Source of the DNA: Candidatus Helarchaeota archaeon
GTDB taxonomy: Archaea > Asgardarchaeota > Lokiarchaeia > Helarchaeales > RDOG01
Direction: 5' to 3'
Assembly (NCBI GenBank): GCA_029838215.1
Contig: JALGVI010000015.1
Location: 1-45,103 of the forward strand
DNA length: 45,103 nt
The position numbers were made by a program, and so were the translations under genes. Under the pieces are notes generated by a model that ran no database searches, was not told the origin of the DNA, and saw nothing but the letters and a program-made list of their open reading frames with translations. This document shows, in pieces, positions 1-45,103 of the stretch (its first letter is position 1; each line of letters starts with the position of its first letter).

Positions 1-1820
1 GGTAATATTGGTCGTTCGGGGGGTTCATCGGGAGTGGATTCTTCAGGAATATCTGTGAAAGTGCCTATTATAACGTGATAAGTTGTAATGTTACCAGTTC
101 CTGTAGATGTATCTGCATAAACCAATAACCCAGTTTTCTTCTCATATATTAGAGTGGTATTTTGAAATAATTGTCCTGATGCGGAGTTGTTTAGCTGATC
201 CACTCGAAATTTGATGTGAGTAACATTTTCACGCCAGTAGTATTCTTGGAATTGATATCCATATCCTTCAGCAATGGTTTTTTGGTCCATGAATACTTGC
301 TTATTTTTGGTCCAGTCGTTCCAAGTCATTAGACCGAATTGAGCGTTCATGTAACCGAGGTTTAAGTTAATTCCAATCTCCTTTTGGTTTGCATTGGTAT
401 AAGTTTCATTCCCTATTTTCACCATGCCAGTCGTAAGGTTGTGTTTTATTCCAGATAGGGAAAAATTGAGACTCGATGAAAACCATCCTGATTTATTTGC
501 TGTATAATTTGCACGTTCGACAAAAGATCCTCCATCAACCCACGTAGCAGCATTGTCTGTAGCATTTGTATAGTATCCGGTTAACGTCCAATCAAAGAAG
601 ATGCTTGGAAATACATCGAATATGAGGTGAACCGAAACATGAGTGGAGTTACCAAAGGACGTGTCAGCATGCAATAGCACTCCAGATTGCTTGTGATATA
701 CAAGAGTCGTGTTTTGCCACGTGTCAAAATAGCTATCATTTTGGAACACATAGAAAACAACGTGCGTGGTGTTATCATAGATGCCATAATATTCGAACTC
801 GGTTCCATAGCTCGCAGCACTTTCAATTCCGTTGATGAATGCGTCTTTGTTTGAGTTCCAGTCAGTTGAAGCAATTAGACCAAACTGCGTAGGATAATAC
901 CCAAGCATTAGATTTGAACCGATTTCTTCTTGACCGACATCGTGAAAGGTCTCATTTCCGATACTCAGGTTACCAATTAATTTACCATTATTAATTTGAC
1001 CGAATGTATAGTTCACGTCAGGATTTAGAGTGCCCGTTAAGTTTGCGGAAAAATTGGCGACCGGTGACCATGAATTATCATACCATTCGATATAATTATC
1101 GGCACCTACGCTTTCGAATTTCGTGAGAGTCCAATTCAAATAGAAACTCGGGAACGTACCGATTATTAAATGGTATCCTGAATTTTGAGTGTTTGCATGA
1201 AGTAGAATTCCATTGGATTTATTGTAAATTAATGTTGTATTTTGCCAGAACCCGTATACAGAATCAGGGAGCTGTTCAACATGGAAAATAATCCAAGATC
1301 CATTGTCTATAACCCAATATGCATTAAAAGAATTTCCGTACCCTTCAGAAACGGCTTTCTGTGCCCAGAATAGGTTTTTATTCTGTTCCCAGTCAATCGT
1401 TGAAATGAGTCCAAATTGGGCACTAAAATAACCGAGCATCAAATTCGTGCCAATTTCGTATTGATCAACGCCTGCATAGGAAGAATTTCCAATTCGAATC
1501 GTTCCGTTGATGAAGCTGTCATCTTTTGCAGTCACGGTAAAATTAAGATCCGGATTTAAATCATTGGAAATATTTGCAGAATATGTTCCTTTAGGCGGAG
1601 CAAGCCAGTCGTATGCATCTGTCCAGTTTGCGGCATTATCTTGTGCAACTGTTTCATAAAGTATTATGGTCCAGTTATATGTTTCCGAAACTTGAATTTC
1701 GGCACTTGTCGTGGCGGCCACGGGAGATATTCCAATGAGTAAAGGAATTATCCCCATGAACATGGAACACACGATCAGACAGGTCAAAATAATACTTTTC
1801 TTCATTCTATTTGTTTTCAT
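1..1820 (-). CDS. Large secreted surface protein with three tandem ~182-aa repeats (3' end outside window)
   Basis: The frame stays open from an ATG at 1820 to the window edge, about 606 residues, so the C-terminus is missing. Residues 1-35 form a signal peptide (KKS, a hydrophobic core, then VAATTSAE). The rest is an ectodomain rich in Asn, Thr and Trp with many N-x-S/T sites, ending in a Pro/Glu-rich stretch (PEESTPDEPPERP) that may be a stalk before an unseen anchor. Three repeats align, each with a WT start, an NxTLIYxKxxGxLLxAxT strand and an IIGTFPSF-like end. I chose ATG 1820 because GGAG lies 9 nt upstream; ATG 1829 is in frame but touches the GGAG. It is the last gene of an operon with the DUF4430-like and ECF genes, 20 nt behind the former. 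I do not recognise the repeat family; adhesion or ligand capture is inference. Confidence 0.75.
   Translation of the reverse strand, partial: MKTNRMKKSIILTCLIVCSMFMGIIPLLIGISPVAATTSAEIQVSETYNWTIILYETVAQDNAANWTDAYDWLAPPKGTYSANISNDLNPDLNFTVTAKDDSFINGTIRIGNSSYAGVDQYEIGTNLMLGYFSAQFGLISTIDWEQNKNLFWAQKAVSEGYGNSFNAYWVIDNGSWIIFHVEQLPDSVYGFWQNTTLIYNKSNGILLHANTQNSGYHLIIGTFPSFYLNWTLTKFESVGADNYIEWYDNSWSPVANFSANLTGTLNPDVNYTFGQINNGKLIGNLSIGNETFHDVGQEEIGSNLMLGYYPTQFGLIASTDWNSNKDAFINGIESAASYGTEFEYYGIYDNTTHVVFYVFQNDSYFDTWQNTTLVYHKQSGVLLHADTSFGNSTHVSVHLIFDVFPSIFFDWTLTGYYTNATDNAATWVDGGSFVERANYTANKSGWFSSSLNFSLSGIKHNLTTGMVKIGNETYTNANQKEIGINLNLGYMNAQFGLMTWNDWTKNKQVFMDQKTIAEGYGYQFQEYYWRENVTHIKFRVDQLNNSASGQLFQNTTLIYEKKTGLLVYADTSTGTGNITTYHVIIGTFTDIPEESTPDEPPERPIL
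50..1690 (-). repeat. Three tandem protein-coding repeats, period about 545 nt
   Basis: Equivalent WT(L/I) motifs that open each repeat fall near 1678, 1135 and 590, giving a period of about 545-548 nt (182 aa). Each unit also carries an EIGxNLxLGY motif, a QFGLI/M motif and a W-x(2-4)-NK motif in the same order. The copies are diverged in DNA, so this is an old domain duplication, not a recent DNA repeat. Confidence 0.75.
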
Positions 1821-1840
1821 TTTTGTCATCTCCATTTGTA

Positions 1841-2251
1841 TCATGCTACTGCAATCCACAATACGATAGAATTATTTTGAATGGGATACATTATTGCAGC
1901 AACACTAGGAAAGAACCCATCAACGGAATAGCGCCAACCGTTGCCGTAGTAGCCATTTATGGCCCATATGTAGGCACGTCCATAGACGGGATGTGGTGTT
2001 ACCGTTGCAACTGCTTCAAGGACATCCAGAGCGTTATTGCCCTTGATGTCGTAAAACACTGCAGGGGAACTTCCATTGTTATAATCAATAGTGACCGTGA
2101 CGTTGAATGCAGAATAGGTGCCATCACCGTTTGGTGGGTTACTCAAGGAAAGAAGCGTGTTTTGATACATGAAATAAATGACGGCGGGCGGAACGATGGC
2201 AGTAATAATTATTCCTGTCAAGATAACAATGATTATCTTTTCTTTTTCCAT
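1841..2251 (-). CDS. Membrane-anchored DUF4430 (transcobalamin C-terminal-like) protein
   Basis: This 136-aa protein has one N-terminal hydrophobic segment (residues 5-28) and a small outside domain. The region GRAYIWAINGYYGNGWRYSVDG followed by NNSIVLWIAVA has the W-x-Y-x-VDG and late S-I-V-L-W pattern of the DUF4430/transcobalamin C-terminal-like fold. In bacteria that fold is often encoded beside ECF transporter S-components and is linked to vitamin capture. Here it lies 11 nt downstream of such an S-component, which supports the assignment. It probably presents a ligand to the transporter at the outer face of the membrane. The ligand (cobalamin or another vitamin) cannot be read from the sequence. 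Confidence 0.65.
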   Translation of the reverse strand: MEKEKIIIVILTGIIITAIVPPAVIYFMYQNTLLSLSNPPNGDGTYSAFNVTVTIDYNNGSSPAVFYDIKGNNALDVLEAVATVTPHPVYGRAYIWAINGYYGNGWRYSVDGFFPSVAAIMYPIQNNSIVLWIAVA

Positions 2252-2262
2252 TTTCTCCCACG

Positions 2263-2952
2263 TTACTTTGCTATGAATTTATTGATGCGAATGATTACTT
2301 GAGGAGCTACAAGACCAAAGAGGAGTGAATTACACACGACATGGATGATTGTATAAGGGATTTGAGCAATGTAGATAAAAAAAATCAAGTTGGGAGTTAT
2401 TAGTTGAAATGGATAGAAAAACACGCTACTAAGAGCAGAACCGAGATCGTATAAGAGTGTAAGGCTTGCACCGAGGATTGCGTATTTATAAACGGTCCAA
2501 GCGCTGTATTTAATCTCCGAGTCGGGATTTTTTTTACGAATTCGTCCCAGAAGACCTCCAACTACTGCAACAAAAACATACAGGGTGAGTAATATTACAA
2601 GTGTGGGAAGGGGGGCGACACCCCATGGATTGAAGCTATGAAAGATGAGTGAAGAAATAGCAGCCATGGGGCATCCAACGCTCATTCCAAATAAGAAAGA
2701 GGTAATGAAAATGGTCAAGGTAAGGATTTCAACATTAGGAAGGAATACTAGAGCGTATGACCCCCCAATTCCCGTTGCAGTCAGAATGGCTATGAGAGAA
2801 ATTTGTAAAGCAACATTTTTTTTTCGTTCGAATTTTATTTCTTTTTCAAGTGTAGTCTTGTTTTGAATTTTATCAATAATGGGATCTTTTTTATCCTTGT
2901 CAGGGTTAGACTCTAAGGAAGGAACTCTTGTTATTTTAAATTTTTCATCCAT
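2263..2952 (-). CDS. ECF transporter S-component (substrate-binding membrane subunit)
   Basis: The 229-aa protein has a charged cytoplasmic N-terminus (about 45 residues) followed by five or six hydrophobic segments. The stretch SFLFGMSVGCPMAAISSLIFHSFNPWG, then a long hydrophobic helix ending GGLLGR, is typical of ECF S-components in which helices 2-3 precede a Pro-Trp loop. It would bind a vitamin-like substrate and dock on a shared energising module (EcfT plus two ATPases), which is not in the window. It is the first gene of the operon with the DUF4430-like and surface proteins. A TATA-like box and a tandem repeat lie just upstream. Confidence 0.7.
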   Translation of the reverse strand: MDEKFKITRVPSLESNPDKDKKDPIIDKIQNKTTLEKEIKFERKKNVALQISLIAILTATGIGGSYALVFLPNVEILTLTIFITSFLFGMSVGCPMAAISSLIFHSFNPWGVAPLPTLVILLTLYVFVAVVGGLLGRIRKKNPDSEIKYSAWTVYKYAILGASLTLLYDLGSALSSVFFYPFQLITPNLIFFIYIAQIPYTIIHVVCNSLLFGLVAPQVIIRINKFIAK

Positions 2953-2983
2953 GTCTTGACACCATTGATAAGATTTTAGGGGG

Positions 2984-3046
2984 TTGGATAATCTTGCCAG
3001 TTGGATAATCTAGCCAATTACTTTGATACAAAAAACATATATAAAG
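2984..3046 (-). promoter_or_regulatory. TATA-like box and tandem 16-bp repeat before the ECF operon
   Basis: Two copies of TTGGATAATCTWGCCA (plus-strand sense) lie at 2984-2999 and 3001-3016 with one mismatch and a 17-bp period. A TATA-like CTTTATATATG sits upstream on the minus strand at 3046-3036. The start point expected about 25 nt downstream of the box falls in or beside the repeat, so bound protein would block transcription. This is a candidate operator for vitamin-responsive control; the regulator is unknown. Confidence 0.55.
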
Positions 3047-3104
3047 ATATCGAGTGATTTAGATTCTTGATTCTAAAATGAGAAGAAATAAAACAATGAC
3101 AAAG

Positions 3105-3749
3105 TCATAGATTTAGAAGACTATAGGCTGCAGCCCAAGCACCCATTATGGCTTTCTCCTCAGAGTTGCCCATTCCAACAATGATAACATCGTCAGGTTT
3201 TACTTGCAAAATTTCTTTTAATCTTGCTACTAATTTGGGATTTGATTTCTCTAGATCTTCAGCAATTCCGGGCATGGAAAATTTGTTATTTTTAAATAAA
3301 ATCGTTAAAGCACCCGAAGCATCGATTCTAAGGGCAGCAGTGGTCTGTTCAAGACCAGATTTTAAATTTTTGCTACCGTTTCGCACAATGAGGATGGCAT
3401 TAAATCCTGCGAGGGAAGTGTCTTTTGGGACATCAACTAAGATTGGATCAAATGGGATGTTTTTTTCGAATGCTTTTACAGTTTCATTTCCCAATTCTGT
3501 TAAAAGGAGACCTTTTACAGTTGTTTCTATTAAATTCAAACTTTTAATGATCTTTATCAGGGTTCTTATTGATCCTGCACCTAGATTAATTTCTTCTTGG
3601 AGTTTATTTCGTCCGATAGGAGCTTTTTTTGAAATAATTCGTAGGACACGTTCAAAATGATATATGTTATAGGAAGATCTTGGACCTGCAGGACGATTTG
3701 CCAAAATATTTTTAATGTCGGTGCGAGAAATATATTTTCCACTTTTCAC
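3105..3749 (-). CDS. Winged-helix regulator, DUF4443-like
   Basis: The 214-aa protein starts with a winged-helix DNA-binding region: residues 30-90 hold FERVLRIISKKAPIGRNKLQ, then GAGSIRTLIKIIKSLNLIE and a GLLLTELG wing. The C-terminal half (about 110-214) is an alpha/beta domain with ALRIDASGALTILF, MPGIAEDLEKSNP and DDVIIVGMGNSEEKAIMGAWAAA. It matches my memory of archaeal proteins labelled DUF4443, where a ligand-sensing domain follows the helix-turn-helix. It stands alone between the ECF operon and cofH, both on the same strand. The effector and targets are unknown. The N-terminal basic stretch NRPAGPRSSYN may contact DNA or RNA. Confidence 0.55.
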   Translation of the reverse strand: MKSGKYISRTDIKNILANRPAGPRSSYNIYHFERVLRIISKKAPIGRNKLQEEINLGAGSIRTLIKIIKSLNLIETTVKGLLLTELGNETVKAFEKNIPFDPILVDVPKDTSLAGFNAILIVRNGSKNLKSGLEQTTAALRIDASGALTILFKNNKFSMPGIAEDLEKSNPKLVARLKEILQVKPDDVIIVGMGNSEEKAIMGAWAAAYSLLNL

Positions 3750-3823
3750 GAAATTTCCCCTGATACTATATCAACGAGTGATTATTTTTATTGGTGAGTT
3801 TTAAAGATATATTTTCAGCTCCT

Positions 3824-4987
3824 TCAAGAAGAATTTTGTGCAGGAATAGGCTGGAGATAATCATAAGTCGTAGAGCGTTGAATTGGAATGCGATTTATTT
3901 CTTGGATGAGTGCCCGGATCTGAGATACTTCAAGAGATTCACCATAAATAGCTCCGGCACTTCTGGAGATATTTTCTTCCATTAAAGTACCTCCAAAATC
4001 GTTTGCTCCAACCTGTAGACCCTTTTGTGCAAGTTGTGGTCCGAGTTTTACCCAAGAAACCTGTATGTTTTTTACGTTGTGCAGGAATAGCCTTGAGATT
4101 GCGATTAACTTGAGATGATCTGTCGGATTCTTGATGTCTCCGTGAACATTTGCTTGGAGCTCTAAAGCATTGTTCAAATTGATGAATGCCAGCGGGATGA
4201 ATTCTGTAAAACCAGCTGTTCGGTCTTGAATGTCTCTTATGATTTTTAGATGTTGGATTCGTTCCTCAGCCGTTTCGACGTGTCCATATAGCATGGTGGC
4301 AGTGGTAGGAATTTTAAGTTGATGAGCCGTGCTAATGACTTCAATCCAAGATTTCACGCTAATTTTTTCGGGACAAATCAAGTTTCGCACGCGATCAACC
4401 AAAATTTCAGCGGCGGTTCCCGGGATCGAGTCAAGACCCTCTTTTTTAAGTAGTTGAAGAGCCGTCTTTATTGATAATCCGCTTCGTTGAGCTCCTGTAT
4501 AAATTTCCATTGGTGAAAAACCGTGAACGTGTATCCGGGGAACGAGACTTTTAATGGCCTTTATAATTTGAATGTAAAAATCAAGGTTAGTTTGAGGAGC
4601 AATTCCACCTTGGATGCAAACCTCAGTTGCTCCAAGCTCCCATGCTTCTTTCGCCTTTCGTTGTATTTCAGGAATTGATAGAAAAACACCTTTATTACTT
4701 GATGGATCTTCGGAATAGGCGCAGAATTTGCATCGAATCGTGCACTGGTTTGTAAAATTTATGTTCCTATTAAACACGTAAGTCACGATTTCTCCAACTT
4801 TGCGTTGGCGAAGTAAGTCTGCTGTCTTTAAAAGACAATCGAGCTCTTCATCTTGAACGTGCATTAATTTCAGACCATCTTTTACAGAAATCGGTCTACC
4901 ATCTAGAGCTTTATCGATTATTTCATGAACTTCGGGTTCGATCGCCTTGAGTTTGTTCTCAATTAGACTCATCGTGACTTTAGTCAA
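3824..4987 (-). CDS. cofH: FO synthase subunit 2 (5-amino-6-ribitylaminouracil-tyrosine hydroxyphenyl transferase)
   Basis: CofH is the radical-SAM subunit that joins the 4-hydroxybenzyl part of tyrosine to 5-amino-6-(D-ribitylamino)uracil, giving the intermediate CofG cyclises to FO, the F420 chromophore. The CX3CX2C iron-sulfur motif is C82-TIR-C86-KF-C89. Family hallmarks GATEVCIQGGI, HVHGFSPME, PGTAAEIL and NDFGGTLMEENIS are present, and the length (387 aa) is normal. The start is TTG at 4987, chosen because GAGG lies 7 nt upstream; an in-frame ATG at 4972 has no such site. cofG lies 18 nt upstream on the same strand, so the two are probably co-transcribed. Confidence 0.93.
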   Translation of the reverse strand: MTKVTMSLIENKLKAIEPEVHEIIDKALDGRPISVKDGLKLMHVQDEELDCLLKTADLLRQRKVGEIVTYVFNRNINFTNQCTIRCKFCAYSEDPSSNKGVFLSIPEIQRKAKEAWELGATEVCIQGGIAPQTNLDFYIQIIKAIKSLVPRIHVHGFSPMEIYTGAQRSGLSIKTALQLLKKEGLDSIPGTAAEILVDRVRNLICPEKISVKSWIEVISTAHQLKIPTTATMLYGHVETAEERIQHLKIIRDIQDRTAGFTEFIPLAFINLNNALELQANVHGDIKNPTDHLKLIAISRLFLHNVKNIQVSWVKLGPQLAQKGLQVGANDFGGTLMEENISRSAGAIYGESLEVSQIRALIQEINRIPIQRSTTYDYLQPIPAQNSS

Positions 4988-5005
4988 GAATATTCCTCGA
5001 AAAAT

Positions 5006-6184
5006 TCATCTGACAAATCCTGATTCATCGATATGAATTAAAATTTTTTCCATGACTCGCTCCGACGTGAACTCTGGAGTTATAAAGTCGGGATAAATTG
5101 GTAATCTTTCGATTAACACGCACTCATTTGCTTCCGTGATTTTCCGAAGTTTACGAATCTCGGGCCATTCATGTTCAGGATTTACATGATCTTTAGAAAT
5201 TGGAGATATTCCCCCCCAATCATGAAGTCCTGCACTGAGTAGGTCAGGAAGTCGATCTTGATTTAGGTTTGGTGGCACTTGAACGTGCATTCGGGACCCG
5301 AAAATAATTCGTGTGAGAATGATCATTGCAACCATTTCTTGCAATGCTGGTGGGTTGAAAGAAGGATTATTAATGGTCGCTTCATTATGAACAAAGTTCT
5401 GGATAATGATTTCCTGAATATGTTGATACTTCGAATGTAATTTCTTTATTTCGAATAATGAATGGATGCGTTCTTCCCAAGTCTCTCCTATTCCGATCAA
5501 GAGTCCAGTCGTGAAGGGAATTTTTAATTTTCCAGCATTTTCAATCAATTCTAATCGTGCTTGAGGAGCTTTGCCAGGGCTTTTCTCATGGGGCATTCCA
5601 GGTAGTAGTAGTCGTTCAGAAGCGTTTTCCAGCATTAGACCCATACTTGCATTGACTTCCTTTAGAGCTTTTAGTTCATCGAATGAAAGGATGCCAGGAT
5701 TACTATGAGGAAGTAAAGAATGCTGATCCAGAATTTTCTCGCATAGGTTCAAGTGATACTCATGTGTTGAATTATAGTTTCCAATTTGTTTTAATGCATG
5801 ACGAACTTTAGAGTATCGTTCTTCGGGTCGTTCCCCGAACGTGAAAAGAACTTCCTTACAACCTAATCTTGCAGATTGTTGAACGAGTTTCAAGACTTCT
5901 TGAGGTTTCATTAACCTTGCTTGAGGATCATTTGGGTCTTTTCGGAAACCACAATATGTGCATTCATTACGACATAAATTCACTAATGGAACAAACACAT
6001 TTTTAGAATAAGTAATGGGCTTTTTTTCTTGGGTGTTATCCCGTTTATCGAGTAGTTTTGCGATTTTAAAGAGCTTTGACGATGAATAGGACGTAATTAG
6101 CAATAATTCTTCCTTTGTGAGAACTTGATTTTTCAGAATTTTTTCTGTTACTTCGGTGAATTGACCATTTTTTCTGTCTTTCAT
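5006..6184 (-). CDS. cofG: FO synthase subunit 1 (7,8-didemethyl-8-hydroxy-5-deazariboflavin synthase)
   Basis: CofG is the second radical-SAM enzyme of FO formation and closes the deazaflavin ring of coenzyme F420. The CX3CX2C cluster motif is C71-RNE-C75-TY-C78, followed by GFRKDP. Other family features are LGCKEVLFTFGERPEERY, LPHSNPG, SMGLMLENASERLL and DWGGISPISKDHVNPEHEWP. At 392 aa it is full length, with about 55 extra N-terminal residues before the core. It heads the cofG-cofH pair. The Mer-like genes at 13.1-15.1 kb would use the F420 made by this pathway. Confidence 0.93.
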   Translation of the reverse strand: MKDRKNGQFTEVTEKILKNQVLTKEELLLITSYSSSKLFKIAKLLDKRDNTQEKKPITYSKNVFVPLVNLCRNECTYCGFRKDPNDPQARLMKPQEVLKLVQQSARLGCKEVLFTFGERPEERYSKVRHALKQIGNYNSTHEYHLNLCEKILDQHSLLPHSNPGILSFDELKALKEVNASMGLMLENASERLLLPGMPHEKSPGKAPQARLELIENAGKLKIPFTTGLLIGIGETWEERIHSLFEIKKLHSKYQHIQEIIIQNFVHNEATINNPSFNPPALQEMVAMIILTRIIFGSRMHVQVPPNLNQDRLPDLLSAGLHDWGGISPISKDHVNPEHEWPEIRKLRKITEANECVLIERLPIYPDFITPEFTSERVMEKILIHIDESGFVR

Positions 6185-6260
6185 GTCAAATTTTCCTGTT
6201 GACGCAATTTTATCGAATGCGATTTTACAAGAATGCCTTTCAATTTTTTTTACTCTTGAA

Positions 6261-6316
6261 TATTTTTAAATAGGATTAATGTAGATATCTATGTAGATAT
6301 CTACTTAGAAATCTAC
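6261..6316 (+). promoter_or_regulatory. TATA-like box and three contiguous 12-bp palindromic operator repeats before the PadR gene
   Basis: Three 12-bp units follow each other without gaps: GTAGATATCTAT (6281-6292), GTAGATATCTAC (6293-6304) and TTAGAAATCTAC (6305-6316). The middle one is a perfect palindrome and the others differ from it by one and two bases. A TATA-like TTTTTAAATA lies just upstream (6263-6272), so the transcription start expected near 6290-6297 falls inside the array. The PadR protein encoded 22 bp downstream is the obvious candidate to bind here and repress its own operon. Confidence 0.7.
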
Positions 6317-6337
6317 ACGTAAGGAAGACGCTAAAAA

Positions 6338-6970
6338 ATGTTTCGACGCGGTCGTTCTCGACAAGAAATTAGTCCAATTGGAATGCTTGTGCTTGGTGCT
6401 TTGAAGGATAAGCCACTTACAGGAATGAACATCATTCGCAAGTTAGATGAAGAATTCTCGGACACTGCTTTTAAAGCCAAGACTGGTACGATTTATCCAT
6501 TGCTTGAAAAATTGGAAAAAAATGAGTATATTGAGAGGAAAAACTTGCAAAGTCGTGAAAAAATTTACGCGTTGACATCAAAGGGAAAAAATCTCCTTGC
6601 AAATGCGATAAATTCCAATTTCAAGAGCGAAATGGCTTTTTCCAGCCGTTTTTTCGATTTTTTCCTCTCTACGGATTTTGTAGATTTCATATCAAGCATG
6701 ACAAAAAATGTCGCAGAAATTGGTGAGAGCATTGCTGGTCAATTTGACCATGGTTTGAAAGATTTCAAGTATAAGAATTTAAAAGCGGATATTAGGCGGC
6801 TCCAAAAACTCATCAATTATCACGAGTCTCAAATCGAGAAACACAGAATCGAAATTGAAAAAATTGAAGAAAGAATTAAGCGAAAACAATTCAAGCTTGA
6901 AAAAATTGAGAAAGAATTAGAAGAAACTGAAAAAGAAAAGAAAAAATTTCATGCTATTGAGATAGATTAG
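6338..6970 (+). CDS. PadR-family transcriptional regulator with coiled-coil tail
   Basis: Residues 13-80 are a PadR winged helix: ISPIGMLVLGALKDKPLTGM, a Y-P-L-L-E-K-L-E recognition helix and a KIYALTSKGK wing. PadR proteins are usually dimeric repressors. Residues about 140-205 form a long Lys/Glu-rich coiled coil that would hold the dimer together, longer than in many PadR proteins. The ATG at 6338 has AAGGAAG about 10 nt upstream. The hsp20 gene starts 11 nt after the stop, so the regulator and chaperone form one operon behind the 12-bp repeat array. Stress-linked autoregulation is inference. Confidence 0.85.
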   Translation: MFRRGRSRQEISPIGMLVLGALKDKPLTGMNIIRKLDEEFSDTAFKAKTGTIYPLLEKLEKNEYIERKNLQSREKIYALTSKGKNLLANAINSNFKSEMAFSSRFFDFFLSTDFVDFISSMTKNVAEIGESIAGQFDHGLKDFKYKNLKADIRRLQKLINYHESQIEKHRIEIEKIEERIKRKQFKLEKIEKELEETEKEKKKFHAIEID

Positions 6971-6981
6971 AGGTGATTTAC

Positions 6982-7413
6982 GTGTCAGGTCCAAATTTTG
7001 GAGAAGAATTTTGGCGGAGATTTGAAACGAATATTTGGAGGAAATGGTTTCCTAGAAAAAAAGTCCACTCACCATTTCATACGTGGAGGCTGATTACGGG
7101 TTTTGGATTTCCGTTTGATGCTTTGTTTAATCCAATAGAGATCGTCGAAGAAGATGATACAAAAATCATCTATCGAGTTGTTCTTCCAGGTATCTCCAGG
7201 GAGCAAATCACGTTAGGCGCGACTTCAGGAGAATTAATAATCAAGATTCATCCAACAGAAGATGAAAAGGAACGGGCAGAAGCCGAAACGTTACGGAGAG
7301 AATTGCCGAATAGCGTGGACGTGAATGAGATCTCGGCATCACTCAAATTAGGCATTTTAACGATAACAGCTTTAAAAAAAAATGCAAACCGGCGAACTGT
7401 CGCCATTGATTAG
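6982..7413 (+). CDS. Small heat shock protein, Hsp20/alpha-crystallin family
   Basis: The product is an ATP-independent holdase. The alpha-crystallin domain covers about residues 45-135: IEIVEEDDTKIIYRVVLPGI opens it and LPNSVDVNEISASLKLGILTI closes it, with the family A-x-x-x-x-G-x-L motif as SASLKLGILTI. The tail ends TVAID, where V-A-I could serve as the I/V-x-I motif used for oligomer contacts. I chose GTG 6982 because AGAGGTGAT lies about 5 nt upstream; the in-frame GTG at 6973 overlaps that site. It is co-transcribed with the PadR gene. Confidence 0.88.
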   Translation: MSGPNFGEEFWRRFETNIWRKWFPRKKVHSPFHTWRLITGFGFPFDALFNPIEIVEEDDTKIIYRVVLPGISREQITLGATSGELIIKIHPTEDEKERAEAETLRRELPNSVDVNEISASLKLGILTITALKKNANRRTVAID

Positions 7414-7421
7414 AGAAAAAA

Positions 7422-8138
7422 TCAGGAGAGTTTTACGGTCGCACTCCCTGCAATAGTTTGTCGCACGCGATGGATATGAAATTCCACGTCAGCCCCATCG
7501 TGCGTGATGTCAATTTCAATTTTCTCCTTCGGATTCGCCCAAAGCTTGATGGCACCTTCTTCCACGCTGATGTAGTTTACTTTTTTTGCCCCCATCACGT
7601 CAAACTTGATATTTTCATTTTGTTCGATGATCGTTCCTTCCTGGAAATTCACGGAGTAATTCATGCTAAGTTTGGCATTTTTCAAGTTTTTCTTGATGAC
7701 ATCGTCATTAATGGATGCATCAGTCAATGTCAATCGACCGAAAATTAATGGCGTGCGTGCGAATTGCTTTAATTCCAAGTCTATCGTTTTTTCTTCGTCA
7801 TTCTTTGCCACGACCATTGCTTCACTGATTACGATATCGCCCGGGCGGCAGCTTCCAATGAATTTTACATTCGTTGTTTTTATTTCATGTGGAGATTCAA
7901 GCCAGTCTGAAAGTTGTTGGTGAGTAAATGCTGCGAAAAATAAACCGTGTGCAATAACCCCACGAAGTCCTGCCCGCCAAGCAGCTGGATCTGACATGTG
8001 AATAGGGTTTTGGTCACCCGAGGCGTAGCCGTATTCGATTATGTTTTCTCTTGTGAACTTTTTCACGAGTGGAGCAAGCACATCTCCGACATTAACATCT
8101 TCAAAACGCGGGGGAATAGTAATCCCTCCAAAAATCAT
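7422..8138 (-). CDS. MaoC-like (R)-specific enoyl-CoA hydratase/dehydratase subunit
   Basis: The N-terminal half is a hot-dog domain with the hydratase signature ASGDQNPIHMSDPAAWRAGLRGVIAHG, including the catalytic Asp and His of D-x-N-P-I-H. The last ~90 residues form an extra domain shared with the 8182-8865 paralogue. It is the third gene of a hot-dog trio on the minus strand. The ATG at 8138 has no ribosome site, but a strong GGAGGG lies inside the frame at 8129-8124, 6 nt before an ATT at 8117. Starting at 8117 gives exactly 35 residues up to the catalytic Asp, as in the paralogue, so the true start may be ATT. It likely hydrates or dehydrates an acyl-CoA; the chain type is unknown. Confidence 0.82.
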   Translation of the reverse strand: MIFGGITIPPRFEDVNVGDVLAPLVKKFTRENIIEYGYASGDQNPIHMSDPAAWRAGLRGVIAHGLFFAAFTHQQLSDWLESPHEIKTTNVKFIGSCRPGDIVISEAMVVAKNDEEKTIDLELKQFARTPLIFGRLTLTDASINDDVIKKNLKNAKLSMNYSVNFQEGTIIEQNENIKFDVMGAKKVNYISVEEGAIKLWANPKEKIEIDITHDGADVEFHIHRVRQTIAGSATVKLS

Positions 8139-8181
8139 GTATTAAAGAAAATAATTCATTGTCACGTAAAAAAATAGAGAA

Positions 8182-8865
8182 TTAAGGTATGGCAACAGTT
8201 GCCGTTCCAACAATGGCATCTCGGTATCTTACGATACCGAATTTAAACTTATCGCCCTTTCTCTTGCCGATGATTTCTGCAATTACTTGGTCTTTGTCGG
8301 CTCGAACCCAATTGCGGATTAATGGTTCATTAGCGAGCAAATCTTTAGTTCGTACTTCGATTCCTTGTGGTTCAAATACCATTTCGTGTTTTTTCTCACC
8401 AGCAGCGGCAAATTCAATATTGATTTTGATGGGCGTATTTGCGAGATTTTTCAAGACTTCTTCATCGGAAAGGCTCGATTTTGCTTTTCCCATAAAATAT
8501 ACCGTGCGTGTTGTTGATTTAATGTCTAAATCGACCAATTTTTCGCCATCTTTTTCGTATTTCTTCGTAACAACAGCAGTTAGCGTTACCGTGTCACCAG
8601 GACGGGTCATACCCAACATCCTTCCTTGGTACATTCGGACGTTTCCTGTTCCGACCCAATCTACGAGCATTTTTCCGAGAAATGCATGGGTATAAAGTCC
8701 GTGTGCGATGATACCTTTGTTTACTAGACCGGCAAATTCATCAACGTGGATGGGATTCGTATCGCCACCCGTGTTTGCATAGACCTTAAATTCAGAGCGT
8801 TCTAGTGGTCCAATTGTAAGTGATGTTCCTACTTCGCCTTCTTTCAATTCGTCCCAATTAACCAT
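8182..8865 (-). CDS. MaoC-like (R)-specific enoyl-CoA hydratase/dehydratase subunit
   Basis: The hot-dog catalytic signature NTGGDTNPIHVDEFAGLVNKGIIAHG sits at residues 31-56, with Asp35 and His40 as the catalytic pair. YQGRMLGMTRPGDTVTL is the usual downstream strand. A C-terminal segment from about residue 140 matches the neighbouring paralogue and is longer than a minimal MaoC subunit. The ATG at 8865 has AGGAG 8 nt upstream. It lies 12 nt behind the hot-dog subunit at 8878-9357. In mycobacterial HadA/B/C and related systems a non-catalytic and a catalytic hot-dog subunit pair up; the same is inferred here. Confidence 0.84.
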   Translation of the reverse strand: MVNWDELKEGEVGTSLTIGPLERSEFKVYANTGGDTNPIHVDEFAGLVNKGIIAHGLYTHAFLGKMLVDWVGTGNVRMYQGRMLGMTRPGDTVTLTAVVTKKYEKDGEKLVDLDIKSTTRTVYFMGKAKSSLSDEEVLKNLANTPIKINIEFAAAGEKKHEMVFEPQGIEVRTKDLLANEPLIRNWVRADKDQVIAEIIGKRKGDKFKFGIVRYRDAIVGTATVAIP

Positions 8866-8877
8866 AATACCATCTCC

Positions 8878-9357
8878 TTATTTTACTTCAAAACCTCCGG
8901 GCATAACTACCACGCCAACTTCTGAAATGCAAGCGACTTTTCCTTTCTTGGATTCATCCTTGCTATCAGCAATTTCAGTTTTAGTTTCAAGCGTGATGAG
9001 CAACATGCCGTTCTTTTTGACTTCCATGTTTTTGATAGTTGGAGTAGTTTTTAATTTATCACCATCTTTGATGGGTGGAGCTCCTTTAGGAAATGTATAA
9101 CCCTGACCACCGTGCAAGATTTTAAGAGGATTCGTGATTATTTTTGAACCATCAGGATTTTTTGCACCGGTAACGCCCATCAGAGCGGGAAGCACGTATG
9201 CGTTTGCATATGCTGGATGCGCAATGGGATCATCTCCGAGGTATTCAGGTTGTTTCACTTGAATCGATTCAGCGAATGCGGCTAACTTTTTTGCCTTTAC
9301 TTTGAATTTTGAGGGCTTCAAAGTTTGTCCAATTAAGTTACTAAAATCAGGACTCAT
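8878..9357 (-). CDS. MaoC-N/FAS1-like dehydratase subunit (non-catalytic hot-dog partner)
   Basis: The 159-aa protein has the N-terminal dehydratase hot-dog fold: KVKAKKLAAFAESIQVKQPEY, AHPAYANAYVLPALMGV, LKILHGGQGYTFPKGAPPIKDGD and a final CISEVGVVVMPGGF. It lacks the D-x-N-P-I-H motif, as expected for the binding subunit that pairs with a catalytic MaoC chain. It is the first gene of the trio; the three genes are separated by 12 and 43 nt. Its ATG starts 155 bp from the divergent nicotinamidase gene, and the two promoters share that gap. Confidence 0.75.
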   Translation of the reverse strand: MSPDFSNLIGQTLKPSKFKVKAKKLAAFAESIQVKQPEYLGDDPIAHPAYANAYVLPALMGVTGAKNPDGSKIITNPLKILHGGQGYTFPKGAPPIKDGDKLKTTPTIKNMEVKKNGMLLITLETKTEIADSKDESKKGKVACISEVGVVVMPGGFEVK

Positions 9358-9478
9358 TTTTAATCAACTCATTTAATCCCTTTTTTTCGATTATTTAGGA
9401 AAATTTATCCTCTTGTTTTCGATAAAAAGTTTACTTAAATTTTTTTTTGTCGCATGATTTACATTGAGATCAAGACAA

Positions 9479-9492
9479 AATTATAAATAAAC
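9479..9492 (+). promoter_or_regulatory. pncA: TATA-like box of a probably leaderless nicotinamidase mRNA
   Basis: AATTATAAATAAAC at 9479-9492 is a good archaeal TATA box. Its centre lies about 27 nt before the ATG at 9513, which puts the transcription start at or next to the start codon. No ribosome binding site precedes that ATG, so the mRNA is probably leaderless. Confidence 0.55.
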
Positions 9493-9512
9493 GAAAGAAT
9501 AATAGCTCTTTC

Positions 9513-10193
9513 ATGGAAGAATTTAACGTGAAATTAGAGAATTCATTAATCATCTCTGGTTCGGATGCGTTGTTAATTGTTGATGTTCAAAATGATTTCA
9601 CCCCTGGGGGAGCCCTTCCAGTTAATGAAGGTGATCAAATCATCCCTGGAATTAATCAATTAGCAACTAAATTCAAGAAGAGAGAAACACTCATAGTCCT
9701 GACACAGGATTGGCACCCAGATGGTCATCATTCCTTTGCTTCGGTCCATGACGGTAAAAATCCGTTCGATCCATTTGATGGAGAGGGATTAGGGCCCGTT
9801 TTATGGCCAGATCATTGTATTCAAGGAAGTCTTGGTGCAGAATTTCATGACGATTTGGATACGACGTTTGCCACGCTTATCATTCGGAAAGGTTTTCACC
9901 GAGAGATTGATAGTTATTCGATATTTCTTGAGAATGATAAAAAAACGGAGACGGGTTTAGCGGGTTATTTAAAATCAAAAGGGATAAAGAGAGTATTTCT
10001 GACAGGATTAGCCTTGGACTTTTGCGTGTATTACTCGGCTATTGATGCACGATCATTTGGATTCGAAACTTACGTGGTTCTTGATTTGACGAGAGGAATC
10101 GACAATCCAGAAGGGAACGTCCTAAAGGCAATTCGAGACATGGAACAGAAAGGAGTTAGATTCGTAAAAAGCCCTGCATTTCAGACGGGTTAA
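9513..10193 (+). CDS. pncA: Nicotinamidase (isochorismatase-like cysteine hydrolase)
   Basis: The enzyme would hydrolyse nicotinamide to nicotinate in NAD salvage. The catalytic triad is visible as Asp24 (VDVQNDF), Lys126 (IRKGFH) and Cys171 (LALDFCV). The metal-site residues Asp66, His68 and His72 lie in QDWHPDGHHSF. WPDHCIQGSLGAEFH is also typical of PncA and argues against a plain isochorismatase. At 226 aa it is slightly longer than average. Its TAA overlaps the TAA of the convergent pheT by sharing TTAA at 10190-10193. It is probably expressed from a leaderless mRNA. Confidence 0.9.
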   Translation: MEEFNVKLENSLIISGSDALLIVDVQNDFTPGGALPVNEGDQIIPGINQLATKFKKRETLIVLTQDWHPDGHHSFASVHDGKNPFDPFDGEGLGPVLWPDHCIQGSLGAEFHDDLDTTFATLIIRKGFHREIDSYSIFLENDKKTETGLAGYLKSKGIKRVFLTGLALDFCVYYSAIDARSFGFETYVVLDLTRGIDNPEGNVLKAIRDMEQKGVRFVKSPAFQTG

Positions 10194-11851
10194 AGCAAAC
10201 CGTTTAGTTCCAGCTCGAAAATTGCCACGGGATTTTCGATGCCAAAATTTAATAGAACTGGGACGATAATTTCGCCAATAATTCCAATTTGATTCTTGCC
10301 GAGATTTATACTCGCCGTGCGTCCTGGAATGAAGCTGGGATGAGTAGTGGGCTTGAGGTTAAAATTTTTAACTTGTAATAAGTCCATCAGTCCTTGTAGT
10401 ATTGATTGAATGTTTTCAAATGAAACAGAGTAAGCTGTTATCGCTGTGCATAGGTGTCTTTTAACCATTGTTTTTGTTTCGGCTTTTTCATCAATGAGAC
10501 TCACGTCACCAGTTTCAAAGCACGTTTGTGGATAAGCGGCGTGAAGATTTTGACCCAAAAAGTCGAGCATTCCTGGGAGAAGAGAATCCCGCAAGATCGA
10601 GTAAGTGCTTACGACGGGATTTGCAATTTCGATGACTTCTTTTTCAGGCATATTCATTCTTGCTTGTAGGTTGTCCTTATTGGTGAGTTGATAATTTATT
10701 ATTTCTTGATAACCATAACCGATCATTAGTTCCCTGATCTTTCTCGTGAATGTTTCAAGTGGTTGTTCTTTTCCAATGGTAAGGACCCTAGGGAGTTCGG
10801 GTTTGAACACGTTATAGCCATATGCAACGGCAATATCTTCAACGAGATCTATCTCGTGAATGAAATCAGCCCTGTATGCAGGAGTCAAGACTTCCAGCGT
10901 GTTCTTATCCTTGACAATTACATCCATCCTCATCTTTTTTATGAGATCTTCAAGCTGTTTCATTTTTAGATTTAAGCCAAGAATTCGATTTACATAATCA
11001 AGGTGTAACGTTTTTGGAATAGGTGCAAGGTCAGGTAAGACTTCCACTCTTCCATCAGCGTATCGGATTTCTACCGATTTTATTTGTCCTTTTCTCTCTG
11101 CAATATTAGTTACCAATGCATTCAGGGCGATTCGTGCCACGCGTTCATCCAAGCAAGTGATATCAAAGAATAAATTTGTAGTATCGGGTTCAACGGTCGT
11201 GTCGTCCGAATTTATGATGGGAGGAAGTGAGAGAACGGTATCTTCTGAGTCCACGAGAAGAGGGTATACTGGAGAATTTTCGATTAAGTGAGCATAGTCT
11301 CTTCCTTTTTCTACTTTTTGTAGGATTTGATGACCATCCATTGCCTTGATCTCATGTAGTGGAACAAAGTATATATCTTCAGGTCGCCGTGCCGTATAAG
11401 TTATGGGAGGTTTGATCTTATCTAGATCATGCAAGCCAATTGAAGCTTTACGTCTATTACGAGAATGTGTCATGTGTAATTTTTCTTGACATTGCATGAC
11501 TTGAGCCACACCCGCATCCGAGAGCTCGACATTCTCTACAATACCACTCACGATGAATGGTCGGATTTGATTAACGACAGGATCGATATTTACAATTACG
11601 TTCGATTTTTCAACATTATATTTCGGAAGTCCTGCTTCAATTCCCAAAACACCTTTTAGAGCTCGAGCAATGCCTTCCGTAGCCAAAAGGTCCACGCGAT
11701 CGCTTTCGATTTCGACTTCCATTTCGTCATCATCATTCCAGCGATCAACCTCTCCTTTATTAAGTAGGATGAGGTCTTCTATCTTCGGTTTAGGTATTTT
11801 TTTTCCGATTAATTGGCAGAGGTCAGAATATGATACTTTTATCGTTGGCAT
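10190..11851 (-). CDS. pheT: Phenylalanine-tRNA ligase beta subunit, archaeal type
   Basis: This 553-aa protein has the archaeal/eukaryotic PheT length and layout. The N-terminal domain begins MPTIKVSYSDLCQLIGK. The B3/B4 region contains HMTHSRNRRKASIGLHDLDKI and LPPIINSDDTTVEPDTTNLFFD. The B5 domain follows, ending RADFIHEIDLVEDIAVAYGYN, and then a synthetase-like core with YQEIINYQLTN and IANPVVSTYSILRDSLLPGML. It forms the alpha2-beta2 enzyme with PheS, whose gene is not in the window. It is transcribed alone, convergent with pncA. Confidence 0.95.
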   Translation of the reverse strand: MPTIKVSYSDLCQLIGKKIPKPKIEDLILLNKGEVDRWNDDDEMEVEIESDRVDLLATEGIARALKGVLGIEAGLPKYNVEKSNVIVNIDPVVNQIRPFIVSGIVENVELSDAGVAQVMQCQEKLHMTHSRNRRKASIGLHDLDKIKPPITYTARRPEDIYFVPLHEIKAMDGHQILQKVEKGRDYAHLIENSPVYPLLVDSEDTVLSLPPIINSDDTTVEPDTTNLFFDITCLDERVARIALNALVTNIAERKGQIKSVEIRYADGRVEVLPDLAPIPKTLHLDYVNRILGLNLKMKQLEDLIKKMRMDVIVKDKNTLEVLTPAYRADFIHEIDLVEDIAVAYGYNVFKPELPRVLTIGKEQPLETFTRKIRELMIGYGYQEIINYQLTNKDNLQARMNMPEKEVIEIANPVVSTYSILRDSLLPGMLDFLGQNLHAAYPQTCFETGDVSLIDEKAETKTMVKRHLCTAITAYSVSFENIQSILQGLMDLLQVKNFNLKPTTHPSFIPGRTASINLGKNQIGIIGEIIVPVLLNFGIENPVAIFELELNGLL

Positions 11852-12028
11852 TTTCTTCGAGCTCTTTTTGTTAGTTACGGGATTAATTTAGATGGAAGTT
11901 AAAATTCTTATTAAAATTTAAATTTATCGAGATTAAATCTTTTGCGAGAGAAAATAAATAAGCATCATCCACTAGAATTTAGAACAGCATGCACCCGCTC
12001 GTAAAAAATGAAAGTGAAGTTAGGAATT

Positions 12029-13093
12029 TTATTTGAAAATTCGATAAAATCCGACTTCAACAATGGTCGTGGAGAACTGTGCAATTTTTTCTAGAAGATT
12101 GAAGATGGATTCAATTAAATAAGGAATTTCATTAATCTCAAAAAATGTTTTAAATTCATTCCAATCTTTCACGCTGCGAAAAAATTCAGCGCCTTGCATT
12201 TGTAAATCGCGAACGACTTTCAACCGTGCCTTCATGATTTCCTTGACTTGATCAAATGCCGCATTACCGAGATCAAGCATTTCGTTGAAGAATGCTTTAA
12301 AAGAGTCCTTATAGATTCCAAATGTTTTCTTGAATGTTTCTATGCAAAAGTCATACGTCTCCTTGTAGGGCTCGATTGCGCCTTTTTTTAGATACGCCCC
12401 GACATTTTTCCCGATATCCCGCAAATTATCCGCTATTTTTTCGAGCACGTATAATATAGTATAAAGATTTACTGCTTCTAGATTGGTTAGACTTAGGTTA
12501 CCCATTATTCGAGGATGTGAAAGGGCATATCGAAGCAATTTAGTATGTAAAAAATAGAGGTAATCAACATCTCCATCTAAAGGAATAACAGAGCTTGCTT
12601 GATCCACGTTTTGTTTTATCAAGGCTTCAATAAGATCTTCAAACATAGAGATGATTATTGTATGGGCTTGATAAATTCCTTTCAAGACGTCAAGATGTAT
12701 GTTTTCGACGTCGTTTTGAATGACGATTTCTTTTGAGCTCGACTTGATGATTCGGCATCCATCGAGCTCGCGAAGTTTTTCTCGGATACTTCGTTGCTGT
12801 TCCGTGCTGAAAATAGTTCCTGATTTAATATGGATGGTAGGATATCCATTGAGATATGCCGCAATAATTTGACGTAGAACGTGTTTTGAGATCGTGTTTT
12901 CATCAATGTTGATGATTTTTTTCTTAGTGCCTTTTATGATTTTCTTTTTAGGATAGACTCCCAGCCCCCCATTTTCTTGGACTGAAAAAACGAGTTGATC
13001 CCCTTTTTCTAGATTATTTTGTTCCAGCCAATCTTTAGGGAGCGAGATCACGAATGATGATTTTCCAAGTGCAACAATTTTTCGGACTTCTAT
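12029..13093 (-). CDS. PhoU-like phosphate uptake regulator with AbrB-type N-terminal domain; probable ATA start
   Basis: Residues 1-45 are an AbrB/SpoVT-like swapped-hairpin domain (EVRKIVALGKSSFVISLPKDWL, then EKGDQLVF). Two PhoU-type helical halves follow (about 120-220 and 225-350). Archaeal proteins of this build are linked to phosphate-transport control. The nearest standard start is GTG 13051, but that cuts the AbrB domain in half. The frame stays open upstream, and a strong GGAGGGG lies 8 nt before an ATA at 13093, which gives the family's normal M-E-V-R-K start. I therefore annotate an ATA start, the only unusual point. No phosphate-transport genes are nearby. Confidence 0.75.
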   Translation of the reverse strand: MEVRKIVALGKSSFVISLPKDWLEQNNLEKGDQLVFSVQENGGLGVYPKKKIIKGTKKKIINIDENTISKHVLRQIIAAYLNGYPTIHIKSGTIFSTEQQRSIREKLRELDGCRIIKSSSKEIVIQNDVENIHLDVLKGIYQAHTIIISMFEDLIEALIKQNVDQASSVIPLDGDVDYLYFLHTKLLRYALSHPRIMGNLSLTNLEAVNLYTILYVLEKIADNLRDIGKNVGAYLKKGAIEPYKETYDFCIETFKKTFGIYKDSFKAFFNEMLDLGNAAFDQVKEIMKARLKVVRDLQMQGAEFFRSVKDWNEFKTFFEINEIPYLIESIFNLLEKIAQFSTTIVEVGFYRIFK

Positions 13094-13119
13094 ATTCTTT
13101 TCCCCTCCATTTTATTCTT

Positions 13120-14124
13120 TCACCATTTACTCATGAATTCAGGAATTACGGTTTTTCCAATTTGTTTTATGGCTTTCGTGATATTGGGACCTAATGGTGA
13201 TCCACAAACCAACTGAGTGCAACCGGTACTCTGCAGAACTTCAATTTTTTCAATACAATCTTTTGGAGTTCCCGCTATGCAAAAAGCATCTAACATTTCG
13301 GGAGTAACTGCATCGATGGCTTTTTTGAACTTACCTTGTTTTAGAAAACCTTCAATATTCTTAGCTTGTTCAAGAGGGATTCCGTGTCTTTCCAATATTG
13401 GAGGAATACTTCCTCCAACGATGAATGCCACGACAATTTTTGCTGCATTCTGTGCTTTTTCGGGTTTATCGTGGATGCTGAACGAACAATATGCACAAAC
13501 ATCGAATTTTCTACGTTTGGGATCTCTCTTTTCCATTCCGATCTTGAAATTCACTTTAGCTTGCTCATAATCACGGGGATGACTGGCATTTATTAGAACG
13601 CCGTCAGCCATTTCGGCTGCTAATTGGGACATTTTAGGGCCTTGAGCAGCCATATATATTAACGGCTTATGTTTAACCTTAAAATGAAGCTTTGCTTTGG
13701 GAAGTTTGAAAACATCGCCATTATATTCCACGGTTTCGTCATTCCAGAGTCGGCGAATGATGTCTATGCTCTCTCGCATGCCTGTTAATGGTTTTTTCCG
13801 TTCGATTCCGAGATTTGCCAGGGTAATTTTATCTCCCGCTCCTAGTCCCAGAATTGTACGCCCGCCAGAAATTTCCGCGATCGTGGCAATAGATGAAGCA
13901 ATGACAGCCGGATTAATGTGGTAATAGTTGGTGACTCCAGTACCAATAATTATTTTTGAAGTGTATAGAGCGACTTGAGTTAGGGAAACAAATACGGAAC
14001 GGTTGGTGAAATGATCGGTAACCCAGACATTATCAAATCCTTCATTTTCAGCTAATTTCGAATAGTATGCCACGTCAAGTGTTTTTTCGGCAGGAACGAA
14101 CTCGATTCCAAACCTAAGTACCAC
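13120..14124 (-). CDS. mer: F420-dependent methylene-tetrahydromethanopterin reductase-like protein (Mer paralogue 1)
   Basis: This luciferase-like TIM-barrel protein (334 aa) has clear Mer features: LRFGIEFVP at the start, NVWVTDHFTNRSVFVSLT, IIGTGVTNYYHINPAVIASSIAT and ISGGRTILGLGAGDKITLANLGI. Mer reduces methylene- to methyl-tetrahydromethanopterin with F420H2 (or the reverse) in the archaeal C1/Wood-Ljungdahl branch. The GTG start at 14124 has GGAGG 8 nt upstream, inside the end of the preceding gene, only 3 nt away, so the two are translationally coupled. With two divergent copies, one may act on another F420-linked substrate. Confidence 0.82.
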   Translation of the reverse strand: MVLRFGIEFVPAEKTLDVAYYSKLAENEGFDNVWVTDHFTNRSVFVSLTQVALYTSKIIIGTGVTNYYHINPAVIASSIATIAEISGGRTILGLGAGDKITLANLGIERKKPLTGMRESIDIIRRLWNDETVEYNGDVFKLPKAKLHFKVKHKPLIYMAAQGPKMSQLAAEMADGVLINASHPRDYEQAKVNFKIGMEKRDPKRRKFDVCAYCSFSIHDKPEKAQNAAKIVVAFIVGGSIPPILERHGIPLEQAKNIEGFLKQGKFKKAIDAVTPEMLDAFCIAGTPKDCIEKIEVLQSTGCTQLVCGSPLGPNITKAIKQIGKTVIPEFMSKW

Positions 14125-14127
14125 GTT

Positions 14128-15135
14128 TCATTCCTCCTTCTTGAATGTCGGTATGATTTTCTTTCCGATTGTTTTAATTGCTCCAGTGATGTTTGGTCCA
14201 ATGGGAGTGCCACAAACGACTTGAGTAACTCCAGTTTTTAAGAGGGCTTCAATCTTGTCAATGCATTCATCCACATCCCCAATAATGGCAAATAGATCGA
14301 CCATTTCATCAGTTACAAGATCACGTGCTTCCAGGATTTTCCCTTGATCCATTAAATTCTGTATTTTCATTGCATTATCCATTGAGATTCCGTGTCGTTC
14401 CAAAACAGGAGGAATGCTTCCAGCAACAACATAAGCCACGGGAATTCTTGCGGCTTCCAATGCTTTTTCTCGATTTGAATGAGTTGAAAAAACCGTATAT
14501 GCTGCCAAATCAAAATTTGGAGGCGTGATACACCTTTCAGCTTTCTTTGAGGCTTTTTCAAGATGTTTTTTAGCAATCATGAAATCCTGCGGATGAGAGC
14601 CGTTTATGAGGACTCCTTCAGCAATTTCAGCTGCTAATTCAGTCATATTTGGTCCTTGTGCTGCCAAATAAATGGGTAGAATGTTCTGTACTTTGAAACC
14701 GAGTTTGGCCTTTGGAATGTTAAAAACATCACCTTCAAGAGTGACAGATTTGCCCGCCCATAATTGACGAATGATTAATACACTTTCACGCAAAGCGGCA
14801 ATGCTTTTCTCACGTTTGATACCGAGTTCGGCGAGAGTTGTCCGGTCTCCTGCGCCTATACCAAGTACTGTTCTTCCTCCGCTAATTTCATCAATTGTTG
14901 CAATTGAAGATGCGATTACGGCAGGATTAATGTGGTATGGATTGGTAACACCCGCGCCTATGGTAATCTTGTTCGTGTACAATGCCACGTGCGTTAGCGT
15001 TACGTAGACATTACGGTTGTTATAATGGTCAGTCACGAAAATTGTATCAAAACCAAGATCTTCGGCTATTCGTGAATAATAGGCGATATCCAGCGTTGAT
15101 ATATTAGGAGCAAATTCAATTCCGAATTTTACCAT
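14128..15135 (-). CDS. mer: F420-dependent methylene-tetrahydromethanopterin reductase-like protein (Mer paralogue 2)
   Basis: It is a paralogue of the neighbouring gene and keeps closer Mer motifs: MVKFGIEFAP, TIFVTDHYNNRNVYVTLTHVALYTNKI, GAGVTNPYHINPAVIASSIAT and SGGRTVLGIGAGDRTTLAELGI. The expected role is F420-dependent methylene-H4MPT reduction or oxidation. I chose ATG 15135 because GAGAGGT lies 7 nt upstream; a TTG at 15153 is in frame but lies before that site. It leads a two-gene operon. TATA-like GTATATAT elements occur upstream around 15170-15200. Confidence 0.85.
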   Translation of the reverse strand: MVKFGIEFAPNISTLDIAYYSRIAEDLGFDTIFVTDHYNNRNVYVTLTHVALYTNKITIGAGVTNPYHINPAVIASSIATIDEISGGRTVLGIGAGDRTTLAELGIKREKSIAALRESVLIIRQLWAGKSVTLEGDVFNIPKAKLGFKVQNILPIYLAAQGPNMTELAAEIAEGVLINGSHPQDFMIAKKHLEKASKKAERCITPPNFDLAAYTVFSTHSNREKALEAARIPVAYVVAGSIPPVLERHGISMDNAMKIQNLMDQGKILEARDLVTDEMVDLFAIIGDVDECIDKIEALLKTGVTQVVCGTPIGPNITGAIKTIGKKIIPTFKKEE

Positions 15136-15222
15136 GATTAATACCTCTCCCAATTTTTTTGATCATATTCATATATACTTTTGACGAATCGTATATATTC
15201 TCGAATTGCAGTTGAAAAAAAA

Positions 15223-15543
15223 TTATTGCATTATCGGTAATTTAACCTTCAGCTCGGATTGAATTGCTTTCAATTCCGAGAATACCATTTGAAGTGAGAC
15301 AGTATCTGCAATGAGTGCCATGGTTTGTTCGGGTTCGCACATTAATCCCTGTTTTAGTAGGAGCTCAACACCGTAATCGGAGTCAAGCAAGTCATGATTC
15401 ATTAATCGAAAAGTCTGATTAACAATAGGCTGTGGGATTTTTGACTTATGATTTGATTCTAACACGACATCCAAGAGTTTTTCAACGAATTTTTCTCGTG
15501 CTTCATCAGGAATGTTTTTTATCAAATTTTTATATCCGCTCAT
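15223..15543 (-). CDS. Hypothetical protein, 106 aa, helical
   Basis: I do not recognise a family. The product is predicted to be soluble and mostly alpha-helical (YKNLIKNIPDEAREKFVEKLLDVVLE, then SLQMVFSELKAIQSELKVKLP), with no signal peptide or membrane segment. ATG 15543 has GGGG 14 nt upstream and a long inverted repeat with TATA-like sequence at 15570-15600. It stands alone in a gene-poor stretch. Codon pattern and the upstream promoter-like element support a real gene. Confidence 0.55.
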   Translation of the reverse strand: MSGYKNLIKNIPDEAREKFVEKLLDVVLESNHKSKIPQPIVNQTFRLMNHDLLDSDYGVELLLKQGLMCEPEQTMALIADTVSLQMVFSELKAIQSELKVKLPIMQ

Positions 15544-15569
15544 TTTCTATCATACCCCTTTGTATAGTC

Positions 15570-15600
15570 AAGAGATATATACAATTCAAATATATCTCTT
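15570..15600. promoter_or_regulatory. Perfect 11-bp inverted repeat, 9-nt spacer
   Basis: AAGAGATATAT at 15570-15580 pairs exactly with ATATATCTCTT at 15590-15600. The arms contain TATA-like sequence and lie 27-57 bp before the gene at 15223-15543. It may be an operator overlapping the promoter; no T-run follows it, so it is not a typical terminator. Confidence 0.5.
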
Positions 15601-16058
15601 CAAACTCTCCAATATATTAATTTCGGAAGGAAACGGTAATTTTGTTCTAGAAAACGATCAATCTTTCTTACATCATAACCAATCTTAAGCATTGATATTC
15701 TACTTCAATCCGTTTTTGGGACGATTTGATTCAAACTATTCAAAAGTGAAGAATTATGTAAATGGGGGGTTTCCCATCATAAAGGGGCTTAAATAAAATA
15801 TTTTATCAAGATCACTAGGGATTTGAGGAGGTATATTGAAATAGAAAGAGGTTTTGGTGGTTTTATGGCTAAAGCGATTCTTTCAAGTAAATTCAAGAAT
15901 TTCTTATAATAAGAATATTAGATATAGAAATGAGATTAAAAGTTCATTTTTTTAATTGTAATTAGTACTACTATTGAGTGATTTCCTAAATCCGTCAGTA
16001 CTTTTTTGCTTTTTTCCGCACTTAATAAAAGTATACCGAAATATATACTAAATTCGGA
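15601..16058. other. Gene-poor intergenic stretch
   Basis: No convincing gene is visible in these 458 bases. A 14-codon frame MAKAILSSKFKNFL (15865-15909, plus) follows a GGTGG but is too short to call. Two T-runs (CTTTTTTGCTTTTTT, 15999-16013) may end plus-strand transcripts. A second short inverted repeat AGTATA/TATACT lies near 16029-16048. Confidence 0.4.
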
Positions 16059-16289
16059 TTACGCTGAAAGCTCTAATGCATAGATGTCAGTATGTTCTAG
16101 GTTCCCTTCAAGGTCATAACGGTTTAAATGGATGATAATTTTGCCAGAGTTTTTTCCATTTTTACCTTTTTCTATTAAGATTTTCTGATCTAATTCGAAT
16201 TCATGTTCAGGAGCTTCAGGTAGTGTGAAGTTTAGTTCTTTACTCAAGATTTTAGAAGTTTGATTTTCGAATAAACATTCCATAGCCAT
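16059..16289 (-). CDS. Hypothetical protein, 76 aa
   Basis: I do not recognise a family. The protein is small, soluble and acidic in its first half, with a likely beta-rich end (GKIIIHLNRYDLEG, then HTDIYALELSA). The ATG at 16289 is chosen because AAAGGTGATT lies about 6 nt upstream; the in-frame GTG at 16298 lies inside that site. Upstream is a perfect tandem 10-bp repeat with TATA-like sequence. It is isolated between two gene-poor gaps. Confidence 0.5.
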   Translation of the reverse strand: MAMECLFENQTSKILSKELNFTLPEAPEHEFELDQKILIEKGKNGKNSGKIIIHLNRYDLEGNLEHTDIYALELSA

Positions 16290-16347
16290 TGTAATCACCT
16301 TTCTAAGTGCATCAAAAGAATATAGGTTTTTAATATTTTTCTCAAAA

Positions 16348-16367
16348 AAGTATATACAAGTATATAC
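16348..16367 (-). promoter_or_regulatory. Perfect tandem 10-bp repeat with TATA-like core
   Basis: AAGTATATAC occurs twice without a gap (16348-16357 and 16358-16367), 59 bp before the gene at 16059-16289. On the minus strand it reads GTATATACTT twice, so it could be a doubled TATA-like element or an operator. Similar AGTATATA strings occur near 15170-15200 and 16029-16048. Confidence 0.45.
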
Positions 16368-16523
16368 GTTTAGATGTCGTTAAAACAAGAGAATTTTTCG
16401 ACAGGACCCCGTATTTAAAAGATGATTTTACATTCATATTCCGGAAAATGGAATAATGACTTGTTTGTTACAAAATCCTTGGTTGGAAACAAAACAATCG
16501 ATATTTAAAAAATAAAAAGAGAT

Positions 16524-17600
16524 TTATTTAACCACAGGATAGCTACCAAATATTTTAAGCATTGTAGATACCTGTTTTATATCTTCGAGTGCTTCGATGG
16601 TCATTTTATCTTCTTGATGTCCTTCAAAATCCGTTATGAATAAATATTCCCATGGAGTTGATTTTAATGGACGAGATTCAAGTTTAGTCAGATTAATTTT
16701 ACGATCTGAGAATGCTTTTAATGCTTTTAGCAATGCACCTGGTTCATGTTTTACTGTAAAAGCGATGGAGGTTTTGTCTTGACCGGTTTTAGGGGGTTGC
16801 TCTCTTCCAATTATGAAAAATCGCGTGAAGTTGTTTGAATAATCTTCAATGCCTCGACTCAATATAACCAAACCGTGAAGTTTTGCTGCAAGGTCAGTAC
16901 CAATGGCTGCTGCGTCTTGTTTCGTTTTGACAATTTCAACGGCTTTTACCGTGCTTTTCGTAGCCACCGTATTCGCAGATGGAAGCTGCTCGTTCAGGAA
17001 TTTGCGACATTGTGATAATGGTTGAGGATGACTATATACTTCTTTGATTTTGTCGAATGGGATGGATTTTGGAGCCAAAAGATTCTGAGTGATTTTTTGG
17101 ATGATTTCACCGCAGACTTTAATATCACTTTCAATTAGGAGATCCAATGTATCAGCAACAGTCCCAGTTGTTGTATTTTCGACGGGGACAATTCCAAATT
17201 CGGTTTCTTCATTGATAACAGCGCGAAACACTTCAGAAATTGCCTCACAAGGAATATAGCTCGCATTTTTTTCTTTATAATATTCTCGAGCCGCTTGTTC
17301 CGAGAATGTTCCTGGAGGGCCAAGATATGCTATCCGAATTTCTTTTCCTTGCAAGCGCCGACTGATCGAAAAGATTTGTTGATATATTTGATAAATATCT
17401 TCTTTTTTAAGACTTTCAAAGGGTTGATTTGAAATTAGCTTTAAAAGTTTGATTTCCCGATCTTTATCGAGAATTGCTTTTTGTCTGTTTTTCTTTATTT
17501 TACCGATCTCGTTTGCGATTTTCATGCGTGAGTCAAGCAAGGAAAAAATCTTGAGATCGATTTCTTCTATTTCCTTTCGTTTCTTTTCCAATTCAGACAT
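16524..17600 (-). CDS. pheA: Bifunctional chorismate mutase / prephenate dehydratase (P-protein)
   Basis: The protein makes phenylpyruvate for phenylalanine synthesis. Residues 1-85 are an AroQ-type chorismate mutase helix bundle (EEIDLKIFSLLDSRMKIANEIGKIK). Residues 90-265 are prephenate dehydratase (AYLGPPGTFSEQAA, FGIVPVENTTTGTV, catalytic-region NNFTRFFIIG). Residues 275-358 are an ACT domain with HEPGALLKAL and LESRP, the usual phenylalanine-binding motifs, so feedback inhibition is likely. I chose ATG 17600, where the mutase begins. A TTG/GTG-type start further up would run into the preceding gene. It follows the PCI-like/RING-like gene by 23 nt. Confidence 0.92.
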   Translation of the reverse strand: MSELEKKRKEIEEIDLKIFSLLDSRMKIANEIGKIKKNRQKAILDKDREIKLLKLISNQPFESLKKEDIYQIYQQIFSISRRLQGKEIRIAYLGPPGTFSEQAAREYYKEKNASYIPCEAISEVFRAVINEETEFGIVPVENTTTGTVADTLDLLIESDIKVCGEIIQKITQNLLAPKSIPFDKIKEVYSHPQPLSQCRKFLNEQLPSANTVATKSTVKAVEIVKTKQDAAAIGTDLAAKLHGLVILSRGIEDYSNNFTRFFIIGREQPPKTGQDKTSIAFTVKHEPGALLKALKAFSDRKINLTKLESRPLKSTPWEYLFITDFEGHQEDKMTIEALEDIKQVSTMLKIFGSYPVVK

Positions 17601-17623
17601 GCTTATTTTCCTGTAGTATTTAT

Positions 17624-18331
17624 TTAAATGCCGCGAACAAGTTCCAATTCGCTTGCACAACGCGGGCATTTATTCTTACTTATTTGAGCCCATTGAAGGA
17701 TTTCATCTTCATGCGCGGCAGATCCACAATATTTGCACCGAACCAATTTCGGATCATCAAAGGGTATCATTTTATAGCAGATAATGCATTTAAGCTGCCG
17801 TTTTTCTTTCTCAAAGGGAAGGACCATGAGTTCCTTTTTCAGGGCATCATATTCTCCTATAATATCGCCATCAAAAATTGCATCATTGATGACCCGTTCT
17901 ATTAAGGACAAGTCAAGTCCGAGTTCTGACGAGATTTGATTTAAATTTACACGTGCGAATTCTCCCGTGTTGGTAATTATCCATTCAAGGATTTTGCTAC
18001 GACTGTTGAATAGAACAGACCCGGGTAATGATTGTTGTTCCATTGCATTAAGCGCAATGCTAACATTCATATCGATGAGAGGATCTTCATACCAACTTGC
18101 AGACATTAGCATTGGAAGGGCATCAATACCAAAGCTTCCGTCACTTTCGTTTAAAATTTTTCCGAGCAGTTCATATGCATCTCTCATGAGGTCAATATCA
18201 ACATCTTCATATTGGACGGTTTGACAAAGATTAGAAATTGCATTTCGGTAATCGCCAGCCTTTAAAAGGTCTCGGACGGTCTTCAAAATGTTTTTTACTT
18301 GCCTATTACTTTCCAAATCAACAAGCCCCAT
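17624..18331 (-). CDS. PCI-like winged-helix protein with C-terminal RING-like zinc finger
   Basis: The 235-aa protein has three parts. Residues 10-115 are helical and resemble TPR/PCI helices (VRDLLKAGDYRNAISNL). Residues 115-165 look like the winged helix that ends PCI domains (VNLNQISSELGLD, LIERVINDAIFDGDIIGEYD). Residues 182-225 hold a zinc finger with C182, C185, C199, C202, H207, C222 and C225; HEDEILQW then NKCPRC resembles the second half of a RING, with Glu at one expected Cys/His ligand. The finger shares its C-G-x3-H-E and K-C-P-x-C pattern with the RWD protein at 31243-32526. It sits between mevalonate kinase (62 nt) and pheA (23 nt). A ubiquitin-like or RNA role is inference. 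Confidence 0.6.
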   Translation of the reverse strand: MGLVDLESNRQVKNILKTVRDLLKAGDYRNAISNLCQTVQYEDVDIDLMRDAYELLGKILNESDGSFGIDALPMLMSASWYEDPLIDMNVSIALNAMEQQSLPGSVLFNSRSKILEWIITNTGEFARVNLNQISSELGLDLSLIERVINDAIFDGDIIGEYDALKKELMVLPFEKEKRQLKCIICYKMIPFDDPKLVRCKYCGSAAHEDEILQWAQISKNKCPRCASELELVRGI

Positions 18332-18392
18332 TAATCTTTAGTGAATATTAAGAAATCTCAACGCGGCTTTTTAAAAATTTCGCTTTCACTTC

Positions 18393-19388
18393 TTAACGGA
18401 CCATTTTTTCGATTTTCAGTCCGTCTCGAGATAGCGAAGTTGAGAAAATGTCGTGATCTTTTCGCAATTGTCTTGAAATATCTTTTATCCTACGAGGGTC
18501 ACAGAGGATGATGATGCAACCACCTCCTCCAGCACCAGTAATCTTGACACCGAATACATTTAGCTTGCGTATTTTATTGATTATTTTTGAGACTTCAGGG
18601 GTGGCAACTCCCATTGCATCAAGAAGACCTTGATTTACATTCATTAATTCGCCTAAATCTTTTAGGTATCCGCGTTCAAGGAGTTGGCGTCCTTTTAGAG
18701 AGATCTTATCCACGCTTTGAAAGATTAAAGAAAACACTTGGCGATTTGCATTATATTTTTCCTTGACCTTTCCGACCCAAAAGCTTGTCTTTCGCTTAAT
18801 CTTAGTATCTAAAATGAGTATGGGTATTTTAGACCTAACATCCATCCGTTTAACGGAACCTTTTTTATAATACACTGCACCGCCGTGAGAACTAATCGTG
18901 TTATCAATTCCAGATGGGGTTCCATGAACGAGACATTCAGACTCGAATGCAAGAGATGAAATTTCTTCGATGCTTAGGTTTAGTTCTAATAAACCGTTGA
19001 GTGCTCCGACTGTCGAGACCGCGATGGCAGCAGATGAACCGAGTCCAGCACCTAGAGGTATTTGAGACCATATTTTTAATTCAATTCCATTTTCAGGAAA
19101 TTTTTTCTTAAAAATGGACGTACAACAATTGAGAATTGGTCCCATTATTTTTAGATGAGGGATTTTTGATTCAATTGCTTCAAGATCTAATGGGAATTCT
19201 TGGCTTAAATGTACATCTTTAGCGTGAATTGATAATTGTTTTTCAGAAATAAATTTAGCAGTAACAAAAGAGCGTAAATTAATTGCCATGGCGATGGCTG
19301 CAGAACCATAAACGACGGCGTGTTCACCGAATAAAATGATCTTACCAGGCGCTGAAGCCGTGATTTCCTTCAATGTGATCGCAAGCAC
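18393..19388 (-). CDS. mvk: Mevalonate kinase
   Basis: This GHMP kinase phosphorylates mevalonate on the way to isoprenoid lipids. The features are APGKIILFGEHAVVYG near the start, the ATP loop PLGAGLGSSAAIAV, the catalytic-region motif HGTPSGIDN and the C-terminal KITGAGGGGC. Length (331 aa) fits archaeal enzymes. GTG 19388 is used, but a TTG at 19373 is possible and neither has a clear ribosome site. It closes the ribosomal/RNA-polymerase cluster, a known archaeal arrangement, though rpoK, eno and rps2 that often lie between are absent here. Confidence 0.93.
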   Translation of the reverse strand: MLAITLKEITASAPGKIILFGEHAVVYGSAAIAMAINLRSFVTAKFISEKQLSIHAKDVHLSQEFPLDLEAIESKIPHLKIMGPILNCCTSIFKKKFPENGIELKIWSQIPLGAGLGSSAAIAVSTVGALNGLLELNLSIEEISSLAFESECLVHGTPSGIDNTISSHGGAVYYKKGSVKRMDVRSKIPILILDTKIKRKTSFWVGKVKEKYNANRQVFSLIFQSVDKISLKGRQLLERGYLKDLGELMNVNQGLLDAMGVATPEVSKIINKIRKLNVFGVKITGAGGGGCIIILCDPRRIKDISRQLRKDHDIFSTSLSRDGLKIEKMVR

Positions 19389-19411
19389 GAATTATATTTG
19401 ATGAAATGATT

Positions 19412-19615
19412 TCAACCTTGTTGAGAAAAGGAGCTAATTTCTTTCATTAAATCTTGATGGGTTACAAACATTCGTCGGCAACAGTAACGAGTGAAGCCCA
19501 GTTCATCAAGAACCTTCTCGCTTGATTCGTTTTCTTCATTGACCCTTCGATAATATTCTTCCCACTTGTGTGCAATGAGTTTTCCACACGTGAAGCATCT
19601 AATTGGGATTATCAT
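19412..19615 (-). CDS. rpoN: DNA-directed RNA polymerase subunit N (Rpo10)
   Basis: The small zinc-binding subunit is recognised by MIIPIRCFTCGK and the later RYCCRRMFVTH; the two Cys in CFTC and the CC pair bind zinc. It sits in the polymerase assembly platform with subunits D, L and P. I chose ATG 19615 because it gives the universal M-I-x-P-V/I-R-C-F start and has GAGG 9 nt upstream; an ATG at 19630 overlaps the rps9 stop. It has the usual place after rps9. Confidence 0.93.
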   Translation of the reverse strand: MIIPIRCFTCGKLIAHKWEEYYRRVNEENESSEKVLDELGFTRYCCRRMFVTHQDLMKEISSFSQQG

Positions 19616-19626
19616 GATACAATTCC

Positions 19627-20031
19627 TCATCGATAACTTTTTTGCCGTCTCGTGCGAGCAGATGGACCGCCAAATTTCTTTGGTTCAGTTCTTCGGAAAT
19701 CCCCTACAAGCATTACACGATCATACTTGACAAATTTTGATTGTAGGCGTTGGCTTTTCGTCCATTTTACCAGAGCGCGTGCGATTGCAATTCGAACGGC
19801 TTCGGCCTGACCCATAAAACCTCCACCCTTGACGTTAATGTTAATATCTACTTTTTTTACAATATCATCTCCTGCTAACAGGAGTGGTTCCATGATTTTC
19901 ATTCGAGCGATCTCGGGCATATATAGCTCGATAGGAACTTTATTTATACGAATCTTGCCTTTTCCTTCTCTTATATTTGCCCTGGCTATTGCACTTTTTC
20001 TCTTTCCAGATGCAAGTTGAACTCTGACCAT
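19627..20031 (-). CDS. rps9: 30S ribosomal protein uS9
   Basis: The 134-aa protein begins [17 protein letters not shown] and ends [21 protein letters not shown], the basic uS9 tail that reaches the P-site t[26 protein letters not shown] is the core motif. It lies 16 nt behind rpl13 and in front of rpoN, the standard archaeal order. Confidence 0.95.
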
Positions 20032-20047
20032 AAAAACACCTACTTAA

Positions 20048-20515
20048 CTATTCGATGACCACTCCATTCCAACCCAATTCTTTAGATAATTCTCCAAGTG
20101 AATAATATCCCCGATTTAATCGTGATGCGTTGTATTCAGAAAGAGAGATGCGTTCGACATTTTTGTATTCTTCAGGAATTCCAATAAAAGCCCTGAGTCG
20201 TTTAAGGGCATTAAATCCGCGTGCCTTCTTTTTTGGGAGCATGCCTCGAACAGTTCGTTTGAAAAGACGATCTGGACGACGGGGATGAAGCGGACCTTTC
20301 CATGGAGCAGTATGCGTACGAATTTGTAACCAAGTTTTATAATGATCTATGATTTGTTTTTTCGACCCTGAAATTACTACTTTTTCCACGTTAACAATTG
20401 CAATTTTATCTCCTAATAATAACTGTTTTGCTATATAACTAGCAAATCGACCTAAAATTGCATCCGTGGCATCATAAACGATGGTTTTATTCGTATTCTT
20501 TCGAGTGCTCATCAT
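20048..20515 (-). CDS. rpl13: 50S ribosomal protein uL13
   Basis: uL13 is recognised by YDATDAILGRFASYIAKQLL, then KTWLQIRTHTAPWKGPLHPRRPD and FKRTVRGMLPKKKARGFNALKRL. Length (155 aa) is normal. Two ATGs are adjacent at the start (20515 and 20512), after GGGAA; either could be used. It lies 9 nt behind rpl18e. Confidence 0.95.
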   Translation of the reverse strand: MMSTRKNTNKTIVYDATDAILGRFASYIAKQLLLGDKIAIVNVEKVVISGSKKQIIDHYKTWLQIRTHTAPWKGPLHPRRPDRLFKRTVRGMLPKKKARGFNALKRLRAFIGIPEEYKNVERISLSEYNASRLNRGYYSLGELSKELGWNGVVIE

Positions 20516-20524
20516 GAGTTCCCT

Positions 20525-20878
20525 TCATTTAATTATGGTGATATTTGTTCCGGTTGGATTTTTTTCATATAATTCTCGTATGTTCATCACGATACTTTTT
20601 GATTTTAGTAATTTTTCGCGAGCTTTTTCTGAAAAGTTAAAAGCTGCGATTTGAATCTTATGATCGAGCTCTCCAGAAGAGAGAACTTTTCCCGGAATTA
20701 TTATCATATCATTTTCTTTCGAATATTTATTGATTTGATAAAGATTGACTTCAATTTTATCTTGATTTCGTTTTGATAGGTCTTTTGCGACCTTGCGCCA
20801 TATCCTGCGTTTCGTGTTCCAGAGGAATTCTATTAGTTCCTGCTTGGGAAGGTTCGAGGATTTTAAAGGTTTTAACAT
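20525..20878 (-). CDS. rpl18e: 50S ribosomal protein eL18
   Basis: The 117-aa archaeal/eukaryotic-specific protein is recognised by WRKVAKDLSKRNQDKIEVNLYQINKY, VIIPGKVL-like IIPGKVLSSGELDHKIQIAAFNFSEKAREK and position between rpoD and rpl13. The final G-T-N-I-T-I-I fits the family C-terminus (12 nt behind rpoD). Confidence 0.93.
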   Translation of the reverse strand: MLKPLKSSNLPKQELIEFLWNTKRRIWRKVAKDLSKRNQDKIEVNLYQINKYSKENDMIIIPGKVLSSGELDHKIQIAAFNFSEKAREKLLKSKSIVMNIRELYEKNPTGTNITIIK

Positions 20879-20890
20879 GATTTTTCACCA

Positions 20891-21703
20891 TTACGCTTGA
20901 ATCTCAATTTTTTCTAGAAAATCTGTAACTTTCTTTTTGAATATTTCACAAGATTTTAAAACTATTTGATCGGGGGGTAATTGACCATTTGATTCAAGGT
21001 AAAATAGGAATGTTTTTTCATCCCAACATACTTTTATTGCATTATTTTCGCACATTTTTTCACATTCTCGGCACAAAGAGCAATTTAGCTTATCGTCAAT
21101 TACAATTTCGTTTTTTTCATTCTTAATAATTATGTTTCTTGGGCAAAAATCAATACAAGGAGCTGTTTCACATTTCTTACATTTTTCTTGGTCGATTTCG
21201 AATATAGGTACGTATTTAAATGAAGCAGTCGAGACAGCTTGCCATTTTACATGAGTTTTTCCAATTCCCATTTTTGCATATGCTTCTAATACGAGTTTTT
21301 GACCTTTGTAAAGTTCAACAATAAAAATTTTTGGTTCTGCAGGAATGATTTTGGGATCTTCACTTTTTAAATCACTAGAATATACAACAACATTTTCATT
21401 TTCGGCTTCCTTATCGATAGTAAAACCGACTTGACATAATGAGCAACCCACGCCCTCACATTCGCATTTATCTGGAAAATTAAAGTCTTTCATTTCACTC
21501 TTGAGTGGAATTAAACCTAACCGTTGTGCAATGTTACGATCATACAAAGAGCTTGTATTTTTAACGATCCAAACATCTTCAATTGCCAATGTTGGGACTT
21601 GGGCCAACATTATGCGTCGTAAGCCATTGACCAGGCTCGGAACACTTCCTTCTATTAATAATGTGAGTATATTTTCATATTTTTCAATGATTTGAATTTC
21701 CAC
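20891..21703 (-). CDS. rpoD: DNA-directed RNA polymerase subunit D (Rpo3) with two ferredoxin-like cluster motifs
   Basis: Subunit D pairs with L to start polymerase assembly. Residues 1-70 hold the alpha-like dimer region (VPSLVNGLRRIMLAQVPTLAIEDV). A Cys group C80, C82, C87, C90 follows. Residues 175-218 form a ferredoxin-like insert with C175-x2-C-x4-C-x3-CP and C208-x2-C-x2-C-x3-C, so two 4Fe-4S clusters are possible. Some archaea keep two clusters, some one, some none; both sets of ligands look complete here. The length (270 aa) reflects the insert. Confidence 0.95.
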   Translation of the reverse strand: MEIQIIEKYENILTLLIEGSVPSLVNGLRRIMLAQVPTLAIEDVWIVKNTSSLYDRNIAQRLGLIPLKSEMKDFNFPDKCECEGVGCSLCQVGFTIDKEAENENVVVYSSDLKSEDPKIIPAEPKIFIVELYKGQKLVLEAYAKMGIGKTHVKWQAVSTASFKYVPIFEIDQEKCKKCETAPCIDFCPRNIIIKNEKNEIVIDDKLNCSLCRECEKMCENNAIKVCWDEKTFLFYLESNGQLPPDQIVLKSCEIFKKKVTDFLEKIEIQA

Positions 21704-21729
21704 TTATCACATTCCTCCACGACAACCCA

Positions 21730-22134
21730 CTAGACTCGTCGACCGCGACGACCACCTGGACGTCTGGTTCCATCATGAGGCAATGGTGTGACTTCTTCAA
21801 TTCGCCCGATTCGCAGTCCAGCACGGGCAAGTGCCCTAATAGCAGCTTGCGCACCGGGTCCTGGTGTTTTTGGACCGTGTCCACCAGGAGCTCTAACTTT
21901 TATGTGAATTCCTGTAATACCTTTTTCTTGAGCCATAGAGGCCGCACGAAATGCAGACTGCATGGCAGCATATGGACTGCTTTCATCCCGGTCAGCCCGA
22001 ACAATCATTCCTCCGGAAAATTTAGCAATGGTTTCTGCACCGCTAATATCGGTTATGTGGACGATCGTATTGTTGTAGGAGCTAAATATGTGGGCTATGC
22101 CCCATTTTGCTTTTTCTCTTTTTGGGCTACTCAT
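21730..22134 (-). CDS. rps11: 30S ribosomal protein uS11
   Basis: The protein is recognised by [41 protein letters not shown] and the C-terminal [19 protein letters not shown]. It forms part of the small-subunit platform. It lies between rps4 and rpoD with 19 and 26 nt gaps, the conserved archaeal order. Confidence 0.96.
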
Positions 22135-22153
22135 TATTCATTCACTTTCCATA

Positions 22154-22672
22154 TTATTGTATGTTTGGTCGGGCAACGTGTTCTGGATTATTGAGAGGAG
22201 AGCCAGGAGCATAATCAATTTCCTTCTCTTCATCACGTTTAACTAAATATCCGGGAACGTTTATCATCTCTCCACGAAGTACTATATGGTTATGAGTGAT
22301 GAGTTGGCGCGCGTGATAGATAGTACTAGCCAATCCTCTATTATAGACCATGGTTTGCAGGCGCCGTTCGAGGAGGTTTTCGATCGTTAGACCGAGCACG
22401 TCATCAAGCGTGGCATTTTTAGGCAAGACACCAATCCGAAAGAGTTTTTCGAGAAGTTCCCGGTTTTGCACTTCATCTGGATTTTCGATGCGGGAAAGGA
22501 GTTTTCGAGCACGACTGCGGTAATTTGAGATTTGAGTTTGCAGTTTCCAAATCTCTCTCTTATTTCGTAGTCCGTATCGCCCTATAAGGACGAGTTCTTT
22601 TTGAATTCTATCTTTATCCCAAGGTTTATTCGGGCGTTCAAACCTTTTTTGAGGTCTTTTTGGATCTCCCAA
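22154..22672 (-). CDS. rps4: 30S ribosomal protein uS4
   Basis: The 172-aa archaeal-type uS4 is shown by FERPNKPWDKDRIQKELVLIGRYGLRNKRE, then the S4 RNA-binding domain LLERRLQTMVYNRGLASTIYHARQLITHNHI. The C-terminus VKRDEEKEIDYAPGSPLNNPEH is typical. It binds 16S rRNA early in assembly and follows rps13 by about 20 nt. Confidence 0.96.
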   Translation of the reverse strand: MGDPKRPQKRFERPNKPWDKDRIQKELVLIGRYGLRNKREIWKLQTQISNYRSRARKLLSRIENPDEVQNRELLEKLFRIGVLPKNATLDDVLGLTIENLLERRLQTMVYNRGLASTIYHARQLITHNHIVLRGEMINVPGYLVKRDEEKEIDYAPGSPLNNPEHVARPNIQ

Positions 22673-22692
22673 TCAATGTCACCAATTAGAGT

Positions 22693-23157
22693 TTATTTTT
22701 GACCTTTCCTTTTACGATGAACCCCAACAGCTGATCCTCTTCTTCCTGTTGTTTTAGTATGTTGTCCCCGGACTTTCAAACCCAGTTCATGTCGAATGCC
22801 CTTCCAGCTTCTCGTGCGTTTCATGCGGTCTAAATCACTCTTGAGCACGAGCATTAGATCTGAGCTTATAACGTGAAAATCGCCTCCACGGAGATAGTCT
22901 TTTTGTCGGTTGAGCATCCAAGTTGGAATCTTGTAGTCTTTCATATTTTTAATGACATCCTCGATTCTTTTGAGTTCAGAATCTTTAGTGAAACCAAATC
23001 GTATTTCAGGATCCACCTCAGCTTTTTTGAGGATCATCCGTGCCAATCGCCTGTTTATGCCCCTTATATGAGTGAGGGCGTGGTAGGCTTTTTCTTTTCC
23101 GGGTAAATCTGTTCCGTACATCCGAATGATGTGCTTAAAGTTTTCAGATTGACTCAT
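22693..23157 (-). CDS. rps13: 30S ribosomal protein uS13
   Basis: uS13 is recognised by FKHIIRMYGTDLPGKEKAYHALTHIRGINRRLARMI and the C-terminal RGQHTKTTGRRGSAVGVHRKRKG. I chose ATG 23157 (MSQSENFKH); TTG 23169 is in frame four codons earlier and cannot be excluded, and neither has a strong ribosome site. It heads the cluster running to mevalonate kinase. A TATA-like ATAAATTTAAG lies upstream on the minus strand near 23198-23209. Confidence 0.94.
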   Translation of the reverse strand: MSQSENFKHIIRMYGTDLPGKEKAYHALTHIRGINRRLARMILKKAEVDPEIRFGFTKDSELKRIEDVIKNMKDYKIPTWMLNRQKDYLRGGDFHVISSDLMLVLKSDLDRMKRTRSWKGIRHELGLKVRGQHTKTTGRRGSAVGVHRKRKGQK

Positions 23158-23169
23158 TTCATTATCCAA

Positions 23170-23552
23170 CTCATCATTTGGCTTATGGGGTTTTCTTAAA
23201 TTTATGAATAACCATCATGCTAATAAGACACGCTGAAAAATCTTTCCGAGCTTGAGAATACAGCATTTTTTGCTCGGACATGTACTCTTGATCAGGATCG
23301 ATTAAGTCAGCACGACAACGATATTGCTAATAATCAGTTAAAAAATTTTTTCGTTTGTTTGTCTTTTTCATTGCTTAGTAAGATTGAAAAGGAGTCTTGA
23401 TTCTTCGTTCCAATCACGTGAACGATAAGAATTAAATAGCTGATTTTTTTAGCAGAATCAAACATGTGTCTTTAACAAAGAGATTCGATAATAGGCGGGC
23501 TCTTTGTTTTGAGCACGAACATTCAAAAATTTTCGTTAATGAGGAATGATAG
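23170..23552. other. Divergent intergenic region between rps13 and the epimerase gene
   Basis: This 383-base gap must hold the promoters of two diverging units, the ribosomal cluster and the epimerase. A weak TATA-like element is seen for rps13 near 23200. A 7-bp inverted repeat TCCGAGC (23245-23251) / GCTCGGA (23272-23278) encloses a 20-nt loop. No gene or RNA gene is evident. Confidence 0.45.
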
Positions 23553-24524
23553 ATGAGTACTTTCAAGTGTCTCGTGACAGGTGGTGCAGGATTCATCGGC
23601 TCTCATGTGGTGGATGCATTTCTTGCTGATGGACATGACGTCATCATCATTGATGATTTATCAGAAGGTAACATGATCAATATTGAACATATTGCGGACA
23701 AAGTGGAGTTGGAAATCGGCACGGTTAAGGATGCTGCATTCATAGAGGAATTAGTAGAAGACGTTGACGTGATATGTCATTTAGCGGCGAATGCAAGCGT
23801 TTCAAAATCGGTGCACAATCCTAAATTAGATTTTGAATCAAACGTGATTGGCACGTTTAATCTTCTCAAGGCAATAATGAACACGGATGTTAAGAAATTT
23901 ATCTATGCATCAAGTGCTGCAGTTTATGGGGAGCCGGAAAAAGTCCCGATTAAAGAAACAGATCCATTAAAACCAGTTTCTCCTTACGGGGCATCTAAAG
24001 TTTCAGGCGAACATTATGTTTCCGTATTCAATTCGACATATGGCGTGAAATCCGTTTCATTAAGAATATTTAATTCTATTGGTGAACGACAGCCCAGGTA
24101 TGTCATTTATGATCTTTTAAAGAAGCTGATGAAAAATCTCTGCGAGTATGGAGAAACCAAAGAACTTGAAGTATTGGGAACAGGAGAAAACATCAGAGAT
24201 TTCATTTACGTTGGTGATGTTGCACGAACGTTCTTAGAGTGTGCAAAAAAGTCGATTGTAGACGGTAATATTTACAATGTTGGGACGGGTGTAGGTCATT
24301 CAATCTCATCACTTGCAGAAGAAATCTTAAAAGCATTGAATTTTACTGAAACAACAAAAATTCGATATACAGGAAGCTCGTGGCAAGGAGATGTATCAAA
24401 ACTGATTGCTGACATTTCAAAACTTCAAAATGATTTGAATTTCGAGTTCACGCCATTTCCAGAAGCATTACAACACGAAATCGACTGGTTTAACAAAAAT
24501 ATTCGAGATCTAACGGCATTTTAA
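23553..24524 (+). CDS. NAD-dependent nucleotide-sugar epimerase/dehydratase (UDP-glucose 4-epimerase-like)
   Basis: This extended short-chain dehydrogenase has the NAD motif VTGGAGFIGSHVVDAF at the N-terminus, AANASVSKSVHNP, the active-site strand IYASSAAVYGEP and the catalytic Tyr/Lys of SPYGASK. GTGENIRDFIYVGDVA and NVGTGVGHSISSLAEEIL are typical of the GalE/WbpP group. It likely makes sugar nucleotides for surface glycans or lipid heads, in keeping with the glycosylation-prone surface proteins here; the exact sugar cannot be told. The ATG at 23553 follows GAGGAATGATAG. It stands 222 bp before the V4R gene and is probably separate. Confidence 0.82.
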   Translation: MSTFKCLVTGGAGFIGSHVVDAFLADGHDVIIIDDLSEGNMINIEHIADKVELEIGTVKDAAFIEELVEDVDVICHLAANASVSKSVHNPKLDFESNVIGTFNLLKAIMNTDVKKFIYASSAAVYGEPEKVPIKETDPLKPVSPYGASKVSGEHYVSVFNSTYGVKSVSLRIFNSIGERQPRYVIYDLLKKLMKNLCEYGETKELEVLGTGENIRDFIYVGDVARTFLECAKKSIVDGNIYNVGTGVGHSISSLAEEILKALNFTETTKIRYTGSSWQGDVSKLIADISKLQNDLNFEFTPFPEALQHEIDWFNKNIRDLTAF

Positions 24525-24745
24525 TTTTTTCTCTTTTATGCTAAAAATTTTTAAAAAAAGAAATTCTACATAATCGTGATTGGTATTAATGCCAACGTTT
24601 CAGGCTTTGGAAACAAATTTCAGTGCTCTTCAAGTTGCACAGAAAAGAATCGCTTGAATTGAAACGTCAATTTTAACTAAAACGAATGAAAATCATCCAT
24701 CGATGTGAATGATAAAAAACGGACACGATGCAGTGAGGCAAACGA

Positions 24746-25315
24746 ATGGTAGAAGAGACGCAAGTAAAACTCATAATTTTTAGTGCGTTATTAAGTGCAT
24801 TGCATGATATAATGGGAAAAGACGGAAAGAATTCAATCTTGCGCTTTGCTGGCTTATCTGAATACATAGATAAAGAAATTAGTCCGTCAGTTGATGATTC
24901 CATTCCATTCGATGTGGTCAAGAGGTTAATAGATGCCATGCAATCACTGCTGGGACACGGAACAAATGCCATTCTTTATGAATCGGGACGAAAATTTGCG
25001 GTTTACTTGTCTCCTTTTGGATATTCTTTAGAAGAAGTCATTCACAAGCTAGAAAAGTGGTTTGGAGGAAAATGGCAACTTGTTAAGGCAGGTGCCGAAA
25101 ATTCTACCGTCGTGAAGATTGAAAATAATCCGATTTGTCGCGGGTGTCATTCAGACAAACCTTATTGCCACATTGTTAGTGGAACACTTGCCCGAATCCG
25201 TGAGGAAGCAACAGGGGAAAAGAGTTTTGCAAAAGAAATCCGTTGTATAGCAATGGGACATGATGCATGTCAATTTGTAATAAAACCATATAATATGAAA
25301 GGAAAACGCGGCTAG
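24746..25315 (+). CDS. V4R-domain protein (TRAPP/Bet3-fold relative)
   Basis: The V4R (4-vinyl reductase) domain spans roughly residues 55-180. It shows the hallmark Cys spacing C131, C134, C141, C167 and C175 (ICRGCHSDKPYC and later EIRCIAMGHDACQFVI). V4R domains bind small hydrophobic ligands or metal in bacteria; the eukaryotic TRAPP subunit Bet3 has the same fold and takes part in Rab activation. This gene is 13 nt ahead of a Rab-like GTPase, so a GTPase-regulator role is tempting but inferred. The ATG has GTGAGG 7 nt upstream. Residues 1-50 are helical and unassigned. Confidence 0.75.
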   Translation: MVEETQVKLIIFSALLSALHDIMGKDGKNSILRFAGLSEYIDKEISPSVDDSIPFDVVKRLIDAMQSLLGHGTNAILYESGRKFAVYLSPFGYSLEEVIHKLEKWFGGKWQLVKAGAENSTVVKIENNPICRGCHSDKPYCHIVSGTLARIREEATGEKSFAKEIRCIAMGHDACQFVIKPYNMKGKRG

Positions 25316-25328
25316 TGGATGGAATAAC

Positions 25329-25850
25329 ATGGGAAGCAAGTATGTTTTTAAGATAGTCGTATTGGGTTCAGAAGCAGTTGGAAAAACCTCGCTCATCAAT
25401 AGATACGCTGAAAAAAAGTTTACTTCAGAATATCACCCAACGCTTGGAACAAATATCATCATCAAGGAAGTAAATTTGCCCGATATTCAGAGTCAGGTCA
25501 AGTTAATGCTATGGGACATTGCTGGACAACGGAAATGGACGGAGGTTCGACATTTATATTATAAAGGTGCTCAAGGGGCACTTTTAGCATTTGACGTTAC
25601 CAGACCAACTACATACAACGCGATTTCAGAGTGGAATAAAGATCTTGCGGATTTTGTTGGGGAGGTCCCTAAAATCCTGATCGCAAATAAGATGGATTTA
25701 GTTGAAGATATCAAAATAAATGAGACGGAAGGGGAAAATATGGCAAAACAAATTAACGCTTTTGGCTTTCTAATGACTAGTGCTAAAACAGGCGAACGCG
25801 TGAATGACGCATTTGAATCTTTAGCAAAAGAGATAATCAGATCATCATAA
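25329..25850 (+). CDS. Rab-like small GTPase
   Basis: This 173-aa protein is a full Ras-superfamily domain: P-loop G13SEAVGKTS, switch I Thr38 in YHPTLGT, G3 WDIAGQ (62-67), NKMD (120-123) and TSAK (150-153). LWDIAGQRKWTEVRHLYYKGAQGALLAFDVT is close to the Rab pattern. There is no C-terminal Cys motif, so it is not prenylated in the eukaryotic manner. It follows the V4R gene by 13 nt and precedes the roadblock-GTPase fusion by 42 nt. The conserved Gln67 suggests normal GTP hydrolysis. Confidence 0.9.
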   Translation: MGSKYVFKIVVLGSEAVGKTSLINRYAEKKFTSEYHPTLGTNIIIKEVNLPDIQSQVKLMLWDIAGQRKWTEVRHLYYKGAQGALLAFDVTRPTTYNAISEWNKDLADFVGEVPKILIANKMDLVEDIKINETEGENMAKQINAFGFLMTSAKTGERVNDAFESLAKEIIRSS

Positions 25851-25892
25851 ATAATGCTCAATTCTCCAAAAACTATCAGTTAGGTGAAAAAA

Positions 25893-26840
25893 ATGGTCAA
25901 TCTCAACAAATTAAATACGTTACTAAATAACTTTATTGATTCTATTAACATGGTTGAAGCCACGATTCTCATGACTAAAGAAGGGTATATTATCACATCA
26001 ATTGTAAAAGATTTAGGGGAGGAATCGATTGGCGGCGTGACTCAAATCGTTCGATACATTTCCGATGTAATAACATTCGATCCAGCCCTCTCTGAAGAAC
26101 GAGGCATCAAAGAACTTTCTACACCAGAGAAACTTTTCATTTTTAGGCAAGTCGACCCAAAGATCATGTTTTGCGTCATTTGTAATCCACTAATTAATGG
26201 AAAAATCGCAAAAGCTTATTCTGAATTCGTTGCAAAAAAAATTGAACAGCTTCTGGAAGACAAGGACATTCCCTTAGAAATTCCCAAGATGGAACCGGAT
26301 GAAAAAGAAAAGGAAAAGGGCAAAGAATATGTTTTCAAGATTTGTGTCTTGGGTGATCCTGGTGTGGGAAAAACCACGTCCATCATCCAATTTGCACAAA
26401 GCCGGTTTGAGAGCGAATACAAATCAACGATTGGAGTATCAATCATAAAAAATGACCTTAATATCGATGGAGACACAATTCATCTCCAAATATGGGACAT
26501 CGCTGGACAAGAACGATGGGCAGGAATGCGACGCGTTTATTATGCAGGGTCTCTTGGAGCTCTATTATTATATGATGTTACCAGAGTTCAATCTTTTGAC
26601 AACCTTGAAAAATGGGTAAATGAGTTCCAAACGTATACGTCTTCAGAGAATCCATTGCTAATGATTGGTAATAAAATCGATTTAGTGCAAATTCGAAAAA
26701 TATCAAAGGAAGACGGAGAAAAGAAAGCAAGTGAATTTGGAATACCATATCTGGAAACATCAGCAAAAACTGCAGAGAATATTAATAGGGCATATGAAGA
26801 ACTAGCTCGAAGTCTAATTAGAAAAATATCTGAAGAATGA
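25893..26840 (+). CDS. Fusion of a roadblock/LC7-like domain and a Rab-like GTPase
   Basis: Residues 5-122 look like a roadblock/LC7 fold (MVEATILMTKEGYIITSIV, later KLFIFRQVDPKIMFCVICN). A charged linker (about 128-145, rich in E, K, P) leads to a complete Rab-like domain from about 146: GDPGVGKTT, STIGVS, WDIAGQE, NKID and TSAK. Roadblock domains serve as GTPase regulators or scaffolds (Ragulator, MglB), so this places regulator and GTPase in one chain. I chose ATG 25893 because AGGTG lies 6 nt upstream; the GTG at 25884 lies inside that site. It ends 28 nt before the tRNA gene, which is on the opposite strand. Confidence 0.82.
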   Translation: MVNLNKLNTLLNNFIDSINMVEATILMTKEGYIITSIVKDLGEESIGGVTQIVRYISDVITFDPALSEERGIKELSTPEKLFIFRQVDPKIMFCVICNPLINGKIAKAYSEFVAKKIEQLLEDKDIPLEIPKMEPDEKEKEKGKEYVFKICVLGDPGVGKTTSIIQFAQSRFESEYKSTIGVSIIKNDLNIDGDTIHLQIWDIAGQERWAGMRRVYYAGSLGALLLYDVTRVQSFDNLEKWVNEFQTYTSSENPLLMIGNKIDLVQIRKISKEDGEKKASEFGIPYLETSAKTAENINRAYEELARSLIRKISEE

Positions 26841-26868
26841 AGATAAGAAACGTAAAATGAAAATAAGG

Positions 26869-26953
26869 TGGCGCCGAGAATGGGATTTGAACCCATGCTC
26901 CCAAAGGGAACGGACTCTCAAGGCCCGCGTCGTAGCCGCTTGACTACCTCGGC
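26869..26953 (-). tRNA. tRNA-Ser (anticodon UGA)
   Basis: The minus strand folds into a class II tRNA: acceptor GCCGAGG/TCTCGGC, D stem GTC/GAC, anticodon stem CGGGC/GTCCG around loop CTTGAGA (anticodon TGA at 26920-26918), a long variable arm (CCC/GGG) and T arm ATGGG/CCCAT. The discriminator is G and CCA is encoded at 26871-26869. The long variable arm, anticodon and G73 agree on serine. No intron is seen. Confidence 0.93.
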
Positions 26954-27024
26954 TTGAATTTTTATTTGATCTTTGCAATGATCATCGAGAAAAATATACT
27001 TTTTCCAAATAAAAAGATGTTTAA

Positions 27025-27870
27025 TTAGGAGATTAGGAGGGTTTGTATGAACTCTTTATCAAGATCTAATTTACGGATTCGATCCCAGTCCTTTTTAAGA
27101 TATGGAAATGCCAGTTTTGAAACGATTTCCTTCATTTGATCCTTGAATATTTCTCGCATTAAATCCACGTAGAATCGAAATATTTGAGAGAGTCCTTTAC
27201 GCAGTTCGTGTTCTTTGATGTCTTGTTGAAACACGTTTAGAGTGAGGAGATCCCAGCCTTTTTCTGTATAATTCACGTTTTTAAAAGATTTTGGAAGTAA
27301 TTGCTTGATCGTTTCCATTTTTTGGTCAAGAATTTTTTCTCTACCCTTGACAATCGTATGGGTGACTTTTGATAATAGATGAAGGAGTTGTTGATATACT
27401 TCGATGACATCCATTAATTCTGCAGCTTTTGTGATTTTCTGGGCTTTTTTCCAATCTTGGTAGAGCTCGTCCATTTTTTCCGTGAATACTTCAAACTGTG
27501 ATGTGTTTCCATCCCAATTATCTGAGAATTCGGGATCAAGAACAAATTCAAATTTATCATTGAAGTTAGTTTTTATCACGTTCAATTGCGCGCGGATTTC
27601 ATTGGAAGAATCATCCATCTCGGCTGCCGTGATGAATAATAGGTTTGGATCTTCAATATAAACCCACTTAAGTCCTCCCATTTCAATGCTCTCTATTGCT
27701 TTAAACTCTCGGGCTTTTTGATCGGGAGAGCAAGATATTTCTTCAGCAAACCGATAAAGTGCGGTTAGAAATGAAGTTAAAAGGTCGGGATCGGACACGG
27801 CTTTAGCATATGCGCGGTTAAAGATGTTTCTTCCTGATTTCAAATCTAAAATCCAAACCTCACGAATCAA
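27025..27870 (-). CDS. Longin-like protein with C-terminal helical domain, paralogue 1
   Basis: The first ~120 residues follow a longin pattern: a hydrophobic strand IREVWILDLKSGRNIFNRAYA, a helix LLTSFLTALYRFAEEI, then paired strands IESIEMGGLKWVYIEDPNLLFITAAE and a long helix. Residues 150-281 are helical and unassigned. The protein is an obvious paralogue of 35861-36646, which shares the I-(R/K)-E-(V/L)-W-I start and D-W-x-R-I-(R/K) near the end. The start is TTG 27870 after GGAGATGAT; the paralogue's ATG at the same point supports it. In eukaryotes longin domains act in SNAREs, adaptor complexes and Rab exchange factors. Function here is unknown. Confidence 0.65.
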   Translation of the reverse strand: MIREVWILDLKSGRNIFNRAYAKAVSDPDLLTSFLTALYRFAEEISCSPDQKAREFKAIESIEMGGLKWVYIEDPNLLFITAAEMDDSSNEIRAQLNVIKTNFNDKFEFVLDPEFSDNWDGNTSQFEVFTEKMDELYQDWKKAQKITKAAELMDVIEVYQQLLHLLSKVTHTIVKGREKILDQKMETIKQLLPKSFKNVNYTEKGWDLLTLNVFQQDIKEHELRKGLSQIFRFYVDLMREIFKDQMKEIVSKLAFPYLKKDWDRIRKLDLDKEFIQTLLIS

Positions 27871-27984
27871 GGGAAATCATCTCCTTCTTAATTTCCACCA
27901 TGCTAATCATTAATAGGGTTGTTCAAATATTAAAATCTATAGAAAAATCGGTTTGCAAAAAGTTGCGGAAATTCGTGATGAGTC

Positions 27985-28470
27985 GTGAAACCAGAAGATA
28001 TTCAATCATACTTGGATGAGAAATTTAGTCGAATTGAAGAGCTTCCGCACACGGCAGATGTAAAATATCGCCTTTTTGGAATGAATCTCGCCGATGCATT
28101 TGAACTGGCAGGATATGTATTCACGGATACGCATGCAGACATATTCTCGGTAAATCCAATAGAATCAATTGAGATTTCAGTTAGTGCAGAGGACTTAGGG
28201 AGTTTACTTTTTGAATTCATCGATGAACTCATTTTCATTTTATCTACTAAATTTCTCTTGATTTCATATTTCGAGAATTTAACAATAAATGAGAAGGATG
28301 AAGGGTTTATTCTTCACACGATTGCTTGGGGGGAGGAGCTTGATCCTTCGAGACATGATTTGAGAACAGAGGTAAAAGCCATGACATATCACGACCTGAG
28401 CATTAAATTTGAGAAGGATAATCAATCGTTATCGGGTCCTGTTTGCATTACCTTGCTTTTTGATATCTAA
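27985..28470 (+). CDS. Archease (RtcB activator)
   Basis: Archease helps RtcB reach guanylylation and turnover in tRNA splicing and RNA repair. The family features are EELPHTADVKYRLFG near residue 20, the acidic pocket including Asp at HTADV, the mid strand ISVSAEDLGSLLFEFIDELIFIL and the late EVKAMTYHDLSI. Length (161 aa) is slightly long because of about 15 extra N-terminal residues. The start is GTG 27985. It lies 280 bp ahead of rtcB on the same strand, the usual partnership. Confidence 0.9.
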   Translation: MKPEDIQSYLDEKFSRIEELPHTADVKYRLFGMNLADAFELAGYVFTDTHADIFSVNPIESIEISVSAEDLGSLLFEFIDELIFILSTKFLLISYFENLTINEKDEGFILHTIAWGEELDPSRHDLRTEVKAMTYHDLSIKFEKDNQSLSGPVCITLLFDI

Positions 28471-28750
28471 AAAAATCAGTCTTTTCATTGAAGGAAACGT
28501 CAGAAATCTGTCTCACAAGTCTTAAATATATTTCTTGATGTATATTTTATCATAAGAGGCATTGGTGCGATAAAGCGACATACTAAGACTAAGCAAGAGT
28601 TTTAAAGAATTACGAAAAAGATAGGAATTAAGAAAATTCTTATTTAAAATCGTTAAAAATAACATCATCTCATCATGTTATTTCACGAATGAGTTGATTT
28701 ACTATTTTATATCGTTCCTGTTGCCTGCATGGATAATGAGGTCACTTGTC

Positions 28751-30280
28751 ATGAGTAGAAGGCATCCAAGAAGAAGAGGAAATAGATATAGAGATAAGTC
28801 CTTTCGAGGTGGAGAAAGGAGAGAGAGACCACCATTTGATGGTCCTATTGATAAGATTGCCGACAATATTTATGAGATTTCGGAGACTTTTCGCCCTGGA
28901 ATGCGAGTTCCCAGCAGGATTTATTGCGATGATGTACTTTTGGAAAAAATGAAGAAGGATAATACTTTAACGCAAGCCACAAACATCACGTTCTTGCCGG
29001 GTATCTATAAATTTTCCATAACTCTGCCCGATGGTCATTCGGGGTATGGGTTTCCAATAGGAGGAGTGGCAGCAACAGATCTTGAAGAAGGAGTCGTATC
29101 TCCTGGTGGAGTTGGTTATGACATCAATTGTGGGGTACGGTTATTAAGGACAAACCTGCAAAAAAAGGAGTTAACGAATTTAAAAGAGTTAATGGAGCTC
29201 TTATTTCGTTCGGTTCCTTCAGGTTTGGGTTCGAAGGGTAAACTCCGACTTACGGTTTCCGAGTTAGATAAAGTCTTACAAACAGGTACTGAATGGGCAA
29301 TTGAAAGGGGATATGGATGGGAGGAAGACGCGATTCACACGGAGAATGCAGGTTGTATCGAAAATGCGAATCCCAGCTTGATTTCTGGTAGAGCCAAGGA
29401 GCGAGGATTGCCTCAGTTAGGAAGTTTGGGATCTGGTAATCATTTTTTAGAAATTCAGTATGTAGACAAGATCTACAATTCAGATGTAGCAACAAAACTG
29501 GGCATTAAAGAAGAGGGTCAGATTATGGTCATGATTCATACAGGAAGTCGTGGATTTGGTCATCAAGTATGTTCGGATTTCTTGCGAATAATGGAAAGAT
29601 CAGTTAGGGATTATGATATAAAAATACCAGATAGGGAATTAGCTTGTGCGCCGATAAAAAGCAAGGAGGGACAACAGTATCTCCAGAGTATGGCTTGCGC
29701 TGCGAATTTTGCATGGGTAAATAGACAGATGATAATGCATTGGGTTCGTGAATCCTTTGAAAAATTATTTCATCAACAAGCAGAAGATCTGGACATGCAC
29801 CTTCTCTACGATGTTGCTCATAACATTGCAAAAATCGAAATGCATGAAATTGAAGGCAAGAAGGTGAAGGTTTGCGTTCATCGAAAGGGTGCCACGCGTG
29901 CATTTCCTGCGGAGCATCCAGAAGTGAACAAGGATTATCGGTCGATAGGACAGCCCGTGCTCCTTCCCGGATCAATGGGAACCGCTTCGTATCTTCTTAT
30001 AGGGGGGAATCGATCAATGGAATTGTCTTTTGGTTCAACGGCTCATGGAGCGGGTCGCGTGTTATCCCGTTCAGCAGCAACAAGAAAATATTGGGGTGAA
30101 AAGGTTCAACAAGAGCTCATGAAGGAAGGAATGGTCATAAAAGCCGCATCAAAGCGTGTATTAAGCGAAGAGGCTCCGGGAGTCTATAAAGACATTGATC
30201 GTGTGGCAAATGTTAGTCACAACTTGGGTATTGCGACAAAAATAGTCAGGTTACGTCCTTTTGGCGTGACAAAAGGCTAA
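28751..30280 (+). CDS. rtcB: RNA-splicing ligase RtcB
   Basis: RtcB joins 2',3'-cyclic phosphate and 5'-OH RNA ends with GTP and Mn2+. The signature SPGGVGYDINCGVRLLRT holds metal-binding Asp and Cys. Later features are GSLGSGNHFLEIQ, MIHTGSRGFGHQV, HNIAKIEMHEI and the guanylylation-site region ending LPGSMGTASYLL, with ATRAFPAEHPEV before it. I chose ATG 28751 because GAGGT lies 8 nt upstream; an earlier in-frame start would add a hydrophobic lead that RtcB lacks. The first ~35 residues (SRRHPRRRGNRYRDKSFRG) are an Arg-rich extension, perhaps RNA-binding. Confidence 0.94.
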   Translation: MSRRHPRRRGNRYRDKSFRGGERRERPPFDGPIDKIADNIYEISETFRPGMRVPSRIYCDDVLLEKMKKDNTLTQATNITFLPGIYKFSITLPDGHSGYGFPIGGVAATDLEEGVVSPGGVGYDINCGVRLLRTNLQKKELTNLKELMELLFRSVPSGLGSKGKLRLTVSELDKVLQTGTEWAIERGYGWEEDAIHTENAGCIENANPSLISGRAKERGLPQLGSLGSGNHFLEIQYVDKIYNSDVATKLGIKEEGQIMVMIHTGSRGFGHQVCSDFLRIMERSVRDYDIKIPDRELACAPIKSKEGQQYLQSMACAANFAWVNRQMIMHWVRESFEKLFHQQAEDLDMHLLYDVAHNIAKIEMHEIEGKKVKVCVHRKGATRAFPAEHPEVNKDYRSIGQPVLLPGSMGTASYLLIGGNRSMELSFGSTAHGAGRVLSRSAATRKYWGEKVQQELMKEGMVIKAASKRVLSEEAPGVYKDIDRVANVSHNLGIATKIVRLRPFGVTKG

Positions 30281-30482
30281 TTTTTTTCATTCTATCTCAT
30301 TTAGTGCCTCGATAAAACTCGTGATATTTAGATTATGCAAAATAATTAAAATGAGGCTACTAACTTAAATTTATTAAGTCATAACGAAAACTTAATAATT
30401 TTAAGATTCAAAAACGATTCACATAGGAGAAAAGTAAGAATCTAAATATTATTCATGATATTTCACATGCTTGGTGGATTAG

Positions 30483-30941
30483 ATGGGTACTAAAAACATA
30501 GAAGAGAAATTAAAAAAAGTTCTCATCGAATTAATGGAAAAAACTTCTATCTACAATGCCGTGGTAGTGGATAAAAACGGGTTGCCCATCACGTCGTGGG
30601 ATGGAAAAAAAAATCAACCAATGGAAAGTGAAATTGAAATATTGGCTGCAGGTATTAGTTCTAGCATTCTGAATTTAAGCAAAAACATAAACCACATGAT
30701 GCGGATTAATCACGGTGATTTACAACAGATGATCATCGAAAATAAAAAGGGAAAGACAATTATTTGTGAAGCGGGTGAGAACTCACTAATAATTAGCAAT
30801 GTACCAGCGGATGCGTCATTAGGCATTACATTGCTTGCTTTGAAAAAAGCCGCAAAAGACGTTAGCAAGTTACCTGTCGGTCCTAAAGAGGTAAAAAAGA
30901 TTCCTGCAGATTTTGATTTTGAAATTCCCACTATTGATTAG
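30483..30941 (+). CDS. Roadblock/LC7-domain protein
   Basis: The 152-aa protein is a clear roadblock/LC7 domain (about residues 5-125): IYNAVVVDKNGLPITSW, EIEILAAGISSSILNLSK, GDLQQMIIENKKGKTIICEAG, LIISNVPADASLGITLLALKKA. A 25-residue charged tail follows. Such proteins form homo- or heterodimers that regulate small GTPases or serve as scaffolds. GGTGG lies 5 nt before the ATG. It is the first gene of a tight operon (8-nt and 5-nt gaps) with a helical protein and the RWD/RING-like protein. Confidence 0.88.
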   Translation: MGTKNIEEKLKKVLIELMEKTSIYNAVVVDKNGLPITSWDGKKNQPMESEIEILAAGISSSILNLSKNINHMMRINHGDLQQMIIENKKGKTIICEAGENSLIISNVPADASLGITLLALKKAAKDVSKLPVGPKEVKKIPADFDFEIPTID

Positions 30942-30949
30942 GTGATTTC

Positions 30950-31237
30950 ATGAAAAGTTCACGAGATATCTTGCAGTCATTTTTTGAGCTTTCTGCTTCA
31001 ATGGAAGAGAATCCAGAAATTAAGAAAAGGATTGATGCTTTTATTGCAACGTTCAATCGCAGGGATCTTCGAAAAGCCAGTACGCGCATCCGAATTTGGA
31101 AGTTTTTAAACGATCTTCGAACTAAAGCCAGTCCAGACTTGAAAGATGGTTTTGAAGGTATTATGGCAGATTTGACAGTAAAATGGGAAGGCTCCCTTAA
31201 CCGGGCCTTGCGTGAAAACAAAATACGCGAAGAGTAA
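30950..31237 (+). CDS. Small helical protein of the roadblock-RWD operon
   Basis: I do not recognise a family. The 95 residues are charged and predicted alpha-helical throughout (SRDILQSFFELSASMEE, RRDLRKASTRIRIWKFLNDLRT, a final Lys/Arg-rich helix). No membrane segment or metal site is seen. GGTGATTTC precedes the ATG. Its position, 8 nt after the roadblock gene and 5 nt before the RWD gene, suggests all three products act together, perhaps as an adaptor. Confidence 0.65.
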   Translation: MKSSRDILQSFFELSASMEENPEIKKRIDAFIATFNRRDLRKASTRIRIWKFLNDLRTKASPDLKDGFEGIMADLTVKWEGSLNRALRENKIREE

Positions 31238-31242
31238 CTCTA

Positions 31243-32526
31243 ATGGAACCAATAGAACTTATTTTTAAATTACGTGAGGGAATAGACGAAACTAACTTCC
31301 AAATAAGCGATTTAAAAGACCAGCTTTCAGCAGGAAAACTATCCATTAAAGAACATGAAAAAAAGAAAAAGAAGTTAGAGAAATATATTGCTGAATTAAA
31401 TGCAAGAATTGATGTAATCAAGAAGAAGTTTTCACCATTACAAAAATACGTGTTGAACCAGACCGATGAGGTTCTCGAACATTATCAAGCAGAGTTGGAT
31501 CTCACGCAAATTGGCATTTTAAAGGTTCTTTTTCTGTTGGATCAAGAAACGTATTTCATAGTTCCCGTAGATTTTCGCGACCCAAAACATGTAAAAGTCG
31601 AATTTCCAACCGAGTTGAGTGATTTAATCGGATCGGCAGATGAATTGCAAGCATTAAAAGAAGTTCCCGCAGATGGATTCCAAGTCAAAGTCATCCTTGA
31701 TGAAATTCAAAGCAGGTTAAATTCGAAACAAGACATGTTCAATGAAATCGACTTGCTTTCCGAGCAATTTACCATTTCAAAAACATCTTCAAAAACACGG
31801 GTTGAGGTAACGCTCTATGGACTTGACATGCAGGAATTCTCTCTTTTCGTGGATGTCGGACCATACCCTGATCCTCCCGTACTTCAATTGACACCATCGT
31901 TACAAAAGCACGTGTCGCTGAACGCATTACGAATCTTGAAAAATTGGGATCCGCAAAGGTTTCACGTGTATAACGTAATACAAGAGATTTCGTTGATTTT
32001 AGATAAAAAATTGCGACTTAATAGGGAGATGGAATTATTTGAGAAGTTTAAGATTCCTGCAACTTTGGATGAAACGAATGGCATCATAAAAGTAGTGTTG
32101 CAAGAGAGTCCGCAAAGTCCTCAAATCACATTCCTCATCAAGATACCTCCAAATTATCCACACTCACCCCCATTAGTCGAACAAGTAAACCCCATGTCAA
32201 ACGAGGCATTGAATGAACAAATTCTTACCCGATTGAATCAGGCCACGTCGGAATATTTAGAATTACAAAATTTTGCAGAGGTCTTTTCAGAGATCTTGGA
32301 CATCATGAAAGAACATTCAGAATACGTGTGCGTTGAATGTAAGCAATTCAAGTGCCCAACTTGCGGAAAAAACTTGTTTAGTTCTATTGCAGGAGTCATT
32401 GGAGAAAATAATTGTTATCGAAGAACCAAGTGTTGTGGTGCCACGTTACATGAGTGCTGTTATAGGTTCTTTGTTGGACGAGACCATAAGTGCCCTGCAT
32501 GCGGAGCTGCTATTAGTCGCCTCTAA
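31243..32526 (+). CDS. Protein with three RWD/UBC-like repeats and a C-terminal RING-like zinc finger
   Basis: Residues 1-70 are a coiled coil. Three similar units follow. Unit 1 (88-160) has VPVDFRDPKHVKVEFPTEL. Unit 2 (185-255) has FVDVGPYPDPPVLQLTPSL. Unit 3 (278-357) has LIKIPPNYPHSPPLVE. The Y-P-x-x-P-P turn after paired strands and the closing helix are the RWD/UBC fold signature. No catalytic Cys of an E2 is seen. The zinc region has C363, C366, C371, C374, C391, C397, C398, H403, C405, C406, C417 and C420, enough for a RING-like cross-brace plus a zinc knuckle. Eukaryotic RWD-RING proteins include E3 ligases and GATOR subunits. Function here is inferred only. Confidence 0.7.
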   Translation: MEPIELIFKLREGIDETNFQISDLKDQLSAGKLSIKEHEKKKKKLEKYIAELNARIDVIKKKFSPLQKYVLNQTDEVLEHYQAELDLTQIGILKVLFLLDQETYFIVPVDFRDPKHVKVEFPTELSDLIGSADELQALKEVPADGFQVKVILDEIQSRLNSKQDMFNEIDLLSEQFTISKTSSKTRVEVTLYGLDMQEFSLFVDVGPYPDPPVLQLTPSLQKHVSLNALRILKNWDPQRFHVYNVIQEISLILDKKLRLNREMELFEKFKIPATLDETNGIIKVVLQESPQSPQITFLIKIPPNYPHSPPLVEQVNPMSNEALNEQILTRLNQATSEYLELQNFAEVFSEILDIMKEHSEYVCVECKQFKCPTCGKNLFSSIAGVIGENNCYRRTKCCGATLHECCYRFFVGRDHKCPACGAAISRL

Positions 32527-32600
32527 AAGATATAACAAACGAAAAACAAGAAACTCATTTTAAGAGAAATAAAAAAAAATTGAAGGAATAAGTTGAGGAT

Positions 32601-33017
32601 TTATCCGCCCATATCAAGCCCTAATTCTTCTCCCACGATCTCTAAGATGGAGCGAAGAGCCATGGCTTTTGCCATTTCACCAACGATTTTAATATCGCCA
32701 GCCATATATGCAGAAGCAGTATCAACTTCACCAGTTAAAAGTCCAGAAGCAACATCTTCATTCATTTGGACTGTTACGGTGGGATTGTCAGGCATTCCCT
32801 CATCAGCTTTGAGTTTGCCGTCCTTAATCTCCATGTATGCAGCAGTAAGTCCTGGAACTTCCATGGCAATGATGACGTCTTCTTGATCTTCTAATTCTTC
32901 TTGAAGATCTTCGTTAGAAGCTGCTACTTCTTCGACGGCTTTTAAGAACAGGGGGAGTTTATTAGGATCGAATTGTTTTGATTCGATTAATTTTTTAACT
33001 TCGTCAACTGCACCCAT
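32601..33017 (-). CDS. SCP2-like sterol/lipid-carrier domain protein, paralogue 1
   Basis: The 138-aa acidic protein is an SCP2-type domain. Residues 45-130 match the pattern with VIIAMEVPGLTAAYMEIKDGKL, NPTVTVQMNEDVASGLLTGEVDTASAYMAGDIKIVGEMAKAM. SCP2 domains bind lipids or acyl chains in a hydrophobic tunnel. It is a close paralogue of 34526-34939. GGTGA lies 6 nt before the ATG. A 16-bp palindrome stands 69 bp upstream. Lipid carriage in this cell is inference; the hot-dog hydratases may share a lipid pathway with it. Confidence 0.8.
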   Translation of the reverse strand: MGAVDEVKKLIESKQFDPNKLPLFLKAVEEVAASNEDLQEELEDQEDVIIAMEVPGLTAAYMEIKDGKLKADEGMPDNPTVTVQMNEDVASGLLTGEVDTASAYMAGDIKIVGEMAKAMALRSILEIVGEELGLDMGG

Positions 33018-33367
33018 TTTCTTTCACCAATTTTTTCTTTTTGATGTTTTTGGGTTATTTTTAATTAATAGATACGAGAGATTCCTAACTCACGTGAGTT
33101 AATTTGATTTTGGTTCAACCTCTCGATCCGGTAATTTTCATTTGTCTGTGAAGACTAAATTTAGCTTAATTAATTCACTTAAAAGCTTTGCGACAAAAAT
33201 GTATCTAATTACAAACATAACAAAGCAGAAATTCATTGAAAAACGTGAAAAAAAAAGCACGTGAATCAAAAAAACTGTTTTTTTTGGAAATTAGAATATT
33301 TTCCATAAAATAATGAGATGTCAGGGGGGTATTAACAAAATTACCCGATAATTGGGCTAAACACGTG
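33018..33367. other. Intergenic stretch with a 16-bp palindrome
   Basis: The gap lies between the SCP2 gene and the amidotransferase, both on the minus strand. It holds the SCP2 promoter region: an AT-rich TATA-like TTAATTAAAAATA on the minus strand near 33063-33051, and the palindrome at 33086-33101. The rest is AT-rich with A-runs; I see no gene. Confidence 0.45.
33086..33101. promoter_or_regulatory. Perfect 16-bp palindrome upstream of the SCP2 gene
   Basis: TAACTCACGTGAGTTA is a perfect palindrome just upstream of the TATA-like element of the SCP2 gene at 32601-33017. That is where archaeal activators often bind. No copy was noticed before the second SCP2 gene. Confidence 0.5.
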
Positions 33368-34405
33368 TTAAAATTCACGAATGTCGCCGATCTTTTCTAA
33401 TAATTTTCCGTGTCTGACCGTAATTAATTCCCAATCTTGTAACTCGTGCCATCCCTCAAGATGGGGATCATTTTTTTTCAAGATTCGATTGGTAAATGGA
33501 TCTGAACAGACTTCCACCATTGAACCACCATGATAATTGGTTGAAAGGAGATCTTCCCATTCACGAAGATAGAGATCAAGATGATCTTCAAGAGATTCCT
33601 TCCAAATGCATGTCCATAGGCGTTGTGTTTTTCGTAGATATCTCCGGACTCGTTTTCGAATTTGTTCGGAAGCATTTCCAAGTTTTTCACGTAATTCACG
33701 ATGATTTTTTGCGTTTCTACGGATAAAGAATAAACGTGATCGGTCTTGGTTACTTTTCTTGAAAGCATATAGTGTCGTTCCATCGGAGAAAAGGAAATTC
33801 AAGGTCAGGTGTTTTTCATTAGTATTGACTGCAACCACATCTTTTATTAAAGATGCGAGAATGGATATGGTATCTCGGAAAGACCGCCTTTTAGTCGAAT
33901 CTTGCAAGTATTTTTCTAAAAGAAAAAGAAAGACTTTTTCAGAATCAGTGGTTCCTTTTTGTTTAAGTTCATTAAGAGAAAGATATTTCGTGGTCATGCG
34001 GCCATTATGTGCGAAAACCCAATTTCTTGTTGATTTGAAGTTAGGGTATGCCCAAGAAAGAAATGGGTGGCAATTTTCAAGCATTGGATTTGGGCCTAGT
34101 CGTAAATGGGCTATCCCTGCATCGAGATAATGTTTTTCCATATGAATTTTTTCTCGCAAGGAATAGAGCGATTTAATAACTCGTGCCATTTTAATGCGTT
34201 TTTCAGGTTTCTGAATTTCATACCAACGAGCTCCTGATTGATGCATGACCACTTGCGGAACAACTTTTCCTTTTCGGAAACCAGCGAATCCAAATCCGTC
34301 CAGATTGATTCCTGCTGGTTGCCAAGTTTCGAGTATTTCGAATAGATATAAGGAGAGAGAAATGTTGGAAGAATTGCCAGTACTAAAACCGTAAAGCCTG
34401 CACAT
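33368..34405 (-). CDS. Class II glutamine amidotransferase (YafJ/EgtC-like)
   Basis: The protein starts MCRLYGFSTG, placing the catalytic Cys at residue 2 after Met removal. Other Ntn-hydrolase features are the GINLDGFGFAGF stretch, AGIAHLRLGPNP and NWVFAHNGRM, which form the glutamine pocket. Residues after about 250 are basic and divergent. The family ranges from stand-alone glutaminases to EgtC-type amide hydrolases; there is no partner synthetase here, so the substrate is unknown. It is flanked by two SCP2 paralogues on the same strand. Confidence 0.8.
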   Translation of the reverse strand: MCRLYGFSTGNSSNISLSLYLFEILETWQPAGINLDGFGFAGFRKGKVVPQVVMHQSGARWYEIQKPEKRIKMARVIKSLYSLREKIHMEKHYLDAGIAHLRLGPNPMLENCHPFLSWAYPNFKSTRNWVFAHNGRMTTKYLSLNELKQKGTTDSEKVFLFLLEKYLQDSTKRRSFRDTISILASLIKDVVAVNTNEKHLTLNFLFSDGTTLYAFKKSNQDRSRLFFIRRNAKNHRELREKLGNASEQIRKRVRRYLRKTQRLWTCIWKESLEDHLDLYLREWEDLLSTNYHGGSMVEVCSDPFTNRILKKNDPHLEGWHELQDWELITVRHGKLLEKIGDIREF

Positions 34406-34525
34406 TCGTGATCACTTGTCATATATGGGGAAAAAAAGGAGCTGAGCCATATTAGAACGTGAAAATCATCGTGGCACTTTCTATTTGGATGAAGTAATCC
34501 GAGGATTTTTGAAACAAACTCAATA

Positions 34526-34939
34526 TTATGTCCCGATATCCAAACCTAGATTTTCACCAACAATTTCGAGAATAGAACGGATGGCAAGTGCTTTAGCCAT
34601 CTCACCCGTGATTTCAATGTCACCTGAGGTATATGCGGTGGCAGTGTCAAGCTCGCCACTCATGAGATTTTGAGCAACTTGTTCGGACAATCGAATAGTG
34701 ACCGTGGGTTGTTCATGCATTCCTTCGCCCGCAGTAAGTTTGCCAGCTTTTATCTCAAGATAGGAAGATAAAACGTCTTTAACATCGAGTTGTATGACAA
34801 TATCGTCCTGTTCTTTTAATTCATTCGTTAGTTCTTCATTTGAATTTGCTATTTCTTCTATGGCTTTCATCAACAATGGGATGTCTTTAAGTTGATAATC
34901 CTTGTTCTTAATTTTCTCTTTAATTTGGTCTACAGCCAC
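34526..34939 (-). CDS. SCP2-like sterol/lipid-carrier domain protein, paralogue 2
   Basis: It matches paralogue 1 along its length: VIQLDVKDVLSSYLEIKAGKL, QPTVTIRLSEQVAQNLMSGELDTATAYTSGDIEITGEMAKALAIRSILEIVGENLGLD. The two share the helix A-(I/L)-R-S-I-L-E-I-V-G-E near the end. The start is GTG 34939 with GGAG about 10 nt upstream; an ATG is not available nearby. The acidic surface and tunnel-forming hydrophobics are kept. It lies 121 bp behind the start of the amidotransferase gene. Confidence 0.8.
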   Translation of the reverse strand: MAVDQIKEKIKNKDYQLKDIPLLMKAIEEIANSNEELTNELKEQDDIVIQLDVKDVLSSYLEIKAGKLTAGEGMHEQPTVTIRLSEQVAQNLMSGELDTATAYTSGDIEITGEMAKALAIRSILEIVGENLGLDIGT

Positions 34940-35092
34940 AATTCCACGGCTCCTTGGAGTTCTTAGTTTAAATTTACGTTAAAGCTTTATAAATTTTCAT
35001 GCTTTGTTTTAAGGACAAATTGCCTGCGTTTTAAAAAAAAAGAAAAAAGAGCTAATTTATTGTAGATTTACAGCGGTTGAAGCACGAAAATG

Positions 35093-35665
35093 TTAGTATG
35101 GTCTTCCAGGGTGAGAATCTCGAGTATATTTGCTTCTTCCGCGATTTATACGGCCGCGGCTCCTATCATAATATCCGTCTCTATAACTTCTCTTTGGACG
35201 TCCATATTTGGGTCGCATGTATTTCTTATCTGACAGGTTATTGTCCAGACTCACCTCGGGGATTTCCTCATCGGAATCTTCGAGTTGTCCAAACTTTCCT
35301 AAATTTAATCTTAAATTGCCTCTAAAGATGGAAGTATAGGCGTTGATGATGTTATAACACTTATCGGGTTCGACTTTATCAATAGAATCATCCCACAACG
35401 TCAATATAATGGCTCCTGTTTCATCTCCAATTACAGCTTCAGCCACTCTATGAGTCGAACCATCCTTTTTGGACGTAACTTCTCTAATTTCGCTCTTTTC
35501 AACACATTTCACTTTTAAATTGATATTGTACATTTTAGGTCCCAATTCTTCTAAAACCTTGTATTCCTGCGTGATGGGCATTTCTGTTGCCGCTTCTTCA
35601 TCAGTAGATTCTAATTCTTCGGGACTTTCCTGAATTTCGTTATTTTCTTCGCTCATTTTTTTCAT
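35093..35665 (-). CDS. OB-fold single-stranded nucleic-acid-binding protein with Arg/Tyr-rich tail
   Basis: Residues about 40-140 match the archaeal SSB/SOSS-B-like OB fold: KMYNINLKVKCVEKSEIREV, THRVAEAVIGDETGAIILTLWDD and YNIINAYTSIFRGNLRLNLGKFGQLE. The N-terminus is acidic and low-complexity. The last ~45 residues are rich in Arg, Gly and Tyr (GRPKRSYRDGYYDRSRGRINRGRSKY), like RGG tails that add RNA or DNA affinity. I chose ATG 35665; MSEEN at 35656 is possible, and upstream in-frame starts lack ribosome sites. It may serve in replication, repair or RNA handling. Confidence 0.8.
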   Translation of the reverse strand: MKKMSEENNEIQESPEELESTDEEAATEMPITQEYKVLEELGPKMYNINLKVKCVEKSEIREVTSKKDGSTHRVAEAVIGDETGAIILTLWDDSIDKVEPDKCYNIINAYTSIFRGNLRLNLGKFGQLEDSDEEIPEVSLDNNLSDKKYMRPKYGRPKRSYRDGYYDRSRGRINRGRSKYTRDSHPGRPY

Positions 35666-35860
35666 CACGTTATTTCTAGTATTATTTTTGAAATTCCGGC
35701 TCAAAAAGTTCCGTAAAAGCTTACGATACAAAATTCGAGAAGGAAAATCAAAATACAAAAAAAAATTTCAAATTTAAGTGTTGTTTTTCCAGAGCATGAT
35801 TTATTAATTATGAATCATGACGAAGTAAAATAAAATAAAATTTATGAAGTCGTGAGAACG

Positions 35861-36646
35861 ATGATTAAAGAATTATGGATTGTCGACAAGCAATCGGGAA
35901 CCACTCTCCTCCAGCGTGGTTACGGGCAGACTCAGACGAGTGAACGTTTAATGTCCGGTTTTTTACAAGCAATTTACGGACTTTATCAGTATGCGGAGTC
36001 GGAGTTGGCATCAGCTGAGGGTGGTAAGGGCTTGGAAAGCATAAACATGGTCGGCATGAGATGGTTATATGAAGAGAAAAAAGGATTGATTTTTATTGCT
36101 GCCACGGACAAGGAAACTCAATTGGAATTATTGCTAAGTCAATTGAACTTGATAGCTGACACGTTTATTGAAAAATTCGGCTCGCCGTTTGAAGCACTTT
36201 ATGGGGGGGGCTTGGAAAAATGGCTTGAAGGTGATTTTTCTCCATTCCTACTTGAATTGGATGATATTGTCTCGCAATGGGATCAGATGAAGCGTGTTGA
36301 GAATGCGGCAAAGGTCATGGATTTTCTTGACGTTGTTCAAAACGTCATGGAGCGATTCCAGAACTTCCCAGGTTTTGACACATTAATTGAAGGGGGGCAT
36401 CTCGACATTTTGGGACAGGCATTTGCAGATGGGAATTGGGACATGTCTTTTCTTTCAAGCATAGATGAATCCGACTTGCGAGAAAAGATCGAACGGATCT
36501 TCGGTCATATAATGGAATTCTTCATTTCCCAGGGCTTAGACGTTATCACGTTATGCAGGACATATCTTCATCCGTATTTCAAAACAGACTGGACGCGGAT
36601 AAAAGAAACGGGCTTGGACGATCTTTTAATCCAATTATTCATATAG
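35861..36646 (+). CDS. Longin-like protein with C-terminal helical domain, paralogue 2
   Basis: The protein starts MIKELWIVDKQSGTTLLQRGYG, then a helix (LMSGFLQAIYGLYQYAES) and strands LESINMVGMRWLYEEKKGLIFIAATD, the same longin-like order as the 27025-27870 gene. Its C-terminal helical part ends YLHPYFKTDWTRIKETGLDDLLIQLF, also shared. I chose ATG 35861 since the paralogue starts at the same residue; the GTG at 35852 is only the ribosome-site neighbourhood. It stands alone, 18 nt from the convergent zinc-ribbon gene. Confidence 0.65.
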   Translation: MIKELWIVDKQSGTTLLQRGYGQTQTSERLMSGFLQAIYGLYQYAESELASAEGGKGLESINMVGMRWLYEEKKGLIFIAATDKETQLELLLSQLNLIADTFIEKFGSPFEALYGGGLEKWLEGDFSPFLLELDDIVSQWDQMKRVENAAKVMDFLDVVQNVMERFQNFPGFDTLIEGGHLDILGQAFADGNWDMSFLSSIDESDLREKIERIFGHIMEFFISQGLDVITLCRTYLHPYFKTDWTRIKETGLDDLLIQLFI

Positions 36647-36663
36647 AAAAAGATTAAATGTTT

Positions 36664-37302
36664 TTAAAAAAACTTTACTTTTTTATTACAATGAGGACAA
36701 ATTGTCATTCCCGGAGTGTAATACACCGTTTCTCCGCATAATGGACAGACCATTTCAATTTCTTCAACTTCAGCTTCTTCGAACATCTTCTTGCGTTTTA
36801 ATTCTTCCTTAGATATTTGAGTTTCGAGAGCAGATTTCTTTTTATCGGCCTTTTGTTTTTCCTTTTTTTCCGGTTTATCAAATGTTTTCAGAACATCAGA
36901 CAAATTTTGGATGTTGGTGTTTATGTACTCGGTGATCATGGGCAAGATATCACTTGGGATTTTCTTGAAGTATACGCGGGCTTTTACGGCTTTTTTCCCT
37001 CCTCTCACGATGCACAAGATGCTGAATTTTCCTTTTTCCACCTTGATTTTTTCCATGTCATTGTAGAAAATGCTAATCCCATCAAACGCATCCCTGTTCA
37101 ATTCTTTAACTTTCTTGACCTGACCAATGAAAGCCACTCGATTAGTGGTGACATAAAGATCTCCTTTTTTCAAGTTTCGGAAATCCAAACGTTCTGCAGA
37201 TGTTGAAGTTCCGCTAATTTCGACTTCAGGGACTGCGTGAGCAATTGTTTCTCCTTCAAGGACATATGGTTTTCCTAACTCGTCCCAAAACCTGTCAGAC
37301 AT
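36664..37302 (-). CDS. PH/GRAM-like domain protein with C-terminal zinc ribbon
   Basis: Residues 15-130 resemble a PH/GRAM or GLUE-type lipid-binding fold: GDLYVTTNRVAFIG is the typical strand-turn of such domains, followed by FSILCIVRGGKKAVKARVYF. A Lys-rich linker leads to a zinc ribbon C-P-L-C-x12-C-P-H-C at the C-terminus. The ATG at 37302 has GGAG 8 nt upstream. It is the last gene of a three-gene operon with a small acidic protein and a membrane protein. Similarity to Vps36 GLUE is only by pattern and needs a structural check. Confidence 0.55.
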   Translation of the reverse strand: MSDRFWDELGKPYVLEGETIAHAVPEVEISGTSTSAERLDFRNLKKGDLYVTTNRVAFIGQVKKVKELNRDAFDGISIFYNDMEKIKVEKGKFSILCIVRGGKKAVKARVYFKKIPSDILPMITEYINTNIQNLSDVLKTFDKPEKKEKQKADKKKSALETQISKEELKRKKMFEEAEVEEIEMVCPLCGETVYYTPGMTICPHCNKKVKFF

Positions 37303-37328
37303 GAAAACTTCTCCTTTTTCACGATAAA

Positions 37329-37538
37329 TCATTCAAATCCAATAAATTTTCGGGCTTGTTTTTCCTCTTCTTCTTTTTTCATTTTCTCGGCCATTTCAGG
37401 GTCCACATTTGTAATTCGATCAAATGCTGATTCAGAAGCATTCTCCAATCCCAATTTCTTTAGTCTTTCGCGTTCACGCAGGATCTCTTCTCCTTCCACG
37501 ACTTCCGTTTCTTCTTCAGTTTTTTCTTCGTCACTCAT
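37329..37538 (-). CDS. Small highly charged protein, 69 aa
   Basis: I do not recognise a family. The protein is very rich in Glu and Lys with no hydrophobic core, so it is probably an extended or coiled-coil adaptor. It ends EEKQARKFIGFE. ATG 37538 is used; upstream in-frame TTG 37568 is possible. It lies 26 nt before the PH/GRAM-like gene and 42 nt after the membrane protein gene, probably in one operon. Confidence 0.55.
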   Translation of the reverse strand: MSDEEKTEEETEVVEGEEILRERERLKKLGLENASESAFDRITNVDPEMAEKMKKEEEEKQARKFIGFE

Positions 37539-37580
37539 ATAATCATCTTCCTTTTCTACTTTCCACAAATAACTATTCTT

Positions 37581-38108
37581 TCAAATTGCCGGAGTAAGAA
37601 ACATCGGAATTGCTCCAGCGGCACCTAGAAAGGCGAAGTTTATGAAAAACGGTATCAACCAGACGAGAGCAAATACGAGCAAGGATGGAACCCAAGACAA
37701 ACTAAATTGCTTTTTCACGAATACTAATTGAATTAATGGAATGAAGAGCGTGATGATCATGAGAGCAAGTCCCAGCTGATCAATAATACCGGGAATTCCT
37801 GGAATAATGAATGTCATTGGTTGAAATATGAAAGGCACGAGAGCACCAAGCATGAAAGATAAGAGAAAAGTATAGAGAAATCCAATGACGAGACCACATG
37901 CCAAGAAGATCATGAATGGTAAGAAAGCAAGATAGATTGAGATTCTTAAGGTATTTCCAACCGTGAATTTTTCGGGAAGATCGTCAGTCGCCATTTCTAG
38001 GCGATCTAACACCCGAAAAACGACAAAGTAGAGCATTATGGCATAAAATACAAAGTCAAACACGAGCATTCCAATCATCATGACTCCAACGAGATATATC
38101 GTAGGCAT
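37581..38108 (-). CDS. Integral membrane protein, about five transmembrane segments
   Basis: The 175-aa protein is almost all hydrophobic, with about five membrane segments and a charged loop after the first (RVLDRLEMATDDLPEKF). The ribosome site GAGGTGAATCA precedes the ATG. It heads the operon that also encodes the small charged protein and the PH/GRAM-like zinc-ribbon protein, so these may form a membrane-bound unit. A Yip1-like family is possible from size and topology but I cannot confirm it. Confidence 0.65.
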   Translation of the reverse strand: MPTIYLVGVMMIGMLVFDFVFYAIMLYFVVFRVLDRLEMATDDLPEKFTVGNTLRISIYLAFLPFMIFLACGLVIGFLYTFLLSFMLGALVPFIFQPMTFIIPGIPGIIDQLGLALMIITLFIPLIQLVFVKKQFSLSWVPSLLVFALVWLIPFFINFAFLGAAGAIPMFLTPAI

Positions 38109-38231
38109 TGATTCACCTCATCCAGTTAATTATGACAATATAACGGATTCTTTATTAATTTATTTTTGATGGTGTTCATTCGACTTGAACGTCCGCCGTG
38201 ATTAGCGTGAATTGGTTGAGAATCAGGGCAT

Positions 38232-38990
38232 TTAAGGTCGTTTGACTTGATTAATGATCCAATTGAAGATGATCTTGAGAACACGTGAGTCTCGGTGGAG
38301 TTTATGACCACCATTAGGAATGAGCATCAATTCTTTTGGATTATTTGCTGCCTGATGGAGTTTTATTGCATTTTCCTTTGAGATCAATTCGTCTTTCTCC
38401 CCATGCACGATGAGAATTGGTGCTTTTACCTGCTTGACGTGAGTTAGTGGATTAATCTCGACCAGTTGTTTTTTGATTTCTCGTATTTTTAATTTCTGAT
38501 CGGCAAAAGTCATGAGAATTCCGAAGAGGAGCCTATCGAAAAAAGCAGATTCCGGATTCAAATCAGCAGGAGGGGCTGCACAGACGAGAAATTTTGGACG
38601 TGAATCACGTGCTGCGAAGTACGGAGTGATCATGGCACCTGCACTAAAAGAGAGGATTCCCGCGTGGTCAGGATTGAGTCTCGGTTCGTGCTCTTGCACG
38701 TGATTGAAAATGTCTTTCACGTTTTGAACCCATCCGAGCGGAGAATACTTGCCAGATGATCCCTTACATCCTTGAAAATTAAATAAAGCCACGATAAAAC
38801 CGTGATCGCAATAAGGCGTGCAAATTTCCAAATAGCCTTTTTCTTCCACGGAGAGATTCCGACCTTCAGGAGAAGGAATTCCGTGTAGAATAGCGAGGAA
38901 TGAATATTCATCCTGTTCTTTGTCAGGATAACAAACCGTCCCTGAGATTCTTGAATCATTACTTTGAATCGTCTCACGAATTTCTTTCAT
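38232..38990 (-). CDS. Alpha/beta hydrolase
   Basis: The fold is shown by FLAILHGIPSPEGRN (oxyanion region), FNFQGCKGSSG, the nucleophile elbow GILSFSAGAM, the acid site VHGEKDELIS and the final NGGHKLH. The Ser, Asp and His order is that of esterases and dienelactone hydrolase-like enzymes. The elbow reads S-F-S-A-G, where the first Gly of G-x-S-x-G is Ser, a variant. No signal peptide is present. It lies 124 bp behind the start of the membrane-protein operon and looks like a single-gene unit. Confidence 0.82.
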   Translation of the reverse strand: MKEIRETIQSNDSRISGTVCYPDKEQDEYSFLAILHGIPSPEGRNLSVEEKGYLEICTPYCDHGFIVALFNFQGCKGSSGKYSPLGWVQNVKDIFNHVQEHEPRLNPDHAGILSFSAGAMITPYFAARDSRPKFLVCAAPPADLNPESAFFDRLLFGILMTFADQKLKIREIKKQLVEINPLTHVKQVKAPILIVHGEKDELISKENAIKLHQAANNPKELMLIPNGGHKLHRDSRVLKIIFNWIINQVKRP

Positions 38991-39073
38991 TATACCATCC
39001 GTTATTGATTTCGATTTAAATTAAATTTCGTCCTTCCTTGTGAAACGGGATTTTTTTGAAGTCTTCTTCTCGG

Positions 39074-40489
39074 TTATTCAATCATCACGTCAATTTTCTT
39101 TTTTCTCAATTTCTTTAGGATTTTTTGCTGGACCTTGTCCATTACGAGGGGATTTCCCACGAGCTCAAGTCGAGTCAGTTTCGGGAGATTTGTCAGTGAT
39201 TTTGGGAGTGTTTCTATTTTATTCCCACTGACATGGAGTTCCTGTAAGGCTTTCATCTCGTGAATTTCAGTTGGTAACAATTTCAGGCCAGTATTGTTTA
39301 ATCGCAATTTTTTCAACTTTTTCAGTTGAATGATTCCATTTGGTAGCATCGTGATTTGATTATTGCTCAAATCCAATCCTTCGAGATTTGAAAGCTCCAA
39401 TATCTCGTTCGGAAGTTCATCAAGTTGATTGTTGCTCAGTAATAGGACTTTTAGGGAAGTTAATTTCCCGATCCACGATGATAATGAGCTTAATAGATTG
39501 TTTCTGAGGTCTATTCCCTCCAATTTTGGAAGCATGGCGAAGGTTTCTGGAAGGCGACTTATTTTATTATTATTCAATCGCAGGATTCTAAGTTCCCGCA
39601 GTTTTTCTAATGAGTTCGGGAGTATTCTAATCTGGTTTTCGCTCAAATCAAGGATTTCGAGTGCTTGCAAGCTTCCATCCAAGATAGTAATATCTTCGAG
39701 TCTATTTCCTTTGAGATCCAATGTTTTCAATGAATTCATTCCGTGGATGGTGATTCGTTTAAGACCATCATACTCGAGTTCAAGTTTTTCAAGCGAGTTT
39801 AATTTCAATATCGAAGAAGGCAAGTCCTGTAAAAACTTATTATTTATTTTTAGTGCATGAACCACTTTTTTTGCTGAGAAAAAAACTACGGGCATTTCAT
39901 TTTCCTGATATGCATTCCATCCGTTTTCCTTTTCTGAAAATATGTTGATGGTTATTGTTCTTTGGTTCATTTCATCATAAAACTCTTTGAAAGCATTCCT
40001 TTCTTTTTCCGTCAAATTTAGCAATTGTTCCTTGAATTTCAGGTCTCGCAAGATCTTTCTGGATAAGATCATCTCTTCCGTGATTTCGTCGCTATTAATG
40101 AGCGATTCCAAGAGTTCCATCGCCTTTTCGCCACCGATCTCACCAAGAGATTTGATTGCAATTTCGCAAATGGACGAATATTGGCTGTTTAGATATTTTC
40201 CGATTTTTTTAACATTATTGGATGTAATGAATTTTTCCAATTCCAGTTTTTCTTTTATTTCCATCAGGAGGTCATCAATTATTTCTTGTAAGTCGATTAG
40301 TCCATCTTGTTTTACCAATTTTTTTAGCTGTTTTGGGGTTTTTTTATCAGCCATCAAGACGATTGCTCTTCGTGCTTTTCTTTGCTTTATTCTATTTTCG
40401 TGCTTGAGATAATTCAACAATCCATAAAGATCGCCGTTATTGGTCAGATCACTCATTTTTTCTTCGTCTAAATCAAATTCTATGTTCAT
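39074..40489 (-). CDS. Leucine-rich repeat protein with HEAT-like N-terminal region
   Basis: Residues 200-465 hold about ten LRR units of 23 residues with L-x-x-L-x-L-x-x-N-x-(L/I)-x-x-L-P-x-x-(I/L), the leucine-rich repeat type seen in Roco-like and adaptor proteins. Residues 30-170 are helical, including a HEAT-like helix pair (SSICEIAIKSLGEIGGEKAMELLESLINS). There is no signal peptide or GTPase part. ATG 40489 is used; an upstream TTG in frame (40498) overlaps the GAGG site. It would be a protein-binding scaffold in the cytoplasm. Its partner is unknown. Confidence 0.8.
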   Translation of the reverse strand: MNIEFDLDEEKMSDLTNNGDLYGLLNYLKHENRIKQRKARRAIVLMADKKTPKQLKKLVKQDGLIDLQEIIDDLLMEIKEKLELEKFITSNNVKKIGKYLNSQYSSICEIAIKSLGEIGGEKAMELLESLINSDEITEEMILSRKILRDLKFKEQLLNLTEKERNAFKEFYDEMNQRTITINIFSEKENGWNAYQENEMPVVFFSAKKVVHALKINNKFLQDLPSSILKLNSLEKLELEYDGLKRITIHGMNSLKTLDLKGNRLEDITILDGSLQALEILDLSENQIRILPNSLEKLRELRILRLNNNKISRLPETFAMLPKLEGIDLRNNLLSSLSSWIGKLTSLKVLLLSNNQLDELPNEILELSNLEGLDLSNNQITMLPNGIIQLKKLKKLRLNNTGLKLLPTEIHEMKALQELHVSGNKIETLPKSLTNLPKLTRLELVGNPLVMDKVQQKILKKLRKKKIDVMIE

Positions 40490-40817
40490 CTGAAACAAAA
40501 CCTCGTACTTGAGATATTTTGAGAAGATTTATCATCGTACAAATTTTTCTTTGATTTAATCTCAAAATTGGATTTTATTCTTTTTCCAAGATGGTTGTCT
40601 TGACTGGTTGAGTATCTCTCTAGATTTCTTGCCATGAAATTTGTGAAAAAAGCTCGAAATTTCTTTTCTTGCTTGGGGAATACTTTCACTGACCTCTCTC
40701 TATCTCCCCTCGGTTTAATGGCAGTTTAATTTAGTAGAACCTATTTAATGGAGAATCTAAGCGAGTAATTCAGATGAATTTAACTTAAAAATTAAAAAAA
40801 ATGATAGGTGATTGGAA
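40490..40817. other. Intergenic stretch, divergent promoters
   Basis: These 328 bases separate the LRR gene from the gene at 40818. A 67-codon minus-strand frame (40486-40689) overlaps the LRR start and has an odd basic composition, so I leave it out. The stretch before 40818 contains GGTGAT as a ribosome site. No RNA gene or repeat is seen. Confidence 0.4.
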
Positions 40818-41570
40818 GTGAAAGGCGCAAAGAATGAGAACCGTGGTCAAGTGCAGGACATTTCGAGCGTGAAGGATAAATTCATTGTTAAATCCTATTT
40901 TCGTCATGATGGAAAGTATGTAAGGCAGCAATTTAGGGATGGAGAGGATTTAGTTTTTGCAGGCTTTCGTGATGATTCCATTTGTTTTTTGGAAATTGAT
41001 TTTAATTTCCCAGGTCTTGATGCCTTGGAGATTATTGAGTTTGAATCGATAAACGTGATGATGTCTGCATCAGTTTATCGAAGCAAGGATCCCCTGTTAT
41101 GGCAAACATATCAAGAGATGATGGCTTATCATTGGGATAAATTTTCAAACATATGCCAAAAACATCTTGCAATATTATCCGATGATCCTGCTTGCATTTA
41201 TAATGACAAGGCTACGTGGTTGCTTGAAATCATCGTGCAACCGGATTTGACGTTTTCTCGGCTTCGTGATCTCGTTAAAGAAATCGTTGATTTTTTTTCG
41301 GATTTAATTCGGAGGATCCAGTTGGAAATTGAGTTTGAAGAAGGTAATATTGATTTTTTAAACGTGGAGGAAGAGCTTCGTGAATATTCTAGATGTACTG
41401 CAAATGTTCAAAAGAAAGATTTTGTTGTACGACTTCCTGTCACTGTTTATGAACGGCTGAGTTCTTTTCCCGACATAAATTGGTCCGAACTTGTCAGCAT
41501 GGAGGTCGAAAAGATCCTTGCTAGTCTTGAATTGGAAAAACTGATTGATGAATTTGACGTAAAATCTTAA
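40818..41570 (+). CDS. Unknown protein with a C-terminal ribbon-helix-helix-like segment
   Basis: The N-terminal 200 residues match no family I know: mixed strands (YFRHDGKYVRQQFRDGEDLVFAGF) and helices, soluble. The last 45 residues read VVRLPVTVYERLSSFPDINWSELVSMEVEKILASLELEKL, which resembles a CopG/VapB-type ribbon-helix-helix, with F-P-D-I-N-W-S-E-L the usual helix turn. It may bind DNA or dimerise through this tail. I chose GTG 40818, with GGTGAT 5 nt upstream; TTG 40812 overlaps that site. It lies 317 bp before the MglA-like GTPase gene. Confidence 0.5.
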   Translation: MKGAKNENRGQVQDISSVKDKFIVKSYFRHDGKYVRQQFRDGEDLVFAGFRDDSICFLEIDFNFPGLDALEIIEFESINVMMSASVYRSKDPLLWQTYQEMMAYHWDKFSNICQKHLAILSDDPACIYNDKATWLLEIIVQPDLTFSRLRDLVKEIVDFFSDLIRRIQLEIEFEEGNIDFLNVEEELREYSRCTANVQKKDFVVRLPVTVYERLSSFPDINWSELVSMEVEKILASLELEKLIDEFDVKS

Positions 41571-41887
41571 AAATTCCCTTTTTTGAGAGATGGTTATAAA
41601 AGATCAGGAAATTTTTTTATTTTGAAGCAATTTCCATTTTATAATATTTATTCAGTGGAAGTAATGGGATATTTTTGAGAAATTATATTTAAACGTGATT
41701 GAGATCCTTTTTCTTTTTTTGGAATAAACCAGTCATGGAAGTTCTGATGATTCACCATTTATTAAACGAACTGTTTGAATAAAAATTTGATAAAATTTTA
41801 ATAGCATTCAATCTTTACTTAGAATAGATTATTCATCAGAAGCAATCGTACGATAAATTTAAGTTTAGGACAGGTGGAAGTGGACTC
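41571..41887. other. AT-rich intergenic stretch
   Basis: I see no gene in these 317 bases. They are AT-rich with several T-runs near 41611-41630 and 41708-41720 that may end the previous transcript. The GTPase promoter should lie in the last ~80 bases, which include AATAGATTATTCATC and GGTGGAAGTG just before the start. Confidence 0.4.
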
Positions 41888-42481
41888 ATGCCTTCAAGAA
41901 CCGTTTCTGGAGAACTTTACTTTAAAATTGTATATTACGGACCGGAATTGGCGGGAAAGACCACGTCAATTAAATGGATACATGAAAAGGAAGAGGGAAT
42001 TCGAACAGGAAATCTCACGTCAGTAAAAGGTGGCAAGGATGCAGGATTTTTTGACCGGATGAGCGCACAAATTGGCAAGTTGAAATTTCAGGTCTGGTCT
42101 GTGGCAGGTCGGAGTAAGGGTCTTCAATCACTACGTAAGGTAATTCTTGAGGGTTGTGATGGCTTGATTTTTGTTTGGGATGTCCATAAAGATACGTGGA
42201 AGGAGAATTTGGCTTCTATTAATGAATTGATATCAATTTTAAAAGGTAAATTAATCGAGATGCCAATTATCGTCATGGTTAACAAGATGGATTTGGCCGA
42301 TCAAGATATTGTTGATAGGAAGTCCATTGAAAAGATCTTTAAAAAAGCAAAACTCAATCACGCGCAATTCGTTGAAACCGTGGCGATTTCAGGAGAAAAC
42401 GTGAAACAAGCATTTACAGCTTGTGCCAAGGCCATCCTAACGGCATATTCAGAACAAAAACAAAAACCAAATAAGAATTAG
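41888..42481 (+). CDS. MglA/Arf-like small GTPase with altered switch II
   Basis: The 197-aa protein has a P-loop G18PELAGKTT, NKMD at 132-135 and AIS at 166-168. FFDRM followed by IGKLKFQVWSVAGRSKG and CDGLIFVWD follows the MglA pattern. As in MglA, the Asp of D-x-x-G is replaced (Ser71), and the usual catalytic Gln after the Gly is Arg75. MglA-type proteins work with roadblock partners (MglB) in polarity; the roadblock proteins in this window are candidate partners. It precedes the FAD oxidoreductase gene by 59 nt. Confidence 0.85.
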   Translation: MPSRTVSGELYFKIVYYGPELAGKTTSIKWIHEKEEGIRTGNLTSVKGGKDAGFFDRMSAQIGKLKFQVWSVAGRSKGLQSLRKVILEGCDGLIFVWDVHKDTWKENLASINELISILKGKLIEMPIIVMVNKMDLADQDIVDRKSIEKIFKKAKLNHAQFVETVAISGENVKQAFTACAKAILTAYSEQKQKPNKN

Positions 42482-42540
42482 ATGGTTCTAAATTATTTTT
42501 TCGGGTATATTTCACGAACGGGTGCAGGAGATCGCGTTAC

Positions 42541-43872
42541 ATGATTTCAAATCCAGATGTTATAATTTGTGGGGCTGGTATTGCAGGATTATTAACGGGA
42601 GCGGTACTTTCACATAAAGGATTAAAGACTTTAGTGCTTGAGAAGACGAATCGGGTTGGCGGACGCTCCAATTCTATTGAATTTAAAGAAGGTTACGTGG
42701 TGGATAATGGACTTCACGTCATCAGATATGTCAAGAAAAGTCCCACGTGGAAGATCTTCAAGAAATACTTGGGGATTAAACTTGACTTGATAAACCTCGG
42801 GGATACCAAGTATTTTGCAAATGGTAAATGGCATGATTATCCGCTCTCAGTTCGTGCTTTAGGCACTACCACATTATTCAATCAAGATGAAAAAACGGTT
42901 TTTGGAAAGATACTCGTGGAGGATATTTTAAAAGCTAAGATAGAACCGTTTTTAGAAAAAGACGTGGCAAGTTGGATTAATGAAGTTGAGAATAAACATG
43001 ATTTTCATTCAAAAAACGCGCGTTTTTTTCTCGAAACGCTTGCGAAGTTCATGCTTGTTTCTCCAGGAATGTTAGATCTTTTATCAGTCGGAGAGTTCAT
43101 TGAGGGAATTCAGACAGGAGCCAAAGCTTCTGCAGGCGCAGCTTATCCGAGAGGTGGATGGAAGCCGTTGATCGAGCAACTGTGCGATATAATTAAAAAA
43201 AATGGGTCAATAGAACTAAATTCAAAGGTTGAGAAAGTCATTATCGAGGCAGGAAAGGTTCAAGGAGTAATGAGTGAAGGAAATAAAATTCAAGCTGATA
43301 CCGTTATTGTTAACATGCCTTGCACGCAAATTTTTTCGGTTCTCGATGAAAAATTATTTGATCCAGCATTTATCCAAAAATGCAAGTCGATCAGACCATC
43401 TGCAGGAATTTTCATGGATTTTGGATTGAGGGGGAAGATTTCTGAAAATAATGGTAGTAATATTTCGGCTGAACCGTTTACCATGTCCATTTTCACGTCA
43501 AATATCGACCCGAGTGTTGCACCAGAAGGTGAACAGCTTTATACGATCTTACAACCCACGACTCCCGAGATACTTCAAGACAAGGAGAAACGTGATGAAA
43601 TCATTAATGGGATGAATAATTTAATAGAAAAAATGTTTCCGGGTTTTTCAGATCTCGTTTTATGGAAGCGCGTTTCTGTTGGTCACGTCGTGGATGGAGC
43701 CATCCCATTGATATCGCAACACCAAAAAATTCGACCGAGCGTGAAGGGTCCATTTCAGGGACTTTATTTCACGGGAGATACTTATAATGGTCCAGGAACG
43801 GGCGGTGAAATTGCCCATAGTTCTGCGTTATTATGCATTCAACAGGTTTTAAATGATTTAAATATAGAATGA
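42541..43872 (+). CDS. FAD-dependent oxidoreductase of the phytoene desaturase/amine oxidase type
   Basis: The dinucleotide fold is shown by VIICGAGIAGLLTGAVLSHKGLKTLVLEKTNRVGGRS at the start. The C-terminal FAD motif is LYFTGDTYNGPGTGGEIAHSSALL. AAYPRGGWKPLIEQLCDII and LNSKVEKVIIEAGKVQGV are also typical. Members desaturate or reduce isoprenoids, or oxidise amines; in an archaeon, a carotenoid or isoprenoid-linked substrate is plausible but not shown. No membrane segment. It is the last plus-strand gene and converges on the broken secreted-protein gene. Confidence 0.85.
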   Translation: MISNPDVIICGAGIAGLLTGAVLSHKGLKTLVLEKTNRVGGRSNSIEFKEGYVVDNGLHVIRYVKKSPTWKIFKKYLGIKLDLINLGDTKYFANGKWHDYPLSVRALGTTTLFNQDEKTVFGKILVEDILKAKIEPFLEKDVASWINEVENKHDFHSKNARFFLETLAKFMLVSPGMLDLLSVGEFIEGIQTGAKASAGAAYPRGGWKPLIEQLCDIIKKNGSIELNSKVEKVIIEAGKVQGVMSEGNKIQADTVIVNMPCTQIFSVLDEKLFDPAFIQKCKSIRPSAGIFMDFGLRGKISENNGSNISAEPFTMSIFTSNIDPSVAPEGEQLYTILQPTTPEILQDKEKRDEIINGMNNLIEKMFPGFSDLVLWKRVSVGHVVDGAIPLISQHQKIRPSVKGPFQGLYFTGDTYNGPGTGGEIAHSSALLCIQQVLNDLNIE

Positions 43873-43908
43873 GATATGAAATATCGCCAGACAACTCAGA
43901 ATTCGTAT

Positions 43909-44595
43909 TTAAATGCTATATGAAAAAGTTAATGGAATTTCGATGATGAAGTTCATGTATTCATAGTAGCTGAGAGTTGCATATGCTCGTTTTTGTAAAT
44001 CCGATGGGAGTCCAGTTTGGTAATGACTAACACGACTCAGACCAGGATCACTATAGATATCTTGCAGTAGAATTCCCTGACATTGAGCTACCACGTTATC
44101 TTCATTTGCTAATAGATTGACATCGGTATAGTTTCCTGAAGAGACTACGGTGATTCGAAACTCAAGTTCGGCGATTTGGTTCACTTCTAAGTCAGTCACC
44201 GTTTTGTAGAAGGTCATTGAGTCTTTTTCCAACCAGACTGAACCCTGTATTGGGACGGGATTAGAAAATGACATGTTTTCATGAGTTAAATTACTAAATA
44301 CAAGGTTGAATCGCAGTGAATCTATTTTATTATCTGCAAGGACACTTAAATCGGACCCGACCTTGAATTTGACTTTTACTAACACTTCTTCAGAAGATTG
44401 AGTGAGATTACGCGCGCCCGATCCAGGAGTAACTTCAATGTCATTTGAAAGGAATTTTTCCAGATTGCTATATTGTCCATCAAAACCAGTGATTGGTGCT
44501 CCTGTTAGCTCATATTCCCATTCAAGAGTACTGGAATATTCGAATTGTTCAGATCGTCGTTTTGCGATTTCCCATATTACATCTTGAACCAGCAC
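43909..44595 (-). CDS. C-terminal part of an anchored ectodomain protein, out of frame with its N-terminal part
   Basis: The 228-aa frame has no signal peptide or membrane segment, yet it looks extracellular: beta-rich, many N-x-S/T sites (NLTQ, NLTH, NMSF, NYTD). It begins inside the end of the minus-strand frame 44577-45062, which does have a membrane anchor but stops at once after a short ectodomain. Reading through in the other frame (open from 44628) gives a continuous chain of about 390 residues. I see this as one gene split by a -1 type shift. The GTG at 44595 may be only a formal start. Confidence 0.6.
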   Translation of the reverse strand: MLVQDVIWEIAKRRSEQFEYSSTLEWEYELTGAPITGFDGQYSNLEKFLSNDIEVTPGSGARNLTQSSEEVLVKVKFKVGSDLSVLADNKIDSLRFNLVFSNLTHENMSFSNPVPIQGSVWLEKDSMTFYKTVTDLEVNQIAELEFRITVVSSGNYTDVNLLANEDNVVAQCQGILLQDIYSDPGLSRVSHYQTGLPSDLQKRAYATLSYYEYMNFIIEIPLTFSYSI

Positions 44596-45062
44596 TTCAT
44601 ATCCGATGGAATTCGAACCAAGTCGATCTCAGCTCCGAGAAAATCCGTGGTTGAGCTTGGTGTTGAGACGGTGGCTCCACTCGGGAATTTATCCGTGAGA
44701 GAAATCTGTAAGTGCGTCCCTCTAGCTGCAATGCTTATACTTGACACGATCTTATTAACTTTCAGGCGTTGTCCAGCATCATTCATGTCGTAAGTCAAAT
44801 GTAAGTTGTCACCTTCGACAATCATCGTTCCAGGATTTGAGTTTGCGAGAAAATATGTCACGGTCATGGGAACAATGACTGCAGCCGCTACAATGATTAA
44901 AATGATGACAATTATTGCCGTAGATATGTTTCTTATTTGGTATCTTGATTTTTTATACCAAGATGCTTTTTTCTTTGGTGCTTCTTTAAGCGTGGCTTCT
45001 TCTTTCTTACTTTTCGTGATTTTCTTGCGAGTTATTGGCTTTCGATGTTTTGATTTTGTCAT
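44577..45062 (-). CDS. N-terminal part of an anchored ectodomain protein (cytoplasmic tail, membrane helix, truncated ectodomain)
   Basis: Residues 1-45 are a basic cytoplasmic tail (KKITKSKKEEATLKEAPKKK). Residues 48-73 are one membrane helix (ISTAIIVIILIIVAAAVIVPMTVTYFL). The rest is an ectodomain that ends abruptly with a non-homologous MKCWFKM and stop at 44577. The next frame continues the ectodomain at 43909-44595. Thus it is probably the first half of a frameshifted gene, though a true short protein overlapping the next gene cannot be excluded. A TATA-like TATTTATTTACG lies upstream on the minus strand near 45097-45086. Confidence 0.65.
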   Translation of the reverse strand: MTKSKHRKPITRKKITKSKKEEATLKEAPKKKASWYKKSRYQIRNISTAIIVIILIIVAAAVIVPMTVTYFLANSNPGTMIVEGDNLHLTYDMNDAGQRLKVNKIVSSISIAARGTHLQISLTDKFPSGATVSTPSSTTDFLGAEIDLVRIPSDMKCWFKM

Positions 45063-45103
45063 TTTCGTGCCTCACGAGCACCACGTAAATAAATAGGAAT
45101 AGC

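Follow-up and report, generated by a model that had tools for sequence, protein, structure and literature searches.

The gene trio and its first two products

The window, that is the whole analysed stretch of 45,103 nucleotides from a Candidatus Helarchaeota archaeon (genome G000; G001 to G003 denote three further genomes used for comparison), carries three closely spaced forward-strand genes that encode a roadblock protein, a small helical protein and a 427-aa protein with three RWD units and a RING-like end (Table 1). A sequence-only reading had described these genes with gaps of 8 nt and 5 nt and had proposed an archaeal complex linking GTPase signalling to a RING-like module, by comparison with Ragulator and GATOR2. 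An open reading frame check confirmed the coordinates and both gaps, and the coding status of the trio is supported by an orthologous trio in G001, with identities of 48%, 50% and 32% in gene order. The overall interpretation of that reading was partly supported.

Table 1. Features of the trio and its surroundings, with positions in the window unless another contig is named; residue ranges refer to the 427-aa protein.
Feature	Position	Strand	Basis
V4R / TRAPPC3-like protein	24746-25315	+	V4R 5.7e-16; conserved neighbour
Rab-like small GTPase	25329-25850	+	Ras 1e-46; 54-55% to G001 and G003
N-terminal extension + Rab-like GTPase fusion	25884-26840	+	Ras 7.8e-52 at residues 152-311 of the fusion; orthologue in G003
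Longin-like protein	27025-27870	-	Weak FUZ/MON1/HPS1 longin match; 56% to G001
Archease	27985-28470	+	Archease 2.5e-32; conserved neighbour
RtcB	28694-30280	+	RtcB 4.4e-173; conserved neighbour
Roadblock/LC7 protein, 152 aa	30483-30941	+	Robl_LC7 1.8e-9; LAMTOR5 3e-4
Five-helix protein of a new family (95 aa)	30950-31237	+	Model pLDDT 81; 50% identity to G001
Type B protein of 427 aa with three RWD units and a RING-like end	31243-32526	+	Profiles, AF2 model, fold matches
N-terminal helical hairpin, residues 3-61	31249-31425	+	AF2 model; alignment
RWD unit 1, residues 65-175	31435-31767	+	AF2 model
RWD unit 2, residues 176-268, YPDPP turn	31768-32046	+	AF2 model; sequence
RWD unit 3, residues 269-359, YPHSPP turn, Pfam RWD	32047-32319	+	Profile, AF2 model, sequence
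RING-like zinc end, residues 360-427, degenerate (C395T, W407Y, E365, basic residue missing past the final Cys)	32320-32523	+	
Type A triple-RWD RING gene, E1-like gene, nucleotidyltransferase gene	G000, contig C155 (L056 7013-9575)		

The Pfam match of the first gene product satisfies the curated profile for the Roadblock/LC7 domain and bears out the earlier assignment. Roadblock chains in the PDB match it at 2.7e-10, the LAMTOR5 match is weak, and orthologues in G001 and G003 share 48% and 36% identity, respectively. The 95-aa protein is likewise helical as described, with a single-sequence model that consists of five helices; it matched no family among Pfam or NCBIfam profiles, and a structure search with the model returned no significant fold match. 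Across 228 genomes of the phylum, this helical family occurs in only three (G000, G001 and G003), and in all three carriers the gene adjoins the orthologous roadblock gene, even in G003, where it is inverted.

Fold and domain order of the 427-aa protein

The third gene product exceeds the curated cut-off for Pfam RWD (1.7e-5), and a structure prediction recovered the RWD fold in three units, in agreement with the sequence-only reading. The AF2 model, built from an alignment with 31 homologues that left out the type B relatives discussed below, has a mean pLDDT of 88 and comprises a two-helix N-terminal hairpin, three strand-rich E2-like repeats connected by long helices, with approximate unit boundaries, and a Cys-rich end. 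In the latter, pLDDT values lie mostly between 70 and 85 and fall below 50 at residues 381-387. The coiled-coil hairpin is common to the copies from the window, G001 and Sigynarchaeota. Two of the proline-rich turns reported earlier are present as claimed (Y208-P-D-P-P212 and Y305-P-H-S-P-P310), whereas the third, at residues 110-122, retains only P114; RWD unit 1 nevertheless appears in the model. No cysteine precedes residue 363, and the cysteine-free RWD units are thus unable to act as E2 enzymes.

In a Foldseek search of solved structures, FANCL ranked first (1.7e-7 over 398 alignment columns, almost the full length; crystal structure 3k1l at 3.6e-5), and the matches included BRE/BRCC45 as a chain of the BRCA1-A complex (6.5e-6) and Listerin as a chain of the RQC complex (1e-4). 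Further matches were to Mediator chains, KNL1 and numerous E2 enzymes; some chain names are our reading of the titles of complexes. TM-scores were low for the whole chain (ca. 0.2) and reached 0.4-0.5 on the target for single-domain targets, which we attribute to a flexible arrangement with differing angles between domains. At the level of Pfam profiles, UQ_con and RWD matched all 32 family members and UBC_like, a family that we take to be associated with Listerin, matched 26. Weak matches were found to FANCL_d1 in four members (best 9e-4), FANCL_d2 in one (5.5e-4) and BRE in a few; the FANCL_d1 and FANCL_d2 matches come from homologues only, and no FANCL family exceeded its curated cut-off in the window protein. 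A profile of the zinc end searched against solved structures was led by RING ligases (Arkadia 1.3e-4, RBX1 6e-4). On the basis of these fold, family and zinc-end matches, the protein is best described as a predicted multi-RWD RING protein that follows the FANCL order of E2-like fold, double RWD and RING.

Comparison with the individual systems refines this description. Three E2-like or RWD units followed by a RING are shared with FANCL, the Fanconi anaemia E3 that ubiquitylates FANCD2/FANCI with UBE2T, but the present family is archaeal, begins with the coiled-coil hairpin, has an extra CxxC in its RING spacing and lacks a FANCL_C profile match, and the window copy in addition misses RING residues. 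The C-terminus of Listerin (LTN1) likewise places RWD before RING, consistent with the UBC_like and fold matches, yet Listerin contains one RWD unit rather than three and a HEAT solenoid that is missing here. BRE/BRCC45 of the BRCA1-A and BRISC complexes resembles the family in its tandem non-catalytic E2-like domains and is not known as a RING protein.

The proposed resemblance to GATOR2 was not supported: the closest folds are FANCL, BRE and Listerin, and we rejected GATOR2 as it is absent among the Foldseek matches listed. A nutrient-sensing complex of the Ragulator/GATOR2 type, with roadblock heterodimers on Rag GTPases and WD40-RING subunits, would accommodate the LAMTOR5 match of the roadblock protein and a Rag-like GTPase encoded at position 41888 of the window. 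However, none of the trio proteins contains a WD40 repeat or beta-propeller of the kind found in WD40-RING subunits, the nearby GTPase is Rab-like, and WD40 was seen only beside one Sigynarchaeota homologue, which renders this idea very improbable. We assign a similarly low likelihood to the zinc end being a GTPase-binding module of the Rubicon-homology type instead of a RING. The Rubicon-homology domain binds Rab7 in eukaryotes, weak RH_dom matches occur in 20 of the 32 members (best 4.6e-5), and roadblock and Rab genes lie nearby; against this, RING ligases lead the zinc-end profile search, with no Rubicon chain among the best 60 matches.

Two paralogous types and the ubiquitin-like system

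Homologues were found in 27 of 60 near genomes. Searching the 228 genomes of the phylum, we obtained matches spanning the RWD units and the zinc end only in the class Lokiarchaeia (Loki-, Hel- and Sigynarchaeota) and partial RWD-type matches in two genomes outside it, which supports an Asgard setting for the combination of three RWD units and a RING-like end. An alignment of the type A members retrieved 38 related loci, the window protein alone as query retrieved none, and a mixed alignment contained no conserved stretch. In many Lokiarchaeota members, an additional N-terminal RWD/UBC unit brings the number of units to four. The family appears undescribed: a literature search for Asgard archaea with RWD or FANCL, the scope of which left out bioRxiv and many subscription papers, returned no description of it. 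Contig WJJB01000336.1 (L107), titled Bathyarchaeota, also carries the family, groups with Sigynarchaeota and is probably misnamed. A neighbour of about 1045 aa conserved in Lokiarchaeota was set aside as uninformative about the family, being isoleucyl-tRNA synthetase-like by sequence. The WD40 gene that adjoins a single Sigynarchaeota homologue (L059) has no visible counterpart at its related loci, L157-L159.

In a tree, type A stands apart from the type B lineages, which comprise the window copy with that of G001 (support 100/99) and those of G002 with G003; long branches in this tree make deep placements unsafe. The type B proteins of G000 and G001 are 32% identical; the corresponding values are 56% (type A), 70% (E1) and 48-50% (roadblock and helical proteins). 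Compared with type A and E1, these values indicate that the window gene evolves fast, under looser or changed constraint.

The two types also differ in genomic context. Type A directly adjoins genes for a ThiF-family E1-like protein and a nucleotidyltransferase, in the same order in each of the three genomes G000, G001 and G003, whereas type B is unlinked to the ubiquitin system. The earlier connection to ubiquitin is therefore supported only for the RWD-RING family, through the E1-linked type A paralogue, and not for the window copy, which lacks E2-binding features (see below). Type A might act as a ligase or ligase scaffold in an Asgard ubiquitin-like pathway. On contigs C112, C122 and C161, the genome of the window encodes E1-E2 pairs, JAB and RING proteins and a UBL candidate with GGF at its end; the JAB, RING and UBL assignments were made by reading sequences. 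The individual sets are E1/E2/mini-RING (L090), UBL/E1/E2/JAB/TM-RING (L091) and E2/JAB (L092). These clusters are comparable to the archaeal E1/E2/RING operon of C. subterraneum, in which the E3 is a small RING-finger protein, srfp, with RING E3 activity (PMC5654768). An archaeal family with FANCL domain order, one branch of which lies beside an E1, contrasts with that small described ligase and would imply either that complex multi-RWD RING scaffolds are pre-eukaryotic or that they originated in parallel.

The Cys/His-rich end noted in the sequence-only reading is real. Ten ligand-type positions are invariant over 18 aligned homologues and one further position is near-invariant; relative to the eight zinc ligands of a cross-brace, the family thus has 11 conserved positions, of which the window protein lacks one, and the C-terminal part is RING-like. 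At the missing position the window protein has T395, next to C397, where all 17 others have Cys. Within the same alignment, E365 precedes the second Cys where all others have I, L or V, and Y407 replaces a residue that is Trp in 16 others and Phe in one. Two residues after the last Cys stands A422, where every type A member has K or R. An aliphatic residue, a Trp and a basic linchpin at such positions serve E2 binding in eukaryotic and archaeal RINGs (PMC5654768). Mapped by analogy onto the variant RING, in which the first CxxC can be equated with the canonical RING pair only tentatively, these three residues are present in type A and lost in the window copy. Because of these losses, ligase activity of the window copy is doubtful, and the missing E2-binding signature together with the fast evolution makes a RING-derived adaptor more likely than an active ligase.

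We accordingly regard it as unlikely that the third gene product is an active ligase of the RING type that serves an Asgard ubiquitin-like protein and that the roadblock-helical pair would direct to GTPase-marked sites or supply with a GTPase substrate. Such a role would fit the family architecture and fold, the RING-ligase matches of the zinc end, the E1-linked paralogue, the complete E1/E2 sets in the genome and the precedent of the small archaeal E3, and the sister type B copy in G001 retains CSIC, the ligand Cys and W. It is at odds with the window copy itself, in which one ligand and all three E2-contact residues are replaced.

GTPase regulators around the roadblock-helical pair

The surroundings of the first two genes link the trio to GTPase signalling, as had been proposed: besides the roadblock gene itself, genes for a Rab-like GTPase and for V4R/TRAPPC3-like and longin-like proteins lie close by. 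The V4R gene is directly followed by the Rab-like GTPase gene in all four Helarchaeales genomes, adjoining the S13 ribosomal operon in G002. In the three genomes in which the contig reaches far enough (G000, G001 and G003), archease, RtcB, the Rab-like GTPase and V4R are found near the roadblock-helical pair; the longin-like gene is also present in both G000 and G001, and G003 shares the GTPase fusion with G000. Since the cluster is largely conserved, it supports a GTPase-related role of the pair. Tran et al. (2024) reported that GTPase genes of the Asgard archaeon MK-D1 are generally not in operons with roadblock, longin or TRAPPC3 regulators (PMC10933270). The same kinds of proteins occur here, but the V4R-GTPase pair is clustered with further regulators, and the arrangement is informative for this reason: it offers a testable pairing of GTPase and regulator, which the MK-D1 survey found hard to predict from genome layout (PMC10933270).

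A functional analogy is provided by MglB/RomY, a bipartite roadblock GAP in which a roadblock protein and a second protein act on a Ras-like GTPase (PMC9481161). The predicted system would share the roadblock protein, the second protein and a Ras-like GTPase target, with the 95-aa protein as a putative counterpart of RomY by analogy in function and GTPase-regulator activity as a prediction.

The trio as a widespread unit, by contrast, was not borne out when other Asgard genomes were searched. G001 has all three genes, so that the complete set is confined to two genomes from two genera of one family; the roadblock-helical pair extends to a third genus (G003), where it is rearranged, and elsewhere the RWD-RING gene is unlinked to it. 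In G003 the type B gene is on a separate contig and has a double-RING gene as its neighbour, and it has such a neighbour in G002 as well. In the product of this neighbour (L037 5856-6950 and L038 4549-5676), a helical part precedes a zinc ribbon and a pair of RING-like modules. G000 and G001 are broadly collinear over many genes, with UbiA inserted just upstream of the trio in G001. Since the trio occurs in only two genera, within this collinear stretch, its genes could have stayed side by side through descent and not for a functional reason.

These observations make it possible, if less than probable, that the first two genes form a GTPase regulator pair of MglB-like roadblock protein and helical co-factor, and that the RWD-RING gene is a mere neighbour, perhaps partnered with a double-RING protein. 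Such a separation agrees with the free-standing pair in G003, the double-RING neighbours in G002 and G003, the conserved GTPase-V4R cluster and the collinearity. It sits less well with the 5-nt spacing in the window, the gene order that remains unbroken in G001 despite the UbiA insertion, and the result that no full-length double-RING orthologue was found in G000.

The explanation that we tentatively prefer as a whole is a FANCL/Listerin-like family whose window copy became an adaptor recruited to the GTPase-regulator pair. The family would be built like ligases of this type, with an RWD tandem that binds partners and cannot carry ubiquitin, followed by a RING-like end. As a fast-evolving type B paralogue, the window copy would have become positioned behind the roadblock-helical pair in family f1. 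Roadblock dimers and the helical cofactor may bind the neighbouring, V4R-linked Rab-like GTPase in the manner of MglB-type regulators. With its coiled coil as anchor, the RWD protein might then form a platform or effector arm of the resulting complex, as an adaptor more probably than as an active ligase. A more far-reaching version, to which we give little credence, would unite the Rab-like GTPase, the V4R, longin and roadblock proteins that regulate it and the FANCL-like scaffold of the ubiquitin pathway in one switchable Helarchaeota complex and place the family at the archaeal root of the eukaryotic multi-RWD RING proteins FANCL, Listerin and BRE.

Further genes were noted in the window. 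Two similar SCP-2 sterol-transfer-like genes (32601-33017 and 34526-34939) flank a class II glutamine amidotransferase gene, two related longin-like proteins with weak FUZ/MON1/HPS1 longin matches (27025-27870 and 35852-36646) flank the region, and the small GTPase encoded at 41888-42481 matches Gtr1/RagA at 8e-11.
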